Positions 1 to 64,000 of a stretch of 64,000 bases of DNA are shown here, in pieces. Each line of letters starts with the position of its first letter. Positions within the stretch are counted from its first letter, which is position 1. Under the pieces are notes generated by a model. That model saw only the letters and a list, made by a program, of their open reading frames with translations, was not told where the DNA came from and searched no databases. The stretch spans positions 1 to 64,000 of the forward strand of contig NZ_FRDJ01000004.1 in assembly GCF_900143265.1 (NCBI RefSeq). The letters run 5' to 3'. Position numbers and translations under genes: made by a program. The DNA comes from Fervidobacterium gondwanense DSM 13020. Its GTDB lineage: Bacteria; Thermotogota; Thermotogae; Thermotogales; Fervidobacteriaceae.

Positions 1-1
1 A

Positions 2-160
2 AAGACATACGATCCTGTATACAAAGAATATTATCGCAAAAAGTACGCAGAAGCAACAACACACAAACACATGAGAGCGCTAATATTAACTGCAAGGAAA
101 TTAGTAAATTTAGTGTATTATTTACTAAAGAACAACGTACCGTATGTACCGATGAAATAG
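2..160 (+). mobile_element. IS110-family transposase, C-terminal end (5' part outside window)
   Basis: An open frame enters from the window edge and ends at the TAG at 158-160, giving 52 residues. It has the look of the C-terminal helix bundle of IS110/IS116/IS902 transposases: a tyrosine-rich stretch (YKEYYRKKYAEA) followed by HMRALILTARKLVNLVYYLL and a final NNVPYVP. In that family this region closes the transposase-20 domain. The catalytic DEDD half would lie upstream of the window. The element end should lie shortly downstream, before or inside the next gene, whose N-terminus looks replaced. Family assignment is from pattern recognition on a short fragment. Confidence 0.7.
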
Positions 161-212
161 GTAAAAAGAACGAAATCAAGTATGTGAAGAATGAAAGTGA
201 AATATTAAGTTA

Positions 213-944
213 TTGAAAGTCAAAGTGTTGACTAGGTTTTTTATTTTTCTATTTTTTCTCCTCTTGACTTATTACCGGAAATCTTATTTGATTGGCAATG
301 AAAATGAGCTTTTGGGCGTCATCTTAGAACAGGAGCAGGCTATACCAATCCTCAGTATGGATGCACTGCTAAAAAAATATGAGCAGTACTTTGTTGAATT
401 CACTGAGAGTCATGAAAAGGAAGCAGTTGAAGAGATATCCGTCTTAGCCTTCAAGATCGCTGATTCACTTTTTGGGTTGGAATCAGATTACGTGGATTCA
501 ATCTCGAAACTTTCATCGATAACTCCTATTGACAATGCGCCAAGCGCTGTACTCGGAGTAATGAATTATAGGCAGGAGAACGTAATAGTTCTCGACCTGC
601 TTGAAAGCAACAAAGGATTAATCGAAGAACTGCAGGACGAAAAGTTCAAAGAAAACAAAAGAGTAATCATACTAAGAAACGGCGAGTTCAAGGTCGGAAT
701 CTTAGCAGACAAGCTCGAAGGCATATTTAAAACACAGCCAAGTTTAATCACTACATCGTCAATGATGCAGTCCGAAGAAAAGCTAATTAGAGGATTCATG
801 CAACTAAGAGGCTTTACCGTTCCTTTAATCAATCCGAAAAATGTCATCTCTTCAACTAACAGTTTCAAAGATTTAATTATAAAAGAGATAGAAAAACACA
901 GCTCTCAAGCTAAGAAGGAGAAAAGGTCGAAGAAAAGAGGGTGA
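213..944 (+). CDS. CheW-like chemotaxis coupling protein, N-terminally truncated
   Basis: The 243-residue frame opens with TTG. Residues from about 75 to 205 form a CheW domain: SVLAFKIADSLFGLE, then ITPIDNAPSAVLGVMNYR, VIVLDL and a closing GFMQLRGFTVPLINP. Residues about 29-55 (ENELLGVILEQEQAIPILSM) look like the last strands of a preceding CheW domain, so the ancestral protein probably had two. The first 25 or so residues are hydrophobic, basic and unlike CheW. They start 50 bases after the transposase stop, so they are probably read from insertion-sequence DNA. Coupling proteins link receptors to the CheA kinase. The gene ends 4 bases before cheB. It may be a decayed or N-terminally remodelled gene rather than a functional one. 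Confidence 0.65.
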   Translation: MKVKVLTRFFIFLFFLLLTYYRKSYLIGNENELLGVILEQEQAIPILSMDALLKKYEQYFVEFTESHEKEAVEEISVLAFKIADSLFGLESDYVDSISKLSSITPIDNAPSAVLGVMNYRQENVIVLDLLESNKGLIEELQDEKFKENKRVIILRNGEFKVGILADKLEGIFKTQPSLITTSSMMQSEEKLIRGFMQLRGFTVPLINPKNVISSTNSFKDLIIKEIEKHSSQAKKEKRSKKRG

Positions 945-948
945 TCCC

Positions 949-2088
949 TTGTACCGCAGTTCTTATAACGATGATAAAGAGCCCATAAAAGTTTTGGTAG
1001 TTGATGATTCACCACTAATGCAAAGGGCAATAAAAAGCTTGGTTGAATTAGATAAGAACATCAAAGTCATCGAAGTAGCGTCCAATGGAAGAGAGGCAAT
1101 AAGATTGGCGAGGATGTTGAAGCCAGACGTCATAACCTTAGATATAAATATGCCTGAGCTGGACGGCTTGTCAGTCTTGAAGGTGCTCATTCAAGAAGAG
1201 ATTGCACCCATAATAGTAGTCTCTATAATAACGCAAAAGGAAGCACCTGTAACGTATGAAGCACTCGAATATGGGGCATTTGATTATGTGCCCAAACCTA
1301 TTGACGAAAGTTGGAACGCACTTGAGTTTGGAAGAGAGCTGAGAGAGAAAATTATACTTGCTTACGTGCAAGCGAAGAAAAGTGCAATCTTGCACAAACT
1401 TGCAGAAGAAAGGTTTACACTCATGAAAAAAGAGGGCCGAAAAAAGCCATCTGAAAAGAAGGACATCTACCAAGTAATGGAAAGCCGGGTTGTTGATTTT
1501 TATGGTGTGGGAATAGGCATATCGACCGGCGGTCCTAAGAACATATACGACGTGCTCCCACCACTTCCTTCAAATTTGAATGCAGCGATATTCGTGGTTC
1601 AGCATATGCCTCCGTTCTTCACCAAGCAGTACGCTGAGCATTTGGACAACTATTGCCAGATGAAAGTGTTGCACGCAGAAGATGGTATGGTTGTGGCCCC
1701 AGGGAATGTTTACGTTGCACAAGGTGGCTTTCACCTCACACTTGAAAGAAATGAAGAAAAATTAGTGATCAGATTAGCGAGTGAGCCAAAACATACTTTC
1801 ATGCCGTCAGCAGATGTCACTTTATCAAGCATCGCAAAGGCATTTCGAGAGAAATCTATAGGAATAATAATGACTGGAATGGGAAATGATGGAGTGGAAG
1901 GACTGGCAGAAATAAAAAAGGCGGGAGGATTGTGTTTCGCCGAGTCGGAAGAAACAGCGATCGTATTCGGAATGCCAAAGGAAGCTGTAAAGGCAGGGGT
2001 CGTGGACAAGGTGCTACCATCTTACGCAATGCCTGAGGAAATAATTAAGACGGTCGGTACTGTAAAAGCAGAGAACTGTCAGGCATGA
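949..2088 (+). CDS. cheB: Chemotaxis protein-glutamate methylesterase CheB (copy 1)
   Basis: CheB removes methyl groups from (or deamidates) chemoreceptor glutamates. Residues 13-135 are a receiver domain with the acidic pair D19/D20, phospho-acceptor D65 in ITLDINMPELDG and the switch lysine in VPKPI. Residues about 185-370 are the methylesterase domain with the Ser of GISTGGPK, the His of QHMPPFFT and the Asp of MTGMGNDG as catalytic triad. Length (379 aa) is normal. The TTG start lies 4 bases after the CheW-like stop, with the Shine-Dalgarno sequence inside that gene's 3' end. A second cheB lies at 53.7-54.8 kb; no cheR, cheA or cheY is seen in the window. Confidence 0.93.
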   Translation: MYRSSYNDDKEPIKVLVVDDSPLMQRAIKSLVELDKNIKVIEVASNGREAIRLARMLKPDVITLDINMPELDGLSVLKVLIQEEIAPIIVVSIITQKEAPVTYEALEYGAFDYVPKPIDESWNALEFGRELREKIILAYVQAKKSAILHKLAEERFTLMKKEGRKKPSEKKDIYQVMESRVVDFYGVGIGISTGGPKNIYDVLPPLPSNLNAAIFVVQHMPPFFTKQYAEHLDNYCQMKVLHAEDGMVVAPGNVYVAQGGFHLTLERNEEKLVIRLASEPKHTFMPSADVTLSSIAKAFREKSIGIIMTGMGNDGVEGLAEIKKAGGLCFAESEETAIVFGMPKEAVKAGVVDKVLPSYAMPEEIIKTVGTVKAENCQA

Positions 2089-2154
2089 ATTTTTGCTTGA
2101 ATATAGATTGTTGCCCTATAAAACTTGGGATGCTTTTTTGCGAGGTGAGATTGG

Positions 2155-3231
2155 ATGGATGATGAAAAGAAATCAACAGTGTTGGTAATTGATGACGATG
2201 CGCTCGTGAGAAATTATATTTCATCGGTTCTTAAAAAATTTCACATCGCGGTTGAAACCGCTGAGAATGGTGAGGAAGGATACAACATATTTAAAGCCTC
2301 GCCAGAAAGCCACAAAATTGTAATAGTTGACCTAATGATGTCAGTCATGGGCGGGCTCGAATTCATAGAAAAAGTCAGAAAGAACTACATGCCACCGTAT
2401 CCATATATAATTGTTCTAACTTCAAAAGGTGAAGAGGATATCGTTGCTGAGTGCCTTGATTTGGGCGCTAACGATTTCTTAACTAAGCCCATAACTCCGA
2501 AACTGCTTGTTACTTACGTAAGGAAGGCTTTTAAGACTATCTCGATGATAGACCCTAACCTGCTTTTAGAAATCCCAACAAAATTGATGGAGTCGAAGGA
2601 TCTCTACACGGTACTGCACAGTGAGAACGTCAGGTTATACAGTTCTGTGCTTTCAAAGCTATTGCTACAAGAAACAGATTATGTAGATATAGATGAAGCT
2701 TATCGAAATTCACTTTATGACTTCACTTATGAAATAGAAGTTGGTGCATTACTGCACGATACTGGCAAAATCGCAATTCCCGATCTGATATGGATGAAAC
2801 CAGGAAGGTACAGCCCAGAAGAGCGAAAGATAATGGAAACACACACTACCAAAGGTGCATTAGCTATGACGAATTTAATAAATCGGTATCCAACGAGCAC
2901 CATTATCAAGACCTGCTACGAAATTGTCAGGTGGCACCACGAGCGATGGGACGGAAAAGGTTATCCTGACGGTTTGAAGGGCAAAGAAATCCCAATATCC
3001 GCAAGAATAGTAGCGATAGCAGATGTTTTCGATGCACTCACGACCAGGAGGATTTACAGAAATGAATATTCTCCAGAACAGGCTCTGGAAATAATGATTA
3101 ATGAGGAAGATGGGCATTTTGATCCTGAAATTTTTAAAATATTCCTCCAGCACGATAAGCTCTTCACAGCACTTGCCAAATCTCGCATGACAGCACAGAT
3201 ACTTGAAATTCAAAAACTTAGCAAACTGTAG
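2155..3231 (+). CDS. Response regulator with HD-GYP phosphodiesterase domain
   Basis: Residues 8-130 form a receiver domain (D13-D15 acidic cluster, phospho-acceptor D59 in IVDLMM, lysine in LTKPI). Residues about 190-340 form an HD-GYP domain with HD in LLHDTGKI, HH in RWHHERWDGKGYPDG and ADVFDALT. HD-GYP domains usually hydrolyse cyclic di-GMP, so the protein should lower c-di-GMP when its receiver is phosphorylated. The ATG is preceded by GAGGTGAGA. It sits between cheB and a FapA-like gene on the same strand, which suggests a role in motility signalling. The opposing activity, a GGDEF cyclase, lies at 49.5-51.1 kb. The cognate kinase is not in the window. Confidence 0.9.
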   Translation: MDDEKKSTVLVIDDDALVRNYISSVLKKFHIAVETAENGEEGYNIFKASPESHKIVIVDLMMSVMGGLEFIEKVRKNYMPPYPYIIVLTSKGEEDIVAECLDLGANDFLTKPITPKLLVTYVRKAFKTISMIDPNLLLEIPTKLMESKDLYTVLHSENVRLYSSVLSKLLLQETDYVDIDEAYRNSLYDFTYEIEVGALLHDTGKIAIPDLIWMKPGRYSPEERKIMETHTTKGALAMTNLINRYPTSTIIKTCYEIVRWHHERWDGKGYPDGLKGKEIPISARIVAIADVFDALTTRRIYRNEYSPEQALEIMINEEDGHFDPEIFKIFLQHDKLFTALAKSRMTAQILEIQKLSKL

Positions 3232-3263
3232 CAGCGCATTCCTCCTCTGAAGAGGTGAGCCAT

Positions 3264-4891
3264 ATGGACATCATTAAGGCTAAAGAAATAACCGAGGTCT
3301 TTGATGAAATAGAGAAAAGATACGGGCAAACTTGGTACGAAATTGTCGCTGTGGAGATACAGACAGACGAACATGGCGAAATTAAAGCTGTTGCTAAACC
3401 TCTGCATGGAAAATTCCACCCTCAAACTGCGCATAGAGATGTTGAACGTGTGAAAGTCAAGGAGACTGTTCAGGATTTACTGAATGTTGAAACCCTTTCA
3501 GCACTTGAGGATAAAGTAAAAGAGTACGAGAATTTCAAAGTAAATGTGACTATATCTGATGATGAAATGAAGGCGTTTGTCACAATCATCCCTGGGATAA
3601 TCAACGAAATGCCAACAAAAGATGAATTGGCTGAAGCATTATTTAACGCAGGGGTTGTTTTTGGCATAAAGCAGGACGTTTTGGAGAGGATAGTAAACGA
3701 AAAGATGACATACCAACCCATATTGGTTGCGGAAGGTAAAGAACCTCAACCGCCGGAAGATGCAAAGATTGATTATAAATTTAAGTTCTTAACTGGAGAT
3801 CTGATAGAGCCCGGCGAGGAAATACCTTACTGCCTTTCAGGTCAAATTCTTGCAGAAAAGATTCCTGCAATACCTGGTACACCTGGTCATACCGTGACAG
3901 GAAAAGAGCTGCCAGCAAGGCAAGGAAAAGATTTTGATTTACGAGCGTTTTCAGGGCAGAACACAAAAATTGAGGGTGATAAGATTGTCGCAACGGTAAG
4001 TGGTCAGCCTTATATAGATGAGCAAGGTAGAGTATGCGTTAAAGAAGTTTTGGTATTAAGTGAAAAAGAAATATCATCCCAAAAATCATTCGACTTTCCA
4101 GGAAGTATAATGGTTAATTGTGGGTTGGATGGGAACTACAGAATAAATTCTGGCAAGGACGTCTTTATAAAAGGCATTGTTTCAGGACACGTAGAGATTA
4201 ATGCTTCGGGGAATGTTTATATCAACGGTGGATTTTTCGGGCGTTCGAAAGGTAAGATACTGGCTGCAGGAGATGTTTCTGCTCAATTCTTCTCAGAATG
4301 CGTTGTTATTTCAAGAAGAAGCGTCTATTCAAATGATTACATAATGAATTCTGAAGTAATTGCCGGAAAAGCTGTGGTTGTTCGCGGAAAGGGAACAATA
4401 ATAGGTGGAAAGGTAAAAGCGGTTGAATTGATAGAGGTTAGAGAAGCGGGTAATGTATCCGAGGTATCCACTGTTCTTGAGGTTGGTATAGACTTTGACT
4501 ACGAGAAAAATAAAACTGAATTGACGCATAGGATAAGGATTCTTATTGACGAAATTAATGAGTTAGGCATATTGTGCCACAAGCTTCGTGAGATTTATAA
4601 AAGCGTTCCAGCAAAAGAGCAAGAAAAGGTGAAAAGTGCAATAATTAGAGCTGAACTCCAAAGAAAAGAGCTGATTGCAAAACTTAACACGGTAAGAGGC
4701 GAAATCTCAAAATTAAAGTTTGTAGCTAATCAAGAAGCTTTAAGCAAGAGTCCTCGCATAGTTATAAGAGAAAGTTGCATCCAGGAGTTACGCTAACTAT
4801 TCTGGGTGAATCTTATAAAGTACTGTACGAATTAGGTCCAAGGGCACTGAATTTGCAAGCAATAAAAGAATTGAAATCAAGAAGATGTTAG
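3264..4891 (+). CDS. FapA/DUF342 family protein, with a frameshift near its 3' end
   Basis: DUF342 proteins (flagellar assembly protein A family) have a beta-helical central domain. Here the conserved core spans residues about 165-400 (IPAIPGTPGHTVTGKELP, repeated GNVYINGGFF-like and GDVSAQFF-like turns) and is followed by a coiled coil at about 415-490. ATG 3264 is preferred over GTG 3255 because AGAGGTGAG ends 4 bases before it. The zero frame ends at 4794-4796, just after VVIRE-like VIRES. One extra A at the AAA run 4771-4773 restores a frame reading KLHPGVTLTILGESYKVLYE and ending at TAG 4889-4891. That is the usual closing module of this family, and the repaired product is 542 aa. The interruption could be a sequencing indel, a real mutation or programmed slippage. 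Confidence 0.85.
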
Positions 4892-4915
4892 TCTCGTAAG
4901 AATTTAGAAAATCAA

Positions 4916-4934
4916 AACCCCCATAAAGGGGGTT
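4916..4934. terminator. Rho-independent terminator, probably bidirectional
   Basis: A 7-bp stem AACCCCC/GGGGGTT around the loop ATAAA lies between the convergent FapA-like gene (+) and gyrB (-). T-rich sequence follows on the plus side (TTCTTGTTT) and A-rich sequence precedes it, which gives T-rich RNA on the minus side as well. Confidence 0.75.
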
Positions 4935-4973
4935 CTTGTTTCGAATAATGGATTTAATGAATTACTAAAAATG

Positions 4974-6908
4974 TCAAACATCCAAATCCACTAAGCTCAG
5001 CTGTTTCGCATGTCTCATTATGTATCCTTTGCGTTCTTCCGTGTCTTTTCCCATGAGAATTTCAAACAGGTTGTCCGCCTCTTCCGCATCCTCTATGCTT
5101 ATCTTTATTATCTTTCTCGTCTGCGGGTTCATCGTTGTCTCCCAGAGCTGTTCTGGGTTCATCTCACCAAGACCTTTATAACGCTGTATTTCGTATTTTC
5201 TACCATTGACATTAGCCAATTTTTCCTTGAGTTCCTCATCAGAGTAGAGGTATACGGGCTTTTCACCACTGACTGTGAATTTGTAAAGTGGTGGCATGGC
5301 AACGTATATTCTGCCATCTTCAAGAAGTGGCCTCATGTACCTGTAAAAGAGCGCTAATAACAACGTTCTGATGTGCGCACCGTCGACGTCAGCATCGGTC
5401 ATGATGACTATCTTTCCGTACCTGAGCTTCGATGGGTCAAAATTGTCTCCCGTTCCTGAACCAATTGCGGTGATTATATCTCTTATTTGTTCATTTTTGA
5501 GAAGCTTCAATTCATTGCTCTTTTCAACGTTCAGTATCTTTCCTCTCAATGGCAATATTGCTTGGAAATTCCTGTCCCTTGCCTGTTTGGCGCTTCCACC
5601 TGCTGAATCTCCTTCGACGATGAAGAGTTCTGATTCTTCAAAGTTCTTCGTGATGCAGTCTGCCAGTTTTCCAGGGAGCGTCGAGTTCCCAAGACTGCTC
5701 TTTCTTTTTACCGCTTCCCTTGCTCTTTTGGCAGCTTCCCTTGCCTCTCTTGTCTGCTGGGCTTTTTGGATTATTATCTTCAAAACGGATTCGTTAACTT
5801 CAAAATAGTCTGTAAGTCTGTCGCGCACAACTTTGGCAACCGCTTCTTGCACTTCTTCGTTTCCGAGCTTTGATTTTGTTTGTCCTTCGAATTGAGGCGT
5901 TCCCATCATCAGTACGTTGACAACAGCGGTCATGCCTTCCCTGAGGTCTTCGCCTCTGAACGGCTCGCCTTTTATCATGTTTTTCTTCTTGCCAAGGTCG
6001 TTCACAACTCTTGTGAAAGCAGTCTTAAAGCCCGTAACGTGCGTACCGCCATCAACCGTTTTTATGTTGTTTACAAACGAGATTATCTCTTCAGCATCGT
6101 TGTCAGTGTACTGAAACGCAATCTGAACTTGCACATCTTGAGAAGTGCCTTCAATTAAGACTGTTTCGTGAAGTGTCTTTTCACCCTTGTTTAAGTACGC
6201 CACAAATTCTTTTAAACCACCGGCATAGTGGAGCGTTCTTTGTATGTTTTCACGTTCGTCCACAAATTCTATCGTTATGTTAGGATTCAAAAATGCCAAG
6301 TCTCTAAGCCTTGTGAGTATTGTGTCTGAATCGAATTCTACCGTTGTGAATATCATCTTGTCTGGTTTGAATCTAACTATCGTTCCTCGCTTGTCGGTCG
6401 TGCCTACAAGTTCTACCTCTGTTGTTTTGTTTCCTCGCGCGTAGCGTTGCCTATATATTTTACCGTCTCTGTGCACTTCTACTTCCATCCATTCAGAGAG
6501 CGCGTTAACAACCGATGCGCCAACACCGTGCAATCCACCGCTGACTTTGTAGCTGTCTTTAGAAAATTTACCTCCAGCATGGAGTGTTGTCATAACTACT
6601 TCGAGCGCGCTTGTACCTGTTTCTGGGTGAACATCAACAGGGATACCTCTTCCGTTGTCCTCAACTTCAACAGAACCATTGCTCTTTATTACAACCCTTA
6701 TTTTGTCACAAAATCCTTGTATCGCTTCGTCTATACTGTTATCAACTATTTCATACACCAAGTGATGTAACCCGTTTTTACCGGTTGAACCTATGTACAT
6801 TCCTGGTCTTTCGCGAACCGGTTCAAGCCCTTTGAGCACTTTTATGTTTTGTGCATTGTATTGATTGGTGGTAACCATACTCTGTTCACGACTTTCAAAA
6901 TTGTCCAT
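4974..6908 (-). CDS. gyrB: DNA gyrase subunit B
   Basis: ATPase subunit of the type IIA topoisomerase that introduces negative supercoils; GyrA is not in the window. The order is GHKL ATPase (residues about 40-180, with VYEIVDNSIDEA and GGLHGVGASVVNALS), transducer domain, Toprim domain (EGDSAGGSAKQARDR and DADVDGAHI) and the C-terminal tail with KGLGEMNPEQLW. The 644-aa length is typical of short bacterial GyrB without the proteobacterial insert. The ATG follows GGAGGTGTAAGTA. It is the last gene of a long minus-strand operon, 26 bases after the DUF721 gene, and ends at the shared terminator. Confidence 0.97.
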   Translation of the reverse strand: MDNFESREQSMVTTNQYNAQNIKVLKGLEPVRERPGMYIGSTGKNGLHHLVYEIVDNSIDEAIQGFCDKIRVVIKSNGSVEVEDNGRGIPVDVHPETGTSALEVVMTTLHAGGKFSKDSYKVSGGLHGVGASVVNALSEWMEVEVHRDGKIYRQRYARGNKTTEVELVGTTDKRGTIVRFKPDKMIFTTVEFDSDTILTRLRDLAFLNPNITIEFVDERENIQRTLHYAGGLKEFVAYLNKGEKTLHETVLIEGTSQDVQVQIAFQYTDNDAEEIISFVNNIKTVDGGTHVTGFKTAFTRVVNDLGKKKNMIKGEPFRGEDLREGMTAVVNVLMMGTPQFEGQTKSKLGNEEVQEAVAKVVRDRLTDYFEVNESVLKIIIQKAQQTREAREAAKRAREAVKRKSSLGNSTLPGKLADCITKNFEESELFIVEGDSAGGSAKQARDRNFQAILPLRGKILNVEKSNELKLLKNEQIRDIITAIGSGTGDNFDPSKLRYGKIVIMTDADVDGAHIRTLLLALFYRYMRPLLEDGRIYVAMPPLYKFTVSGEKPVYLYSDEELKEKLANVNGRKYEIQRYKGLGEMNPEQLWETTMNPQTRKIIKISIEDAEEADNLFEILMGKDTEERKGYIMRHAKQLSLVDLDV

Positions 6909-6934
6909 TACTTACACCTCCGCACACGGTTTGC

Positions 6935-7225
6935 TTATTTTTTTCTCTCTGTCTGAATTTTTACGTCACTGATTGGAAATTTTATATGCTCTTCTAATCT
7001 TTTCTTTATCTGCCTCTTCATCTTCTTCAGTTCATTGGTCCATATATTGTCATCACATTCTATTGTTATCGTTCCATCTTCAAAAGATGAGAATCTGCAG
7101 TGTTTAGATATATTTGCGCCAAGTATCTTTTCACTCATCTCTTCCAATTGTGATAAGATGTATATCTTTTTGAAAAAGGCATCTTTAAGTGCTAATTCGG
7201 AGAAGATTTTCCTCAGAGTAAGCAT
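6935..7225 (-). CDS. DUF721 (DciA-like) protein
   Basis: A 96-residue protein with the DUF721 pattern: an N-terminal helical part and a C-terminal KH-like part with DGTITIECDDNIWTNELKKMK. Relatives include DciA, which helps load the replicative helicase in many bacteria. The family often lies beside gyrB or recF/dnaN, and here it directly precedes gyrB, which supports a link to DNA replication. Its ATG lies inside the last codons of the upstream aminotransferase gene (13-base overlap), so translation is probably coupled. Activity as a helicase loader is inferred from the family only. Confidence 0.75.
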   Translation of the reverse strand: MLTLRKIFSELALKDAFFKKIYILSQLEEMSEKILGANISKHCRFSSFEDGTITIECDDNIWTNELKKMKRQIKKRLEEHIKFPISDVKIQTERKK

Positions 7226-7974
7226 TTGATATACTCCTCGAACCCGGTCGAAAGTTCTTTACCTAATTCTGTTTCAAGTTTTCTTTTACCTATCTCGTCC
7301 ACTGGGACAATTCCTCTACTTGTATGCGTTAAGAATAATTCATCGGCGTAAAATAGCTCGTAAGGTTCAACTATTCTCTCTTCTACATTGAAACCTTTTT
7401 CTCTCAAAAAATTCAAAACGTGCATTCTCGTAATTCCATCTAATATGCCTGAGTCAAGCGATGGTGTTACGATTTTATTCTTGAAGATGAGGAAGACGTT
7501 GCTGAAAGTCCCTTCGCAAACTTGTCCTTTGGTTCCGAGCATTATGACGTCGTAGTTGTCACCTTTTGTCAATCTTGCAAGGTATATGTCAGGCCTGCCG
7601 AGCGATTTCAAGTCCGGTGGCATACTCATTGGATCTGCTCGTCTAACGATTGTGAAATCAATTTTCACATGCGAAATAAAATAATTTTCCGTAGACTCAC
7701 GGAAGACATAGCTGAGCAGATTACCATCGTATACGTAGACTATTCTAATTCTCTCAGACAAGTTCCCATAAATAAGTTCTTCAAATTCAGTCAGTTTAGG
7801 AGGTTCTATTTTAAGGTAAGAAAGTGATTTACACAATCTGTTATAATGTTCCTTCAAAGCAAATGGTTTGTTATTGTACGTTCGAATGGTCTCGTAAACT
7901 GCTATCCCTTTTGTAAGGGCTTCAACAATGTCAGTCGTTTGATACTTGCTTTTGAACAACCTTCGACACCACAC
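7213..7974 (-). CDS. Class IV aminotransferase (PLP fold-type IV; ilvE/dat/pabC-like)
   Basis: A PLP enzyme of the branched-chain / D-amino acid aminotransferase and aminodeoxychorismate lyase family. Recognisable parts are YETIRTYNNKPFALKEHYNRL split around residue 30, the lysine-region KGDNYDVIMLGTKGQVCEGTFSN (the E of CEGTFSN and neighbours bind PLP) and LFLTHTSRGIVPV near the end. The substrate cannot be told from sequence alone. The GTG start overlaps the end of mtaB by 44 bases; a TTG at 7959 is an alternative. The N-terminus is short compared with typical members (253 aa against about 280), so the first strand is abbreviated. Confidence 0.8.
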   Translation of the reverse strand: MWCRRLFKSKYQTTDIVEALTKGIAVYETIRTYNNKPFALKEHYNRLCKSLSYLKIEPPKLTEFEELIYGNLSERIRIVYVYDGNLLSYVFRESTENYFISHVKIDFTIVRRADPMSMPPDLKSLGRPDIYLARLTKGDNYDVIMLGTKGQVCEGTFSNVFLIFKNKIVTPSLDSGILDGITRMHVLNFLREKGFNVEERIVEPYELFYADELFLTHTSRGIVPVDEIGKRKLETELGKELSTGFEEYIKCLL

Positions 7975-9250
7975 CTTCCTGCGTCACGGAGCAAATTACG
8001 ACCTTTGAAAATTCACCTATACTCCCGCCGTTGCTTTCATGCGGTATGTAATATTCGTCGTAACCGTAATAGATTCCGTTTTGAATACCTTCAACAAGAA
8101 TAACGGCATTCTTTCCTACCAATTTCTTCTTATATTCATTTGCAACATTTTCAGAATGTTTAATCAAGATTTCTGCTCTTTCTTTCTTTATGTTTCCGGG
8201 AATTTGGTTTTCTAATCTTGAGGCTGGGGTATTGGGTCTCTGCGAATACCTGAACGTGTGAACTTTACTGAACTTGACTTTTTCAACAACTTCGAGTGTT
8301 TCAGCAAACTCTTTTTCCGTTTCGCCAGGAAATCCAACCATTATATCTGTCGTTATAGAAAAGAGCGGATCAAAAGCTCTAAGCTTATTGACTTTTTCCA
8401 CAAATTGCTCGGCAGTGTAACCTCTGCCCATTCTTCTCAAAACAGTTGAGCTACCGCTCTGAATTGGAATATGGAGGTGATTGCAAATTCGCTCTTCTGA
8501 TTTAATAACATCTATCAGCTCATCTGTTATATCTTCGGGATTTATCGAGCTCAATCTTATTCTGAACTCTCCGTCTATTTTCGAAAGATTTCTTAGGAGC
8601 TCTGCAAGGTTTGTTCCCAAGTCTTTTCCGTACTTTCCAAGGTTCAGACCGGTTATGACGATTTCCCTGTGTTTTTTATTAACTAACTTCTGAACTTCTT
8701 TTACAACAACCTCTATCGGTTTGCTCCTTGTTTTTGTACCTCGCAAACTTCTAATCACACAGTATGTACAACTGTTATCACAACCATCTTCGACCTTTAT
8801 AAACGCTCTTGATCTCTCTGTCACTGAGTTTTCGACAATTTCGAATGAAATGTCGTCTTCTTCCCAGTAACCGATGTTGAAATACGTACCTGTATCGCTC
8901 AAATACTTGAGTATCTGCTTCTTCTCAGAATTTCCAAGTACGAGGTCAACGCCTAAAATTTTGTACTCTTCCTCAACTCTCGGGATTTGCACGTAGCAAC
9001 CGCTGAGTATTATCTTCGAATCCGGATTCATTTTTCTCAAATGCCTAACAGTCTGTCTGACCTTTCTTTCCGCTTCTGCTGTTACAGCACAGCTATTTAG
9101 TATGTAAACGTCTGCGCCTTGATCCTCGCCTGAATAAACGATGTGTCCAGCGTTTTCAAGCATTTCGATGATCATTTCACTTTCGTACTGATTCAGTTTG
9201 CAACCTTGAGTTATAACGGAAATTCTGAGTGCTTTATCTATACGATTCAT
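7931..9250 (-). CDS. mtaB: tRNA N6-threonylcarbamoyladenosine (t6A37) methylthiotransferase MtaB
   Basis: Radical SAM methylthiotransferase that adds the 2-methylthio group to t6A37 in ANN-decoding tRNAs. The N-terminal UPF0004 domain carries the three cysteines of the auxiliary cluster (QGCKLNQ, NSCAVTAEAE, LSGCYVQ). The radical SAM core has CDNSCTYC, and HLHIPIQSGSSTVLRRMGR is the hallmark of the family. A C-terminal TRAM-like segment follows. GCKLNQ places it in the MtaB rather than the MiaB group. It overlaps the CBS gene upstream by 4 bases and the aminotransferase downstream by 44. Confidence 0.92.
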   Translation of the reverse strand: MNRIDKALRISVITQGCKLNQYESEMIIEMLENAGHIVYSGEDQGADVYILNSCAVTAEAERKVRQTVRHLRKMNPDSKIILSGCYVQIPRVEEEYKILGVDLVLGNSEKKQILKYLSDTGTYFNIGYWEEDDISFEIVENSVTERSRAFIKVEDGCDNSCTYCVIRSLRGTKTRSKPIEVVVKEVQKLVNKKHREIVITGLNLGKYGKDLGTNLAELLRNLSKIDGEFRIRLSSINPEDITDELIDVIKSEERICNHLHIPIQSGSSTVLRRMGRGYTAEQFVEKVNKLRAFDPLFSITTDIMVGFPGETEKEFAETLEVVEKVKFSKVHTFRYSQRPNTPASRLENQIPGNIKKERAEILIKHSENVANEYKKKLVGKNAVILVEGIQNGIYYGYDEYYIPHESNGGSIGEFSKVVICSVTQEGVVSKVVQKQVSND

Positions 9251-9720
9251 CTGCCGTTATTCACCACCGCTTCCTTGTGTACTGCACTTTCAAGAACTGA
9301 TATTCTTGTGACAAAGCCCAGCAACACGTTATTATCGTCAACAACAGGTATTATCTTGTACCCTTTCCTCATTATCAAGTCAGCAACATACAGAAGGGTG
9401 TCGCTTGGTTTGACAGTCTGTGCTGGCTTTGTTGCAAATTTTCCAATAGGTTCGCGGGCTATTTCTTTCAGCCTTCGAATGAAAAGATTGGTGTCCGGCA
9501 AAAACGCAGCTGTTTGCAATAGATTGAAATAACTTGGCAAACACGCCCTGATGATGTCGTCTTCCCCAACAAAACCTATTACTCTCAATTCGTTATCAAC
9601 CACGCTTATCCCTGGCAATCCAGTTTTGTTCAATATGTCTATTACAACTTCAACTGTGTCATTTTCAAAAACAAAGGTAATATCGTGTGTCATGAAGTCT
9701 TTGACTTTTAAGCTTTCCAT
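9247..9720 (-). CDS. CBS-domain pair protein
   Basis: Two CBS motifs fill the 157-residue protein: residues about 5-60 (VKDFMTHDITFVFENDTV, GISVVDNE, VIGFVGEDDII) and 95-150 (KPSDTLLYVADLIM, IIPVVDDNN, LLGFVTRISVL). Such Bateman modules bind adenine nucleotides and act as sensors. There is no catalytic domain. It is translationally adjacent to the PfkB kinase (its ATG immediately follows that stop codon), so it might regulate that kinase, but this is inference from position only. Confidence 0.85.
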   Translation of the reverse strand: MESLKVKDFMTHDITFVFENDTVEVVIDILNKTGLPGISVVDNELRVIGFVGEDDIIRACLPSYFNLLQTAAFLPDTNLFIRRLKEIAREPIGKFATKPAQTVKPSDTLLYVADLIMRKGYKIIPVVDDNNVLLGFVTRISVLESAVHKEAVVNNGR

Positions 9721-10680
9721 CTATTCCACCCTCTCGGTAGAGATTTTACCAAGGTACTCCTCAATCAGTGAAAGTGAAGGTGGTTCTTTTCCAATATAAG
9801 ACGTTTTAGCTACTGCGGCAGCATAGCCGTATCTCGCCATATCTAAGCAACACATCCCTTTCGAATTAGCAAAGATCATACCAGCTACAAAGTTATCTCC
9901 GCTACCCAAAAGATAAGAGTGATCAATTTCAACCTTCGGAGAAAATTTCCAGACACCATCTTCTGTAGCTACAAAGTCGTATACTGTCTTGTAAGATAGA
10001 ATAACCAATCTCGCCCCTTGTTTAACGAAATCTTTGGCTGCCTGTATGTACTCTTGCTCCGTGTTCAATATACGTCCTAAGATCTTTTCGCTCCTTCTCA
10101 TGTCGTATTTCAACACATCAGGAAATGCTACTTTTATCGACTCAGTTATTATCTCATCTCGCGCTTCCCAAAATACGACTTTTCTATACTTCTTTGCTAT
10201 TTTTGTCAGTTCACCATAAAATGAAAGTGGTACTCCTTTCGGTACACTTCCAGAAATTACAACTGCTCTTACTTTTTGAACAAGGACTTCATACCTTTTC
10301 AAAAAGTTATTTAAATCCAATTCGTTAACGGTAGGACCTTCTGAATTAATCTCCGTGAGCGTATGCGAAAGTGTATCTGCAATAGCGATATTTTCACGCG
10401 TCTCATCGGAAATTCTAACAAAACTTGTAGATATTAACGAACCGTACTTTCGCAATTCGGAAAGTAGAATCTGTCCCACATAACCTCCTATGAAACCAGT
10501 GACAATCGATGGTATGCTGTAGTGGGACAAGACAACAGAAACATTCACTCCCTTACCACCTGGAGTCATTCGGTTCTTTTCTTTGGATACAATATTTAAC
10601 TTGTCTAACGTAAATCCATCTATTATGAATTTCCTGTCAAGCGCGGGATTAAGGCAAACCGACAAAACCTCCATCATCAT
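9721..10680 (-). CDS. PfkB-family sugar kinase, 1-phosphofructokinase-like
   Basis: Ribokinase-fold kinase of the FruK/LacC type. The N-terminal CLNPALDR motif and GGKGVNVS loop are typical of 1-phosphofructokinase and tagatose-6-phosphate kinase. The catalytic aspartate lies in LLGSGDNFVAG, the usual GAGD box with Ser for Ala. At 319 aa the length is normal. It overlaps the preceding ABC gene by 4 bases (ATGA). No PTS gene is nearby, so the substrate (fructose-1-phosphate, fructose-6-phosphate or another phosphosugar) is open. Confidence 0.82.
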   Translation of the reverse strand: MMMEVLSVCLNPALDRKFIIDGFTLDKLNIVSKEKNRMTPGGKGVNVSVVLSHYSIPSIVTGFIGGYVGQILLSELRKYGSLISTSFVRISDETRENIAIADTLSHTLTEINSEGPTVNELDLNNFLKRYEVLVQKVRAVVISGSVPKGVPLSFYGELTKIAKKYRKVVFWEARDEIITESIKVAFPDVLKYDMRRSEKILGRILNTEQEYIQAAKDFVKQGARLVILSYKTVYDFVATEDGVWKFSPKVEIDHSYLLGSGDNFVAGMIFANSKGMCCLDMARYGYAAAVAKTSYIGKEPPSLSLIEEYLGKISTERVE

Positions 10681-11405
10681 GCCCCCAAAATATATTTTTC
10701 TGGTTCACCACTGTATACTATTTTACCACCTCTCATGACTATTAGCAAATCTCCAAGCCCCAAGAATCTTTTTAAAGTGCGTGTTGCAAGAATTATGATC
10801 TTAGTTTCAGAAAGTTCTTTGAGCATCTTAGTCACAAATTCTATATGTTCATCGTCAAGGTGGTCTAAAAGACAGTCAAGAACAAGCACAGAGGACTGCC
10901 TTATTGAGGAAATGAAAAGCAAAAGTCCGATCTTTTCGAGAACATATAGAGACGAAAGCGGTGTTTTTTCAAACTTATCCAGTGCTTTTAGTACACCAAA
11001 ATTATCCAATTCCGTAGCATGTTCTTCCACACTGAACTTGTACCCGTGTCCAAAGACTATTTCAATCAACTCTTTTAAGTTTAAATAGTCGAGCGATTCC
11101 AAAAAGTTCGTATCCAAGTAAGTAACGATCTGTCTGATTTCCTTTTCGGAAAAATCTTCAACGTTGGTAGTATCAAAGTACATCTTGCCTGAATATCTTA
11201 TATTTGGATACGTTTCTCTGTTGAGTCTTGAAAAACTTCTCAAAAACGCAGATTTCCCAGAGCCTCTGGGACCGTAGAGGATTACAAACTTTCCAACGTC
11301 AAGTTCCAAGTTTATATTCTCAAAGAGGATACTCTCTTCGACTGTAGCTGTGAAATTCTCACATAGTACCTTACTTATCGTGAGCTGAACGTTCTTTTTT
11401 CTCAT
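10677..11405 (-). CDS. Degenerate ABC-type ATPase (PstB/ABC-transporter fold)
   Basis: The first half is a normal ABC ATPase: Walker A GPRGSGKSAF at about residues 45-54, after the A-loop region. The rest departs from consensus. The LSGGQ signature position reads LSSLYVLEK. Walker B reads VLVLDCLLDHLDD, so the catalytic Glu is Cys. The switch-loop position reads ILATRTLKR with no His. The protein can probably bind ATP but is unlikely to hydrolyse it normally. No permease gene is adjacent; neighbours are a 54-aa protein, a PfkB kinase and a CBS protein. A regulatory or structural role is possible; function is not known. Confidence 0.7.
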   Translation of the reverse strand: MRKKNVQLTISKVLCENFTATVEESILFENINLELDVGKFVILYGPRGSGKSAFLRSFSRLNRETYPNIRYSGKMYFDTTNVEDFSEKEIRQIVTYLDTNFLESLDYLNLKELIEIVFGHGYKFSVEEHATELDNFGVLKALDKFEKTPLSSLYVLEKIGLLLFISSIRQSSVLVLDCLLDHLDDEHIEFVTKMLKELSETKIIILATRTLKRFLGLGDLLIVMRGGKIVYSGEPEKYILGA

Positions 11406-11535
11406 CCTTTTTCACCGTATCCTTCAGGCGTTCCTCAAGCTCACTTTTTGCTTTTTCGTCACCTTGGTTAGTCAAACGTATTAGTTCATATTGCGAAAGG
11501 ATCTTCTCCTTTTTAAGCTTTATGACTTTCTCCAT
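11371..11535 (-). CDS. Small charged protein, 54 aa, first gene of the gyrB operon
   Basis: Read directly from the minus strand: ATG at 11535, stop TAA at 11371-11373. The protein starts MEKVIKLKKEKILSQYELIR, is very rich in Lys and Glu, and should be helical. A good Shine-Dalgarno sequence (GAAGGAGATGAAT) precedes the ATG. The 3' end overlaps the ABC ATPase start by 35 bases, which suggests coupled translation. A promoter -10 element lies about 45 bases upstream. I do not recognise a family; the stretch YELIRLTNQGDEKAKSELEE faintly recalls the first helix of sigma-70 region 2, but the protein is too short to be a sigma factor. Confidence 0.6.
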   Translation of the reverse strand: MEKVIKLKKEKILSQYELIRLTNQGDEKAKSELEERLKDTVKKDEKKERSAHDK

Positions 11536-11580
11536 CTATTCATCTCCTTCTTTTATTTTTCTATTTTAATTTTCGATAAT

Positions 11581-11586
11581 ATTATA
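11581..11586 (-). promoter_or_regulatory. -10 element for the operon running from the 54-aa gene to gyrB
   Basis: TATAAT on the minus strand, 45 bases upstream of the first ATG of the operon, in an AT-rich intergenic stretch. No convincing -35 hexamer lies at 16-18 bases. Confidence 0.5.
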
Positions 11587-11670
11587 CCATCATTTAGTTA
11601 AGACATCTTGTATCGTATTTTAACTTTGATGGACTTAAGTTAAGAGAATACTACATTGCAAGGCCAAAAA

Positions 11671-11698
11671 AATGGGGATGCTCAATCGCATCCCCATT
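11671..11698 (-). terminator. Rho-independent terminator after aspC
   Basis: An 11-bp perfect stem AATGGGGATGC/GCATCCCCATT with a 6-base loop is followed on the minus strand by a run of seven T. It closes the gcvT-gcvPA-gcvPB-aspC operon. Confidence 0.85.
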
Positions 11699-11724
11699 GT
11701 TGTCAACTTATAGCTCCATAAACT

Positions 11725-12852
11725 TCAGATATTTTCCAAAAATTCCTTTATTCGCTTCATTCCTTCCTCGATTTTATCTATTGAAGTGGCAAAACTTATC
11801 CTTACAAAGCCTGGCATTTCGAAAGCGCTTCCTGGAACTGTCGCAACAAGTTTTTCTTCTAAGAGTTTCTTGCAAAATTGCTCATCGTCTCCAGATACTT
11901 TGAAGAACAAATAAAACGCACCTTTCGGTTCTACGTATTCAAGGCCGTATTCTCTTGCCTTGCTAAGAATAAACGCTCTGCGCTTTTTGAATTCATCAAT
12001 CATGTATGTGTTATTTGTCCTGCAAGCCTCAATAGCCGCATACTGAGCTGGTGTATTTATGTTTGAGCTAACGTGGCTCTGTATTTTTGATATTCTTTTC
12101 TTTATTTCTTTGTTCTTAGTGGCTGTGTACCCAACTCGCCAGCCTGTCATGGCATGTGATTTGCTGAACGCGTTGACATATATGAGTAAGTCATCGTTCA
12201 CAAGCCCATACAGAGAAATGTGGTTACCGTCGTAGACTAAATCGTCGTAAACTTCGTCGCTTATCACGAATATTTTTCTTTCGTTTGCTATTTCTGCAAT
12301 TGTCATAAGTATTTCTTTGTCATAGACTCCGCCTGTCGGATTATTTGGCGAATTGACAAGAATAATCTTCGTTTTCTCCGTCAGGTGAGACAATATTTCA
12401 TCTTTTGTCGGCACAAATTCGTTTTCGAATTTGGTGCGTACCACCACTGGTTTGCCTCTTGAAAGCAGAACTTGTGGAACGTAGCTTACCCAGAGTGGTG
12501 CGAACATGAGCACTTCGTCGCCTTCGTTGAGTATGGCGGAGAATGCGTTGAAAAGCGCTTGTTTCCCGCCGTTGCTAACGACTATTTCGTCTGGGGTGTA
12601 GTGGACATTCTTCTTTTCTCTAAGATAATTCGATATGGCTTCTCGTAATTGTGGAATTCCATTGCTGTCTGTATATTTTGTAAGACCTTTTTGAAGAGCT
12701 TCAATGGCTTTTTCAACTATATTCTTTGGCGTTTCGAAATCCGGCTCGCCCACAGTGAAGTTTATTACATCTTTCCCCTCAGAAATGAGTTTTTTGGCAA
12801 GTGCATCTATTTCGAGTGTCTTAGAAGGTAGTATCTGCTCTGTTGGATGCAT
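11725..12852 (-). CDS. Class I aminotransferase, aspartate aminotransferase-like
   Basis: PLP fold-type I enzyme of the aspartate aminotransferase Ib subgroup. Visible motifs are TVGEPDFETP near the N-terminus, NSPNNPTGGVY, SDEVYDDLVYDG, and the PLP-lysine segment AFSKSHAMTGWRVGY; FVRISFA carries the carboxylate-binding Arg. Length 375 aa. The amino donor is probably aspartate or glutamate, but related enzymes use aromatic or branched substrates. It is the last gene of the glycine cleavage operon, 13 bases after gcvPB. The ATG follows GGCGGTGAGATTTC. Confidence 0.87.
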   Translation of the reverse strand: MHPTEQILPSKTLEIDALAKKLISEGKDVINFTVGEPDFETPKNIVEKAIEALQKGLTKYTDSNGIPQLREAISNYLREKKNVHYTPDEIVVSNGGKQALFNAFSAILNEGDEVLMFAPLWVSYVPQVLLSRGKPVVVRTKFENEFVPTKDEILSHLTEKTKIILVNSPNNPTGGVYDKEILMTIAEIANERKIFVISDEVYDDLVYDGNHISLYGLVNDDLLIYVNAFSKSHAMTGWRVGYTATKNKEIKKRISKIQSHVSSNINTPAQYAAIEACRTNNTYMIDEFKKRRAFILSKAREYGLEYVEPKGAFYLFFKVSGDDEQFCKKLLEEKLVATVPGSAFEMPGFVRISFATSIDKIEEGMKRIKEFLENI

Positions 12853-12865
12853 GAAATCTCACCGC

Positions 12866-14299
12866 CTATTTTTTGTATCTGAAAATTGGGTACTTCGTTG
12901 CGTTAACATCGTCCAACCTTCTGACTGGCGTTGAGTATGGAGCACCTTTGACTAATTCTGGCTTTGTGGTGGCTTCTTCGTATATCTTTTCCATAGCATC
13001 TACAAATGTATCGAGTGTCATCTTGCTTTCCGTTTCAGTCGGCTCAATCATGATAGCTTCGTGCACAATAAGTGGGAAGTAAACAGTTGGAGCGTGCAAA
13101 CCATAATCCAACAATCTCTTTGCTATATCCAGCGTTTTTACTCCGGTTTTCTTTACAAATTCTTCGTTATCAATCACAAACTCGTGCATGCACATTCTGT
13201 CATGGGAAGCGTTGTATAGTTTGGACAATTTTGCCCTGAGGTAATTTGCGTTCAAGACAGCCATGTCGCTGACATGTTTCAAGCCTTTGTTACCCATTGT
13301 TAGTATATACGTGTAAGCTTTGACCATGACTAAGAAGTTGCCATAGAATGACCTAACCATTCCTATCGATTTCGGCAAGTTATAGTCGAGGTCGTATCCT
13401 CTTTCTGTCTTTTTCATAACTGGTATCGGCAAGTAAGGTGCAAGGCGTGCTTTTACACCTATCGGACCACTGCCTGGACCGCCCATGCCATGTGGCGTGC
13501 TGAATGTCTTGTGCAGGTTGAGGTGGACTATATCAAAACCCATATCTCCGGGCCTCGTTCTTCCCATAATAGCATTGAGATTTGCACCGTCGTAGTACAA
13601 CAACGCGCCAACTTCATGCGCCATCTTGGCAATCGTCAAGATGTCTTTTTCGAAAAGCCCAAGTGTATTTGGATTTGTGAGCATTATTACTGCAACAGAT
13701 TCGTCCAAATGAGTCTTCAATTCTTCCAAATTCACGCAACCGTCTTCACCAGATTTCAGTTCAACAACTTCGAAACCCGCCATCGCAGCAGACGCTGGAT
13801 TCGTTCCGTGTGCGCTATCTGGCACTAAGACTTTCTTTCTCTTTTCAAGCTCTCCTTTGTCTTCGAAGTACGCTCTTGCAATAAGTAACCCTGTCAGCTC
13901 ACCGTGTGCACCGGCTGCCGGTTGCAGCGTCATATCGTCTGTACCGGTGATTTCACACAGTAATTCTTTCAAATGCCCCATCAGTTTTACCGCACCAGTT
14001 ATCGTTTCTCTTGGTTGCATTGGGTGTAAATTTGCAAATAGAGAAGCCATGTCTTCATTAATTTTAGGATTGTACTTCATCGTACATGAACCGAGCGGGT
14101 AAAATCCCCTATCAACGGAATAGTTCTTGGAAGCTAAATCGGTGTAGTGCCTCACAACATCAACTTCTGAGACTTCTGGAAGCATGGGTTCAGACTTTCT
14201 CACAAGATGTTCTGGCAATTTAATTTCAAGCTTGTCGACATCGTATTCAGGAAGCTCGTAACCTTTTCTTCCGCGTGTGGATTTTTCAAAGATCGTCAT
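12866..14299 (-). CDS. gcvPB: Glycine dehydrogenase (decarboxylating), subunit 2 (P-protein C-half)
   Basis: C-terminal half of the split P-protein, which decarboxylates glycine and passes the aminomethyl group to the lipoyl arm of GcvH. The PLP lysine lies in [19 protein letters not shown], and [16 protein letters not shown] near residue 70 is typical of the subunit. Length (477 aa) fits the two-subunit type. Its ATG overlaps the gcvPA stop by 4 bases, consistent with a heterotetramer made from coupled translation. Confidence 0.95.
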
Positions 14300-15630
14300 T
14301 TTGACATCACCTCAACAAGTCTTTCAATCGATTCTTTTGTGTTGACTTCTGTTGAGCAGACGAGTGCGCTCGGTCCAAGTTCTTTGTATACTCTGTCTAT
14401 TGGTATTGGTCCCAATATTCCATCCTTTACCATCTCATGCCATCTTGCCCTGTAGCTCTCAGGTACTCTCACAACGAATTCGTTAAAGAATTCACCTGTG
14501 AATATTCTCTTAATGCCTTTCTCTTCAAGTTTCTTTGCCAAAACATGCGCGTTGTTGTAAGAACGATAGGCAACTTCTTTTAATCCTTGTGGTCCCATTG
14601 TCGAAAGGTAAATTGCGTTGATCAGTGCAATGTAGGCTTGGTTAGAGCAGATGTTTGATGTTGCTTTTTCCCTTCTTATGTGCTGTTCTCTTGTTTGGAG
14701 AATCATGACGTAACCCTTTTTTCCTTCTATATCCTTTGTTTCACCGATTAATCTTCCCGGCATCTTTCTGACATGTTTTTCAAGCGTTGTGAAGAAACCT
14801 ATGCCAGGTCCGCCAAGATTTGGAGTGACACCGAGCGATTGACCTTCACCCACAACTATGTCCGCACCAAATTTACCAGGTGCTTCAAGCAACGCCAGTG
14901 ATACAGGTTCGGCAACGACTATGAATACAACGTTCTGAGGAATTGTTTCCCTTATAGATTTTAAGTCTTCAACAATTCCGAAGAAGTTAGGATATGCCAC
15001 CGCAACTGCCGCAACTTCGTCGGACAATTTTTCTTTTAACGCATTAATATCTATCTTTCCAGTATCATCGTATCCGATTTCTTCGATAGCAATATCAAGT
15101 GGCTTCGTGTAAGTTTTCGCGACCGTTCTGTATTCAGGATTAATGGTTTTTGCAACTAACATTTTCGTTTTGCCCGTTATTCTCGTTGCCATCAAGAGGC
15201 TCTCTGCGAATGCGCTCGCCCCGTCGTACATGGAAGAGTTGGCAACTTCCATTCCGGTGAGTTCACACATCATCGTTTGGTATTCAAAAAGCATCTGCAA
15301 TGTTCCTTGTGATACCTCAGCTTGGTATGGCGTATAAGCTGTCACAAAATTCGGATTTGATGCGAGGTGTTTTACAACCGTTGGGATATAGTGGTAGTAT
15401 ATACCTGCGCCCATGAAAACATTCTCGGGCTCAAAACTGATGTTTTCTTTAGCGAGAGCTCCTACCAATTTTCTGACTGTGAATTCATCTTTGCCTTCTG
15501 GTATGTTGTAACCATCTATCGTCTTTGGCACATCAACAAACAAGTCATCGATGCTCTTCACACCTATTTCTTCCAACATCTGCTTAATTTCTTCTTCCGT
15601 ATGAGGTATGTATCTGTGCACGCTTTTCAC
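14296..15630 (-). CDS. gcvPA: Glycine dehydrogenase (decarboxylating), subunit 1 (P-protein N-half)
   Basis: N-terminal half of the split P-protein; it lacks the PLP lysine and pairs with GcvPB. It opens with [18 protein letters not shown] and contains [26 protein letters not shown] and LGGPGIGFF, all typical of GcvPA. Length 444 aa is normal. It lies 37 bases after gcvT and overlaps gcvPB. Confidence 0.95.
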
Positions 15631-15667
15631 CCCTTTTCAAAATTCAATGACATGTTTTATGTTGAGT

Positions 15668-16972
15668 TTATTTTTTTGATTTCACGCTACCACGGTAGAA
15701 CGGTGTTTTTACAACAGTTGCGTCAACGTACTTGTCCCTTATCAATACCTGAACGGTGTCACCAAGTTTTATACCCGCATCAATCAGAGCAAAGGCAATT
15801 GGTTTGTTTAGAGTTGGAGAGAACGTGCCACTTGTTACGTACCCAATTTTGTTGCCGTGCTTGTAAACTTCCATATTGTGTCTTGGGACGAGTTTTGTAT
15901 CGAGAGTAAGTCCCCTGAGCCTTCTTTTCAGTCCTTCTTCTTTTTGTTTTAAGAGCGCCTCTTTACCATGGAATTCTCCTTTTTCAAATTTCACAGCCCA
16001 CGGTATCGATGCCTCAAGAGGTGTGATTGTATCGTCCATGTCGTTCCCGTACAGGAGTAACCCAGCTTCTAAACGGAGCACATCTCTTGCACCCAACCCT
16101 GCAGGTTTGATTCCTATTTCGAGCAGTTTTCTCCAGACAAAAGCTGTCTGATTCGCAGGGATGTACAATTCAAACCCATCTTCACCGGTGTAACCAGTTC
16201 TTGAAATGATGCCTTTAACTCCGAAAATTTCTCCTTCTTTGAACGAATAGTATCCGATTTCCTCAAGATTTAGATTGGTATATGGCTGAAGTTTCTCTTG
16301 TGTCAACGGTCCTTGGACAGCTATCAGACCAGTTTCGTCAGAAATGTCGCTCAGTTTGACGTTGAACTTTTCAGCAAGCTTTGAGATATGGTTGAAGTCT
16401 TTTGATATATTGGCGGCATTAACAACGAACATCACCTTCTCAGGTGCTATTTTGTAAACCAATAAATCATCTACAAAACCGCCGTTTTCGTTACACATAG
16501 CGGTGTAAATAACGTCACCAAAATTGATAGAGCCAAAATCATTCGTCACAACGTAACTTGCAAATTTTACTGCATCAGGACCTTCGCATATGAATTCTCC
16601 CATGTGGGATACATCGAACATCCCAACTTCTCTTCTTACAAGATTTACTTCATTTACTATGCCTTCGTACTGCAGTGGCATGTAGTAACCAGCAAATTCG
16701 ACCATTTTAGCACCGAGTTTGACGTGTTCGTCGTAAAGTGGTGTGTATTTCACGGAAACTCCCTCCTCATTAATCAAATTGCTCGCTTCTTCATAAAACT
16801 CTTCTGGGACAAGAACCTCGCATTGAGCACTACTACCAAAAATAGGATGCACAAAAACGTCGGTCTTTTGAACTATGACCGGTATATTGTACGCAGTAAG
16901 GAATTTTTCAATCAACCTCGCTTCGACCTCACCTATCGTGCTCCTAACGATTTTCCACACCTTTTGTTTCAC
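15668..16972 (-). CDS. gcvT: Aminomethyltransferase GcvT with an N-terminal DUF2007-like domain
   Basis: Tetrahydrofolate-dependent T-protein of glycine cleavage. Residues from about 76 onward are a full GcvT (FAGYYMPLQYEGIVNE, MFDVSHMGEF, SRTGYTGEDGFELYIP, LGARDVLRLEAGLLLYGND). The first about 72 residues are additional: WKIVRSTIGEVEARLIEKFL, GSSAQCEVLVPEEFYEEASNLI. They resemble DUF2007, a small domain usually found alone or at the ends of other proteins. Normal GcvT is about 365 aa; this is 434. The start may be GTG 16972 or, with better spacing from GGAGTGA, GTG 16960. No gcvH lies in the operon. Confidence 0.92.
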   Translation of the reverse strand: MKQKVWKIVRSTIGEVEARLIEKFLTAYNIPVIVQKTDVFVHPIFGSSAQCEVLVPEEFYEEASNLINEEGVSVKYTPLYDEHVKLGAKMVEFAGYYMPLQYEGIVNEVNLVRREVGMFDVSHMGEFICEGPDAVKFASYVVTNDFGSINFGDVIYTAMCNENGGFVDDLLVYKIAPEKVMFVVNAANISKDFNHISKLAEKFNVKLSDISDETGLIAVQGPLTQEKLQPYTNLNLEEIGYYSFKEGEIFGVKGIISRTGYTGEDGFELYIPANQTAFVWRKLLEIGIKPAGLGARDVLRLEAGLLLYGNDMDDTITPLEASIPWAVKFEKGEFHGKEALLKQKEEGLKRRLRGLTLDTKLVPRHNMEVYKHGNKIGYVTSGTFSPTLNKPIAFALIDAGIKLGDTVQVLIRDKYVDATVVKTPFYRGSVKSKK

Positions 16973-17059
16973 TCCAATGCAAATTAATCGGAATATTCAC
17001 TATTTTTCCATATGCTTAATTTCAGTCTACTATCGTTCGAAAAATATCGCAATGCTTGT

Positions 17060-18352
17060 TTATTCTTCCCAGTAGCGTTTAGTAACAATTTTCAGATGCG
17101 AAGCATCTTTTTTGTATCTTCCCACTTTTGCGCACGGTTTTCCATTCACTTCCACGATATCTGCGGTGATATCTATCTTTTTCTTAAGGAGTTTTGAACC
17201 CACACCATAGACATCGGCAGGCACGCCAAGATTTTCGAAAAGTTTAATCTTTTCCTCATCAAAGCCTCCAGAGACAACTATCTTCAAAGCTTTGAGCCCT
17301 ACCTTATCGAATTCTTGCCTTGCTTTCCAGACCAACTCGGGGCACACTCCAAATGACTGTGGTCCTATTGGTGTAACCGACTTATCTCTCAAACTTCCAG
17401 ACGTGTCGAATCTGACACCCCATATTTTATTCTTTCCGGGTCCTATAATCGGAGATGGATCCGTTTCACCAAGGATGAACGGTTTTCCCATTACATATTC
17501 GTACTGTTTCTTCACAACTCTAAATGTCGTACCTATTACATCGTTATCCCAATCTACCAAGACTATCCTGTTGACGTTTTCTGGCATGTATTTATCAAAT
17601 GCGATCGCAGCGTCTTCCGTACTGCCATCATACGCTGCAATTAGTGCATGAGGAATTGTACCCATAGACTCAACACCCCAATAGTCCGCATTTGCATCTG
17701 TCGATACTCCAAACGCTCCGGCTTTAAGTGCTGCATATCCGTCGGTTGCTTGCACCCAATAATGGTCAAATCTTGCACTGAAGAACAGGATTGGTTTACC
17801 GTTAGCTGCTTCGACTACTCTCTTTACGGCAGTTGCCGTACTCGTTGCCCTTGCTATGACACCGAGCAACACTGTCTCAAGATACCCAAAATAGATTGGG
17901 TCGCCTTCGATAGTCATCAAAGGCTCACCATCAGGAACGTATTCGCCATCGTAGACTGCTCTAACTTCAATCTCATCCCATTTATCTACCCACAGTTCGT
18001 TCAACTTAAGCCTTAGGTCCCATTTTTTTCTTGTGAGTTCAACAATTTTCTCTACATCACCCTCGACAGATAGACTCTGCATCGCTCTGTCCAAATTCAA
18101 GATTTCGTTGTAAAGCCTTTTCGCTTCTTGTTCGTTTTCGTAATACCCTGTGCAGTACCTTAAAATTGCCAATGCCTCATCAACGCCACAGACAACGGCG
18201 TTATCCCTCGGGAAGAACTGATAGTATACCCTCGGATGTCTGTCGTCTTTTTTCAAAACCTCAACGTAGCGCGTGAAGTATTTATCTGAATAATACCCCA
18301 TCCTTATGCGATCAATAGGCACTTTAAAAACTTTTGGGTGCAACCTGCTCAT
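17060..18352 (-). CDS. pncB: Nicotinate phosphoribosyltransferase
   Basis: Joins nicotinate and PRPP to nicotinate mononucleotide in NAD salvage. The 430-residue protein has the family layout: FKVPIDRIRMGYYSDKYF at the start, a QATDGYAALKAGAFGVSTDAN stretch split across the active site, VDWDNDVI and the phosphate-binding IVVSGGFDEEKI and GVGSKL near the end. It starts 2 bases after the stop of the radical SAM gene, so the two are co-transcribed. The enzyme type (nicotinate rather than nicotinamide) follows from overall similarity. Confidence 0.87.
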   Translation of the reverse strand: MSRLHPKVFKVPIDRIRMGYYSDKYFTRYVEVLKKDDRHPRVYYQFFPRDNAVVCGVDEALAILRYCTGYYENEQEAKRLYNEILNLDRAMQSLSVEGDVEKIVELTRKKWDLRLKLNELWVDKWDEIEVRAVYDGEYVPDGEPLMTIEGDPIYFGYLETVLLGVIARATSTATAVKRVVEAANGKPILFFSARFDHYWVQATDGYAALKAGAFGVSTDANADYWGVESMGTIPHALIAAYDGSTEDAAIAFDKYMPENVNRIVLVDWDNDVIGTTFRVVKKQYEYVMGKPFILGETDPSPIIGPGKNKIWGVRFDTSGSLRDKSVTPIGPQSFGVCPELVWKARQEFDKVGLKALKIVVSGGFDEEKIKLFENLGVPADVYGVGSKLLKKKIDITADIVEVNGKPCAKVGRYKKDASHLKIVTKRYWEE

Positions 18353-18354
18353 AT

Positions 18355-20142
18355 TTACTTCCTCCCTTTAATTGCATTTGAAACTTTGTAGTCGAAACAA
18401 ACCCTGCAAAGTGTACAACCGTTTCTGCAATCTTTCGTCGTTGTTGCACCGAAATAATTCTTGTACTCATCCCACAAAAACTCTTTGCTTACGCCTGTAT
18501 CAAGGTGATCCCATGGAAAGTCCACGAGTTCATATGGACCACGGTAGCTTTCTATATTTATCTCTTGGAAATATTTAGTCCACTTTTCGAATGAGAAATA
18601 CTCCCCCCATTCATCATAATAACCCTCTTTGTAGACTTTTTCAATGACAGGGAAGAGTTTTCTATCACCTCTTGAGAGAATTCCTTCGATAAAACTCTTT
18701 TTTCCGTCGTTTATGTCTAATTTTCCAAATTTTCTGTATGGTGATAAGATTTTTTTCACCATATCCATGTACTCAGGACTTTGAAGTCTTGCGAATTGGA
18801 AAGCTGTGTGCGGTTTTGGTATCAGCAAATTGATTGATGCGGTGATATCTGAAAAGCCTAAGTTTTTAATCTTTTTGACTATCTCTCCTATTTCCTGTAT
18901 GTCTTCTTCGGTTTCGTTGGGAAAACCAACCATAAAGTAAAGTTTTATCCTCCTCCAACCAGCTCTCTTAGCCTCCTGAGCAGTTGCAAGTATGTCTTCT
19001 AAGTTTATTTGTTTGTTTATAGCATCGCGCATCTTCTGGCTACCGGCCTCAGGCGCGAAGGTCAAGCCAGTTTTTCGAACTGTCGATATCTTTTCAGCAA
19101 GCTTTATATTGAATGCGTCTACTCGGGTTGATGGAATAGAGATCGAGAGTGTACGTTCTTTGACATAGGGCATCAATCTGTCTACTATTTCATTTATCTG
19201 TGAGTGATCCAATGCGGAGAGCGAGAGGAGTGAGACTTCGTCGTAACCAGTGTTCTCAATGAGCTTCTTAATGCCTTTTTCTATATTTTCCGCACTTCTC
19301 TCACGAACAGGTCTGTAGACGTAACCAGCATGGCAGAATCTACAGCCTCTTGTGCATCCGCGACTTATCTCAACAACTACTCTGTCGTGCACGCTTTCCA
19401 AATGTGGAACGATTTTTCTTTCCGGTAATTTAGCACTATCGAGATCTTTGAGAATATTCCTTCGAACTTTCGAAGGGGCGAAATCGTACTTCGGTAGTAT
19501 TCTACTGCCCTCCTGACGATAGAACATAGGTATGTAGATGCCATCGATTTTGACAAGTTCTTTTAATCTATCTTCTCGTTTTATTCTTTTTGTTTCTTTA
19601 ATCACTCTCAGAACATTTTGAAAGTTAACCTCTCCATCGCCAAGGTAAATGGCATCAAAAGCCTCTGCAATAGGCTCACAGTTGTAAGCAACGGGACCTC
19701 CTCCAAGTACGATGGGATCCTCTTCTCTCCTGTCGTAACATCTTATTGGTATTTTCGACAATTCCAATAACTTGAGAACATTCGTGTAAGAGAGTTCGTA
19801 TTCGAGAGATATGCCGAGCACGTCCATTTCATATATTGGAGTTTTCGTTTCAAGGGTAAATAAAGGTATTCCCTTTTCTTCCATTTTTTGAATCATATCG
19901 GGCCAAGGAAGAAAGACGCGTTCTGCATAGGCAAAATCCAGTTCATTAGCGAGCCAATACAGAATCTCAAGTCCGTAATGCGACATTCCAACCTCGTAAA
20001 CATCTGGGAAAGCAAGAGCAACCCTTAGTATCTTTTCGTTGGCTTCCTTAACGACACTATTGTACTCGCCTCCTATGTATCTCGCAGGCTTTGAGACGCT
20101 AATTAAGTTTTCTGATAAGAATTTGATTATAGATTGCTTCAC
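18355..20142 (-). CDS. Radical SAM protein, TIGR03960 family (B12-binding-like N-domain)
   Basis: A 595-aa radical SAM protein. Residues about 35-160 form a cobalamin-binding-like domain (ALAFPDVYEVGMSHYGLEIL, VLGGGPVAYNCEP). The cluster motif CTRGCRFCHAG is near residue 262, followed by TFAPEAGSQKMRDAINK. The C-terminus has KDCRNGCTLCRVCFDYK, a cysteine cluster that may hold a second FeS site. In many bacteria this protein is followed by, or fused to, a TIGR03936 partner linked to ribosome-associated or tRNA chemistry, but no such partner is here. Start is GTG with GGAGGTATCCC before it. Reaction unknown. Confidence 0.85.
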   Translation of the reverse strand: MKQSIIKFLSENLISVSKPARYIGGEYNSVVKEANEKILRVALAFPDVYEVGMSHYGLEILYWLANELDFAYAERVFLPWPDMIQKMEEKGIPLFTLETKTPIYEMDVLGISLEYELSYTNVLKLLELSKIPIRCYDRREEDPIVLGGGPVAYNCEPIAEAFDAIYLGDGEVNFQNVLRVIKETKRIKREDRLKELVKIDGIYIPMFYRQEGSRILPKYDFAPSKVRRNILKDLDSAKLPERKIVPHLESVHDRVVVEISRGCTRGCRFCHAGYVYRPVRERSAENIEKGIKKLIENTGYDEVSLLSLSALDHSQINEIVDRLMPYVKERTLSISIPSTRVDAFNIKLAEKISTVRKTGLTFAPEAGSQKMRDAINKQINLEDILATAQEAKRAGWRRIKLYFMVGFPNETEEDIQEIGEIVKKIKNLGFSDITASINLLIPKPHTAFQFARLQSPEYMDMVKKILSPYRKFGKLDINDGKKSFIEGILSRGDRKLFPVIEKVYKEGYYDEWGEYFSFEKWTKYFQEINIESYRGPYELVDFPWDHLDTGVSKEFLWDEYKNYFGATTTKDCRNGCTLCRVCFDYKVSNAIKGRK

Positions 20143-20169
20143 GGGATACCTCCATTTCTTAAGTCTATT

Positions 20170-21279
20170 TTACTCAATCAGATAATTGAAAGAAATCTGA
20201 ACTTTTGCAACTCCGGAAACTGGCAGTTCAATTTCTGCCAAGTCAGCTGTCGACTTCGTCACTGTGCCGCCGGATACGGTGAGGTTACTCAACCCTTTTG
20301 CATATATCTGAACCTTTGTCAGCCCATTACCCTTAAGATTCAATTCACCGGTAATATAGACTCTTCCACCTGCTTTTGTTGTCTTGATCAGATTCCAGCT
20401 ATGGTATATCTGCCAGCTTTTTGAGACAGTTAGACTCCCTTCTTTGTTTATATCCGGCATCCTCGCAAGTCCAACTGGTATACTGTTGCCGAGGATTTCG
20501 GAAAAGACATAGACTTCTCCTGCTGGTAGCTCTTCGCCAGTTTTGATTTCAACAACGTAATCCGCAGGTCGCCAGTCGTAAGAATAAGAGTAGCTAAGTC
20601 TTATCAGATTAACATCACGTCTGGTAATTTGTAATGATTTGTTCTTGAGGTGTATTCCTCTTTTCAAACCTTCTAAATTGCCGAGCACGAATATTTTTCT
20701 TCCCGCAGCTCCGTATTCTTCAGCCATAGCGCTTTCAGCAACCATGGCAACTTTATTGTACATGACCTGCTGTTCGCCCGGAGCAGTTGAAAGAATTACG
20801 TACGCTTTGTCTACTGGAGAGTCAATTGCAAAGAATTGCTCGAGCACGTTATTTTTCAGAGTGTAATAAATCTTGTACCCACCTGGAACACTGAAAAGCA
20901 CGTCCGATTTCGAACTGACTCGAAGTATTCTCTCACTCTTTCCAGATTCAATAACTTTTGCAAGTCCGAACGGTGTGTTTACATAAATTTGACCATCTTC
21001 AGCGACGAGCTTTTCTCCAATCATATGGTAAGTTCCAAGCGGTAATTCAGCTGGTATCTGGTACTTTGGTTGGACTTCTCGAGTTTCAACGTACCATTTC
21101 TGAGCTGTCGTCAAGACCACTTCCCAATTCTCGGGCAAGACAAACCCATCATCTACGGTTTTGTACAATAGGCCGTTGGAATTGAAGAGTACCAAGATAT
21201 CCGCTTTCAAAGCGCTCGGCAACAAGCAGAGTGATAATATAAATATGACTGACAATGAACTGTTGAACTTCTTCACCAT
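20170..21279 (-). CDS. Exported protein of unknown function, DUF4139-like, paralogue A
   Basis: Residues 1-27 (counted from the preferred ATG 21279) form a signal peptide: basic KKFN, hydrophobic SLSVIFILSLCLLPSALKA, then DILV. AAAGAGG lies 8 bases before that ATG; another ATG lies at 21285. The rest is mainly beta: SLQITRRDVNLIRLSYSYSYDW, then ADYVVEIKTGEELPAGEVYVF and a repeat-like end (GNGLTKVQIYAKGLSNLTV). The second half recalls DUF4139 domains. It is clearly a paralogue of the next gene upstream (21350-22429) along its full length. Role unknown; envelope location inferred. Confidence 0.7.
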   Translation of the reverse strand: MVKKFNSSLSVIFILSLCLLPSALKADILVLFNSNGLLYKTVDDGFVLPENWEVVLTTAQKWYVETREVQPKYQIPAELPLGTYHMIGEKLVAEDGQIYVNTPFGLAKVIESGKSERILRVSSKSDVLFSVPGGYKIYYTLKNNVLEQFFAIDSPVDKAYVILSTAPGEQQVMYNKVAMVAESAMAEEYGAAGRKIFVLGNLEGLKRGIHLKNKSLQITRRDVNLIRLSYSYSYDWRPADYVVEIKTGEELPAGEVYVFSEILGNSIPVGLARMPDINKEGSLTVSKSWQIYHSWNLIKTTKAGGRVYITGELNLKGNGLTKVQIYAKGLSNLTVSGGTVTKSTADLAEIELPVSGVAKVQISFNYLIE

Positions 21280-21349
21280 AAGCATCGCCTCTTTAGGTTG
21301 TTGGATTTATTAAGTAATTAATTCAGAACGTGTTGTTCTAAGAGTTTTA

Positions 21350-22429
21350 CTAAATCAGATAATCAAAAGAAATATGAACTTTTGTAGTTTTTGAGACTGA
21401 CAATTCAATCTCAGAGTAATCTGCTCCCAATTTTACTATCGTACCATCTGACACGGTTAGATTTTCCAATCCTTTTGCATAAATTTCAACCTTGGTGAGC
21501 CCATTGCCTCTGAGATTTAGCACGCCATTGATGTACATTCTTTCTCCGGCTTTTGTTGACTTTGTGAGGGTCCAGCTGTGGTATATTTGCCAGCTCTTTG
21601 AAAGGCTTATTGTTCCTTCTTCTCTTATATCCCACATATTTGCGAACCCTATTGGAATATTTTTTCCATCTGTATCAGAAAATACGTAAACTTTACCGGC
21701 GGGTAATTCCTCTCCTTCGTCTGTCTTAACTTCAATAACGTAATCTGCTGGTTCCCAGTCATAGGAATAGGAGTACCGCAAACTTATGAAGTTGATATCC
21801 CGCCGAGTAACTTGTAAAGACTTGTTTCTTATATGTATTCCATTCTTTAAACCTTCTAAATTGCCAAGTACAGATAACTTTCTTCCATTTGTATCGTATT
21901 CCCTGTACCATTCATCTTCAGGAGCTTCTCTTTCCATTGATTTATCGTAAAATACTCTTGTTTCGTATTGCTCTTCGGATGCTGTTGACAGTATTACGTA
22001 TGCCTTATCGACAGGAGAGTTTATTTCGAAGAACTGGTCGAGCATGTTACCTTTCAAGGTGTAGTACACTCTGTAGCCGCCCGGTACACGGAATAACACT
22101 TCGGATTTAGAACTCATTCTGAGTATCCTCTCAGTTTTCCAATCTTCTACAACCTTTGCAAGCCCGAAGTCTGTATTAACGTATTTTTGTCCGTCTTCGG
22201 TTGTCAGTTTTTCTTTAAAAATTTGATAGATCCCAGGCGGCAACTCGACTGGAATCTGATATTTCGCCTGGCTTTTGCGTGTCTCGATGTACCATTTACG
22301 CGCTGTTGTAAGCATTACGTTCCAATCTTCAGGCAAAGCAAAACCGTCATCTACACTCATGTACAACAAACCTCTTGAAGCAAATAATACCCGGACAGCA
22401 GATGAGGTATCCTTAGACTTTTTCGCCAT
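21350..22429 (-). CDS. Protein of unknown function, DUF4139-like, paralogue B without a signal peptide
   Basis: Aligns with paralogue A from its residue 12 to its end: GLLYMSVDDGFALPEDWNV against GLLYKTVDDGFVLPENWEV, KYQIPVELPPGIYQI against KYQIPAELPLGTYHM, KSWQIYHSW in both. The N-terminus is MAKKSKDTSSAV with no hydrophobic segment; the in-frame codons upstream to the nearest stop also give no signal sequence. It has a longer acidic insert (EREAPEDEWYREYD) mid-protein. AAAGGGG lies 10 bases before the ATG. Either it is cytoplasmic or it lost its signal during duplication. 64 bases separate the two genes. Confidence 0.65.
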   Translation of the reverse strand: MAKKSKDTSSAVRVLFASRGLLYMSVDDGFALPEDWNVMLTTARKWYIETRKSQAKYQIPVELPPGIYQIFKEKLTTEDGQKYVNTDFGLAKVVEDWKTERILRMSSKSEVLFRVPGGYRVYYTLKGNMLDQFFEINSPVDKAYVILSTASEEQYETRVFYDKSMEREAPEDEWYREYDTNGRKLSVLGNLEGLKNGIHIRNKSLQVTRRDINFISLRYSYSYDWEPADYVIEVKTDEGEELPAGKVYVFSDTDGKNIPIGFANMWDIREEGTISLSKSWQIYHSWTLTKSTKAGERMYINGVLNLRGNGLTKVEIYAKGLENLTVSDGTIVKLGADYSEIELSVSKTTKVHISFDYLI

Positions 22430-22509
22430 AGGCTGAAAGCCCCTTTGATTCGTAAGTTTCGCAAAACCTGTCTCATGGCACGGATGCGAGAGTTCTCAAA
22501 GTACGACCC

Positions 22510-23199
22510 TCAAAACATTAAATCTTTGAAAAGCCAGAAATAGCTCAGAACTATGACGAGAATCAACCCGATAGCTATCGCTCTCCACACTTTCTCTGCT
22601 CTGTACGAATAATAAACAGGAATAGTATAACCAAGTAGCATACCGCTCAGCAGTCCGCCTATGTGTGCCGCGTTGTTTATGCCGGAACCGGGTATAAAGC
22701 CAAGGACAACGTTAAGTACAATCATCGGAAGCAGGGCACTGCCCGTTATGGATTTCAAGAAGAACGGTGTGTCTTTTCTGAAACCAGCACCGAAGAGCGC
22801 CCCAACTAAACCAAAGATACCTCCGCTCGCTCCAACGGACAACGAATCGTAGTAGAAAAATTGAGTTGCTACGTTTCCTACAATTCCCGTGATAAAAAAA
22901 TACGCCAAGAACCTGTAAGTTCCATATATACCCTCTGCGTAGTTTCCGAGGATGTACAGAGCGTACATGTTGAATGCTAAATGTAAAAAACCACCATGCA
23001 TGAACATGGCGGTTACTATTCTGTACCACTGCCCCTGGCTTATAAGCGGACCGTATTGGGCACCGAACAACAGATATGCTATATCGCTACCGTTAACAAA
23101 AGTCCTAAAGACATAAAATGCAAGAAGAATTAGCGAATCTATCAATATCAAGTAAAGATACGCTTGTCTTTTAAAATGCAAATTATCCAAAAAACGCAT
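22510..23199 (-). CDS. Rhomboid-family intramembrane serine protease
   Basis: Six or seven hydrophobic segments. The catalytic serine is in SVGASGGIFGLVG (GxSG) in the fourth segment and the histidine in NNAAHIGGLLSG in the sixth. The loop-1 region has GQWYRIVTAMFMHGGFLHLAFNM with the conserved WR and HxxxxHxxxN pattern. Length 229 aa. Rhomboids cleave type I membrane proteins within or beside their membrane segments; the substrate is not known. It lies 80 bases upstream of paralogue B and is probably co-transcribed with ebfC upstream. Confidence 0.92.
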   Translation of the reverse strand: MRFLDNLHFKRQAYLYLILIDSLILLAFYVFRTFVNGSDIAYLLFGAQYGPLISQGQWYRIVTAMFMHGGFLHLAFNMYALYILGNYAEGIYGTYRFLAYFFITGIVGNVATQFFYYDSLSVGASGGIFGLVGALFGAGFRKDTPFFLKSITGSALLPMIVLNVVLGFIPGSGINNAAHIGGLLSGMLLGYTIPVYYSYRAEKVWRAIAIGLILVIVLSYFWLFKDLMF

Positions 23200-23235
23200 C
23201 TCAAACCTCCAATTGTGAGAAATTAAGTTACCTAA

Positions 23236-23595
23236 TTAACCAAGTGGATTATACTTTGCAATGACCGCATTCGTCTTTTCTTCCCTAACAGCTTCCACCT
23301 TTTCCCATATTTCGTTCATCGCAGTTTTCAGCATGTCGTTGAACATATCAAGATCCTCAAGCAGATCTTTTTCGTACACTAACTCTTTAATCTTCCTGTC
23401 ACAGGTTGCGATTATCTTCAAAGCTCCACCAACTTCAACTTGTACCTCTTCTTGCTGGAATGATTCTTCAAGCGCTTTGAGTTCTTCTTCCATCTTCATT
23501 TGCAGTCTCTGGAGTTCGGCAAAATTCTTTGGTATACCCTGTGATGAACCTCCGCCACCAAGGTTTCTTCCACCAAAACTTTTAAGCTTTTTCAT
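23236..23595 (-). CDS. ebfC: Nucleoid-associated protein, YbaB/EbfC family
   Basis: A 119-aa DNA-binding protein of the YbaB/EbfC type. The family pattern is visible: LQRLQMKMEEELKALEES, then VEVGGALKIIATCDRKIKEL and LEDLDMFNDMLKTAMNEI. The N-terminal extension (residues 1-20) is Gly/Lys/Ser rich. Often co-located with dnaX and recR, which are absent here. The ATG follows AAAAGGGAGGACACTAAG. Confidence 0.88.
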   Translation of the reverse strand: MKKLKSFGGRNLGGGGSSQGIPKNFAELQRLQMKMEEELKALEESFQQEEVQVEVGGALKIIATCDRKIKELVYEKDLLEDLDMFNDMLKTAMNEIWEKVEAVREEKTNAVIAKYNPLG

Positions 23596-23663
23596 CTTAG
23601 TGTCCTCCCTTTTAAGTTTTATTTGAGATTATAAGTTTTACATTTACCAATAATATCAATGAT

Positions 23664-24704
23664 TTATCTATCGGCGACCTCGTATATGTAAAATCTGTCG
23701 GACCTCAGTTGTTCTTTCTTAGGCGTTACGATCATAACTTCCGCACCATACTTTGTAAAGACCGTCCTTGTGAAAAGCCAATTGTCCTTCCCAAGTACAA
23801 AAGCAGCTGTTGAGAACGCATCCGCAATGACTGGATCTTCACTTATTATTGTTGCGCTTACTGCTTTATTTGCCGGGTATCCAGTCTTCGGGTCAATTAT
23901 GTGGTGGTACCTAACGTTGTCGATTATGAAAAATCTTTCATAATCACCACTTGTCGCAATCGAACCTTCTTTCATGTAAACGATAGCAATGTTTTCTCCC
24001 GGTTGACCTCTTGGGTCTCTTATTCCTATCACCCAGTTGGCTTTGTTGTATTTCGGTCCGAGTATCATAATCTGTCCGCCAGCTTCGATAAACCCGTGGC
24101 AATTTTTATCGAATTCTTTCGCTATCTGGTACGCTCTTTTCAATGCGTATCCTTTCAATAAACCACCGAGGTCTATCCATACTCCGTTCGTCTTTATCTT
24201 TTTATTTAAGTAATCAATCGCAATTTTCTGGTAACCGGACTGCGAGGCAGCTTCGGCTATCTCGGTTGCCGTTGGTACCTTGAACTGATTTGTTGACTGA
24301 TTCTGCGTGAATTTATCAAATCCCCAGAGTTTTATGAGCCTTCCGATTGAAGGATCAAAAGCACCTTCTGTGTACCGCGCAAGTTTGAGAGAGGTATCTA
24401 TAATTGATAATGTCTCGTCGTCAACTTCGACCCAGTCTTCCGAGTTGTTTAACTTATAAAGCACACTTGACTCATTATACGGGTCATATTTCTGCTCAAG
24501 CCTTTTCATCTCGTTGAAAATCGCCTTTGCGACAGTATTTGTGTTAACTTTCGACGCAATTTTTATCTTGATATAAGTTCCAAATATGTAGTCCTCGTAG
24601 TCGTTGTATTGCCCCGTTTTGCCTGAGAAAAAAAGAAGGTATATTGCCATTACAACGAGGAATATCACAATGACTGAGTAAACTACGATACGGTTCAAAA
24701 TCAT
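23664..24704 (-). CDS. apbE: FAD:protein FMN transferase (ApbE)
   Basis: Transfers FMN from FAD to a threonine or serine of target proteins such as Rnf/Nqr subunits. Motifs: GFIEAGGQIMILG, ATSGDYERFF, HHIIDPKTGYPAN and DAFSTAAFVLG (metal-binding Asp). The N-terminal hydrophobic segment VVYSVIVIFLVVMAIYLLFF (residues about 5-24) anchors it with the catalytic part outside. I chose ATG 24704 because it overlaps the TGA of the upstream gene (ATGA), giving 346 aa; a GTG start at 24740 would only add 12 residues without a ribosome-binding site. No Rnf or Nqr operon is in the window. Confidence 0.9.
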   Translation of the reverse strand: MILNRIVVYSVIVIFLVVMAIYLLFFSGKTGQYNDYEDYIFGTYIKIKIASKVNTNTVAKAIFNEMKRLEQKYDPYNESSVLYKLNNSEDWVEVDDETLSIIDTSLKLARYTEGAFDPSIGRLIKLWGFDKFTQNQSTNQFKVPTATEIAEAASQSGYQKIAIDYLNKKIKTNGVWIDLGGLLKGYALKRAYQIAKEFDKNCHGFIEAGGQIMILGPKYNKANWVIGIRDPRGQPGENIAIVYMKEGSIATSGDYERFFIIDNVRYHHIIDPKTGYPANKAVSATIISEDPVIADAFSTAAFVLGKDNWLFTRTVFTKYGAEVMIVTPKKEQLRSDRFYIYEVADR

Positions 24705-25705
24705 AATCTCCTTAGGATCTGGTTGTTGCACGCTTTGCACCGTCCTTCCTTATTAAGGTTCAATATTCTTACATCGTATCCTCTTCTAATTATAACAAGA
24801 CTTCCGCATTTTGGACAGTACGTACTCTCATATTCTTCGTTCCATACGTTCCCAAGATAAACATAGTTGAGATACCTCTTCGCAAGTAGATATATTTCTC
24901 TAAGTGTTTCCACATTAGTCGGTGGTTTTGTGTATTTGTAAGCAGGATGATATCTGGAAAGATGAAGAGGTATGTCAGGTGAAATTTTCGCAAGAGCCTT
25001 GAACTCTTCTTCGAGTTCATTAAGACTGTCGTTACCATCAGGTATGACGAGGGTTGTTACTTCCACATGGACATTGTTAAATACCCCCGTTTCGATAGTT
25101 TTCAAGACTTGTTCGTAATTGCCACCGCAGACTTTGCGGTAGAAATTGTTGTTGAACGCTTTTAAATCAATATTCATGGCGTCGATAAAAGGTAAGAGTG
25201 TTTTCAACGGCTCTTCGTTGATATATCCATTAGTCACCAGCACGTTCTTAAGGTCCTTCTCTTTTGCAAGTTTAGACGTTTCATATACGAACTCGTACCA
25301 GACAATTGGTTCACTGTAAGTATAAGCTATTCCTATGTTTCCTTCGTGTTTATATTCAAGGGCTATATCGAGAAGTTCTTCAGGTAATAATTCTTTCACA
25401 TAGTAGGGCCTTTGTTGTGAAATTTCCCAATTCTGGCAAAATTCGCACTTAAAATTGCAACCCCAAGTGCCGACGGAGATTATCGTGCTCCCGGGGTAGA
25501 AGTGAAAAAGTGGCTTTTTTTCGATGGGATCCAGCGCTATAGATGTGACTTCTCTATAATTAAGCGAAAAAAGTTTACCGTTTTCGTTTCTCCTCGCTTT
25601 GCAAACACCAGTGCGCCCATTATCGATGACACAGTTGTGCGGGCATAACAAGCATCTTACCTTCCCATCACCGATTTGCTCGTAAAACATGGCTTCACGT
25701 TTCAT
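24701..25705 (-). CDS. AmmeMemoRadiSam-system radical SAM enzyme (pyruvate-formate-lyase-activating-like)
   Basis: Radical SAM protein with the cluster motif CNFKCEFCQN at about residues 82-91. The N-terminal CLLCPHNCVIDNGRTGVCKAR is typical of the AmmeMemoRadiSam / PflA-like group. A C-terminal rubredoxin-like pair is present (YCPKCGS and CKACNN). This family often sits with Memo-like and AMMECR1-like genes; neither is here. The reaction is unknown. Length 334 aa is normal. It overlaps apbE by 4 bases. Confidence 0.85.
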   Translation of the reverse strand: MKREAMFYEQIGDGKVRCLLCPHNCVIDNGRTGVCKARRNENGKLFSLNYREVTSIALDPIEKKPLFHFYPGSTIISVGTWGCNFKCEFCQNWEISQQRPYYVKELLPEELLDIALEYKHEGNIGIAYTYSEPIVWYEFVYETSKLAKEKDLKNVLVTNGYINEEPLKTLLPFIDAMNIDLKAFNNNFYRKVCGGNYEQVLKTIETGVFNNVHVEVTTLVIPDGNDSLNELEEEFKALAKISPDIPLHLSRYHPAYKYTKPPTNVETLREIYLLAKRYLNYVYLGNVWNEEYESTYCPKCGSLVIIRRGYDVRILNLNKEGRCKACNNQILRRL

Positions 25706-25769
25706 ACTATCAACCTTCTTTCAATCTTTAAAAACTGTGCTTCCTCAACCGTGCATATGTTTAGCAATG

Positions 25770-28271
25770 CTATTCTTCCCTGAACTTTGTAGTAAAGTAA
25801 TTTTTTATCGGTCTTGCGTTCGGTATAGATTTTCCACTGAAGAGTATTCTCTCATAGTTCTCTTTGTTCTGCGATTTTGAAACCTCGCTTTTCAGCGGTT
25901 CTTCTTCCAATATGTAGTCAACTTTTTTCTTGCCAATCTCATATGTATATGGATAGATTAATGTATACTCGCCATCTGGCATATTGGATTTGAAGACACT
26001 TTTCCCGTCAGTCCCAAATCCCGCTTTCACGCCTATGTGTATACCAAAGTTGAGGTCAAGAGAATACGCCAAAGAATACGGCGCGAGTAGGTTCTTAACT
26101 GTTGTCGGTGGTGTTAGGCTGACTCCAATTACTTCATACTCCATCTGCGTTCTTTCCCATTCCGCCTCTGTTTTTGTCTCATCTTTTGGGATGACTTTTC
26201 CAAATAACTTACTACCAATCTTCTTTACTTCTGGGTTTATTCCATCTCTCAAAGTTCTGAGCTTTTGAATAGCCTTCCTTCTGCTATCAAAGATATTATC
26301 AAAACTTCCTATCTTTAAGAGAGCTTCAATGGTTGAGAGCGATAGTCCGGAGCTTTCGACAAAATCTTCGAAATTCTTAAATTGATAGTTTAATATTTGG
26401 AGTGATTTTTCATAAGATATTCCAGGAACAATATAAAGTGGCAGAGTATAAATATTTTCTTTCTTCTCGCTGTTTGCTTTACTATCAGGAACAATAGGTA
26501 CAGATGGTGGTAAAACGGTGTAACCTAACGATTGTAAATTGTAAACAGCAGTTTGAAGAACAGAGGTATCGTATTTTAAATACACATCGTAGAAAAGTTT
26601 CGGAAAGTTGGTTTTGAAATAAGCCATTAAGAAAGTAATATGGGCATACGCAACAGCGTGCGATTTATTGAATGCATATTCGCCAAGTGCAAGTATCGTT
26701 CGTGCGATTTCTGTACCGTCGTTTCCGTACTCTTCACCTAAACGCTTTTCTAAGAGCTTGTACGTTTCTTTTATGCCAGATATATCCTTCTTCGCTATAG
26801 CCTTTCTCAGCTCGTCCGCCTGGCTACTCGTTAGCCCAACCAAGTCCATAGCGATTTTCATAACCTGCTCTTGGTATATTGGTATTCCAAACGTCTCAGA
26901 TAATATGTCGATATCGTATTTCGATTTGTTCTTGCTTTTCATCTGCTTTATTTCTCGTACTATGCCGGCTTTGAGCGGTCCTGGCCTGTTCAGCGATATA
27001 GTAAGTGCAAGCTCGTTCAGTGTACTCGGTTTGATGTCGCGCAGGACACCTTTGCCTATATAGCTATCGAGTTGAAAGACATTGTCGCTGAACCCTGTAA
27101 ATATGTACTTGAAGACCTTTTTTCCTTCGTCCGTCATTTCCAGGTTCTTAACACTCTTATACATCTCATTAGATGAGTATTGCGGAAATACTTCTTTCAT
27201 GAGTTCTTTCAATACACTTAGCGTCTTGAGACCTAAGATATCGAACTTAATATACCCAAGGCTTTCTAAATCTTTCATATCCCATTCTAATGTGTTAGTT
27301 TTTGGAACGCGAGGTGCGTTTATTTCTTGAGTAGATATTATAACTCCGGCTGCGTGTGTTGTTCTTTGCACTGGGATATCAGATAGATATTGGCTCAGCT
27401 TTCCAAACTCTTTGAGATGTTTTTCTGGTATATTTGAAAAAGCGCTTATGTTGTACACATATCCGAATTCTTTTCTAAGAAGCTCTAAAAGTCTTCCTCT
27501 TTGTTGATCTTCAACGTCTATGTCGATATCCGGATAATCTCTTCTGCCTTCATTGAGAAATCTCTCAAAGAGCAATCCAAATTCAACGGGATTGATCTTC
27601 GTGATTCCCAATCTGTATGCCAACAAGCTTCCTACAACGCTTCCCCTTCCCGGACCAATCTCTATGTCATTTTTACTCGCAACATCGACAATTTTCTTCA
27701 CAGTATGAAAGTAATTTTCAAAACTGAATTTTTTAATAACTTCTATTTCTTTCTTGAGACGTTCTGGATGTTCTTTTTCTTCGGCTAAAATTTCCAAGAG
27801 CAAATCATTTTTGCTCCTGTAAAGTCTTTGATTGCTCACGAGCTCATACCGGACAAAACCAAGCTTTGTGTAATTTATATCCTTGAGCTCTTCTACAAAA
27901 TTTGGTGTTTTTCCAAGGTAATCTGTAAGAGCCAAGAAATAATCACGTTGACCTGGCAAAAAATAAGCAGGTGACGATTCTATATAATCAAACTCAGTTC
28001 CGATAGAGCCTAGTTGGCCATTACTGTATAGCCTGAATAATCTGTACAGTTCATCTGTATTCTTTGCAATATACGTCTTTTCCCCAATTCGAAGTCCAAC
28101 GATTCCGTTTAAGTTGTGTTTCTTTGCTCCGTGAAGAAATTTTACAACACCACACAGTGTCGTATCCGAGAGCACCACTGTATCAATATTATTATCAGTG
28201 CACCATTTAAACAACTCGTCAAACTTTATAACTGAACCTTCAAATGAATAGACAGATGCTACGCAGACTAT
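25770..28271 (-). CDS. dnaE: DNA polymerase III alpha subunit (short Thermotogae type)
   Basis: C-family replicative polymerase, about 830 aa, much shorter than the usual 1,100-1,200. The palm carries GPGRGSVVGSLLAYRLGIT and DYPDIDIDVEDQQR (catalytic Asp pair); KFDILGLKTLSVL, ISLNRPGPL, PIYQEQVMKIA and EYAFNKSHAVAYA are family motifs. The C-terminal OB and tau-binding parts are mostly missing, as in other Thermotogales DnaE. The first ordinary start is TTG 28214, but the same frame continues upstream with VCVASVYSFEGSVIKFDE, the first strand and helix of the PHP domain. No ATG, GTG or TTG lies between there and the rpe stop. GGGAGTGAT precedes an ATA at 28269-28271, which I take as a possible start. 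Confidence 0.9.
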   Translation of the reverse strand: MVCVASVYSFEGSVIKFDELFKWCTDNNIDTVVLSDTTLCGVVKFLHGAKKHNLNGIVGLRIGEKTYIAKNTDELYRLFRLYSNGQLGSIGTEFDYIESSPAYFLPGQRDYFLALTDYLGKTPNFVEELKDINYTKLGFVRYELVSNQRLYRSKNDLLLEILAEEKEHPERLKKEIEVIKKFSFENYFHTVKKIVDVASKNDIEIGPGRGSVVGSLLAYRLGITKINPVEFGLLFERFLNEGRRDYPDIDIDVEDQQRGRLLELLRKEFGYVYNISAFSNIPEKHLKEFGKLSQYLSDIPVQRTTHAAGVIISTQEINAPRVPKTNTLEWDMKDLESLGYIKFDILGLKTLSVLKELMKEVFPQYSSNEMYKSVKNLEMTDEGKKVFKYIFTGFSDNVFQLDSYIGKGVLRDIKPSTLNELALTISLNRPGPLKAGIVREIKQMKSKNKSKYDIDILSETFGIPIYQEQVMKIAMDLVGLTSSQADELRKAIAKKDISGIKETYKLLEKRLGEEYGNDGTEIARTILALGEYAFNKSHAVAYAHITFLMAYFKTNFPKLFYDVYLKYDTSVLQTAVYNLQSLGYTVLPPSVPIVPDSKANSEKKENIYTLPLYIVPGISYEKSLQILNYQFKNFEDFVESSGLSLSTIEALLKIGSFDNIFDSRRKAIQKLRTLRDGINPEVKKIGSKLFGKVIPKDETKTEAEWERTQMEYEVIGVSLTPPTTVKNLLAPYSLAYSLDLNFGIHIGVKAGFGTDGKSVFKSNMPDGEYTLIYPYTYEIGKKKVDYILEEEPLKSEVSKSQNKENYERILFSGKSIPNARPIKNYFTTKFREE

Positions 28272-28289
28272 ACAGGTATCACTCCCAAA

Positions 28290-28937
28290 CTATTCGTTTT
28301 TAGACAAAAGTTTTCTTAATTCTGGAAGATTCGGGTTTCTGAAAACACCATACCCCATCACTAAGATGTCTACACCACTTTTGACTAACTCAAGGGCGTT
28401 TTCGTTTCCAACACCGCCATCAACCGCTATCTTTAATTTGTAATCATTGTCTTTCCTAATTTCCGAAAGCTTTTTTATTTTTCTCCACATACTCGGTATG
28501 AATTTTTGACCAGAAAAGCCTGGGTTTACAGTCATGATGAGTATACCGTCGACGTACGGAAGAATTTCTTCAAGCGTGCTTAGTGGTGTTGCAGGATTGA
28601 TTGCAACAAAAGCCTCAGCACCGAGCGACTTTATGAACTCGACACTTCGGTGCAAATGATAGCAAGTCTCTTGGTGAATAGTGACTCTCGTCGCGCCTTT
28701 CTCTATAAAAAGCTTTATGTGAAAATCTGGGTTAGTGACCATAAGATGAGCATCAATTGGCATGTTTGTGAATTTCCTTAGTCCCTCAATCATTGGGTAA
28801 CCAAACGTCAAATTCGGAACAAAGTGACCGTCCATAACATCGAGATGTATTTCGTCGATGTGGTCCTTAACTCTTTCAACTTCGTCCTTCAAGTGTGCCA
28901 AATCTGCGGCTAAAATCGATGCACTTATGATCGCCAT
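28290..28937 (-). CDS. rpe: Ribulose-phosphate 3-epimerase
   Basis: TIM-barrel epimerase of the pentose phosphate pathway (ribulose-5-P to xylulose-5-P). Motifs: SILAADLAHLKDEV, HLDVMDGHFVPNLTFG, DAHLMVTNP, MTVNPGFSGQKF and AVDGGVG with the metal-binding and catalytic Asp/His residues. Length 215 aa is normal. ATG follows GGAGGAGGTTTAGAA. The TAG stop lies 18 bases before the proposed dnaE start and is in the dnaE frame. Confidence 0.95.
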   Translation of the reverse strand: MAIISASILAADLAHLKDEVERVKDHIDEIHLDVMDGHFVPNLTFGYPMIEGLRKFTNMPIDAHLMVTNPDFHIKLFIEKGATRVTIHQETCYHLHRSVEFIKSLGAEAFVAINPATPLSTLEEILPYVDGILIMTVNPGFSGQKFIPSMWRKIKKLSEIRKDNDYKLKIAVDGGVGNENALELVKSGVDILVMGYGVFRNPNLPELRKLLSKNE

Positions 28938-29048
28938 TTCTAAACCTCCTCCTTTGATTATTATCTGTTTAAATCTATTCTGAACTATTATGATACAGTA
29001 AGGAAAAATTGTTAATATGGATTTTAAACGAAATTCGCTCTTTTCTGA

Positions 29049-29054
29049 TATAAT
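29049..29054 (+). promoter_or_regulatory. -10 element upstream of phoH
   Basis: TATAAT in the AT-rich gap between the divergent rpe and phoH genes, 61 bases before the phoH GTG. A weak TTTAAA lies 20 bases upstream. Confidence 0.4.
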
Positions 29055-29114
29055 TATACTCGTTAAGGGAGTAAATTACAAATTCTAAACGTAAACATTC
29101 AGAGAGGTGAAGTT

Positions 29115-30074
29115 GTGAACATTAGGAGAATTGTGGTACCTCAGGATGTTGCGATGATCGAAGTACTTGGACAATACGACAACAAGGCGCGTTATCTGAG
29201 AAGAAGGTACAATGTGGAAATATCAGTAGTCGACAACGAAATCAGAGTGAAGGGCGAGGATGAGAAGTCACTTGATATAGTTGAAAAGATACTAAAAGAA
29301 GTGATAAATATAACAAGAGATGGGCATCTTTTGGATTGGACAGAGTTCGAATATATCGTTGAAGAGAACGAGAAGATAGAGAACCCAAGAGAAGTTTACA
29401 AAAAGTCAGTTGGCAAGGTCAAGGCTAAGACGGAAGGACAAAAGAAGTACCTCGACGCTATAGAAAAGAACGACGTCGTATTTGCAATAGGACCTGCTGG
29501 GACTGGAAAGACTTATTTGGCTTCGGCTGTTGCTGTCGATTATCTCAAATCGGGCAAAGTACAGCGGATAGTTCTTACCAGACCAGCAGTGGAAGCTGGC
29601 GAGAGGTTAGGCTTTCTGCCAGGTGACTTGACTGAAAAGGTAGATCCTTACCTTAGACCGCTTTACGATGCTCTTATCGATATGCTCGGTATTGAGAAAT
29701 TCATATCTTTGCGGGAAAAGAATATAATCGAAATCGCTCCATTAGCTTACATGCGTGGAAGAACTTTGAATAACGCATTTATAATACTTGATGAGGCGCA
29801 GAACACAACATACGAACAGATGAAGATGTTCTTAACGCGTATGGGGTTCGGTTCGAAGGTAATTGTTACGGGAGATATCACTCAGATAGATATTGAAGAA
29901 AGATCCGGACTTGTGGTGGCACAGGAAATACTCAAGGGAATAGATGGTATTGAATTTGTGTACCTTACAGATGCAGATGTAGTAAGGCATCCTTTGGTTA
30001 AAAAGATCATTCGGGCTTACGACGAATTTGAAAGAGAAGAGAAATCAGAAAGGTCTGATAGAGCAAGAAGATAA
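29115..30074 (+). CDS. phoH: PhoH family ATPase
   Basis: P-loop ATPase, 319 aa. An N-terminal KH-like part (residues about 15-75) precedes the ATPase with Walker [31 protein letters not shown], Walker [12 protein letters not shown] and [11 protein letters not shown]. PhoH proteins are thought to act on RNA, and the gene is very often linked to ybeY, as here. GTG start with AGAGAGGTGA before it. It overlaps the open frame of the next gene, whose better start lies 28 bases downstream. Confidence 0.93.
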
Positions 30075-30102
30075 AAATGTGCATTTTAGGTGGGAGAATT
30101 TG

Positions 30103-31488
30103 ATGAAGGAGCAAAAACTACACAAGACAGAAGTACTGTTAAGTGAATCTTTCATGTACGATGGTGTGATAATCGCACTGCTTATTAGCGTTGCAAACAA
30201 CATATATGATCTCAGTTTGCTTGATCTTGCTAATGAATTTATACTCATACTAATTATCTGGTACGGGATTATAGAACATTTCATACGCAATTCCAATGTT
30301 ATAAACCTTGACGTACGTTACAGGCTCCTCTTCTATACGACGCTATTGGGTGGTGCAACACTCAATACTTTCGTCTATAAGTCGTACGGGATAAGTTATA
30401 TCCCTATATTGATTGCACCAATGTTGATTACATTGTTGATCGATTATGAATTCGGTGCGAGTGCTGGCCTCATACTTTCACTTTCCACAGCGTTTCATCA
30501 TCACGATTTCTTCATGTTTCTTCACTTCTTCCCTCAAGTTTTCATATCGAATTTGATGCTTAAGAATATTAAAAATCGAATCCAAGTAGTGAAAGCTGGG
30601 TTTGTAGCAGGTGTTGTTAGTTTAATCATGATTCTCTTCCAAGAACCTGTAAGGCATTTCTACTTCTCCCTGCAAGACTATTTAATATTGTTTCTCAACC
30701 CGCTATTCTCGTCTTTCGCGGTGCTTGGTTTATTGCCATACATTGAAGTCGCAACGCGTGTTTATTCAAATATAGGTCTTCTCGAGATAGCCACGATTAA
30801 TCATCCTCTTCTGAAATCGCTTTCTCTGCACGCTCCAGGGACTTACCAACACAGTATGAGAGTTGCAGAATTCGCAGAACATGCAGCTGAAAGTATCGGT
30901 GCCAACGCGGTTCTCGTTAGAACATGCGCTATGTATCACGATATCGGGAAGATACGGAATCCTGAATACTTTGCGGAGAACTTGAAATCACTGGAGAACA
31001 ATCCGCACAACACGTTGAAGCCGGAAGTAAGTAAAAGTATAATAATGAAACACGTTACGGATGGGATAGAAATTGCCCGTAAACATCGACTACCTATTCA
31101 GATCGAATTGGCTATACCACAGCACCACGGAACACGTGTAATGAAATACTTTTATGCAAAGGCTGTTAATGAAAGCGGTTCAGTCGACCCAGCACAATAC
31201 ACATACGCTGGTCCGAAACCAAAGAGCAAGGAAATGGGGATACTGATGATAGCTGACGTAGTGGAAGCTACTTCGAAAAGCCTGAAAGAACCGAGTGTGG
31301 ATGCTTTTAGACAGGTAGTTGAAAAGACAATAGTGGAATTAATACAAGAAGGTGAATTAACAGATACAGAACTAACTACAAGCGATTTAAAAATCATAAC
31401 GGATACTTTTGTGCAGATTTACGAAAATATGCTTAAACATAGAATCGAATACCCCGTGATTAATGAGGATATAGAAACGATAAGTTGA
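30103..31488 (+). CDS. Membrane HD phosphohydrolase, PgpH-like (7TM-HD)
   Basis: An N-terminal membrane part (about residues 15-230) with six to seven hydrophobic segments is followed by a cytoplasmic HD domain: APGTYQHSMRVAEFAEHAAE, MYHDIGKIRNPEYF and PQHHGT. In PgpH this domain hydrolyses cyclic di-AMP. This protein is 461 aa, against about 700 for PgpH, because it lacks the extracellular 7TMR-HDED domain. The start at ATG 30103 is chosen for its GTGGGAGAATTT ribosome-binding site; an earlier in-frame ATG (30028) lies inside phoH. Context phoH - HD - ybeY is conserved in many Gram-positives. Confidence 0.85.
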   Translation: MKEQKLHKTEVLLSESFMYDGVIIALLISVANNIYDLSLLDLANEFILILIIWYGIIEHFIRNSNVINLDVRYRLLFYTTLLGGATLNTFVYKSYGISYIPILIAPMLITLLIDYEFGASAGLILSLSTAFHHHDFFMFLHFFPQVFISNLMLKNIKNRIQVVKAGFVAGVVSLIMILFQEPVRHFYFSLQDYLILFLNPLFSSFAVLGLLPYIEVATRVYSNIGLLEIATINHPLLKSLSLHAPGTYQHSMRVAEFAEHAAESIGANAVLVRTCAMYHDIGKIRNPEYFAENLKSLENNPHNTLKPEVSKSIIMKHVTDGIEIARKHRLPIQIELAIPQHHGTRVMKYFYAKAVNESGSVDPAQYTYAGPKPKSKEMGILMIADVVEATSKSLKEPSVDAFRQVVEKTIVELIQEGELTDTELTTSDLKIITDTFVQIYENMLKHRIEYPVINEDIETIS

Positions 31489-31518
31489 TTATTAATTATA
31501 CCAGAAGGCGGTGCTATT

Positions 31519-32001
31519 ATGGGTGCAGTACTTGATTTTTTTGATTATCCTAAGGATTTGGAGCCTTTCTTGAATTTGATAAAATCCAAGCTGTGTTCAA
31601 TTATAGAAGCAGAAATCGGGGAAGTTAGAATCAATTTTGTCTTCATAGACTCAGAAATCATGACAACAATGAACGAGGAGTACAGACATAAAAAAGGACC
31701 AACTGATGTTTTGACTTTCGTTTATGCAGCATCAGAATCCGGAGACGAATTCGAAAGCATTGAAGAAGCGGAGATAGAAAGTGTAGAAGGACCGTATGCT
31801 GAAGGATACATATGCCTCGACGTTGTGAAAAGCAACGCCGAAGAATTTGGTAATACTTTTGAAAAAGAATTAATCACAGTATTCGTCCATTCAATACTTC
31901 ACATGGCAGGATATGATCATGAATACGATTCAACGAATGCCGAGGAAATGTTCAGAAAACAGGAAGAATACTTAAAAGAATTCCAGAAAATTATTAATTA
32001 A
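31519..32001 (+). CDS. ybeY: rRNA maturation endonuclease YbeY
   Basis: Zinc-dependent single-strand RNase needed for 16S rRNA 3'-end maturation and ribosome quality control. The zinc site is [30 protein letters not shown] is the other family hallmark. Length 160 aa with an acidic insert ([13 protein letters not shown]) in the middle. ATG follows AAGGCGGTG. Last gene of the phoH cluster and convergent with the metallo-beta-lactamase gene. Confidence 0.94.
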
Positions 32002-32039
32002 TAATCTTTTTGCTTCTTTACGTTTTAGCTGAGATTATG

Positions 32040-32777
32040 TCAACTAATTAGATTCTTTATACTCCACTCGAGCATTTCAGCATGTTCCCTGTTCGCAAAA
32101 TTCGGGTCGTTTTCTATTTCATGCGGGTTCAGTTCACCTGAAATAAGTTTTTTGACTTTTCCAATATAATCAGCCATATTTTTGATAGACTCAGCATCGC
32201 CAATATCTCCATGACCTGGTATAACGTATTTGGCTTTTGGAAGTTTTTCCAAAGTTCTCAACCAGATTGCTAAATTACTATCTGAGACGATTTCCGGGTG
32301 TATTTTATTGATGACGGTGTCACCGGTAATGAGTACAGATTCGCTCGGAATGTAAATGTAAGAAGAGTCTGGAGTATGTCCAGGACCGTGAATGAAAAGA
32401 ATTTTTAAGCCGTCCTCGTGCTCAAAAGTATCATCGAATAGCACATCGGGAAGTTTCGGTTCGAAATAGTCTATTCCAAGAGATTCAAAATAGGTGTGAT
32501 CAAACATCTCCATCTTTTCTCTTGTAAGCGTATGCGCTACCACTGGAACATCAAAAACAACATTTCCAAAAGTGTGGTCTGGGTGATAATGAGTATTAAA
32601 CACAAGCGATATATTTTTCATCGTAAATTCCCTGACGAACTTTGCTATGCTTTTAGCTTTTTCAGGAAACAGCGAGGTGTCGACTAACACAACACCTTTT
32701 TTACCGATGATTATAACATTGTTGGCAGCTTCTTCGTGCTCAATGACATAAACGTTCTCGGTAACTTTCTTAACCAT
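32040..32777 (-). CDS. Metallo-beta-lactamase-fold hydrolase
   Basis: MBL fold with the metal motif NTHYHPDHTFGN (HxHxDH) near residue 65, GPGHTPDSSY, ITGDTVIN and VIPGHGDIG, which together supply both metal sites. The family contains glyoxalase II-like, lactonase-like and sulfur-handling enzymes; the substrate cannot be assigned. Length 245 aa. The ATG follows GGGGGGTGACGATTTAATCT. Divergent from csaB. Confidence 0.85.
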   Translation of the reverse strand: MVKKVTENVYVIEHEEAANNVIIIGKKGVVLVDTSLFPEKAKSIAKFVREFTMKNISLVFNTHYHPDHTFGNVVFDVPVVAHTLTREKMEMFDHTYFESLGIDYFEPKLPDVLFDDTFEHEDGLKILFIHGPGHTPDSSYIYIPSESVLITGDTVINKIHPEIVSDSNLAIWLRTLEKLPKAKYVIPGHGDIGDAESIKNMADYIGKVKKLISGELNPHEIENDPNFANREHAEMLEWSIKNLIS

Positions 32778-32864
32778 AGATTAAATCGTCACCCCCCATA
32801 TGGGTCTATACTATTTATTTTTTCGTCTCTCAAATCAATATTCTTTAAAGGAGTTGATTTTTCC

Positions 32865-33845
32865 TTGAAAGTTCTGCTATCTGGCTACTACGGTTATGGA
32901 AACTTCGGTGATGAATTGATGAGGCTTTCAATGGAGGATTTTTTCAAAAAGTATAAGATTGACTATACCATCGCACTTTCAAAAAGCGTTAGTAAAGATA
33001 CAATTTCAAGATTTAATATATTCGAGCTCATAGGTTCTATTTTCGATTCTGATGCACTCGTTTACGGTGGCGGGGGATTGCTTCAGGACATTACGAGTTC
33101 GAAGAGTTTTCTGTATTATGCTGCAACAATCAATATAGCTTTAATCTTTAAGAAGCCTGTTATCCTATTTGGTAACAGCCTTGGACCTGTAAGAAAATCA
33201 TACAACAGACATATATTGAGAAGCATACTTAGGAACAAAAGAGTTTACCTTTTCACAAGGGATATCGTTTCGTTTAACTATGCGAAACGGTTGAACTCAA
33301 ATACTGTTCTTTCATGCGATCCTGCTGTTAGGTTTTTAAAGACAGTAACAGAATTTCCAGAGAAGAAATTTGACCTGATTCTCATTCCAAGAAAGGCTGA
33401 AAATATTGAAAAATACATTATCTTGAAAGAATACTTTCAAAACATAATTGTGTGTCCCACACAAGAAGGCGATCTAAGAACATCTTTACTTGTAAGCAAA
33501 GATCTCGGCGCACACTTATTTGACCAACCAAACGACACAGAAGGCGTGCTCCGCAATATACTCGCTTCTAAATTCATAATCACTGAACGCTTCCATCCTG
33601 CACTTGTAGGAGCGTATTTTGGAATACCTTTTATCTCGCTCGAGAATTCAAAAGCAGAAAGGTTTTTCAGAAAGTATACGAAAAGTAGAAAGCCGTTTGC
33701 TAAAGACTTGATAGGTATTGAGGAAAGGATACTTGCACTGAAACAAGAGCCTTTGTATTTGAAGGAGATATTAGATAAAGAAGCTGATGAATCTTTTAAG
33801 AAGCTTTACAGTCTTCTGATCAAGCTAAAATCGTTCCGCAGTTGA
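32865..33845 (+). CDS. csaB: Polysaccharide pyruvyl transferase, CsaB-like
   Basis: Pyruvyl transferase domain: VLLSGYYGYGNFGDELMRLS at the start, VYGGGGLLQDITS, PVILFGNSLGPV, and ITERFHPALVGAYFGIPFI near the end. CsaB ketal-pyruvylates the secondary cell-wall polymer that SLH domains bind. TTG 32865 is chosen because the domain starts there and AAAGGAG precedes it; upstream residues in the frame are unlike the family. An SLH-domain envelope protein is encoded at 52.3-53.7 kb, which fits a role in anchoring the outer sheath. The transfer reaction is inferred from the family. Confidence 0.85.
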   Translation: MKVLLSGYYGYGNFGDELMRLSMEDFFKKYKIDYTIALSKSVSKDTISRFNIFELIGSIFDSDALVYGGGGLLQDITSSKSFLYYAATINIALIFKKPVILFGNSLGPVRKSYNRHILRSILRNKRVYLFTRDIVSFNYAKRLNSNTVLSCDPAVRFLKTVTEFPEKKFDLILIPRKAENIEKYIILKEYFQNIIVCPTQEGDLRTSLLVSKDLGAHLFDQPNDTEGVLRNILASKFIITERFHPALVGAYFGIPFISLENSKAERFFRKYTKSRKPFAKDLIGIEERILALKQEPLYLKEILDKEADESFKKLYSLLIKLKSFRS

Positions 33846-33858
33846 GTTATGCTGTTAA

Positions 33859-33893
33859 AAAATGCCCCCTTCATTATTTATAGGGGGCATTTT
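33859..33893. terminator. Bidirectional rho-independent terminator between csaB and the NuoF-like gene
   Basis: A 12-bp perfect stem AAAATGCCCCCT/AGGGGGCATTTT with an 11-base loop separates the convergent genes. A and T runs are within the stem ends on both sides. Confidence 0.85.
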
Positions 33894-33911
33894 CCTATTT
33901 CATAAAGAAGA

Positions 33912-35525
33912 CTATTTAACAGTAGCCTTCTTTGGTTTTACTTCTTTGCACAAACCAGCGGAACACGTTTTGTCTTTCACGTGGGCTTCGAATTCATTTT
34001 TGAAATTGTTTATAAGAGATAGTAGTGGGACGTTAATGCTCTGACCTAAGCCGCAGAACGATGCATCTGCTGTTACATACGCTATCTGTTCGAGATATTT
34101 TAAATCCTCTTCCGTAGCTTGGAATTTCGTCATTTTTTCAAGTATGTCACATGCGATTCTTGTACCTTCTCTACATGGCGTACACTTACCGCATGATTCG
34201 TGCCTGAAGAATTCCATAACGTTGAGCGCAATGTCAACAGCACAGTGAGTATCGTCTATCGCTAAGATAACACCAGAACCAAGGCTAACACCGTAGTTTT
34301 TCATTGAATCGTAATCGAGTGGTGCGTCAAGTTTATCAGGACCGATAAACGTTCCGGCTAAACCACCTGTTTGGATCATCTTGAGCCCTTTGTCGCCCTT
34401 TATACCTCCACCAAATCCGTAGAGCACCTGTCTTACAGTAACACCCATGGGTAATTCAACCATACCCCGCTTATTTATATCTCCTGCAAGGCAGAAGACC
34501 TTTGTACCAGGCGAATTTGGTGTGCCAATATTCTTAAACCACTCTGCGCCATTCAAGATAATCTGCGGAACGTTTGCCAGAGTTTCAACGTTATTAATTA
34601 CTGTTGGTTTTCCGAATAGACCGCTTTGAGGTGGATAAGGCGGTTTTAACCTGGGTCTTCCAGACTTGCCCTCTATCGATTCAAGGAGCGCTGTTTCCTC
34701 ACCACATACATAAGCACCTGCTCCAAGTCTTACTGTTAAGTCGAAGTCGAAACCACTGCCGAGGATATTTTCACCGAGGAATCCGTATTCATACGCATCT
34801 TTTATTGCCTTCTTTAAATTCTCCACAGAGTTGTAATATTCGCCTCGGATGTATATGTATCCCTTCGTAGCTCCGACTGCATAGCCCGCGATGATCATTG
34901 CCTCTATAACGGTGTGCGGGTCTCCCTCCATTATCAATCTATCTTTGAACGTTCCTGGTTCTCCCTCGTCTGCATTACAGACTATATACTTTTGTTCAGC
35001 ATTCGCTTTGGCTGTGAATTCCCATTTCAAACCTGTTGGGAAACCAGCACCACCTCTTCCTCGCAACCCGCTCTTCTTCACTTCATTTATAACTTCTTCT
35101 GGCTTCATCTGGAGCGCTTTGCTGAGTGCGAAATAACCATCACGTGCTATATACTCATCTATGTTCCTCGGATCTATGAGTCCGATGTTTCTGGTGACTA
35201 TTCTAACTTCTTTTATGCTGAACTTTTCTGCCTCTTTTAATTCTGATTTGCTAACTGTCAAATCCCAAACTTGCCTTCCTTTGAGCAAGTGTTCTTCAAC
35301 TATCTTCTTCACATCTTCCTTGGTCTTAACAACGTAGTATACATTATCTGGAAGTACGTGGAAAACAACACCATTGTAAGAACCTACGGCAACACTTTCA
35401 AGTACGGTGACAATTGAATCTAAACCGAATTCCCCGATAAGTGTCCTGAGATAATTCGAAAATTCCTTCGCACCTAAGAGTATGCTATTGCTGTCCACAG
35501 AGACAAGAACGGTGATTGGTGTCAT
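33912..35525 (-). CDS. NuoF-like flavoprotein subunit, without N-terminal [2Fe-2S] ligands or C-terminal ferredoxin domain
   Basis: NADH-binding NuoF/HydB-type subunit. FMN- and NADH-binding segments are intact: SGLRGRGGAGFPTGLKW, CNADEGEPGTFKDR, GAGAYVCGEETALLESIEG, and the [4Fe-4S] motif ESCGKCTPCREGTR with the distant Cys of ASFCGLGQS. The first about 100 residues keep a thioredoxin-like outline but have no cysteine, so the [2Fe-2S] cluster of that domain is lost. The C-terminus ends soon after CSAGLC, with no 2[4Fe-4S] domain. Its ATG overlaps the nuoE-like stop by 4 bases. Likely partner of that subunit in an NAD(P)H-linked complex. Confidence 0.88.
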   Translation of the reverse strand: MTPITVLVSVDSNSILLGAKEFSNYLRTLIGEFGLDSIVTVLESVAVGSYNGVVFHVLPDNVYYVVKTKEDVKKIVEEHLLKGRQVWDLTVSKSELKEAEKFSIKEVRIVTRNIGLIDPRNIDEYIARDGYFALSKALQMKPEEVINEVKKSGLRGRGGAGFPTGLKWEFTAKANAEQKYIVCNADEGEPGTFKDRLIMEGDPHTVIEAMIIAGYAVGATKGYIYIRGEYYNSVENLKKAIKDAYEYGFLGENILGSGFDFDLTVRLGAGAYVCGEETALLESIEGKSGRPRLKPPYPPQSGLFGKPTVINNVETLANVPQIILNGAEWFKNIGTPNSPGTKVFCLAGDINKRGMVELPMGVTVRQVLYGFGGGIKGDKGLKMIQTGGLAGTFIGPDKLDAPLDYDSMKNYGVSLGSGVILAIDDTHCAVDIALNVMEFFRHESCGKCTPCREGTRIACDILEKMTKFQATEEDLKYLEQIAYVTADASFCGLGQSINVPLLSLINNFKNEFEAHVKDKTCSAGLCKEVKPKKATVK

Positions 35526-36007
35526 CTTGCCTCACCACCTTTTAGGTTGTTCAATATCTCTTCGACTTTTTCTACAGTCAAATCCCCATAATATTCGTCG
35601 TTTATCATGATGACCGGTGAGACACCGCAAAGACCAAGGCATCCGGTTTCTTCAAGTGTGAACAACCCATCTTTTGTCGTCTCACCAAATTCAACACCGA
35701 GTTTGTTTTTCAAAAATTCAACAATCTCTCTCCCGCCCGGAACATGACAGGGCAAACTTGTGCAAACCCTTATGATGTACTTTCCTCTGGGCTTAGTAGA
35801 GAACATCGTGTAAAAAGTGAGAACTTCGTACACTTTTGATGGCGGAATGTTAAGCTCTTCGGCTATCATATCTCCTACTTCAGGTGGTATGTAATGACTT
35901 TGATAATGGTCTTGAACTTTGTGAAGTAAGTAAATCAGGACATCTTGCTCTTCAAGCTGCTCATGCTTTAATTCCTCTAATAATGCCTTCAACGTTGAGC
36001 GATCCAC
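35522..36007 (-). CDS. NuoE-like [2Fe-2S] subunit (copy 2)
   Basis: Thioredoxin-like [2Fe-2S] protein of the NuoE/HydC family, 161 aa. The four ligands are in VCTSLPCHVPGG (C-x5-C) and ETGCLGLCGVSP (C-x3-C). The N-terminal helical part LIYLLHKVQDHYQSHYIPPE is typical. GTG start. It follows a terminator that closes the upstream NuoF-like gene, so it may need its own promoter; none is convincing in the 60-base gap. Confidence 0.9.
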   Translation of the reverse strand: MDRSTLKALLEELKHEQLEEQDVLIYLLHKVQDHYQSHYIPPEVGDMIAEELNIPPSKVYEVLTFYTMFSTKPRGKYIIRVCTSLPCHVPGGREIVEFLKNKLGVEFGETTKDGLFTLEETGCLGLCGVSPVIMINDEYYGDLTVEKVEEILNNLKGGEAR

Positions 36008-36070
36008 ACACCTTCCCTCCCCGAAAAAAGATTATCAAAACATTAAGCTTGATAAAATGATAAAAACAAA

Positions 36071-36100
36071 GGTGAGCTACCCTTATTAAGGGGGCTCACC
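36071..36100 (-). terminator. Terminator or attenuator between the two NuoEF modules
   Basis: Outer stem GGTGAGC/GCTCACC and inner stem CCCTT/AAGGG with an ATT loop and small bulges; T-rich sequence (TTTGTTTTTATC) follows on the minus strand. It separates the 609-aa NuoF gene from the second NuoE gene. Confidence 0.75.
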
Positions 36101-36110
36101 TCTATTCAAA

Positions 36111-37940
36111 TTACTTTACACTTCCGACTAAAGCTGGTGTTACCTTGCTAATCGCTCCAAATCTACATACTTCTATACAGCTTCCGCATCTTACACATGC
36201 TTCTTGGTCAATCTCGTGCACTTTTCTTACTTCTCCGTGTATTGCATTCGTCGGACATACTCTCGCACACGCTGTACAGCCTACACATTTATCTGCAGAT
36301 ATTACATAGCTGATCAGTGCCTTACATTTCTTTGCTGGACAAGTTCCATCTTTCACGTGTGCTTCGTATTCGTGCCTATAATATTTTAGTGTCGAGAGAA
36401 CAGGGTTCGGAGCTGTCTGACCAAGTCCACAGAGCGAAGAATCTTTGATGACTTGTGCCAAGTTTTCGAGTTTTTCGATATCCTTCATCGTTCCTTCGCC
36501 TTTGGTTATCTTATCGAGTAAGTCGTACATTACTTTTGTACCTTCACGGCAAGGTGTACACTTACCACAAGATTCATCTACCGTGAATTCAAGGAAGAAC
36601 TTTGCAACATCAACCATACAGTCATCTTCATCGAGAACTATCATACCACCAGAACCCATAATCGCTCCGAGTTTACCGAGCGATTCGTAATCAACTGGTG
36701 TATCGAAGTATTCGGCAGGAATAACTCCTCCACTCGGACCTCCTGTCTGGACGGCTTTAATTTGCTTACCCTGTGGATGTCCTCCGCCGATATCGTACAG
36801 AAGTTCGCGTAAAGTAATACCCATCGGGACTTCAACAAGACCTGTATTCTTTATCTTTCCTGCGAGAGCGAAAACTTTCGTTCCTGGCGATTTCTCCGTA
36901 CCGTACTGCTTGAACCATAATGCGCCTCTTAGAACGATTGGTGCAACCAATGCCAGAGTTTCAACATTGTTAATAACGCTTGGCTTAGCCCAGAGACCCT
37001 TTTGGACTGGGAATGGTGGTTTAACTCTTGGCTGTCCTCTCTTACCTTCGATAGAGTGCATCAATGCTGTTTCCTCACCACAAACAAACGCACCAGCACC
37101 GATTCTGATTTCAATGTCAAACGAGAAATCAGTACCAAGTATGTTCTCACCTAAGAAACCGTATTCGTGAGCTGTTTCAATTGCCTTTTGCAACCTTTCG
37201 ATCGCGAGAGGATACTCAGCACGAACATATACGAATCCGCGTTGTGAACCGATAGCATAACCTGCAATCGTCATCGCTTCAACTATCGAGTGTGGGTCAC
37301 CCTCGAGAATGGACCTGTCCATGAACGCTCCTGGGTCACCTTCGTCAGCGTTACAGATCATGTATTTGATGTCTGATTTTTGTTGTCTTGCAAGTTCCCA
37401 TTTCAAGCCAGTTGGGAATCCAGCACCGCCTCTACCTCTCAAACCACTATCCTTTATTTCTTTGATTACTTCTTCGGGCGTCATTTTTGTAAGAGCTTTG
37501 TGAAGCGCAAAGTAACCATCTCTTGCGATGTATTCTTCGATGCTCAATGGATCAACGACACCGACGTTTCTAAGAGCTATCTTGACTTGTTTTGCAAAGA
37601 ATGGTATTTCTTCTTCTTTTTCCTTCTCTTTAATTGTGAGCTTTTCTTTCTGTCCTTCAAACAAGAACTCTGGAACGATACGACCCTTTAGTATATGTTC
37701 TTCAACTATCTTCTCGGCTGCCTTTGGGGTTAACTTCTGATAGTAAACGCCATCTGGGTAAACTATTGCGAGCGGTCCAAGGCTACACGCACCCATACAA
37801 CCGGTCTCAACAACGGAAACAACTGTATCGAGTCCGTATTCCTTTAATTTCCTTTCAAGCGCTTGTTTTACACTCTCTTCACCTGCTGATATACAGCCAC
37901 CACCAGCGCAGATAAGGATTGTATTAGTCTTCAATGCCAC
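36111..37940 (-). CDS. HydB-type NuoF subunit with N-terminal [2Fe-2S] and C-terminal 2[4Fe-4S] domains
   Basis: 609 aa with the layout of the beta subunit of electron-bifurcating [FeFe]-hydrogenases and related Bfu-type enzymes. Residues 1-100: thioredoxin-like [2Fe-2S] domain (CAGGGCISAG and GCMGACSLGP). Residues about 130-540: NuoF core with GLRGRGGAGFPTGLKW, CNADEGDPGAF, CGEETALMHSIEG and ESCGKCTPCREGT. Residues about 550-600: two [4Fe-4S] motifs (CVGCTACARVCP and CVRCGSCIEVC). It binds FMN and NAD(P)H. The expected catalytic HydA gene is not downstream; a terminator follows directly. Confidence 0.9.
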   Translation of the reverse strand: MALKTNTILICAGGGCISAGEESVKQALERKLKEYGLDTVVSVVETGCMGACSLGPLAIVYPDGVYYQKLTPKAAEKIVEEHILKGRIVPEFLFEGQKEKLTIKEKEKEEEIPFFAKQVKIALRNVGVVDPLSIEEYIARDGYFALHKALTKMTPEEVIKEIKDSGLRGRGGAGFPTGLKWELARQQKSDIKYMICNADEGDPGAFMDRSILEGDPHSIVEAMTIAGYAIGSQRGFVYVRAEYPLAIERLQKAIETAHEYGFLGENILGTDFSFDIEIRIGAGAFVCGEETALMHSIEGKRGQPRVKPPFPVQKGLWAKPSVINNVETLALVAPIVLRGALWFKQYGTEKSPGTKVFALAGKIKNTGLVEVPMGITLRELLYDIGGGHPQGKQIKAVQTGGPSGGVIPAEYFDTPVDYESLGKLGAIMGSGGMIVLDEDDCMVDVAKFFLEFTVDESCGKCTPCREGTKVMYDLLDKITKGEGTMKDIEKLENLAQVIKDSSLCGLGQTAPNPVLSTLKYYRHEYEAHVKDGTCPAKKCKALISYVISADKCVGCTACARVCPTNAIHGEVRKVHEIDQEACVRCGSCIEVCRFGAISKVTPALVGSVK

Positions 37941-37995
37941 GCTATTCGCCTCCTTGAATTAATAAACTCATCGCGTCAATGAAAAGATTCGAGAA

Positions 37996-38304
37996 TCACT
38001 CTTTTTTAACTAAGTGTGAGGCAATTACTTTCTCGCTATCGATATCGTTTTGAATGTGATACTTCACTAAATCTTTCGCAACTTCCGGATCCATATTTCC
38101 ATAAAAGAATTTCTCACCTGTTTCTGTTTCAATCACAACTGTAGGTTTGTATTTGCAGATTCCATTACATTCAGCTTCTTTGACGGTAAATTGCTCTTGC
38201 AAATTTAGTCTTTCAATTTCTTCAGAAAACGCTCTGAATATTTCAAGTCCCCCATTATCCCTACAGCATCCTACAGTACAGACATGCACAGTAAACTTGC
38301 TCAT
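37996..38304 (-). CDS. Stand-alone [2Fe-2S] thioredoxin-like ferredoxin (1)
   Basis: 102 aa; ligands in VCTVGCCRDNGG (three Cys) and ECNGICKYKP. It ends with the family's KFFYGNMDPEVAKDLVKYHI pattern. Such proteins resemble the N-terminal domain of HydB and the C-terminal domain of HydA subunits, here encoded separately. It lies between a second ferredoxin and the HydB-like gene, so it is probably an extra electron carrier of the same complex. Confidence 0.85.
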   Translation of the reverse strand: MSKFTVHVCTVGCCRDNGGLEIFRAFSEEIERLNLQEQFTVKEAECNGICKYKPTVVIETETGEKFFYGNMDPEVAKDLVKYHIQNDIDSEKVIASHLVKKE

Positions 38305-38308
38305 CTTA

Positions 38309-38686
38309 TTAAACTTCTCCTCTTTTTACAACCAAATCTGAGACAACTTTTCCTTCAAGAATATGCGACTGAACGATTCTTCTTGCATTCTCTGGTGTTA
38401 CGTTACCATAAACTATTGGTTCTTGACCTTCGAGAGAGACTTCTATCGTTGGTTCAACTTCACAAAGTCCCATACAGCCAGACTGAACAACTGCTATGTC
38501 ATCAATCTTAAGCTCGTTCATGTATTCAACGATCGCTTTGAGAGTATCCTTTGCACCAGCTGCGATTCCACATGTACCCATTGCGACGACTATTTTTCCT
38601 CTTTTTCCTGCTTCTCTCATCTTTATGTTTTGCAGAGCCTGCTCTTTAATCTTCATTAATTCCTCTAAGCTTTTTACTTTACTCAT
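38309..38686 (-). CDS. Stand-alone [2Fe-2S] thioredoxin-like protein (2)
   Basis: 125 aa with VVAMGTCGIAAGAKDTL and QSGCMGLCEVEP, then PIVYGNVTPENARRIVQSHI. Only three cysteines sit at ligand positions; the fourth, usually just before the GT of the first motif, is Ala. The family commonly reads this way, and a different ligand may be used. Residues 1-30 are a helical extension (VKSLEELMKIKEQALQ). Its ATG overlaps the nuoE-like stop by 4 bases. Confidence 0.82.
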   Translation of the reverse strand: MSKVKSLEELMKIKEQALQNIKMREAGKRGKIVVAMGTCGIAAGAKDTLKAIVEYMNELKIDDIAVVQSGCMGLCEVEPTIEVSLEGQEPIVYGNVTPENARRIVQSHILEGKVVSDLVVKRGEV

Positions 38687-39177
38687 TGCGACCCACCCCT
38701 CCTGTAAGCAGCTATGATTTTGCTAACCATATCTGGCGTTACTTTACCATAGAAATCCTTTTCGCCAACAAGAACAACAGGAGCCATACTGCATGCTCCA
38801 AGGCATCTTACTGCATGTACAGAGAAAAGCCCATCCTCGGTTACTTCCTCAGCTTTTACACCGAGTTCTTCCAAAAATCTTTCCATAACCCTGTCTCCGC
38901 CTTTGACATAACAAGCGGTACCGAGACACACTTTAATTTGATTCTTTCCCTTTGGCTTAGTCGCAAAGAAGTTGTAGAACGTAACTACTCCATAAACTTC
39001 TGAAACTGGGAGGTTGAGCTTTTCAGCGATATGTTCCTGAACCTCTTGCGGTAACCAACCAAAGAGTTCTTGAGCCTTATGTAAGACTCCTATAAGTATA
39101 CCAGGTCTGTCCTTCACCTCTTCAATATAAGCATCAAGCTCCTCGTAAAGTTCCTTGTGGTGTTCACATACGGCCAC
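38683..39177 (-). CDS. NuoE/HydC-like [2Fe-2S] subunit (copy 1)
   Basis: First gene of the electron-transfer operon. [2Fe-2S] ligands in KVCLGTACYVKGG and VRCLGACSMAP; LHKAQELFGWLPQEVQEHIA is the NuoE helical part. I place the start at GTG 39177 (164 aa), 6 bases after GGAGGG. An upstream in-frame TTG (39219) is unlikely because a TATAAT element lies inside that extension. In bifurcating hydrogenases this subunit accepts electrons next to HydB. Confidence 0.88.
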   Translation of the reverse strand: MAVCEHHKELYEELDAYIEEVKDRPGILIGVLHKAQELFGWLPQEVQEHIAEKLNLPVSEVYGVVTFYNFFATKPKGKNQIKVCLGTACYVKGGDRVMERFLEELGVKAEEVTEDGLFSVHAVRCLGACSMAPVVLVGEKDFYGKVTPDMVSKIIAAYRRGGSQ

Positions 39178-39205
39178 ACACATCCCTCCTTCACACTTCG
39201 TGATT

Positions 39206-39211
39206 ATTATA
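39206..39211 (-). promoter_or_regulatory. -10 element for the NuoE/NuoF operon
   Basis: TATAAT on the minus strand, 29 bases before the GTG start at 39177, preceded by an AT-rich stretch. No good -35 hexamer is seen. Confidence 0.5.
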
Positions 39212-39322
39212 ACATACAAAAAAGAAATTTCACATGCTCAAATCTGAAGTAAATAATTGCTTTTAGGTGATTTATGCTATTTTTTTGCCTTTACCTTCTT
39301 TTTTCATAATTCAAGATATTTT

Positions 39323-40168
39323 TCACAAAGTTAATGAGAATAAAACAGTTGCAATTCCTATTATCTTTACAATGCTTATAGTCTCCCCAAGTGAAAGAAC
39401 AGCAAATAGCGTTGCAACAACAGGTTTTAGGAAAAATATTCTACTTGCCTGTGTAGCCCCAACAACTTCCATGGCTTTAAAGTATGTCACATAAGCCACA
39501 CCAGTGACTATCAATCCAAGATAAACTATTATACTCCATCCGCTAAAATTTATTGCTGTCGGGATTGTGAATTTTCTAAGCACTACGAGGATTAATATAT
39601 AAATCAGGCTCGAGCATAGTGACGAGTACGCCGTCACTGTCAAAGGTCCGTACTTTTTTGTGTATCGTCTCATTAGAACAGTGTAGAGTCCGAAAGTTAA
39701 TGCAGCTAAGATTCCATAAAATATGCCAATCCAGGAATCGCCACTTATCTTTCCTGCGCTGAATATCACAATTCCAACGAATCCCAAAACTATTCCTAAG
39801 TATTTCTTCCAATTGTATTTCTCGTTGAGCAAGATGACTGCGAAAAATGAAACAAAGATCGGATTGCTTGCCACAAGCGTTGCGGCAGTTGAGGCATTTG
39901 AATATTTTACAGCAAGTTGTAGTGAAGTCATTGAAATGATACTGTTTAGAGCACCAATCATCGTCAGAGGAAACAAATCTTTGTACTCTATATCTTTCTT
40001 CACAAATAACATCATGAAGAGTCCGCCTATCAGAAATCTAAAAGATGTCATAAAAAATGGATCAACTTTACCCATAAGCGGTTTTGAGATGACTTCTATG
40101 CTTGAAAAGGCTAATAGGGTTATTGTTAAATATATGTATGCAACAGCTTTGGCGTACTTCTTCTCCAT
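39323..40168 (-). CDS. EamA/DMT-superfamily permease
   Basis: Ten hydrophobic segments in 281 aa, in two repeats of five, as in the drug/metabolite transporter superfamily. The first repeat includes SSIEVISKPLMGKVDPFFMT and FLIGGLFMMLFV; VASNPIFVSFFAVILLNEK and PVVATLFAVLSLGE are the matching segments before the fifth helix of each half. Probably an exporter of small metabolites or amino acids; substrate unknown. It is the last gene of a minus-strand run and lies 16 bases after the cupin gene. Confidence 0.85.
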   Translation of the reverse strand: MEKKYAKAVAYIYLTITLLAFSSIEVISKPLMGKVDPFFMTSFRFLIGGLFMMLFVKKDIEYKDLFPLTMIGALNSIISMTSLQLAVKYSNASTAATLVASNPIFVSFFAVILLNEKYNWKKYLGIVLGFVGIVIFSAGKISGDSWIGIFYGILAALTFGLYTVLMRRYTKKYGPLTVTAYSSLCSSLIYILILVVLRKFTIPTAINFSGWSIIVYLGLIVTGVAYVTYFKAMEVVGATQASRIFFLKPVVATLFAVLSLGETISIVKIIGIATVLFSLTL

Positions 40169-40183
40169 AATATCACCATTGAT

Positions 40184-40447
40184 TCATCCAAAGTTGTAGT
40201 GTTTGCGTATATACTTTTTCACGTTCCAAGTACAAGATACGCCCGAATCAAATCGCACCATGTCCCCCGCTCCGAAAGATACTCTTGTACCGTCATCCAA
40301 TGTGACTTCAACTTCGCCTTCAATCACGTAAAATTGCTCCGGTTCATCGTAGTACCAATCAAAAACGCTTTCTTCTTTTTCCCATGTGGGCCATTTTTTG
40401 GCCTTCAATACCTCTTCCTCCGTTGGCTTCCACACTCTTACCTTCAT
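40184..40447 (-). CDS. Small cupin protein (cupin_3, DUF861-like)
   Basis: 87 aa single-domain cupin. The pattern FDWYYDEPEQFYVIEGEVEV then DDGTRVSFGAGDMVRFDSGV and CTWNVKKYIRKHYNF is that of the cupin_3 family (EutQ C-terminal and related). The usual metal residues are partly kept (E in PEQFYVIEG). Function unknown. ATG follows GGAGGGTGTATTT. Confidence 0.82.
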   Translation of the reverse strand: MKVRVWKPTEEEVLKAKKWPTWEKEESVFDWYYDEPEQFYVIEGEVEVTLDDGTRVSFGAGDMVRFDSGVSCTWNVKKYIRKHYNFG

Positions 40448-40470
40448 AAATACACCCTCCCTCCATTTCG

Positions 40471-41694
40471 TTACTCTACCGAAACTTCCAACACTTTCTC
40501 GGAATTGAATATCTTCGTTATAGCGTATATCAAAACGAATAACAGAACCGTATTTGTTATTATCATGACTACAAAATTCTGTATTTTAAATGTTTCCAAG
40601 AATATATCTTTTATCGTATATATGACGTTAAGTATGGGGTAAAGATAATTTATGACTCCCTTGCTACCTTCAGAGTTCATCGTCGATATTCCAACCAAGA
40701 GGACAATTATGTAAATAGGCGAAACAAAAGTGCCTGCTTCTTTCTGACTTCTCGCAAAGCTTCCAATTAAGACAATTATCGCAGAAGATAGCAGCGCCAA
40801 AGATAATATAGCAAACAGCATGTATAGGTAACCACTCAGACCAATTTCAGCAAGCGCAGATGTGAATGTGTTAACTCCTTCGCTACTTAAAAACGCTACC
40901 TGCACGTTGATTCCAATGATCAGACCTATCAAATTGAATATAGCCGACAAACCGGAAACGATCATCAGGTACATCACTTTTCCCAAGGCTATCGATGTGC
41001 GAGAAACTTGATTCACTAACAATATCGAAAGAGACCCTCTCTCTTTTTCGCCAGCTGTTATATCAAATCCAAGTCCCATAGCACCTGAAAACAGGAAAAT
41101 AACAAGAAAGTACGGTATTAATCCTGACATCATCATGATAATTTCGGCTTTCTCTTTCCCTTCTTCAGCCTTATCTTCGGCGCTCAGTCCGACGTGCTTT
41201 TCTTCTAAATTGACAAAATTCAATTTTGTAATATCGATCCCTTTATTCAAAAGCTCTTCATTTACTAATTTCTGATTAAAACTATATAGTGCGTTTCTAA
41301 CTTGACTGGCGATGTAGGAGCTCTTTTGCCTCTTTGGATTGTAAAGCACTGTGAACTTGTAAATACCTTGATCATAATTAGCTATTAACCCTATAGCTTC
41401 GTCATTTTCGAATATATATTTTTCATTGATTTTTCCAAATCTGAATTCGACATTACCTATGCTCTCTACCGCACTTAGCGCATCTTTAATTTCTTCCCTT
41501 GTCGAAGTTTCAACAATAACAACATATGAGGCTTTTTCTGTACGTTCTCGTTCAATTTTTGAAACGTATCCAATGATGCCAAATATTAACGCGTAAAATA
41601 CAAATGGCAGTAAAAACTGCGTGAGAGCACTTCTCCTGTCCTTAAAGAAGTTCTTCAATTCTTTTTTCATTATGATAAGCGAGTCTTTAAACAT
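40471..41694 (-). CDS. ABC-2 type exporter permease, NatB-like
   Basis: 407 aa. One N-terminal membrane segment (SALTQFLLPFVFYALIFGII), a large external domain of about 130 residues, then five or six segments towards the C-terminus with the ABC-2 signature region (AGEKERGSLSILLVNQVSRT). This is the layout of NatB/YhaP-type permeases. It overlaps the ATPase gene by 8 bases. Together they likely export an ion, peptide or drug; the sodium assignment rests on the family name only. Confidence 0.82.
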   Translation of the reverse strand: MFKDSLIIMKKELKNFFKDRRSALTQFLLPFVFYALIFGIIGYVSKIERERTEKASYVVIVETSTREEIKDALSAVESIGNVEFRFGKINEKYIFENDEAIGLIANYDQGIYKFTVLYNPKRQKSSYIASQVRNALYSFNQKLVNEELLNKGIDITKLNFVNLEEKHVGLSAEDKAEEGKEKAEIIMMMSGLIPYFLVIFLFSGAMGLGFDITAGEKERGSLSILLVNQVSRTSIALGKVMYLMIVSGLSAIFNLIGLIIGINVQVAFLSSEGVNTFTSALAEIGLSGYLYMLFAILSLALLSSAIIVLIGSFARSQKEAGTFVSPIYIIVLLVGISTMNSEGSKGVINYLYPILNVIYTIKDIFLETFKIQNFVVMIITNTVLLFVLIYAITKIFNSEKVLEVSVE

Positions 41695-42439
41695 TTCTCG
41701 TCACCCCTAATGAGTTAGCGTATTTGAAAAAGACTTCCTCCAAATCTTCACTCTCATTTTTCTTCAGAATCTCATCTGTGCTTCCATTTTCCACGAGTTG
41801 CCCGTTAAAAATTAGTCCCACTTTATCGCACAGCTTCTCCGCAACGGACATAATGTGTGTTGATATGATTATGGTTTTTCCCTTGTTTTTCATTTCTTTC
41901 AAAAAGTCTGTGACCACCTTTGCGGCAAATACGTCTAAACCATTGGTAGGCTCATCAAATATTATTACTTGCGGGTCGTGTATTAGACTAATAGCAATTG
42001 AAAGTTTTTGCTTCATTCCACTCGAAAGCTTGTTAGGAGGTCTATCTATAAAATCTTCTAAAGCCAACATCTCTGAGAGTATATTAATTCTATCTTTTAT
42101 TTTCTCATCAGGCATCTTGTTCAGCCGTCCAAAAAATGTTAAGAGCTCTCTGCCTGTGAGATTACCGGCAACTTTCATATCGCTCGTCAAAAAGCCTATA
42201 ATTCCTCGTACTCTTTCTGGTTCCTTCAAAGTACTAATGCCTTTTACAAAGACTTCCCCGCTATCCTGCTTCATCAATGTCGATATTATACGTAAAGTTG
42301 TCGTTTTGCCTGCACCATTAGGTCCAAGCAATCCAAATATCTCGCCTTCGTGGCATTCGAAAGAGACGTTTTTAACAGCCTCGATTACGCCCTTCTTTTT
42401 GGTTTTAAAAGACTTGCTGATATTGATAACTTCTAGCAT
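41687..42439 (-). CDS. ABC transporter ATP-binding protein, NatA-like
   Basis: Complete ABC ATPase: Walker A GPNGAGKTT, signature KLSSGMKQKLSIA, Walker B VIIFDEPTNGLD and switch His in ISTHIMS. All catalytic residues are present, unlike the ATPase at 10.7-11.4 kb. ATG 42439 is chosen over 42454 because GAGGGG lies 7 bases before it. Pairs with the NatB-like permease. Confidence 0.9.
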   Translation of the reverse strand: MLEVINISKSFKTKKKGVIEAVKNVSFECHEGEIFGLLGPNGAGKTTTLRIISTLMKQDSGEVFVKGISTLKEPERVRGIIGFLTSDMKVAGNLTGRELLTFFGRLNKMPDEKIKDRINILSEMLALEDFIDRPPNKLSSGMKQKLSIAISLIHDPQVIIFDEPTNGLDVFAAKVVTDFLKEMKNKGKTIIISTHIMSVAEKLCDKVGLIFNGQLVENGSTDEILKKNESEDLEEVFFKYANSLGVTRNV

Positions 42440-42550
42440 ATAATCGCCCCTCACGCTTCAAAAAGCTTGTTAATTTATTCACTACAAACGTATTTTAGCA
42501 TATGCGGCCTTTATAGTCTACATATATTCACTATGAACATAATGCTTTGC

Positions 42551-42579
42551 TTGACAAGAGAAGCCGCGAAATTTATAAT
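42551..42579 (+). promoter_or_regulatory. Consensus sigma-A promoter for pcp
   Basis: TTGACA at 42551-42556 and TATAAT at 42574-42579 are separated by exactly 17 bases; the pcp ATG is 32 bases further on. This is the best promoter match seen in the window. Confidence 0.85.
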
Positions 42580-42611
42580 GTTTCAAAGATTTTGATGAGG
42601 AGGTTTTTCTA

Positions 42612-43232
42612 ATGCTCAAGATTTTGCTTACTGGTTTTGAGGCATTCGGTGGGGAAAAAATAAATCCGAGTGGAAAAATTGTTAAGGAGCTGTCAAGGAC
42701 AAGATTCGAAGGGATCAATTTAATATGCAAAATTCTTCCAGTAAGTTATGAAAAAAGCATTGCTATGCTACAAGATTATTATTCGAAAGAACAATTTGAC
42801 GTGGCTCTACACGTAGGGCAGGCTGGCGGAAGTACTGCTATCACAATTGAAAGGCTGGCAGTAAACATACTGGATTCGAACCAGCCAGACAACGAAAATG
42901 TCATAAAATCTGACTGCCAAATAATCGAGAACGGTACGGATGCTTATATGACCGATTTAAAAGTTAAAGAGATTGTCTCTTTGCTTAAGAAAAATAAAAT
43001 CCCTACACAACTGTCGTATACAGCTGGTCAGTACATCTGTAATGAGGTCTATTATTACTCTTTACATAATTCAAGAGTTTATCAAAACCCGAAACATGCC
43101 CTTTTTGTTCATATACCATTTCTACCAGAGCAGGTTAGCGAAAAGGAAACAAAACCTGTCGCATCGATGGACCTTCGCTTGGGAAGAAAGGCTATAAAAC
43201 TGATTATAGAAAACATAGAAAAGTTTATTTGA
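42612..43232 (+). CDS. pcp: Pyroglutamyl-peptidase I (pyrrolidone-carboxylate peptidase)
   Basis: Cysteine peptidase (C15) that removes N-terminal pyroglutamate. Family motifs are LLTGFEAFGGEKINPSG at the start, catalytic Glu around GQAGGSTAITIER, catalytic Cys in SYTAGQYICNEVYYY and His in ALFVHIPFLPEQ. Length 206 aa. ATG follows GAGGAGG. Monocistronic with its own promoter and convergent with the phosphatase gene, whose stop it overlaps by 8 bases. Confidence 0.93.
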   Translation: MLKILLTGFEAFGGEKINPSGKIVKELSRTRFEGINLICKILPVSYEKSIAMLQDYYSKEQFDVALHVGQAGGSTAITIERLAVNILDSNQPDNENVIKSDCQIIENGTDAYMTDLKVKEIVSLLKKNKIPTQLSYTAGQYICNEVYYYSLHNSRVYQNPKHALFVHIPFLPEQVSEKETKPVASMDLRLGRKAIKLIIENIEKFI

Positions 43233-44586
43233 ACAATTTTATAACGTCCACATCGTTGAATGTCAAAGTAATGCTCATCGGTATCTTTCGAAGTATCCAG
43301 CCCGTTTCGATATTTCTCGAAATTATAGAATAGTATTTTTCGTGTTCATTAACCATAAGTGCGTACTCGTCAGAGCGCGCATTTTTTATTAGTTCTTCTA
43401 AAAGCGTATATATTGCACCGCTCTGAAAAACGCATTCTGACTTTTTAAAAGTGTTGTCCGCATAACACGAGCTCTTACTTCTTCCAAAGCATAAGACAGA
43501 ATAATCATCCGGAAAGTTTCCATACTTTCTTAACACCACCGATGCTACATAATAAGGTAGTGCTTCTGGAGAAACTCCAGAAATTTCTTGGTTAAGGAAT
43601 TTTGTCAGCAACTCCATAGCGGAAGAATTCGGGTAATAACGTTCAAATATTGAATACAATCCGTCGGAATATGCCATGTAAGTTATATTCTCATCAATGA
43701 CAAATGTGCCACAATCCTCTTCAGAATAAGAATAATCAAGTAAACCGATGGGGAATATCGATTTCATATCAAGAATTGAAAAGTGGCTTCCGTCATATGT
43801 GATCAAAGAAGGATGACCGCAATTCAGATATTCGATACTGTCTTGTTCAATCTTCATAAAAAGACCTGTTACGTAATTACGTCCCAAAACATTCTTAATA
43901 TTCTCCGCCATTTCATTTACTATTTCATGTATTCTGCCGCTCTTTTGAGCCGCTGCCCTAAAAAGCGATTTGACTGCTGAACACAGAAGCGCAGATTGAA
44001 TTCCGTGGCCCGATATGTCAGCCACATATATATAAACAGCTTCTCCAACTTCAAAATAATCGAACATATCTCCACCTACAATTTGAGAAGGAATATAACG
44101 TGATGTAAACCATACATTATTCTTTAAATCAAATGTATTGGGTAACATTAACTTTTGGAGCTGCGTAGAGAGTTCCAGACTTTCTTTGAGTTCTTTGTAC
44201 AAGTTTTCAATCCGTTCCCTATTCTTCTTTAATTCGACATGCAGTGCGATTTTTGAAATAGCCTCAACATCTATTATTGGCAGTTCGATGTAGTCTGAAA
44301 TACCAATTTGGTACAACTCAAGAAGAGTTACATAATCCTTCTGATTAAGAAGAACTATTATAGGTATGTCTTTATACTCGCTGCGTGTTCTAAACCAGCG
44401 CACGTATTCTTGTGTAATCTTGGAGAACTTGTTGAATATAAGAACAGCTTGGACGTTGTTTTGTTCCGAAAACTCCGAAATGGAATTGATAAGTGTGACA
44501 TTGTATCCGACAAATTCTAATATTTGAAAAAGTTCTTCTACATTGCTCTCATCATATGTTATTATAACTATTTTGTCTCCGCTCAT
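43225..44586 (-). CDS. PP2C (SpoIIE/RsbU-type) phosphatase with pseudo-receiver domain
   Basis: Residues 1-120 have the fold pattern of a response-regulator receiver (KIVIITYDESNVEELFQIL, DIPIIVLLNQKD, GISDYIELPI), but the phospho-acceptor position reads FNKFS and the acidic pair is only partly kept, so it is probably not phosphorylated. A coiled-coil linker (ERIENLYKELKESLELSTQL) leads to a PP2C domain with GGDMFDYFE, ADISGHGIQSALL, YSDGLY and DDYSVL, which carry the metal aspartates. The last about 70 residues are unassigned. ATG 44586 follows AAAGAGGTG. It probably dephosphorylates an anti-anti-sigma-type target, unknown here. Confidence 0.85.
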   Translation of the reverse strand: MSGDKIVIITYDESNVEELFQILEFVGYNVTLINSISEFSEQNNVQAVLIFNKFSKITQEYVRWFRTRSEYKDIPIIVLLNQKDYVTLLELYQIGISDYIELPIIDVEAISKIALHVELKKNRERIENLYKELKESLELSTQLQKLMLPNTFDLKNNVWFTSRYIPSQIVGGDMFDYFEVGEAVYIYVADISGHGIQSALLCSAVKSLFRAAAQKSGRIHEIVNEMAENIKNVLGRNYVTGLFMKIEQDSIEYLNCGHPSLITYDGSHFSILDMKSIFPIGLLDYSYSEEDCGTFVIDENITYMAYSDGLYSIFERYYPNSSAMELLTKFLNQEISGVSPEALPYYVASVVLRKYGNFPDDYSVLCFGRSKSSCYADNTFKKSECVFQSGAIYTLLEELIKNARSDEYALMVNEHEKYYSIISRNIETGWILRKIPMSITLTFNDVDVIKLFK

Positions 44587-44632
44587 AAAAAAGACACCTC
44601 TTTCTTCCATTTCTCCTTTTTTATTATACAAT

Positions 44633-44638
44633 ATAGTT
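44633..44638 (-). promoter_or_regulatory. -10 element upstream of the PP2C phosphatase gene
   Basis: TATAAT on the minus strand, 47 bases before ATG 44586, with TTGAAA 19 bases upstream (TTGACT also nearby, too close). Shared intergenic region with the divergent GH4 gene. Confidence 0.45.
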
Positions 44639-44691
44639 AGTCAAAAATTTCAACATAATTGAATATCACCACAGCAAAAGGAGGGATAGGG

Positions 44692-46098
44692 ATGAAGAAC
44701 CTGAAAATAGGTATCATAGGTGCAGGAAGTGCTGTTTTTTCAATAAGGATTATCTCAGATCTGTGCAAGATTCAAGAGTTGTCCGGAACACATGTTGTCT
44801 TAATGGACGTTGACAAGAAGAGGTTGGAAAATGTCTTGATCTTAGCTAAGGAACTTACGAACTTCTTCAACGCAAGAATAACTTTCAGTACTGTCGAAAC
44901 CATTAAAGAAACAGTGGAAGGGGCAGATTTTGTAATCAATACGGCGATGGCTGGTGGGCACAACTATCTAGAACTTGTCAGAGCAATTGGTGAAAAATAT
45001 GGATATTACAGAGGTGTCGATGCCCAAAATTTCAATTTCGTTTCCGATTATTTGAATTTGACAAATTGGAATCAGTTCGCACTCTTTCTGAAGATTGCCA
45101 AAACTATTGAGAGGTTATCTCCAAATGCTTGGTATCTACAAGCAGCCAACCCAGTTTTCGAAGGCACGACTCTTGTTTCAAATGAAGTAGGCATTAAGAT
45201 GGTTGGTTTTTGTCATGGACATCACGCTGTGGAAACTATAGCACAAACGATAGGCGAAAAACAGTACGAATGGCAGGTTGGTGGGGTTAATCACGGCATC
45301 TGGCTTACGAAATTTGTTGATAAGGATGGTAAAGACCTCTACCAGAAACTCAATGAACATATGAAAAAAGTTCAATACGAAGAATTCAAGCCTTCTGATC
45401 CTTTTGACGACCAACTCTCACCTGTAGCATGGGAAATGTATAAATTCTACGGTCTATTTCCAGTAGGCGATACTGTCAGGAACTCCACGTGGAAATATCA
45501 CAGAGACCTGCAAACAAAAATCAAGTGGTATGGCGCTCCATGGGGAGGTGCAGATTCGGAAATCGGTTGGAAATGGTATGTAGAACAGCTCAACGGAGCT
45601 GTCCACATGATAGATACTTTTGTAAAATTGGTCACAGGTGGTCAAAAATTAACTGCTCTCAAAACTGGGACACCGTTAGATGAATACTTAGATGAGATTC
45701 TCAGTGAAGAAAAACTGAGTGGTGAACAACACGTGCCATTTATAAACAGCGTCGTGAATAAGAAATGTGATAGGTTTGTTGTTAACGTTTTGAACAAAGG
45801 AAAAATCAAGGATTTAGATTATGATATAGCTGTTGAAATCTGCGCCAATGTATGCGGTGAGAACATAGAATTTGAGGAGACAAAACTATCCGAAAGAGTA
45901 GTAAATTGGTATCTGAAACCGAGAATTCTGCTCGCCAAACAGGCGCTTGAGGCATTTAAAACCCAAGATGTTAAACTCATAGCCGATATACTTGAGAGAG
46001 ATCCGAGAACGAAAAGCTCGGAACAGATAGAAAAATTGATAGGGGAGCTGTACCCAGTAGTTATTAGTAAAATGAAGGAGATAGAATCTCAACAGTAG
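44692..46098 (+). CDS. Glycoside hydrolase family 4 (probably alpha-glucuronidase type)
   Basis: NAD- and Mn-dependent GH4 enzyme. The N-terminal Rossmann motif is KIGIIGAGSAVFS; the metal Cys lies in GFCHGHHAV and the metal His in VGGVNHGIW. GH4 members are sorted by the four residues after this Cys: CHGx is linked to alpha-glucuronidases, CHEV to alpha-glucosidases and CHSV to alpha-galactosidases, so CHGH points to a uronic-acid substrate. ATG 44692 is preferred because GGAGGGATAGGG precedes it and the fold begins there (468 aa). Single gene, closed by a terminator. Confidence 0.88.
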   Translation: MKNLKIGIIGAGSAVFSIRIISDLCKIQELSGTHVVLMDVDKKRLENVLILAKELTNFFNARITFSTVETIKETVEGADFVINTAMAGGHNYLELVRAIGEKYGYYRGVDAQNFNFVSDYLNLTNWNQFALFLKIAKTIERLSPNAWYLQAANPVFEGTTLVSNEVGIKMVGFCHGHHAVETIAQTIGEKQYEWQVGGVNHGIWLTKFVDKDGKDLYQKLNEHMKKVQYEEFKPSDPFDDQLSPVAWEMYKFYGLFPVGDTVRNSTWKYHRDLQTKIKWYGAPWGGADSEIGWKWYVEQLNGAVHMIDTFVKLVTGGQKLTALKTGTPLDEYLDEILSEEKLSGEQHVPFINSVVNKKCDRFVVNVLNKGKIKDLDYDIAVEICANVCGENIEFEETKLSERVVNWYLKPRILLAKQALEAFKTQDVKLIADILERDPRTKSSEQIEKLIGELYPVVISKMKEIESQQ

Positions 46099-46112
46099 GA
46101 CATGTTAGAAAG

Positions 46113-46143
46113 AACCCCTGAGTGATTTAATAGCTCAGGGGTT
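46113..46143. terminator. Bidirectional rho-independent terminator between the GH4 gene and recN
   Basis: A 10-bp perfect stem AACCCCTGAG/CTCAGGGGTT with an 11-base loop lies between convergent genes; ATTATTTATT follows on the plus side and the minus side reads into TTCTTTC. Confidence 0.85.
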
Positions 46144-46148
46144 ATTAT

Positions 46149-47672
46149 TTATTCACGTCTAAGATCATCTATCGCTTCGATTATTTCACTACCTCCAAAC
46201 ATGCGCCTTATCTCTTCCGCTCGTTCGGAATCAGACAGTTCCACAACTGCACCGATATCTCCAGTTCTTTGGAGTACAAAATGTTTATCAGCTTTCAGTG
46301 CTATCTGAGGCAGATGAGTAACAACTATCACTTGGTGATTCTTAGAGAGCTCACTCAGTTTATCGGCAAGTTTAACCGCCGTAAGTCCGCCAATCCCGGC
46401 ATCTATCTCATCGTAAACCAAAACATAAGTACTCACAAGGCTAAGTTCTATCGCAAGCATCAACCTGGAAAGTTCCCCGCCCGAAGCTATTTTTCTTAAA
46501 GGATATAACTGCCCGGTAGATAGTGTGCTCCCAACGAGTTCAACATCGTCTATGCCATCATTCGAAAGTGCCTTACTTTCGAAACTGAAATCTATCCGCG
46601 CGTTCATGTTGAGTTCTCTCAGATGTTTCTCTGTCTTACTCAGAATCTGTTTCGCGGCTTGCTTCCTTCTTTCACTAATCTTATTAGCCAACTCTTCGAG
46701 GTTCTTTTCTATCCTCAATTTTTCGACTGACGCATTATTTAAAATCTCTATAGTACGTTCAATTTCTTTAAGTTCTGCTTTCCACTTTGAGAGATTACTC
46801 AGCACATCTTCTACCGTTGGACCATATTTTCTTCTCAACTTTCTATAGACAGACAGCCTCGTCTCAATATCATCAAGATTTACTTCTTCGAGGTTTGACA
46901 ACTCTTTTGATATCTTATTGGTTAGCTCCGCTATTGATTCTACGGCGCTGTCGAGCAAACTTTGGTGTTCATCTTCTATCAGCGAATATATCTTTCTAAG
47001 GGAATACTCTATTTCTTCGAGTTGCTGGAAAGCGATGTTGTAATTTTGAAGCAGGTGCTGTATGTTCAGCGCCCTTTTATAATCGCTTTCCAGTCTACTT
47101 TCTTCTTCAACACTTAGATTCGCTCTCTCTATTTCCTCGATTCTTTCTCTAAGTTCTTCTGCCTTTTTAGATTCCACGTCGATATCGGACTTCGAAAGTA
47201 TTCTTATTAACTGCTGGTACTCTCTGTAAAGATTGGTGTATTCGTCGAGAAGTTCAGAATTTTCCGCGACATTGTCGAGGATACTCAATATGAAATCTTT
47301 GTCCAAGAGTTTCATATGAGAATTCTGCTTGTGGATAGTCACAACATTTGAAACAATGCTCTGAACAGCGTCTTTTCCAACAAGTTTTCCATCGATTTTG
47401 TAGAATATTCTCTTATTCTTTCTTTCGACAGTAAAAATATGCTGGCCCTTAGAAATCCCATATTCTTCTATATCTTCAGGAATGTACAAAACCATGTCTG
47501 CTGAAAAAGTGTCGCTCCGCAAGCTCTGGTAGTCTAAGAATGACCCTATAACATCGAGCAACAAACTCTTTCCAGTTCCTGTTTCGCCAGTGATCACGTT
47601 TAAGCCTTCAGAAAAGTATATGTCAACATTTTTTAGATACACATATTCGTTTATATGGAGGAGTTCTATCAG
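46149..47672 (-). CDS. recN: DNA repair protein RecN (SMC-like)
   Basis: SMC-like ATPase of double-strand break repair: Walker A ITGETGTGKSLLLD, a long coiled coil (about residues 155-345), signature KIASGGELSRLMLAIE and Walker B VLVYDEIDAGIGG, with VVTHLPQIA. At about 506 aa it is shorter than usual (550). The first ordinary start is GTG 47642, but the frame continues upstream with IELLHINEYVYLKNVD, matching the conserved RecN N-terminus. Between that and the next stop the only candidates are ATA 47669 or CTG 47672, the latter 6 bases after GGGGTGA. I give the CTG as the likeliest start. Last gene of corC-cdd-recN. Confidence 0.9.
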   Translation of the reverse strand: MIELLHINEYVYLKNVDIYFSEGLNVITGETGTGKSLLLDVIGSFLDYQSLRSDTFSADMVLYIPEDIEEYGISKGQHIFTVERKNKRIFYKIDGKLVGKDAVQSIVSNVVTIHKQNSHMKLLDKDFILSILDNVAENSELLDEYTNLYREYQQLIRILSKSDIDVESKKAEELRERIEEIERANLSVEEESRLESDYKRALNIQHLLQNYNIAFQQLEEIEYSLRKIYSLIEDEHQSLLDSAVESIAELTNKISKELSNLEEVNLDDIETRLSVYRKLRRKYGPTVEDVLSNLSKWKAELKEIERTIEILNNASVEKLRIEKNLEELANKISERRKQAAKQILSKTEKHLRELNMNARIDFSFESKALSNDGIDDVELVGSTLSTGQLYPLRKIASGGELSRLMLAIELSLVSTYVLVYDEIDAGIGGLTAVKLADKLSELSKNHQVIVVTHLPQIALKADKHFVLQRTGDIGAVVELSDSERAEEIRRMFGGSEIIEAIDDLRRE

Positions 47673-47700
47673 GATCCTTCACCCCTTGATTTTCAGTAGA

Positions 47701-49387
<1,687 letters not shown>

Positions 49388-49426
49388 AAATACTACACCT
49401 CCAATGGTCAATGTTATCTAAGAAAT

Positions 49427-49432
49427 ATTATA
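49427..49432 (-). promoter_or_regulatory. Extended -10 promoter for corC-cdd-recN
   Basis: TGATATAAT (extended -10) on the minus strand, 40 bases before the corC GTG. No -35 match at 17 bases. Confidence 0.6.
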
Positions 49433-49484
49433 TCATACAATAAAATCAAATTCATTTTGTTTATAGCAAAGCATGTGATATATG

Positions 49485-49493
49485 TGATATAAT
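49485..49493 (+). promoter_or_regulatory. Extended -10 promoter for the diguanylate cyclase gene
   Basis: TGATATAAT is followed 26 bases later by the TTG start with AAGGAGGGAT. It is divergent from the corC promoter about 55 bases away and has the same extended -10 form. Confidence 0.6.
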
Positions 49494-49518
49494 AGAAAAT
49501 AGTCAAGGAGGGATTGTT

Positions 49519-51079
49519 TTGAAAAATAGTTCTGTTAATACGTTACCTTTCACGTTTGATTTTGAGGTTGTTGCGAAAGCTCTTTCAAGATCAAAGATAT
49601 TTGTGATTGTTTTTGATGAATTCGGTCGTATCGTTAGATGTACCGATAATACTCCTGTTAAACTGAAGGGTAAAGAGATTCTTCTCGATGCTTTTGAAAA
49701 TTTCGGTGAAATAATAAAAAAAAACGATAGAAAAAGGCTTTTGTGAAGAAATCTTAGAATGTAAAAGAACTAAAGAAAAAATAAGAGCTATTGTTTTTAA
49801 AGGCCAAGCGTATTTGTGGATGATTGGCGAAGTAATAACCGAAAAGCTGTTGGTCGATGAGATTATATCTGAACGTCTTGAAACTTTATCAACGTATCTC
49901 GAGTTTGCGCCTGTCTTTTTCGTTGTTTTAGACGAAAATGGTATCATAAGTTACATTAACAATTGGACTCTGGAAAAAACTGGTTACAAATTTGCCGAGG
50001 TAATTGGGAAAAATTGGTTTGAAATATTCATTCCTGCAGACATTAGAAAGACACTATTAGAAGTTTTCGCGGATATAATGGACGGAAAAGTTGAGCTTCG
50101 TCAAACATACGAGAATGAAATCTTAGCAAAGGACGGTAGTACAATCACGGTACTTTGGGAAAACAAGCTCTTAACAAAAGGTGGAAAGCCGTACGGTACG
50201 ATAAGCGTTGGTGTGGATGTCACTGACCAGAAGGTGAAAGACTTCGAGGAACAAGTGCTGTTAGAAATACTTGATGCGTCATCAGATGCAAATTATCACG
50301 CTTCTATAAGCAAAATATCAAGGATCCTCTCAAAAACTTGCAACGCTCGAAAAGTTATAGGAACGATAAGGACTCCCGAGGAAGCAAAGAATATTGAATT
50401 GCTTAATATGGATAACACAGATAGAACTGAGTACTATAAATTTGAAAAGTCGACAGATGAAAAGACAATTACTTTAGAGATGCATTGCGGAACTTTGCCA
50501 AGTTACGCCACTTATAACTGCCTCCAAAATGTTGCAAACGTCCTAATTAACTTCTTAGACAGGATATATTACATTCAGAAACTTGAGGAAGCGTCTTTCA
50601 GAGACCCACTGACAAATTTATTCAACCGCCGTTACTTCATAATGATGCTCCAGTCTGAGATACGAAGGATAAAGAGGTACGGTGGAAATGCAAGTATTGT
50701 CATGATAGATTTAGATGGATTGAAGCAGATTAACGATACGCTTGGACATGATATGGGTGATTTAGCTATCAAGACACTGGCTCGAGCAATGCTTGAAAAT
50801 ACTCGTAATAGCGATATATGTGCGCGTTTTGGAGGCGACGAGTTCGCAATTTTACTTCCGAACACAACCATCCAAAACGCGCAGCTGACGATTCAGAGAT
50901 TGATGAATTATCTTGATAACTTAGACATAAAGGAATTCAAGGTTTCCATGAGTGCTGGTATAACTAAAATCTTACCGGAAGATGATACTGAAGGTATAAG
51001 CGTTTTAAAACGTGCCGATGAATTGCTCTACAAGGCAAAAAAAAGCGGAAAGCATGCTATTGTGGCTGATATTGTTTAA
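49519..51079 (+). CDS. PAS-PAS-GGDEF diguanylate cyclase, split by a frameshift at an A9 run
   Basis: Two frames join into one protein of 519 aa if one A is skipped in the nine-A run 49716-49724. Frame one (TTG 49519, AAGGAGGGAT before it) gives a PAS-like start (SRSKIFVIVFDEFGRIVRCT) and, unshifted, stops at 49746. Shifted reading continues without a stop through KGQAYLWMIGEVITEK into a PAS domain (FAPVFFVVLDENGIISYINN) and a GGDEF domain (DPLTNLFNRRYF, ARFGGDEFAILLPN). The active site is intact, and RNSD five residues before GGDEF is an RxxD inhibitory site. It should make cyclic di-GMP. An internal start at 49814 would still give a PAS-GGDEF protein. Confidence 0.88.
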
Positions 51080-51089
51080 TTTTGCAGTC

Positions 51090-52169
51090 TTATATCAAAT
51101 ACTTTTCTTTAATCTCTATATACGCATGTTTGATTTCCTCCAAGTCGTACTTACCCGGTGTCACGGCTATATGAGAAGCATTTGAAACTATTTTCGACCA
51201 ATTTTCTATATCTTCGTCGCTGATTTCCACACTTAGTGATACACCCAATAATTCGTAGAACTCTTCAAGAGAGCCATTGAATATCCTCAGGATTTCTTCC
51301 ACCTTATCTTTTGATTCAGTCAATGCCATTTTCAATTCATATGGTAAAAACACAGCAGTTGCAAGTCCATGCTTCACACCTTTTTCGGTTGTTAAAGAAT
51401 ATCCAAGTGCGTGTGCGATCGTTGTGCCAGTCTGCGCAATAACCATTCCTGCGAGCGTTGACGAGAACATTATACGTTCCCTGTAGTATTCATTGTCAGG
51501 ATCATCGAGCAGTTTTGGTAAGTAACTGTTTATTGTCCTTATACTTTCCAACGCAAGTGCGTCGCTGAAAGGCGTTGCTTTCCTTGAGATATATCCTTCA
51601 ACTGCGTGTGACAGAGCATCCAAGGCTGTTGAGATAGTTAGTTCCTTATTGAGTGTGACTGTATACTTGTAGTCAATAAGTGCAATCTTTGGGAAAATGC
51701 ATTCGTGAGAGAATCCTTTTTTCCTTCCGTTCACCGTTAGGACTGAATACTGAGTAACTTCACTCCCAGTTCCTGCGGTCGTTGGGATGCATATGATTGG
51801 TTTGGCACTACCATATTTGTCCTTTTCGTAAAGTTCTTCAGGTTTTAAGGAAGGATTTTCAAGTAAGACTGCAACCGCTTTCGCTGTATCCATAGGGCTC
51901 CCGCCGCCAAGCCCAATTACAACATCTGCATCGCTATACTTCCGAGCGATAAATTCGACAATTTCTAATGGCGGGTTCTCAGGTGTCTCATCAAATATGT
52001 AATAATGCTTGCCGTCAAGAACATCTAATGTGTCGTCCAAACTACCATTTTTCTTTGAGCTTTTCCCGCTGACGATAAGATATGTATCTCCTAAGGACTG
52101 AATTAGTTCTCTATTCTTAGAAACGATATCTCTTCCGTACAAGACTTTCGTGGGCATATAAAATCCCAT
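51090..52169 (-). CDS. Iron-containing alcohol dehydrogenase (BDH-like)
   Basis: Group III alcohol dehydrogenase: NAD(P)-binding VIGLGGGSPMDTAKA, PTTAGTGSEVTQYSV, and the iron ligands in TALDALSHAVEGY (Asp, His), AHALGY and KGVKHGLATA. Length 359 aa from ATG 52169, preceded by GAGGAGGTAGAGAAA. An open frame extends upstream, but it would run through the terminator of the SLH gene, so the shorter form is correct. It probably reduces aldehydes or ketones with NAD(P)H during fermentation. Confidence 0.92.
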   Translation of the reverse strand: MGFYMPTKVLYGRDIVSKNRELIQSLGDTYLIVSGKSSKKNGSLDDTLDVLDGKHYYIFDETPENPPLEIVEFIARKYSDADVVIGLGGGSPMDTAKAVAVLLENPSLKPEELYEKDKYGSAKPIICIPTTAGTGSEVTQYSVLTVNGRKKGFSHECIFPKIALIDYKYTVTLNKELTISTALDALSHAVEGYISRKATPFSDALALESIRTINSYLPKLLDDPDNEYYRERIMFSSTLAGMVIAQTGTTIAHALGYSLTTEKGVKHGLATAVFLPYELKMALTESKDKVEEILRIFNGSLEEFYELLGVSLSVEISDEDIENWSKIVSNASHIAVTPGKYDLEEIKHAYIEIKEKYLI

Positions 52170-52200
52170 TTTCTCTACCTCCTCGTTCAATTGCGATTTA

Positions 52201-52229
52201 AAAAGCTGGTCCGTGAAGGACCAGCTTTT
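52201..52229 (-). terminator. Rho-independent terminator after the SLH protein gene
   Basis: A 12-bp perfect stem AAAAGCTGGTCC/GGACCAGCTTTT with loop GTGAA; the minus-strand RNA continues with a U run (TTTTTAAATC). It separates the SLH operon from the alcohol dehydrogenase gene. Confidence 0.85.
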
Positions 52230-52253
52230 AGTCAAACTCGAACTGTAATTTTA

Positions 52254-53681
52254 TTATTGTTGCATCGCTAAGAAAAGTGCATACCCGCCGAGAGCAACTC
52301 CGATAATGGCAAGGACTAGTGCAAATGTGCCAGTTTGATTTGACTGAGCAACTCTGAGCTGTTCTTTGAGTTGCTCGTTTTCCTTCTCGAGTTGTGAGAC
52401 CTTATTCTCAAGTGTTTGCTGTTGATTGGCTACATTCAGTTTGAAACTATCGATTTCATTCCTAACTACTCCCAATTCCTGAGTATTTGAATTAATCTTA
52501 GTATTCAATGTGAGTATTTGCGATTTGACTTCTTCGACATTCTTATTAACTGATTCTATGTTCTTAGCGTTTGCTTTAACATCCTGTTCTAAACCATCAA
52601 CCCTGTCCTTCAAAACAGCAACATCGCCGGACACAACACTTACAACTGCCTTTACCTCTTCGAGTTCACCAGTAACGTTAGTAAGTTCTGTTATTTTCTT
52701 GTTAATATCGGCAACCTGTACTTTGAAGTCACTGTCTGCTTTTTCCAAAGCAGTGATTTTGCTCTGAAGCGTGTTTATCTGAGTTTGCAGCGAGGAGATA
52801 TTTGCCTTGAGCTGAGCTATATCAGAGTCCGAAGCACCAGATATATTCTTGATTTCCGTAGAGAGCGATTGAATTTTGCTCTGGATATCGGCAACATTCT
52901 TTTCTAAGCTTGAAACTTTTCCAGAGAGTGTAGACACGCTAACAGATGTATTTGAAATTTGTGCATTCGTTGATTTAAAGCTATCGTTCAGCGCATTTAT
53001 ACTCTTTTCTAAATCCGCAACTTTCTGAGCAATACTGTTGTTATTGTCTGTAAGTGACTTAACATTGTTCTTCAGCGTTGCAACATCGTTTTTCAGCGCG
53101 TTTATATCTTGTGCAAGTGTGTTCAAGCTCTGACCAGTTGGAGTAACGGAGATCAGAGACCTCAATTCCGTAACTTTACTAACAAGTGCATCGTAAAGTG
53201 CTTTAATGTCTGACACATCTGTCTTTACGCCTGATAGGTCTTTGCTCAAAATGTCAACATTTCCAGAGATAGTGTCAACTTTTGATGAAAGTGCGTCGAT
53301 CCTCGTGTTTATCGTTTTGTCAGCATTTCCAAGTGTAAGAATGCTATTTGACATCTCGTTTAACTGAGCAGTAATGTTAGCGGGAAGTGTTGTTTGTTGA
53401 GTTGTTGTCTGTGTTCCTGTTGGTATTTTCTTTTCAACCGCGGATATTCTGTCATTTAAAATATTCATAAGCCTATAAAGAGCAACAGCGAGTTGATATC
53501 TTGTCAAAGATTGATTTCCTTGAAACGTACCATCTGGCATACCGCTTAGAACTCCAAGTTTTGAAAGCTGTTCGACAGCCTCATAAGCCCAGTGGTTGGC
53601 TGGTACGTCTTTGTACGTTGCCGCAAAAGAAGTGGAAATAGTCAAAACCAAAGCGATTAGCAGAAATAACATCTTCTTCAT
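52254..53681 (-). CDS. SLH-domain coiled-coil envelope protein, Omp-alpha-like
   Basis: 475 aa from ATG 53681 (AGGAGGGGTATTAAG before it). Signal peptide (MKKMLFLLIALVLTISTSFA), one SLH domain (residues about 22-75: YKDVPANHWAYEAVEQLSKLG, GMPDGTFQGNQSLTRYQLAVAL), then about 350 residues of heptad coiled coil rich in Ser, Asn, Lys and Asp, and a C-terminal hydrophobic anchor (TGTFALVLAIIGVALGGYAL). This is the plan of Thermotoga Omp-alpha, which spans the space between cell wall and the sheath-like outer membrane. It follows cheB copy 2 by 34 bases and has a terminator. Confidence 0.88.
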   Translation of the reverse strand: MKKMLFLLIALVLTISTSFAATYKDVPANHWAYEAVEQLSKLGVLSGMPDGTFQGNQSLTRYQLAVALYRLMNILNDRISAVEKKIPTGTQTTTQQTTLPANITAQLNEMSNSILTLGNADKTINTRIDALSSKVDTISGNVDILSKDLSGVKTDVSDIKALYDALVSKVTELRSLISVTPTGQSLNTLAQDINALKNDVATLKNNVKSLTDNNNSIAQKVADLEKSINALNDSFKSTNAQISNTSVSVSTLSGKVSSLEKNVADIQSKIQSLSTEIKNISGASDSDIAQLKANISSLQTQINTLQSKITALEKADSDFKVQVADINKKITELTNVTGELEEVKAVVSVVSGDVAVLKDRVDGLEQDVKANAKNIESVNKNVEEVKSQILTLNTKINSNTQELGVVRNEIDSFKLNVANQQQTLENKVSQLEKENEQLKEQLRVAQSNQTGTFALVLAIIGVALGGYALFLAMQQ

Positions 53682-53715
53682 CTTAATACCCCTCCTTAAT
53701 AATAATTGTACTTCT

Positions 53716-54753
53716 TTAGATAATTTCAACTAATTTTTCGGGTATCTTATCGGCAGGGAGCACAAAATCTGCGTATCCTTCTTCAACGACCGATTTCGGC
53801 ATACCATAAACAACACATGTCTCTTGGCTTTCTGCAATAACGGTACCTTTAAAGAACTTAACTTTAAACGCACCTTTTGTACCGTCTTTTCCCATTCCTG
53901 TAAGGATGGCAGCAACAGTATTTTCTTTGTAAATTTCGGCTACTTTGTCAAGTGTATAATCTACGGCTGGCCTAACGTTATTGATTTTCTCAGTCTTTTT
54001 ATCTAAGTAAATGATTGCCTTTCTATCTTGGTACTTTATCCCCATATGGATATCGCCAGGCGCAACATAAACCCATCCAGGTTTTAAAATATCACCGTCC
54101 TCTGCTTCCTTCACCGTCAACTGAGAAATTCTATCCAACCTCTGCGCCAAGGATTTCGTAAAACCCGGCGGCATGTGTTGAACTAAAAGTATTGGCGCGG
54201 GGAACTCCTTCGGCAAAGCAGGAATCACAAGATCTAACGATCTCGGACCGCCTGTTGAAGACCCAATTACAACAATTTTTCCAGAGACCATTGTCTTAAC
54301 TTTTAGACCTGCCAAAGGTTTTCTTCTAAGCATCACCTGATTGAGACTTATCTTCATCGCATCTCGTATCTTTTGAACAAGTTCTGGTCCCATTTTGCGA
54401 AAGTCCATTGAGACACTTCCGGACGGTTTTGTAACGAAATCAACAGCTCCGAGCTCGAGTGCAAGTAATGTAATCTCGGCGCCTTCTTCTGTAAGGCTAC
54501 TGACCATTATAATCCTTGATGGCGCTCTTTTTATTATTTCTTTAAGCGCCTCTATTCCATTCAGCTTTGGCATTTCAACATCCATTGTTATAACGTCCGG
54601 CCTATGTTTTAGCGCAAGTTCAACAGCTTCCATTCCATCTTTGGCAGCAGCGACAAGTTCCATGTCTTGCTCCCTGTCTATAACATCTTTTAATATCATA
54701 CGCATGAAAGGCGAATCGTCGACTATCATAACTTTTATTTTTTCTTTTTCCAC
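53716..54753 (-). CDS. cheB: Chemotaxis protein-glutamate methylesterase CheB (copy 2)
   Basis: Receiver domain (KVMIVDDSPFMRM, phospho-Asp in ITMDVEMPKLNG, FVTKPSG) plus methylesterase domain with VVIGSSTGGPRSL (Ser), VQHMPPGFT (His) and ILTGMGKDG (Asp). 345 aa from GTG 54753, which has GGTGGTGAG before it and overlaps dgkA by 19 bases. A more canonical CheB than copy 1, with the shorter linker. It is in an operon with metabolic and envelope genes, not with other che genes. Confidence 0.92.
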   Translation of the reverse strand: MEKEKIKVMIVDDSPFMRMILKDVIDREQDMELVAAAKDGMEAVELALKHRPDVITMDVEMPKLNGIEALKEIIKRAPSRIIMVSSLTEEGAEITLLALELGAVDFVTKPSGSVSMDFRKMGPELVQKIRDAMKISLNQVMLRRKPLAGLKVKTMVSGKIVVIGSSTGGPRSLDLVIPALPKEFPAPILLVQHMPPGFTKSLAQRLDRISQLTVKEAEDGDILKPGWVYVAPGDIHMGIKYQDRKAIIYLDKKTEKINNVRPAVDYTLDKVAEIYKENTVAAILTGMGKDGTKGAFKVKFFKGTVIAESQETCVVYGMPKSVVEEGYADFVLPADKIPEKLVEII

Positions 54754-55250
54754 TTTCTCACCACCCGTATACTCAGCAAAGGAAACGCCACTGTTGATAT
54801 TATAGCAAAAATTTTGGCTATTTCCAAACTCCAATCAAAAAACATACTACCGAAAACGAGTATACCGACTGTAATTGAAAACAGTGCTGCCCAAAGTACA
54901 ACACCTGCACTAACATCCTTTATTATCTTTATAACCGGGTGGTATTCTTTGCTGTACAAATTCATTAAGTGCTCAATTATAGTGTTCACAAGCTCAGACC
55001 AAATAACAAAAAAGACGGCGAATATTATCCACAAGATATCCTCTCTTTTTATGGGGAGGAAAAATGTTGCTGTTATTACTACAAGTCCAACTAAAAAATG
55101 TATTCTAAGATTCCTCTCAGAAAGTATTGAATTGACAATACCTTCTATTGCGTGTGAGAAAGATTCCTTCAAATTACTCGAACCCAATTGTTCTCTTTCT
55201 TTTCCGTTCAATTCTTGGTTTGAAAACTTTATCTGTGAGCGTTGTTCCAA
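54735..55250 (-). CDS. dgkA: Diacylglycerol/undecaprenol kinase (DgkA family)
   Basis: Small membrane kinase of the prokaryotic DAGK family: HAIEGIVNSILSERNLRIHF, a hydrophobic pair, and WSELVNTIIEHLMNLYSKEYHPVIKIIKDVSAG, the conserved metal and ATP segment. An extra hydrophobic segment follows at the C-terminus. The upstream part of the frame overlaps the previous gene by 77 bases; the real start may be the TTG at the NLKES segment, about 24 codons in. In Gram-positives this gene often sits in the ybeY cluster. Confidence 0.85.
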   Translation of the reverse strand: MEQRSQIKFSNQELNGKEREQLGSSNLKESFSHAIEGIVNSILSERNLRIHFLVGLVVITATFFLPIKREDILWIIFAVFFVIWSELVNTIIEHLMNLYSKEYHPVIKIIKDVSAGVVLWAALFSITVGILVFGSMFFDWSLEIAKIFAIISTVAFPLLSIRVVRKWKKKK

Positions 55251-55770
55251 ACTTTATCGCCTCCACGTTTAGTTCGTAATACTTTGGACTCACTTCTTCC
55301 TTTACAGCCTCAAACAAAATATCAAAATCAACAAGTGCAGTTGCCTTTACAAGAGCGCCCAGGAGAATCATGTTTGAGACCATGACATTACCGAACTTTT
55401 CAATTGCCAGTTTGCTTGCAGGTACACTTATGATTCTCTTAGTTATTCGCTTGATCTCGTTAGGAATATCTGGTATATATGTGCTGTCGTACACTATTAT
55501 ACCATTAGTGGCTACATATTTTCCATGGCTTACCATGGAAGGATGCATGATTATCAAAGAATCGAATACTACTGCTCTCGGATAAAGTATCGGTTCATTT
55601 GAGACCAAAACGTCACAGTAGCTTGGACCCCCTCGGACCTGTTCACTGTAATTCTGAGTCTGAATAACGTATTTTTCAGCAATGACAAATGCCTCTGATA
55701 AAATATATCCTGCCAGCAAATTGCCTTGTCCACCAATACCAGCTATTCTAATAGAGAATGGTCTTGTCAT
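55174..55770 (-). CDS. 2-oxoacid:ferredoxin oxidoreductase gamma subunit
   Basis: Gamma-domain protein: SIRIAGIGGQGNLLAGYILSEA, TQNYSEQVRGGPSYCDVLVS, and GNVMVSNMILLGALVK are typical of the CoA-contacting gamma subunit of the KorC/VorC type. About 198 aa. ATG 55770 is used because AAGGGGG lies 8 bases before it. The last residues (RKRKRTIGFE) lie in the dgkA overlap. It works with the beta subunit directly upstream; alpha and ferredoxin-like delta subunits are absent here. Confidence 0.88.
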   Translation of the reverse strand: MTRPFSIRIAGIGGQGNLLAGYILSEAFVIAEKYVIQTQNYSEQVRGGPSYCDVLVSNEPILYPRAVVFDSLIIMHPSMVSHGKYVATNGIIVYDSTYIPDIPNEIKRITKRIISVPASKLAIEKFGNVMVSNMILLGALVKATALVDFDILFEAVKEEVSPKYYELNVEAIKFGTTLTDKVFKPRIERKRKRTIGFE

Positions 55771-55772
55771 TT

Positions 55773-56588
55773 TCATTCCCCCTTACTGTAAGTAAGTCTG
55801 TATCGAGTATAGAAATCTTGCTTCAAATCGTCTTTTCGGAATACACCAACAACTATCTTTCCTTTTAATTCATCCTCAGTCATTTTTTCAGCTTTTTCCT
55901 TCATAATCGTATTCTCTTTGAAGAAATCCATCATCTGCCATGGTTCTCTCAGACCGTTGTACCTTCCGTAGTAAGTATGGCAGTTCGACATGACTTCAAC
56001 AACAGCAGTGCCTTTGTGTAGTAATGCTTCCTTGATGTATTTAACAGTAAGTGCGTAATGGTAAACAGTTGATCTTGCAACGTAAGTGGCTCCCGCTGAA
56101 AGAGCCAATTTAACAACATCGAATTGTTCTTCTACATTTCCAAAAGGCATAGTGCCCGCTACTTTGCCGCCAGGTGTTGTTGGAGAATGCTGGCCACCCG
56201 TCATACCGTAAATCATGTTGTTGTATATTATTATGGTAAGATTTATATTTCTCCTACAAGCATGTATAAAGTGGTTACCACCTATAGCCGTTATGTCGCC
56301 ATCTCCACCCATAACGACGACCTTGAAATCAGGTCTTGTTAAGGCTACTCCAGTTGCGAACGCAATTGCACGACCGTGGAGTGTGTGCATTGTATTGAAA
56401 TCTAAGTACCCCGTCGATCTCGAAGAACAACCTATTCCTGAAACAACAGCTGTTTGATCAGGATTCAGACCAGATTGATCATAAGCATCTATAAAGCTTT
56501 TCAAGATGATGCCATTGCCACAGCCTGGACACCATACAGTGGGCCATCTGTCCTCTCTTAAATACTGTGTTAATTTATCTCTCTTCAC
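55773..56588 (-). CDS. 2-oxoacid:ferredoxin oxidoreductase beta subunit (TPP-binding)
   Basis: Beta subunit with the [4Fe-4S] and TPP region TVWCPGCGNG, VSGIGCSSR and the Mg-TPP motif VMGGDGDITAIGGNHFIHA. It converts 2-oxoacids and CoA to acyl-CoA, CO2 and reduced ferredoxin together with alpha and gamma. GTG 56588 is chosen, 6 bases after GGAGGTG, giving 271 aa. The first part overlaps the dCMP deaminase gene by 14 bases. Substrate (2-oxoglutarate, branched-chain oxoacid or other) is not decidable. Confidence 0.9.
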   Translation of the reverse strand: MKRDKLTQYLREDRWPTVWCPGCGNGIILKSFIDAYDQSGLNPDQTAVVSGIGCSSRSTGYLDFNTMHTLHGRAIAFATGVALTRPDFKVVVMGGDGDITAIGGNHFIHACRRNINLTIIIYNNMIYGMTGGQHSPTTPGGKVAGTMPFGNVEEQFDVVKLALSAGATYVARSTVYHYALTVKYIKEALLHKGTAVVEVMSNCHTYYGRYNGLREPWQMMDFFKENTIMKEKAEKMTEDELKGKIVVGVFRKDDLKQDFYTRYRLTYSKGE

Positions 56589-57081
56589 TATCCTCACCTC
56601 CAATTAACTCCACTTTGCACATTTGAAAGAAAAAATCGGTAAGTGGATCTGGATATCCTTCAATATATACAACTCGCTTTATTCCAGCATTAACTATAAG
56701 TCTTGCACAAACTGAGCAAGGCTTGTGCGTGACATAAATAGTTGCACCATCCGTCGATATACCAAATTTCGCGGCCTGCATCAACGCATTCTGTTCAGCG
56801 TGTAAGCCGTAGCAAATTTCTTGATTCTTCCCAGACGGAATATTCAAGTCATCTCTGATGCATCCAATCTCGTCGCAGTGCGGGAATCCAGAAGGAGGTT
56901 GGTTGTATCCAGTAGCCAGAATTCGCTTATCTTTTACTATAAGTGCACCGACTTTTCTGTGTACGCAAGTTGACCTTTCAGCTATCATCTTAGAAAGCCT
57001 TTTGAAATAGCTATCCCAACTTTCCCTTTCACCTTTTGCCGTTTTTATGGTAACATTTCTTAGGTATTCATTTATGTCCAT
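56575..57081 (-). CDS. dCMP deaminase (ComEB-like)
   Basis: Zinc deaminase, 168 aa: GLHAEQNALMQAAKFG (His, catalytic Glu) and HKPCSVCARLIVNAG, with RKVGALIVKDKRILATGYN and CIRD near the N-terminus. dCMP deaminase makes dUMP for dTMP synthesis. ATG follows GGGGTGAAGAA. First gene of the run that continues through the 2-oxoacid oxidoreductase, dgkA, cheB and the SLH gene. Confidence 0.9.
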   Translation of the reverse strand: MDINEYLRNVTIKTAKGERESWDSYFKRLSKMIAERSTCVHRKVGALIVKDKRILATGYNQPPSGFPHCDEIGCIRDDLNIPSGKNQEICYGLHAEQNALMQAAKFGISTDGATIYVTHKPCSVCARLIVNAGIKRVVYIEGYPDPLTDFFFQMCKVELIGGEDSEER

Positions 57082-57134
57082 TTCTTCACCCCTTGCTTAA
57101 TTTTCCGAGCTTCATCACACTATTGATATTTCTG

Positions 57135-57140
57135 ATTATA
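57135..57140 (-). promoter_or_regulatory. -10 element upstream of the dCMP deaminase gene
   Basis: TATAAT on the minus strand, about 54 bases before the ATG. No clear -35. The divergent gap also holds the ogt upstream region, where no plus-strand promoter was convincing. Confidence 0.45.
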
Positions 57141-57199
57141 TTCTAAACTAATAAAATAAAGATAGCAATATCAATTATATGAAAAGGAGTGATTTAATT

Positions 57200-57649
57200 A
57201 TGCAAAAGTTTGATTTATCTATCGTAAGCTGTGAAATTGGTAGTGTTTTAATATTTACTAAGAATGGCATATGTGAAAAAATCGAACTTTCTAACGACTT
57301 ATACGCACCTTCTGGTGAGAATATATTCACTGCCCAGATTTCAGAATATCTCTCTGGTAAGAGAAGAGAGTTTGATTTTCCTGTTCGTTATTCTTCCGGT
57401 CCTGTCTTTGAAAAGATTTGGGAGAGTTTGAAAGAAAATGTACCGTATGGTAAAATAATCACGTACGGTGAACTTGCAAAGATTTGTAACGCAAATCCAA
57501 GAGTTGTTGGCTATGCAATGGCCATGAATCGTTTACCCTTGTACATTCCATGCCACAGGGTTGTAGGTAAGAACTCCTTAGGAGGATTTAATGGAAAGAA
57601 TGGGCTGAAATGGAAAGAATATTTACTTCGTTTGGAGGGATCAATTTGA
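57200..57649 (+). CDS. ogt: Methylated-DNA-[protein]-cysteine S-methyltransferase
   Basis: Suicide repair protein that takes the methyl group from O6-methylguanine onto the Cys of IPCHRVVG. VPYGKIITYGELAK and NPRVVGYAMAMN are the DNA-binding helix motifs. 149 aa from ATG 57200, with AAAAGGAGTG before it; an upstream in-frame ATG at 57179 lacks a site. Its stop overlaps the start of the penicillin-binding protein gene. Confidence 0.93.
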   Translation: MQKFDLSIVSCEIGSVLIFTKNGICEKIELSNDLYAPSGENIFTAQISEYLSGKRREFDFPVRYSSGPVFEKIWESLKENVPYGKIITYGELAKICNANPRVVGYAMAMNRLPLYIPCHRVVGKNSLGGFNGKNGLKWKEYLLRLEGSI

Positions 57650-59670
57650 AAAAGTTTCTTCTAATTCTTTTCTTGTTGTTCTTCACACTCTCATTTATCT
57701 TTCCGATGATGCTTTATAAATGGTACACAAGTAGGATTGAACCACCGCAAAATAAAGTACCAGCAAGTCTTGTTGTTGAATACTCCGATGGGACCCCTCT
57801 TTACACTCCAAAGACAGTGTGGATCGATTTTGAAGACATACCGAATCTTGTTAAGGATAGTATCGTAGCCTCCGAAGATAAGAGGTTTTATCAGCACAGT
57901 GGCGTTGACTTGATTGGAATCGCCAGATCATTTTTTGTCATACTGACCACGGACAGCATTCAAGGCGGTAGCACAATCACTCAACAACTTGCAAGAACCC
58001 TCTATTTAACAACTGAAAGAACGTGGAAACGAAAGATAAAGGAAGCATTAATAGCACTATGGTTAGAACAGAACTATTCAAAGAATGAGATTTTGGAACT
58101 GTATATAAACTTTGTTTATCTCGGAAATGGTGTATATGGTTTCCCAGCAGCCGCAAAATATTACTTCAATAAAACTTTGGAACAGTTGAAACCCGTCGAA
58201 GTAGCGATGTTAACTGCAACTTTACGCTCACCGGAACATGCGAATCCTCTTGAAGAATTAAACGCTGACTTCACCAAAACTGTCCTTCGCAAAATGATGA
58301 ATGAAGGTGTTATAACAAACGCTGAATATGAAAATGCTTTAGAGACACTTTCGTCGGAACATGCCAGAAATGTCAACATTGCCGGCAATATGTTCGACCA
58401 AGACCTTTTCTGGATGGTAGTTGTGGAACTTAAAGAGCTTGGTTTTGAGCTCGGGGATCTAAGAAATGGCTTCAGGGTCAGAACAACGATAGATAAGAAC
58501 ATGCAAACGTTGCTAAACAAAAACATAGACAAGACAAAAATGGCTGGACTAATAATTGAACACACAACAGGTAGAATTAGGGCAGCATACGGACTTGGGA
58601 TCACAAGTGGCAGAAGACAAGTCGGTTCCGTAATTAAGCCGATGTACTATTACTTGGCATTCATGGGCGGATGGAATAAGAACGACATTTTGGAAGATAA
58701 ACCAATTACTATAGGAACGTGGTCCCCTCAGAATTTCGATAAGGAATTCTGGCAGGAAGTTACGCTCGAAAATGCTCTTATCTACTCGCGTAACGTTCCT
58801 TCCGTAAATCTTTTCATGGCGCTGGGTCAAAGCAAAGTAAAGAACTTTCTAAAAAATACGTTGATGGTTGACGGCTATTATCCAAACGACGCAACATTAG
58901 CACTTGGAACATTGGAAACATCTCTTGTTGATGTTGCGAAGGGATTTGAGCCTATATTTAACGGTGGAATTGTCATAAGGCCAAGGATCATTGAATACGT
59001 TAAAGATAGAAATGGAGTAATTTATTATTCCTATAAGCCTGAAATTCTAAATGTAGTTAAGCCTCCAAAAGATTTTGAAGCAAGAACTCCAGTTGAAGCT
59101 TCTGTTCTTACGATGCAGCTTATGGAAAAGGTCGTTACTATGGGAACTGGTAAGTCTGCAAACATACCCGGTAGAAAGATATACGGTAAGACTGGAACAG
59201 CTGAAAAGAATGCTTGGTTCGTTGGTGGCGATGGAAAATATTTATTCTTGCTAGTAAAAGACGGAAAAGACCTGACTGGTGGACGAGATGTCGCACCTGT
59301 TTGGCGCGAAATTGCAAAGAACACGGAAATTGGCTATATTCCGATATCTTTACCAGTTAGCAAAAAGATGCCTTCAACAGAAAAGAAGCAAGTTGAGGAG
59401 GAGACAGTGCTTCAACCTTTAAGTCCTGTGGATGAAGAAAGTATAAGTATCCCCGACGAGTCTATATCCCAAACTACCGAAAAAGCAGATACCGAAGAGG
59501 ATATATTTAACAGGGTTAGATCAAAGTCAATAACTTCTGATGAATTACTTAACGTTTTAAAGACTATGGATTCAGACAAGCAAAGAGAAGTGCTGTCAAG
59601 AATAAACGAAATTGATCCGGACTTAGCATCACAAGTTTATACTAAATTATTGGGCGGTGGAGAGTTCTAA
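57646..59670 (+). CDS. Class A penicillin-binding protein (PBP1A-like)
   Basis: Bifunctional peptidoglycan synthase. N-terminal membrane anchor (FLLILFLLFFTLSFIFPMML), GT51 glycosyltransferase (EDKRFYQHSGVDL with catalytic Glu; GGSTITQQLARTLYL; KNEILELYINFVYLGNG) and transpeptidase with SVIK (residues about 325), SRN and YGKTGTAEK. The TTG start lies 12 bases after GGAGGG and overlaps the ogt stop (TTGA). 674 aa, shorter than enterobacterial PBP1A. The C-terminal about 80 residues form a charged tail (DEESISIPDESISQTTEK) and a helical end. Confidence 0.92.
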   Translation: MKKFLLILFLLFFTLSFIFPMMLYKWYTSRIEPPQNKVPASLVVEYSDGTPLYTPKTVWIDFEDIPNLVKDSIVASEDKRFYQHSGVDLIGIARSFFVILTTDSIQGGSTITQQLARTLYLTTERTWKRKIKEALIALWLEQNYSKNEILELYINFVYLGNGVYGFPAAAKYYFNKTLEQLKPVEVAMLTATLRSPEHANPLEELNADFTKTVLRKMMNEGVITNAEYENALETLSSEHARNVNIAGNMFDQDLFWMVVVELKELGFELGDLRNGFRVRTTIDKNMQTLLNKNIDKTKMAGLIIEHTTGRIRAAYGLGITSGRRQVGSVIKPMYYYLAFMGGWNKNDILEDKPITIGTWSPQNFDKEFWQEVTLENALIYSRNVPSVNLFMALGQSKVKNFLKNTLMVDGYYPNDATLALGTLETSLVDVAKGFEPIFNGGIVIRPRIIEYVKDRNGVIYYSYKPEILNVVKPPKDFEARTPVEASVLTMQLMEKVVTMGTGKSANIPGRKIYGKTGTAEKNAWFVGGDGKYLFLLVKDGKDLTGGRDVAPVWREIAKNTEIGYIPISLPVSKKMPSTEKKQVEEETVLQPLSPVDEESISIPDESISQTTEKADTEEDIFNRVRSKSITSDELLNVLKTMDSDKQREVLSRINEIDPDLASQVYTKLLGGGEF

Positions 59671-59714
59671 AAGTATAGAAATAAAATCGTACTGGATAAT
59701 GGGGAGGAAAATCA

Positions 59715-60248
59715 ATGAAATTTTTCTACAACCTCGAAAAGGTGGAAAATTACGAATATGTAGTTGTGAAAGTTCAAGAAGGTGAACATTCGGGTATCGG
59801 AGCCATACTTCCAGTGAGGCGAAACGGAGAAAATTACAAGATTTTTATGGGAGTGATAGAAGAGTATAGAACAATTGTTGAAAAGTCAAAAGCCGAGGAT
59901 GTTTTCATCATACCAAAAGTACTTGAAAAGCACTTCCCTAAACACCCGAAGGTTACTTTTGCAATTCAGGCCGCGTTTTTAGAGCTGTTCAGTAAAAAAT
60001 ACAAAATCGAAATGGAGAAAATGCTCGGTGGTTTGCAATCTCCCAAAAATGAGATTTGTGGAGAGTTATTATATCCAGAATACTACGGCGATATATTCTA
60101 TGTTAGATACATTCCAGAAATAGAAGCACACATAAACCACACTTTTGTCCTCGTAAAATATCCACACAACGAGATGGATCATATCCTGAGTGCACTTTCA
60201 ACGAACTATAAGAACTTGGAGGTGATCTCTTGGAAAGAACTTTTGTGA
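59715..60248 (+). CDS. Hypothetical protein resembling an isolated enolase-superfamily N-domain
   Basis: 177 aa. ATG with GGGGAGGAAAATCA before it. The first 125 residues follow the outline of the N-terminal capping domain of muconate-lactonizing / dipeptide-epimerase enzymes: EYVVVKVQEGEHSGIGAILP, then a helix, and KVTFAIQAAFLELFSKKYKI followed by MEKMLGG, which matches the AlwDllgKxxgxpvxxLLGG consensus. The catalytic TIM barrel is absent; the last 50 residues are unassigned. It lies 19 bases into ndk (overlapping stop), so it is co-translated with it. Function unknown. Confidence 0.65.
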   Translation: MKFFYNLEKVENYEYVVVKVQEGEHSGIGAILPVRRNGENYKIFMGVIEEYRTIVEKSKAEDVFIIPKVLEKHFPKHPKVTFAIQAAFLELFSKKYKIEMEKMLGGLQSPKNEICGELLYPEYYGDIFYVRYIPEIEAHINHTFVLVKYPHNEMDHILSALSTNYKNLEVISWKELL

Positions 60249-60673
60249 TACTTAAACCGAACGCAGTAAGAAGAGGATTAATAGGCGAGATATTGAAGAG
60301 ATTTGAACAGCGCGGAATAAAAATAGTCGGTCTGAAATTTTTATGGATGACGAAGGAACAATGTGAAAAGCTTTACGAACCTCACCTTGGAAAACCGTTT
60401 TACAATGAACTCGTTGAATTTATGATGGGCGGTCCAGTTGTAGCAATTGTTCTCGAAGCTCCAAGGGTTATAGAGATGGTGCGCCACATTGTAGGTGCGA
60501 CTGACCCTCTAAAAGCTGAAGCTGGAACGATCAGGGGCGAATTCGCTCTAACAGTGACGAAAAACCTCATTCATGCAAGCGATTCTTTAGAAAATGCTCA
60601 AAGAGAAATGTCAATATTCTTCACTGAAGATGAAATCATTAACTACAATCTTGATATACAAGAAGATATTTAA
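60230..60673 (+). CDS. ndk: Nucleoside-diphosphate kinase
   Basis: Transfers gamma-phosphate from NTPs to NDPs. Start motif ERTFVILKPNAVRRGLIGEI; the active-site His in NLIHASDSLENA; GGPVVAIVLEAPRVIEM and GTIRGEFALTV are all present. 147 aa. TTG start after GGAGGTGATC. Last gene before the terminator. Confidence 0.96.
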   Translation: MERTFVILKPNAVRRGLIGEILKRFEQRGIKIVGLKFLWMTKEQCEKLYEPHLGKPFYNELVEFMMGGPVVAIVLEAPRVIEMVRHIVGATDPLKAEAGTIRGEFALTVTKNLIHASDSLENAQREMSIFFTEDEIINYNLDIQEDI

Positions 60674-60690
60674 AGACTTAAGCCTAATAA

Positions 60691-60724
60691 AAAACCTGGG
60701 GACAGTTCACTATCCCCAGGTTTT
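60691..60724. terminator. Bidirectional rho-independent terminator between ndk and nhaC
   Basis: A 12-bp perfect stem AAAACCTGGGGA/TCCCCAGGTTTT with a 10-base loop, followed by TGTTTTTTG on the plus side. Confidence 0.88.
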
Positions 60725-60739
60725 GTTTTTTGTTGGATT

Positions 60740-62353
60740 TTATGCTTCTTTCGGATTAAAAGCTCTGGCTACAATCTCATAACCAACGAAGAAAACAATA
60801 AGTGCAGAAATGAGCCCCGCGATAGGACTATCGAATAGACCTGCTACGAGGTATCCAATTGCTGAAACGATCATAGCGAAAACAGCATACGGAATTTGAG
60901 TTGCTACGTGTTCAAGGTGTGGACAAGAAGCACCTGTTGAAGAAAGGATTGTAGTATCAGAAATAGGCGAACAGTGATCACCAAATATAGCTCCTCCTAT
61001 CGCTGCTCCAACTGCTACAAGCGTACTGTTTAATAAATCAGCGCCAGTTTTTTCAGCGAGAGCAACCGCTATTGGGAATGTGATCGGTATCATTATCGAG
61101 AACGTGCCCCAGCTCGTTCCCGTTGCAAAAGAGATTGCCGCTGCAATCAAGAATACTACGACTGGAAGAGCCCAGAGTGGAAAACCACCCGTTGTCACAA
61201 CATGGGCTAAGAACTTAGAAAGTCCAAGTCCGCCATCCTCTGGTGAACTCTTAATGACTGTACCTATTGTCCAAGCCAAAGTAAGTATTACAAGTGCTGG
61301 AACCATAGATTTTATACCGTTTATTATCGCTTCGCCAACTTTTTGAATTGTCAGAAGACCTCTAACAATGAAATATATTGAGGAGAAGACCAACGTGAAA
61401 ATTGATGCATAGAAGAGCGCCTTTGAAGCATCGGTATTGTTGAATGCATCCTTTAAAGTCATCGATTTCACAGCTTCTGAAAAATTGTGGACGGTTTCGC
61501 CATCAATTGCTCCAAGGTAAGTTGTTATCGGGAAGAAAACAACCGCTAAGCCAACAAGAACTAATATGGGGAGGACCATGTCGATGGCTTTTGCTCTTTC
61601 TTTTACTACAACGCCTTCTTTTATCTCGCCTGTCGGCTGTCCAAATTTTTCATCGTACAAACCAATACCATTCAACGCACGCATCTCACTCTTTGCCATT
61701 GGTCCGAAGTCTTTTCTTAATGTAGTTTGAAGAACTGTAAGGATTGCCAGAATCGCATATAAGTTTATAGGAATAAGCATAATGAAGAAAGTAAACTCGC
61801 TGACTCCCAATTTTGAAAATCCGTCTGAACCCTTGATTATGCTCATAATTGTAACAACCCAGCTCGATATAGGAGCAAGAACACTAACTGGAGCTGCCGT
61901 TGAGTCAAGTATGTAAGCCAACTTTGCACGAGAAATCTTTTGCTCGTCCGTGACTGGTCTCATCACTGTACCGATTGTTAAAGAGTTAAAGTAGTCATCA
62001 ATGAATATGAAGATACCAAAGAGCCAGGTTATTATGAGTGTCCCTTTCCTGCTCTTAACCTTTGATGCCATCCACTTTCCAAAAGCGTGAGCAGCACCAG
62101 TAGCTTGCATCAAACCAACAAAAGCACCGAGCAGAGCGCAGAAAAGCACTATTCTGATGTTCCAAGAATCGTTCAAAGAGTTTGCTATACCGTCCGTTGT
62201 TCCAATGAGTGCTGCAAGAGGATTCCAGTTGTTGACGATAAGGTATCCCACAAAAACGCCTGTAAAGAGTGAAAAAACAACCTCCTTAGTTAAGAGTGCG
62301 AGAATAACAGTAAGTACAGGTGGTAACAAACTTAACCAACCATAATGCTCCAT
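60740..62353 (-). CDS. Na+/H+ antiporter, NhaC family
   Basis: About 12 hydrophobic segments in 537 aa. Family motifs: FIFIDDYFNSLTIGTVMRPV, LDSTAAPVSVLAPIS and the C-terminal ATGTSWGTFSIMIPI and GDHCSPISDTTILSSTGA. These match the NhaC/MleN group of sodium-proton or malate-lactate exchangers. ATG 62353 is used, 6 bases after the GGGAGGGG site. Monocistronic with its own extended -10 promoter. Confidence 0.92.
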   Translation of the reverse strand: MEHYGWLSLLPPVLTVILALLTKEVVFSLFTGVFVGYLIVNNWNPLAALIGTTDGIANSLNDSWNIRIVLFCALLGAFVGLMQATGAAHAFGKWMASKVKSRKGTLIITWLFGIFIFIDDYFNSLTIGTVMRPVTDEQKISRAKLAYILDSTAAPVSVLAPISSWVVTIMSIIKGSDGFSKLGVSEFTFFIMLIPINLYAILAILTVLQTTLRKDFGPMAKSEMRALNGIGLYDEKFGQPTGEIKEGVVVKERAKAIDMVLPILVLVGLAVVFFPITTYLGAIDGETVHNFSEAVKSMTLKDAFNNTDASKALFYASIFTLVFSSIYFIVRGLLTIQKVGEAIINGIKSMVPALVILTLAWTIGTVIKSSPEDGGLGLSKFLAHVVTTGGFPLWALPVVVFLIAAAISFATGTSWGTFSIMIPITFPIAVALAEKTGADLLNSTLVAVGAAIGGAIFGDHCSPISDTTILSSTGASCPHLEHVATQIPYAVFAMIVSAIGYLVAGLFDSPIAGLISALIVFFVGYEIVARAFNPKEA

Positions 62354-62409
62354 CCTCATCCCCTCCCTTTTTGGTGTTCTCAATACGGAAACTTGTAAAG
62401 GTCATTGTT

Positions 62410-62415
62410 ATTATA
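62410..62415 (-). promoter_or_regulatory. Extended -10 promoter for nhaC
   Basis: TGATATAAT on the minus strand, 57 bases before the nhaC ATG. No -35 match. The 340-base gap 62354-62695 holds this promoter, the divergent promoter for the ferritin-like gene and that gene's structured leader; the rest is AT-rich with no other signal seen. Confidence 0.55.
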
Positions 62416-62555
62416 TCAAATCGTTCATTTATGTTATGGCCCCCATTTTCTGACTATTTCAGTCAATTATTACCAATAAAGTAGAATTGTCTTGCCAATT
62501 CTTGTGTGCACTTAGTTTTTTGATTTACACTTGATTTCGGATTAGAGTTCCAATA

Positions 62556-62564
62556 TGGTATAAT
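62556..62564 (+). promoter_or_regulatory. Extended -10 promoter for the ferritin-like gene
   Basis: TGGTATAAT (extended -10, TGnTATAAT) lies 132 bases before the ATG, so transcription should start near 62571 and give a leader of about 125 bases. Confidence 0.6.
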
Positions 62565-62570
62565 TTCAAG

Positions 62571-62695
62571 TGAATTGTCCCATAATACCGCCTGCTGGGG
62601 ATGGGGAAGCGTATAAGGCGGATAAGAAATACCCCAGCCTAAACTGCACTTTATTAATTTTGGTGTTTGCGTGCAGTTTAGAATGAGGTGAGCTT
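62571..62695 (+). promoter_or_regulatory. Structured 5' leader, candidate cis-regulatory RNA
   Basis: Pairings seen by eye: CCGCCT 62588-62593 with AGGCGG 62616-62621; GCTGGGG 62594-62600 with CCCCAGC 62632-62638; TAAACTGCAC 62640-62649 with GTGCAGTTTA 62671-62680. The first two pairs cross, so they make a pseudoknot or two exclusive folds. The third is a perfect 10-bp hairpin ending 4 bases before the Shine-Dalgarno AGGTGAG. I do not recognise a known riboswitch class. Regulation of the ferritin-like gene is inferred. Confidence 0.45.
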
Positions 62696-63175
62696 ATGAC
62701 AGGAAAGGAACTATTACAAATAGCGGTTAAAATCGAAGGGTCCGGATATTCATACTATTCAAAGCTTGCTGACAAGGCACAAGGTCAATTGAAAGAGTTC
62801 TTCAAAGAACTCGCTAATCAAGAAAGAGAACATGCTCATCGTTTTGAAGAAATCATGAAGAAATACGCCGATGAACCAACGATGGCAACGTGGCAAAATG
62901 AAGAAGTCGGCGGCTATGCTGAAACATACGCAAAAGCATTCATTTTCCCGGAAATTGAAGAGGAGAAAATGCCAGAGACTCTTATTGGAGCACTCAGAAA
63001 AGCTATAGAAGTTGAAAAAGATTCAATAATTTACTATAATGAGATCAAATTACTCGTTCCAGACACAAAAGCTGTTGAAGAGATAATCAAAGAAGAAAAG
63101 GAACACCTCAGAAAATTATCCGAAAAACTGCAGAGTGAAGATTTATCAACTTACAGCGAGGGAAGCATGATTTAA
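62696..63175 (+). CDS. Ferritin-like / rubrerythrin-type diiron protein
   Basis: 159 aa four-helix bundle. The diiron carboxylates appear in KIEGSGYSYYSKLADKA, KELANQEREHAHRFEEI (ExxH) and the second pair KAIEVEKDSIIYYNEI and EIIKEEKEHLRKL (ExxH). There is no C-terminal rubredoxin domain. Such proteins usually act as peroxidases or in oxygen or iron handling in anaerobes. ATG follows GAGGTGAGCTT. It has its own promoter and leader and a terminator downstream. Confidence 0.87.
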   Translation: MTGKELLQIAVKIEGSGYSYYSKLADKAQGQLKEFFKELANQEREHAHRFEEIMKKYADEPTMATWQNEEVGGYAETYAKAFIFPEIEEEKMPETLIGALRKAIEVEKDSIIYYNEIKLLVPDTKAVEEIIKEEKEHLRKLSEKLQSEDLSTYSEGSMI

Positions 63176-63196
63176 TGTTGCTAAGCACTAATAATC

Positions 63197-63221
63197 AAAA
63201 CCCGGTTCTGCACCGGGTTTT
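63197..63221 (+). terminator. Rho-independent terminator after the ferritin-like gene
   Basis: A 10-bp perfect stem AAAACCCGGT/ACCGGGTTTT with loop TCTGC, followed by TGAATTTTTC. Confidence 0.85.
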
Positions 63222-63245
63222 GAATTTTTCTATTGAGAGGAACCT

Positions 63246-64000
63246 ATGGATAGACGTTTCTTAACTTGTGTCTTTTTTATATTCTTTATCACTATCTCTC
63301 TATTCGGGATGGAGATAACGTTATCTTTTGTTGGTGACATCATGTTCCATAAACCGATAATAGATTCTGCCCTTTCCAACGGGAAATACGACTTCAAAAA
63401 CATCTTTAAATATGTGAAGACGTACATAGAAAAGACTGACCTGGCATTTTGCAACCTCGAAACCACATTAGGAGGAAAGCCATACACAGGATATCCAAGA
63501 TTCTCCTCCCCGGACGAAGTTTTAGATGCTATAAAATATGCAGGTTTTGATGTCGTTAATGTCGCTAACAACCACATGCTCGATAGAGGTGCAAGCGGGC
63601 TTATTAGAACGATAAAGAAAGTTTCTGAGAGCGGATTAACATGCGTCGGAGCTCGGTTAAATCCACTTGAGAAGGAATATACAATTGTAGACGTCAAAGA
63701 CATCAAAGTTTCTTTTGCATCCTTCACATATTCAACCAACGGCATACAACTGGACAAGGAACGTGCATATATGTTTACATACATATCCAAGGATGTAATA
63801 ATGAACATAGTACAAAGTATGAGGAAAGAATCCGACATAGTGATAGTTTATCTCCACTACGGGAATGAATATCAAACAACACCAACAAAAGAACAAAGAG
63901 AATTAGCTCATTTAGCTTTGAAAAGCGGTGCTGATTTGGTCATAGCAAGTCATCCGCATGTATTGCAAGAAATAGAACTAGTTAAAGACGGACTAAAAAC
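63246..64000 (+). CDS. CapA-family (PgsA-like) protein, cut by the window end
   Basis: Read directly: ATG 63246 with GAGAGGAACCT before it; the frame stays open to the last base (251 codons visible). Signal sequence FLTCVFFIFFITISLFG, then a metallophosphatase-like CapA domain: LSFVGDIMFHKPI, FCNLETTLGGKPY, NVANNHMLDRGASG, VIVYLHYGNEYQ and ASHPHVLQEI. CapA/PgsA proteins belong to poly-gamma-glutamate or capsule synthesis in some bacteria, but many members have unknown roles. Probably outside the cell membrane. Confidence 0.85.
   Translation, partial: MDRRFLTCVFFIFFITISLFGMEITLSFVGDIMFHKPIIDSALSNGKYDFKNIFKYVKTYIEKTDLAFCNLETTLGGKPYTGYPRFSSPDEVLDAIKYAGFDVVNVANNHMLDRGASGLIRTIKKVSESGLTCVGARLNPLEKEYTIVDVKDIKVSFASFTYSTNGIQLDKERAYMFTYISKDVIMNIVQSMRKESDIVIVYLHYGNEYQTTPTKEQRELAHLALKSGADLVIASHPHVLQEIELVKDGLK

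Follow-up and report, generated by a model that had tools for sequence, protein, structure and literature searches.

A pseudoknotted leader RNA of thermophiles, probably derived from the guide-RNA end of an IS607-family transposon

What is the folded RNA that lies between the promoter of a ferritin-like gene in Fervidobacterium gondwanense DSM 13020 and its ribosome-binding site, and where does it come from? The gene lies in the stretch of DNA that we analysed (the window: 64,000 nucleotides of contig NZ_FRDJ01000004.1), and its parts are collected in Table 1. An initial annotation, made from the sequence of the window, had described two crossing helices of 6 and 7 bp in a leader with its own extended −10 promoter; both helices (P2 and P3) and the promoter are present. 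The perfect hairpin noted beside the Shine-Dalgarno (SD) sequence also exists (P4), with 11 rather than 10 bp. The SD is separated from the ATG by 5 bases. The folding energy of the leader alone is modestly unusual (z = −2.15), which by itself is weak evidence. Beyond the ferritin-like gene, a terminator-like hairpin (window positions 63180–63230) precedes a PGA_cap-family gene at 63246.

Table 1. Features of the leader locus (window positions; R1 and R2 are the covariance models described in the text)
Feature	Position	Strand	Basis
Extended −10 promoter, TGG-TATAAT	62556–62564	+	Read in the sequence
Putative short form of the transposon-end RNA, forming the 5′ UTR as far as the SD	62571–62684	+	R1 match at 62573–62638, 80.7 bits; also matched by R2 (L015)
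Helix P1, UCCCAU (62578–62583) with AUGGGG (62601–62606), 6 bp including one U-G	62578–62606	+	Family-wide covariation of P1
Helix P2 (likely), CCGCCU (62588–62593) with AGGCGG (62616–62621), 6 bp; crosses P1 and P3	62588–62621	+	Near-invariant in 97 copies
Helix P3, GCUGGGG (62594–62600) with CCCCAGC (62632–62638), 7 bp; crosses P1 and P2	62594–62638	+	Compensatory changes at 7/7 pairs
A-rich conserved linker AUAAGAAAUA, between the 3′ strands of P2 and P3	62622–62631	+	Conserved in every aligned copy
Hairpin P4, 11 bp (62639–62649 with 62671–62681), adjoining the SD	62639–62681	+	Pairing test across copies
SD, GAGGTG; putative junction of the transposon right end (ACCAGG in long forms) with the host SD	62685–62690	+	
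Rubrerythrin-like ferritin-fold gene, 159 aa	62696–63175	+	Pfam Rubrerythrin, 1.4e-15

Architecture and distribution of the RNA family

A DNA search of the genus returned a second copy in the genome of the window and two copies in another species, all in front of different genes. Alignment of these copies revealed P1, a third helix that the initial annotation had missed; it encloses the 5′ strands of the other two helices, both of which it crosses. Our first covariance model (R1), built from four Thermotogota sequences with P3 as its sole helix and applied to Thermotogota only, found just these few strong copies in 103 genomes of that phylum. The annotation had proposed looking for the leader upstream of ferritin-like genes in relatives, where it is absent: the ferritin-ortholog loci of other Thermotogota species contain no R1 match, and the upstream sequences of the orthologs agree. 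In both the genus DNA search and the Thermotogota model search, the window copy is common only to one near-identical relative. The leaderless ortholog in genome G001 has an identical ATATGGTATAAT promoter box and SD with an unrelated short spacer between them, and other leaderless relatives likewise keep the promoter box and SD of the window.

For a wider search we built a second covariance model (R2), with P1 as the sole helix and P3 treated as plain sequence. When 84,980 species, each represented by a single genome, were scanned with a sequence pattern, 116 stretches matched, almost all of them in thermophiles that belong to several phyla. Because parts of P2 and P3 are fixed in the pattern, these counts understate the true spread. 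The family comprises hundreds of copies, 1–35 per genome, almost exclusively in thermophiles (Thermotogota, Aquificota, thermophilic Clostridia, and Thermodesulfobacteriota). Four probable chance matches (L074, on viral contigs, L085, L095, and L103) were excluded from the surveys. Occurrence on viral contigs was dismissed, as the single match lies inside a coding frame and was judged to be due to chance, and plasmid and phage records yielded zero matches. As the annotation had stated, the leader belongs to no recognised class: no Rfam 15 covariance model reached its gathering score, either in the window or, in 16 relatives, at the position of the element, and searches of the window at E values up to 10 returned nothing or chance matches. 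Term searches of the GC-IGR surveys, the 104-candidate paper, and the Aquificales ncRNA paper, in their main texts, turned up no recognisable instance of the motif.

The R2 alignment contains 100 copies with 97 distinct sequences. Among the latter, 97.9% of the cells pair, and the covariation score is 0.523, compared with 0.122 ± 0.008 for shuffled alignments and no more than 0.107 when the register is slid. The compensatory base changes that the annotation had suggested seeking occur at all 15 pairs of the two covarying helices, 8/8 in P1 and 7/7 in P3; for P3, the score is 0.209 versus 0.085 in shuffled alignments (0 of 500 shuffles). P2 is paired in 99.2% of cases among the 97 copies and shows no covariation; because its sequence is nearly invariant, the pairing is likely but unproven by covariation. 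P4 is a recurrent hairpin of varied sequence, with strong pairing in 83% of the copies versus 30% when arms are swapped between copies. Since P1 and P3 cross and both covary, the comparative evidence establishes a pseudoknot for the family; the window copy keeps the knot with a P1 of only 6 bp, weaker than the family norm.

In the window copy, zero bases separate the 5′ strands of P2 and P3, and the annotation had suggested that the two helices may be alternative folds. Connections of 0–1 nt across a 7-bp helix are normal for H-type pseudoknots. For this reason, and because compensatory changes maintain P1 as well as P3, which cross each other, alternative folds are not favoured.

Long forms at the right end of an IS607-family element

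A longer form of the RNA occurs in Thermoanaerobacter, Caldanaerobacter, Caldicoprobacter, Thermodesulfobacterium, and Hydrogenothermaceae, where its 5′ side continues through an additional hairpin into a gene. This gene encodes TnpB (TIGR01765, 4e-24; TIGR01766, 3.5e-21; guided_TnpB, 7.5e-16, below its cut-off; no match in Pfam). At one such locus (L178), tnpB is preceded by a gene for TnpA, with matches to MerR (3.2e-8, the N-terminal helix-turn-helix) and to Resolvase (2.5e-5, the serine recombinase) in a frame that is short and may be degenerate. These long forms are the right end of an IS607-family element, which combines a TnpA serine recombinase with TnpB.

Within a genome, copies resemble one another as far as ACCAGG; beyond it their sequences differ, each leading into the start of a host gene. 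At locus L147, the joined flanks of the element are intact in three relatives (182/182 nt, 98–99% identity), with GGGAGG before the ATG; the two halves overlap at this site by 4 bases of the GGGAGG, and in the carrier they lie 2.2 kb apart. This exact empty site places the element inside a Shine-Dalgarno sequence. For a second copy, L178, the joined-flank search gave no clean contiguous empty site; at further copies, left ends adjoin GGAGG. As read from the sequences, these junctions show, at the sites examined, insertion into the GG of an SD, in the orientation of the gene and without target duplication. IS607 is known to use GG targets (PMC6188088). Across the family, a same-strand gene start lies 20–70 nt downstream of 99 of 110 copies, compared with 330 of 2220 random positions (15%). 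On the left flank of L178 and other long forms, the leftover host SD, now followed by a conserved CAGTTG and an internal TATAAT-like box, may drive a short frame.

The TnpB guide RNA (right-end RNA, reRNA) of the IS607-family element ISXfa1 is ~150 nt long, extends beyond the right end of the element, and requires a pseudoknot for activity (PMC10711439). The long-form RNA occupies the same place, between tnpB and the right end, and from this position we infer that P1–P4 would be part of the mature reRNA. The loop of the 5′ hairpin reads CUUGG or CCUGG in 47 of 53 long forms, and the CCAGG end is present in 48 of 53; by sequence complementarity, a CUUGG loop could pair with the terminal CCAGG. 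The RNA model finds nothing in six Aquificota genomes (G167–G172) that encode TnpBs of the same family, several with many copies; the reRNA of these genomes may have diverged. One long form (L170, WUQU01000013.1) is located on a contig assigned to a Bathyarchaeota bin; the contig is probably bacterial and misbinned.

Short forms before host genes

The short forms, to which the window copy and many others from Aquificota and certain Clostridia belong, have no tnpA, no tnpB, and no 5′ hairpin; the CCAGG that ends nearly all long forms is kept in only 6 of 62. At the window copy, the left end is missing together with both transposon genes, neither the 5′ hairpin nor the CCAGG end can be read in the sequence, and the promoter lies directly before P1. 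−10-like boxes are enriched 3–11 nt before P1 in short forms, versus none in long forms; a box 3–20 nt before P1 is present in only 40 of 122 short forms, a count that includes three (L077, L096, and L190) which still carry long-form remains. The promoter directly before P1 in many short forms would make the knot their 5′ UTR.

The 95 downstream proteins fall into 71 families, and a metabolite-specific riboswitch was rejected on the basis of these genes. Most targets are housekeeping genes; the heat-shock genes hsp20 and htpX are also among them. The htpX leader, an example of a short form that persists in genomes without TnpB, is present in eight Aquificota species, in which the sequence of P1 has been rewritten and its pairing kept by compensatory changes. 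A 1.5-Mb Aquificota genome (G166:C1; L242, L269–L280) carries 35 short forms and TnpBs of a different subfamily; the copies read there precede rpsT, rplY, rpmF, rpsU, hfq (twice), glyA, ilvC, and others, with gene names assigned by eye from translations.

The RNA is also found in genomes devoid of its TnpB. The long-form TnpB family is missing in the RNA-positive genomes G000 (that of the window), G002, G008, G166, G135, and others, and in 45 of 85 RNA-positive Aquificota, many of which are draft assemblies. G000, like G166, carries TnpBs of other subfamilies, encoded by two genes (G000:C13:19015-20130 and G000:C1:272902-273978). Six RNA-positive genomes (G173, G113, G159, G162, G117, and G109) contain no recognised TnpB of any kind. 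As several RNA-positive genomes lack TnpB, a TnpB-dependent function of the short forms was rejected as a general rule.

Origin and function of the leader

We favour, at a probability of roughly 0.6, a model in which the leader is the 3′ domain (P1–P4) of an IS607-family TnpB reRNA that has been exapted as a cis-acting 5′ UTR. The transposon would enter the GG of a gene's SD in the orientation of that gene, as the sequences of the examined sites indicate, and its right end would then supply a structured leader together with the AGG for ribosome binding. To give the short forms, the transposase gene, tnpB, and the 5′ hairpin of the RNA would have been lost and a promoter joined almost directly to P1; the resulting transcripts probably start at the knot, as suggested by the leaderless relatives and the positions of the −10 boxes. 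Compensatory changes across the family and in the htpX leaders show that selection has kept the knot and P4 at loci in TnpB-less genomes, a claim made at the family level, as the window copy has a 6-bp P1 and one near-identical relative. Most likely, the knot and P4 form a rigid 5′-terminal fold that would protect the mRNA and leave the SD beside P4 open for 30S binding; this model needs no ligand. The short forms thus probably descend from transposon ends and would act as leaders that stabilise the mRNA and present the SD. Descent may also have run in reverse, with a transposon capturing a host leader.

The chances appear evenly balanced for a broader proposal, that the transposon targets ribosome-binding sites and carries in its guide-RNA end a portable, TnpB-independent leader, which thermophiles have repeatedly domesticated to serve housekeeping genes (those for S20, L25, Hfq, HtpX, MreB, and others) as a 5′ UTR. 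The leader would then represent a new cis-acting RNA class with a P1×P3 pseudoknot and would contribute genuinely to translation or to the stability of the mRNA.

The transposon origin also suffices to explain why copies sit at ribosome-binding sites, and a neutral relic, in which a serviceable ribosome-binding site came with the transposon end and the fold persists without function, would suit the window copy with its weak P1 and narrow distribution. We regard such a relic as rather unlikely because P1 has been rewritten with its pairing kept, including in orthologous htpX leaders and TnpB-less genomes. The invariant P2 and linker suggest recognition, and either an RNA-binding protein of the host or a TnpB from a different subfamily could bind the mRNA scaffold and regulate translation. 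Other TnpBs do occur in some RNA-positive genomes, but the six genomes with no recognised TnpB, and short forms that lack the 5′ hairpin and CCAGG end and with them the pseudoknot needed by IS607 TnpB (PMC10711439), make protein control improbable.

Explanations in which the RNA itself is the sensor or catalyst fare worse. An RNA thermosensor, in which access to the SD changes with temperature as P4 or the knot melts, is very unlikely: housekeeping genes are the majority of targets and the SD is usually outside the P4 stem, even though copies are nearly confined to thermophiles and hsp20 and htpX are among the targets. Highly improbable, too, is the metal, redox, or metabolite riboswitch of the initial annotation. 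A conserved pseudoknotted core before start codons would agree with it, but the absence of the leader at ferritin orthologs, the unrelated downstream families, and the transposon origin do not, and its tie to the diiron gene falls away. Compact crossing helices and an invariant core would befit a self-cleaving ribozyme that cuts just before P1 and frees the host mRNA from an upstream transposon transcript; the promoter directly before P1 in many short forms would yield the same 5′ end, and known ribozyme families in Rfam give no match, so that we assign very little probability to cleavage.

Several known systems resemble the leader in part. Like the reRNA or omega RNA of IS607 TnpBs such as ISXfa1 (PMC10711439), the long form lies between tnpB and the right end, has GG ends and a length of ~150 nt, and may form a loop-to-3′-end pseudoknot (CUUGG with CCAGG). 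In contrast to ISXfa1-type reRNAs, the present family, a candidate reRNA, adds a P1×P3 pseudoknot domain, and its short forms, which no longer have the 5′ hairpin, tnpB, or tnpA, would act in cis before a gene. TldRs, TnpB-derived RNA-guided transcription factors (PMC13418256), likewise reflect host or phage use of a TnpB-type system; however, TldR keeps the protein and uses its RNA as a guide in trans, whereas in the leaders the protein is gone and part of the RNA is used in cis. In IStrons (PMC4227781), part of the insertion sequence RNA also renders the insertion harmless to the host, but neither a group I intron nor splicing is seen here, and any benefit would lie in the replacement of the ribosome-binding site. 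H-type pseudoknot translational riboswitches (preQ1, SAM-II) resemble the leader in that a pseudoknot adjoins the SD, yet the present RNA has no Rfam match, no known ligand, and unrelated downstream genes. IS607, TnpB reRNA, and TnpB exaptation as TldR are thus known kinds, and use in cis as a TnpB-free leader would be new; in the main texts of the open-access papers searched, neither a preference of IS607 for SD sites nor the use of reRNA domains as host leaders was described.

The locus illustrates that a promising riboswitch candidate can turn out to have another origin, and it adds a well-defined pseudoknotted RNA of thermophiles with many natural variants for tests of structure and function. 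If our model is correct, the scaffolds of TnpB guide RNAs, relatives of the ancestors of Cas12 guide RNAs, would have been reused many times as host 5′ UTRs. This would reveal a path by which selfish guide RNAs become leader RNAs of their hosts, and a transposon that prefers Shine-Dalgarno sites.
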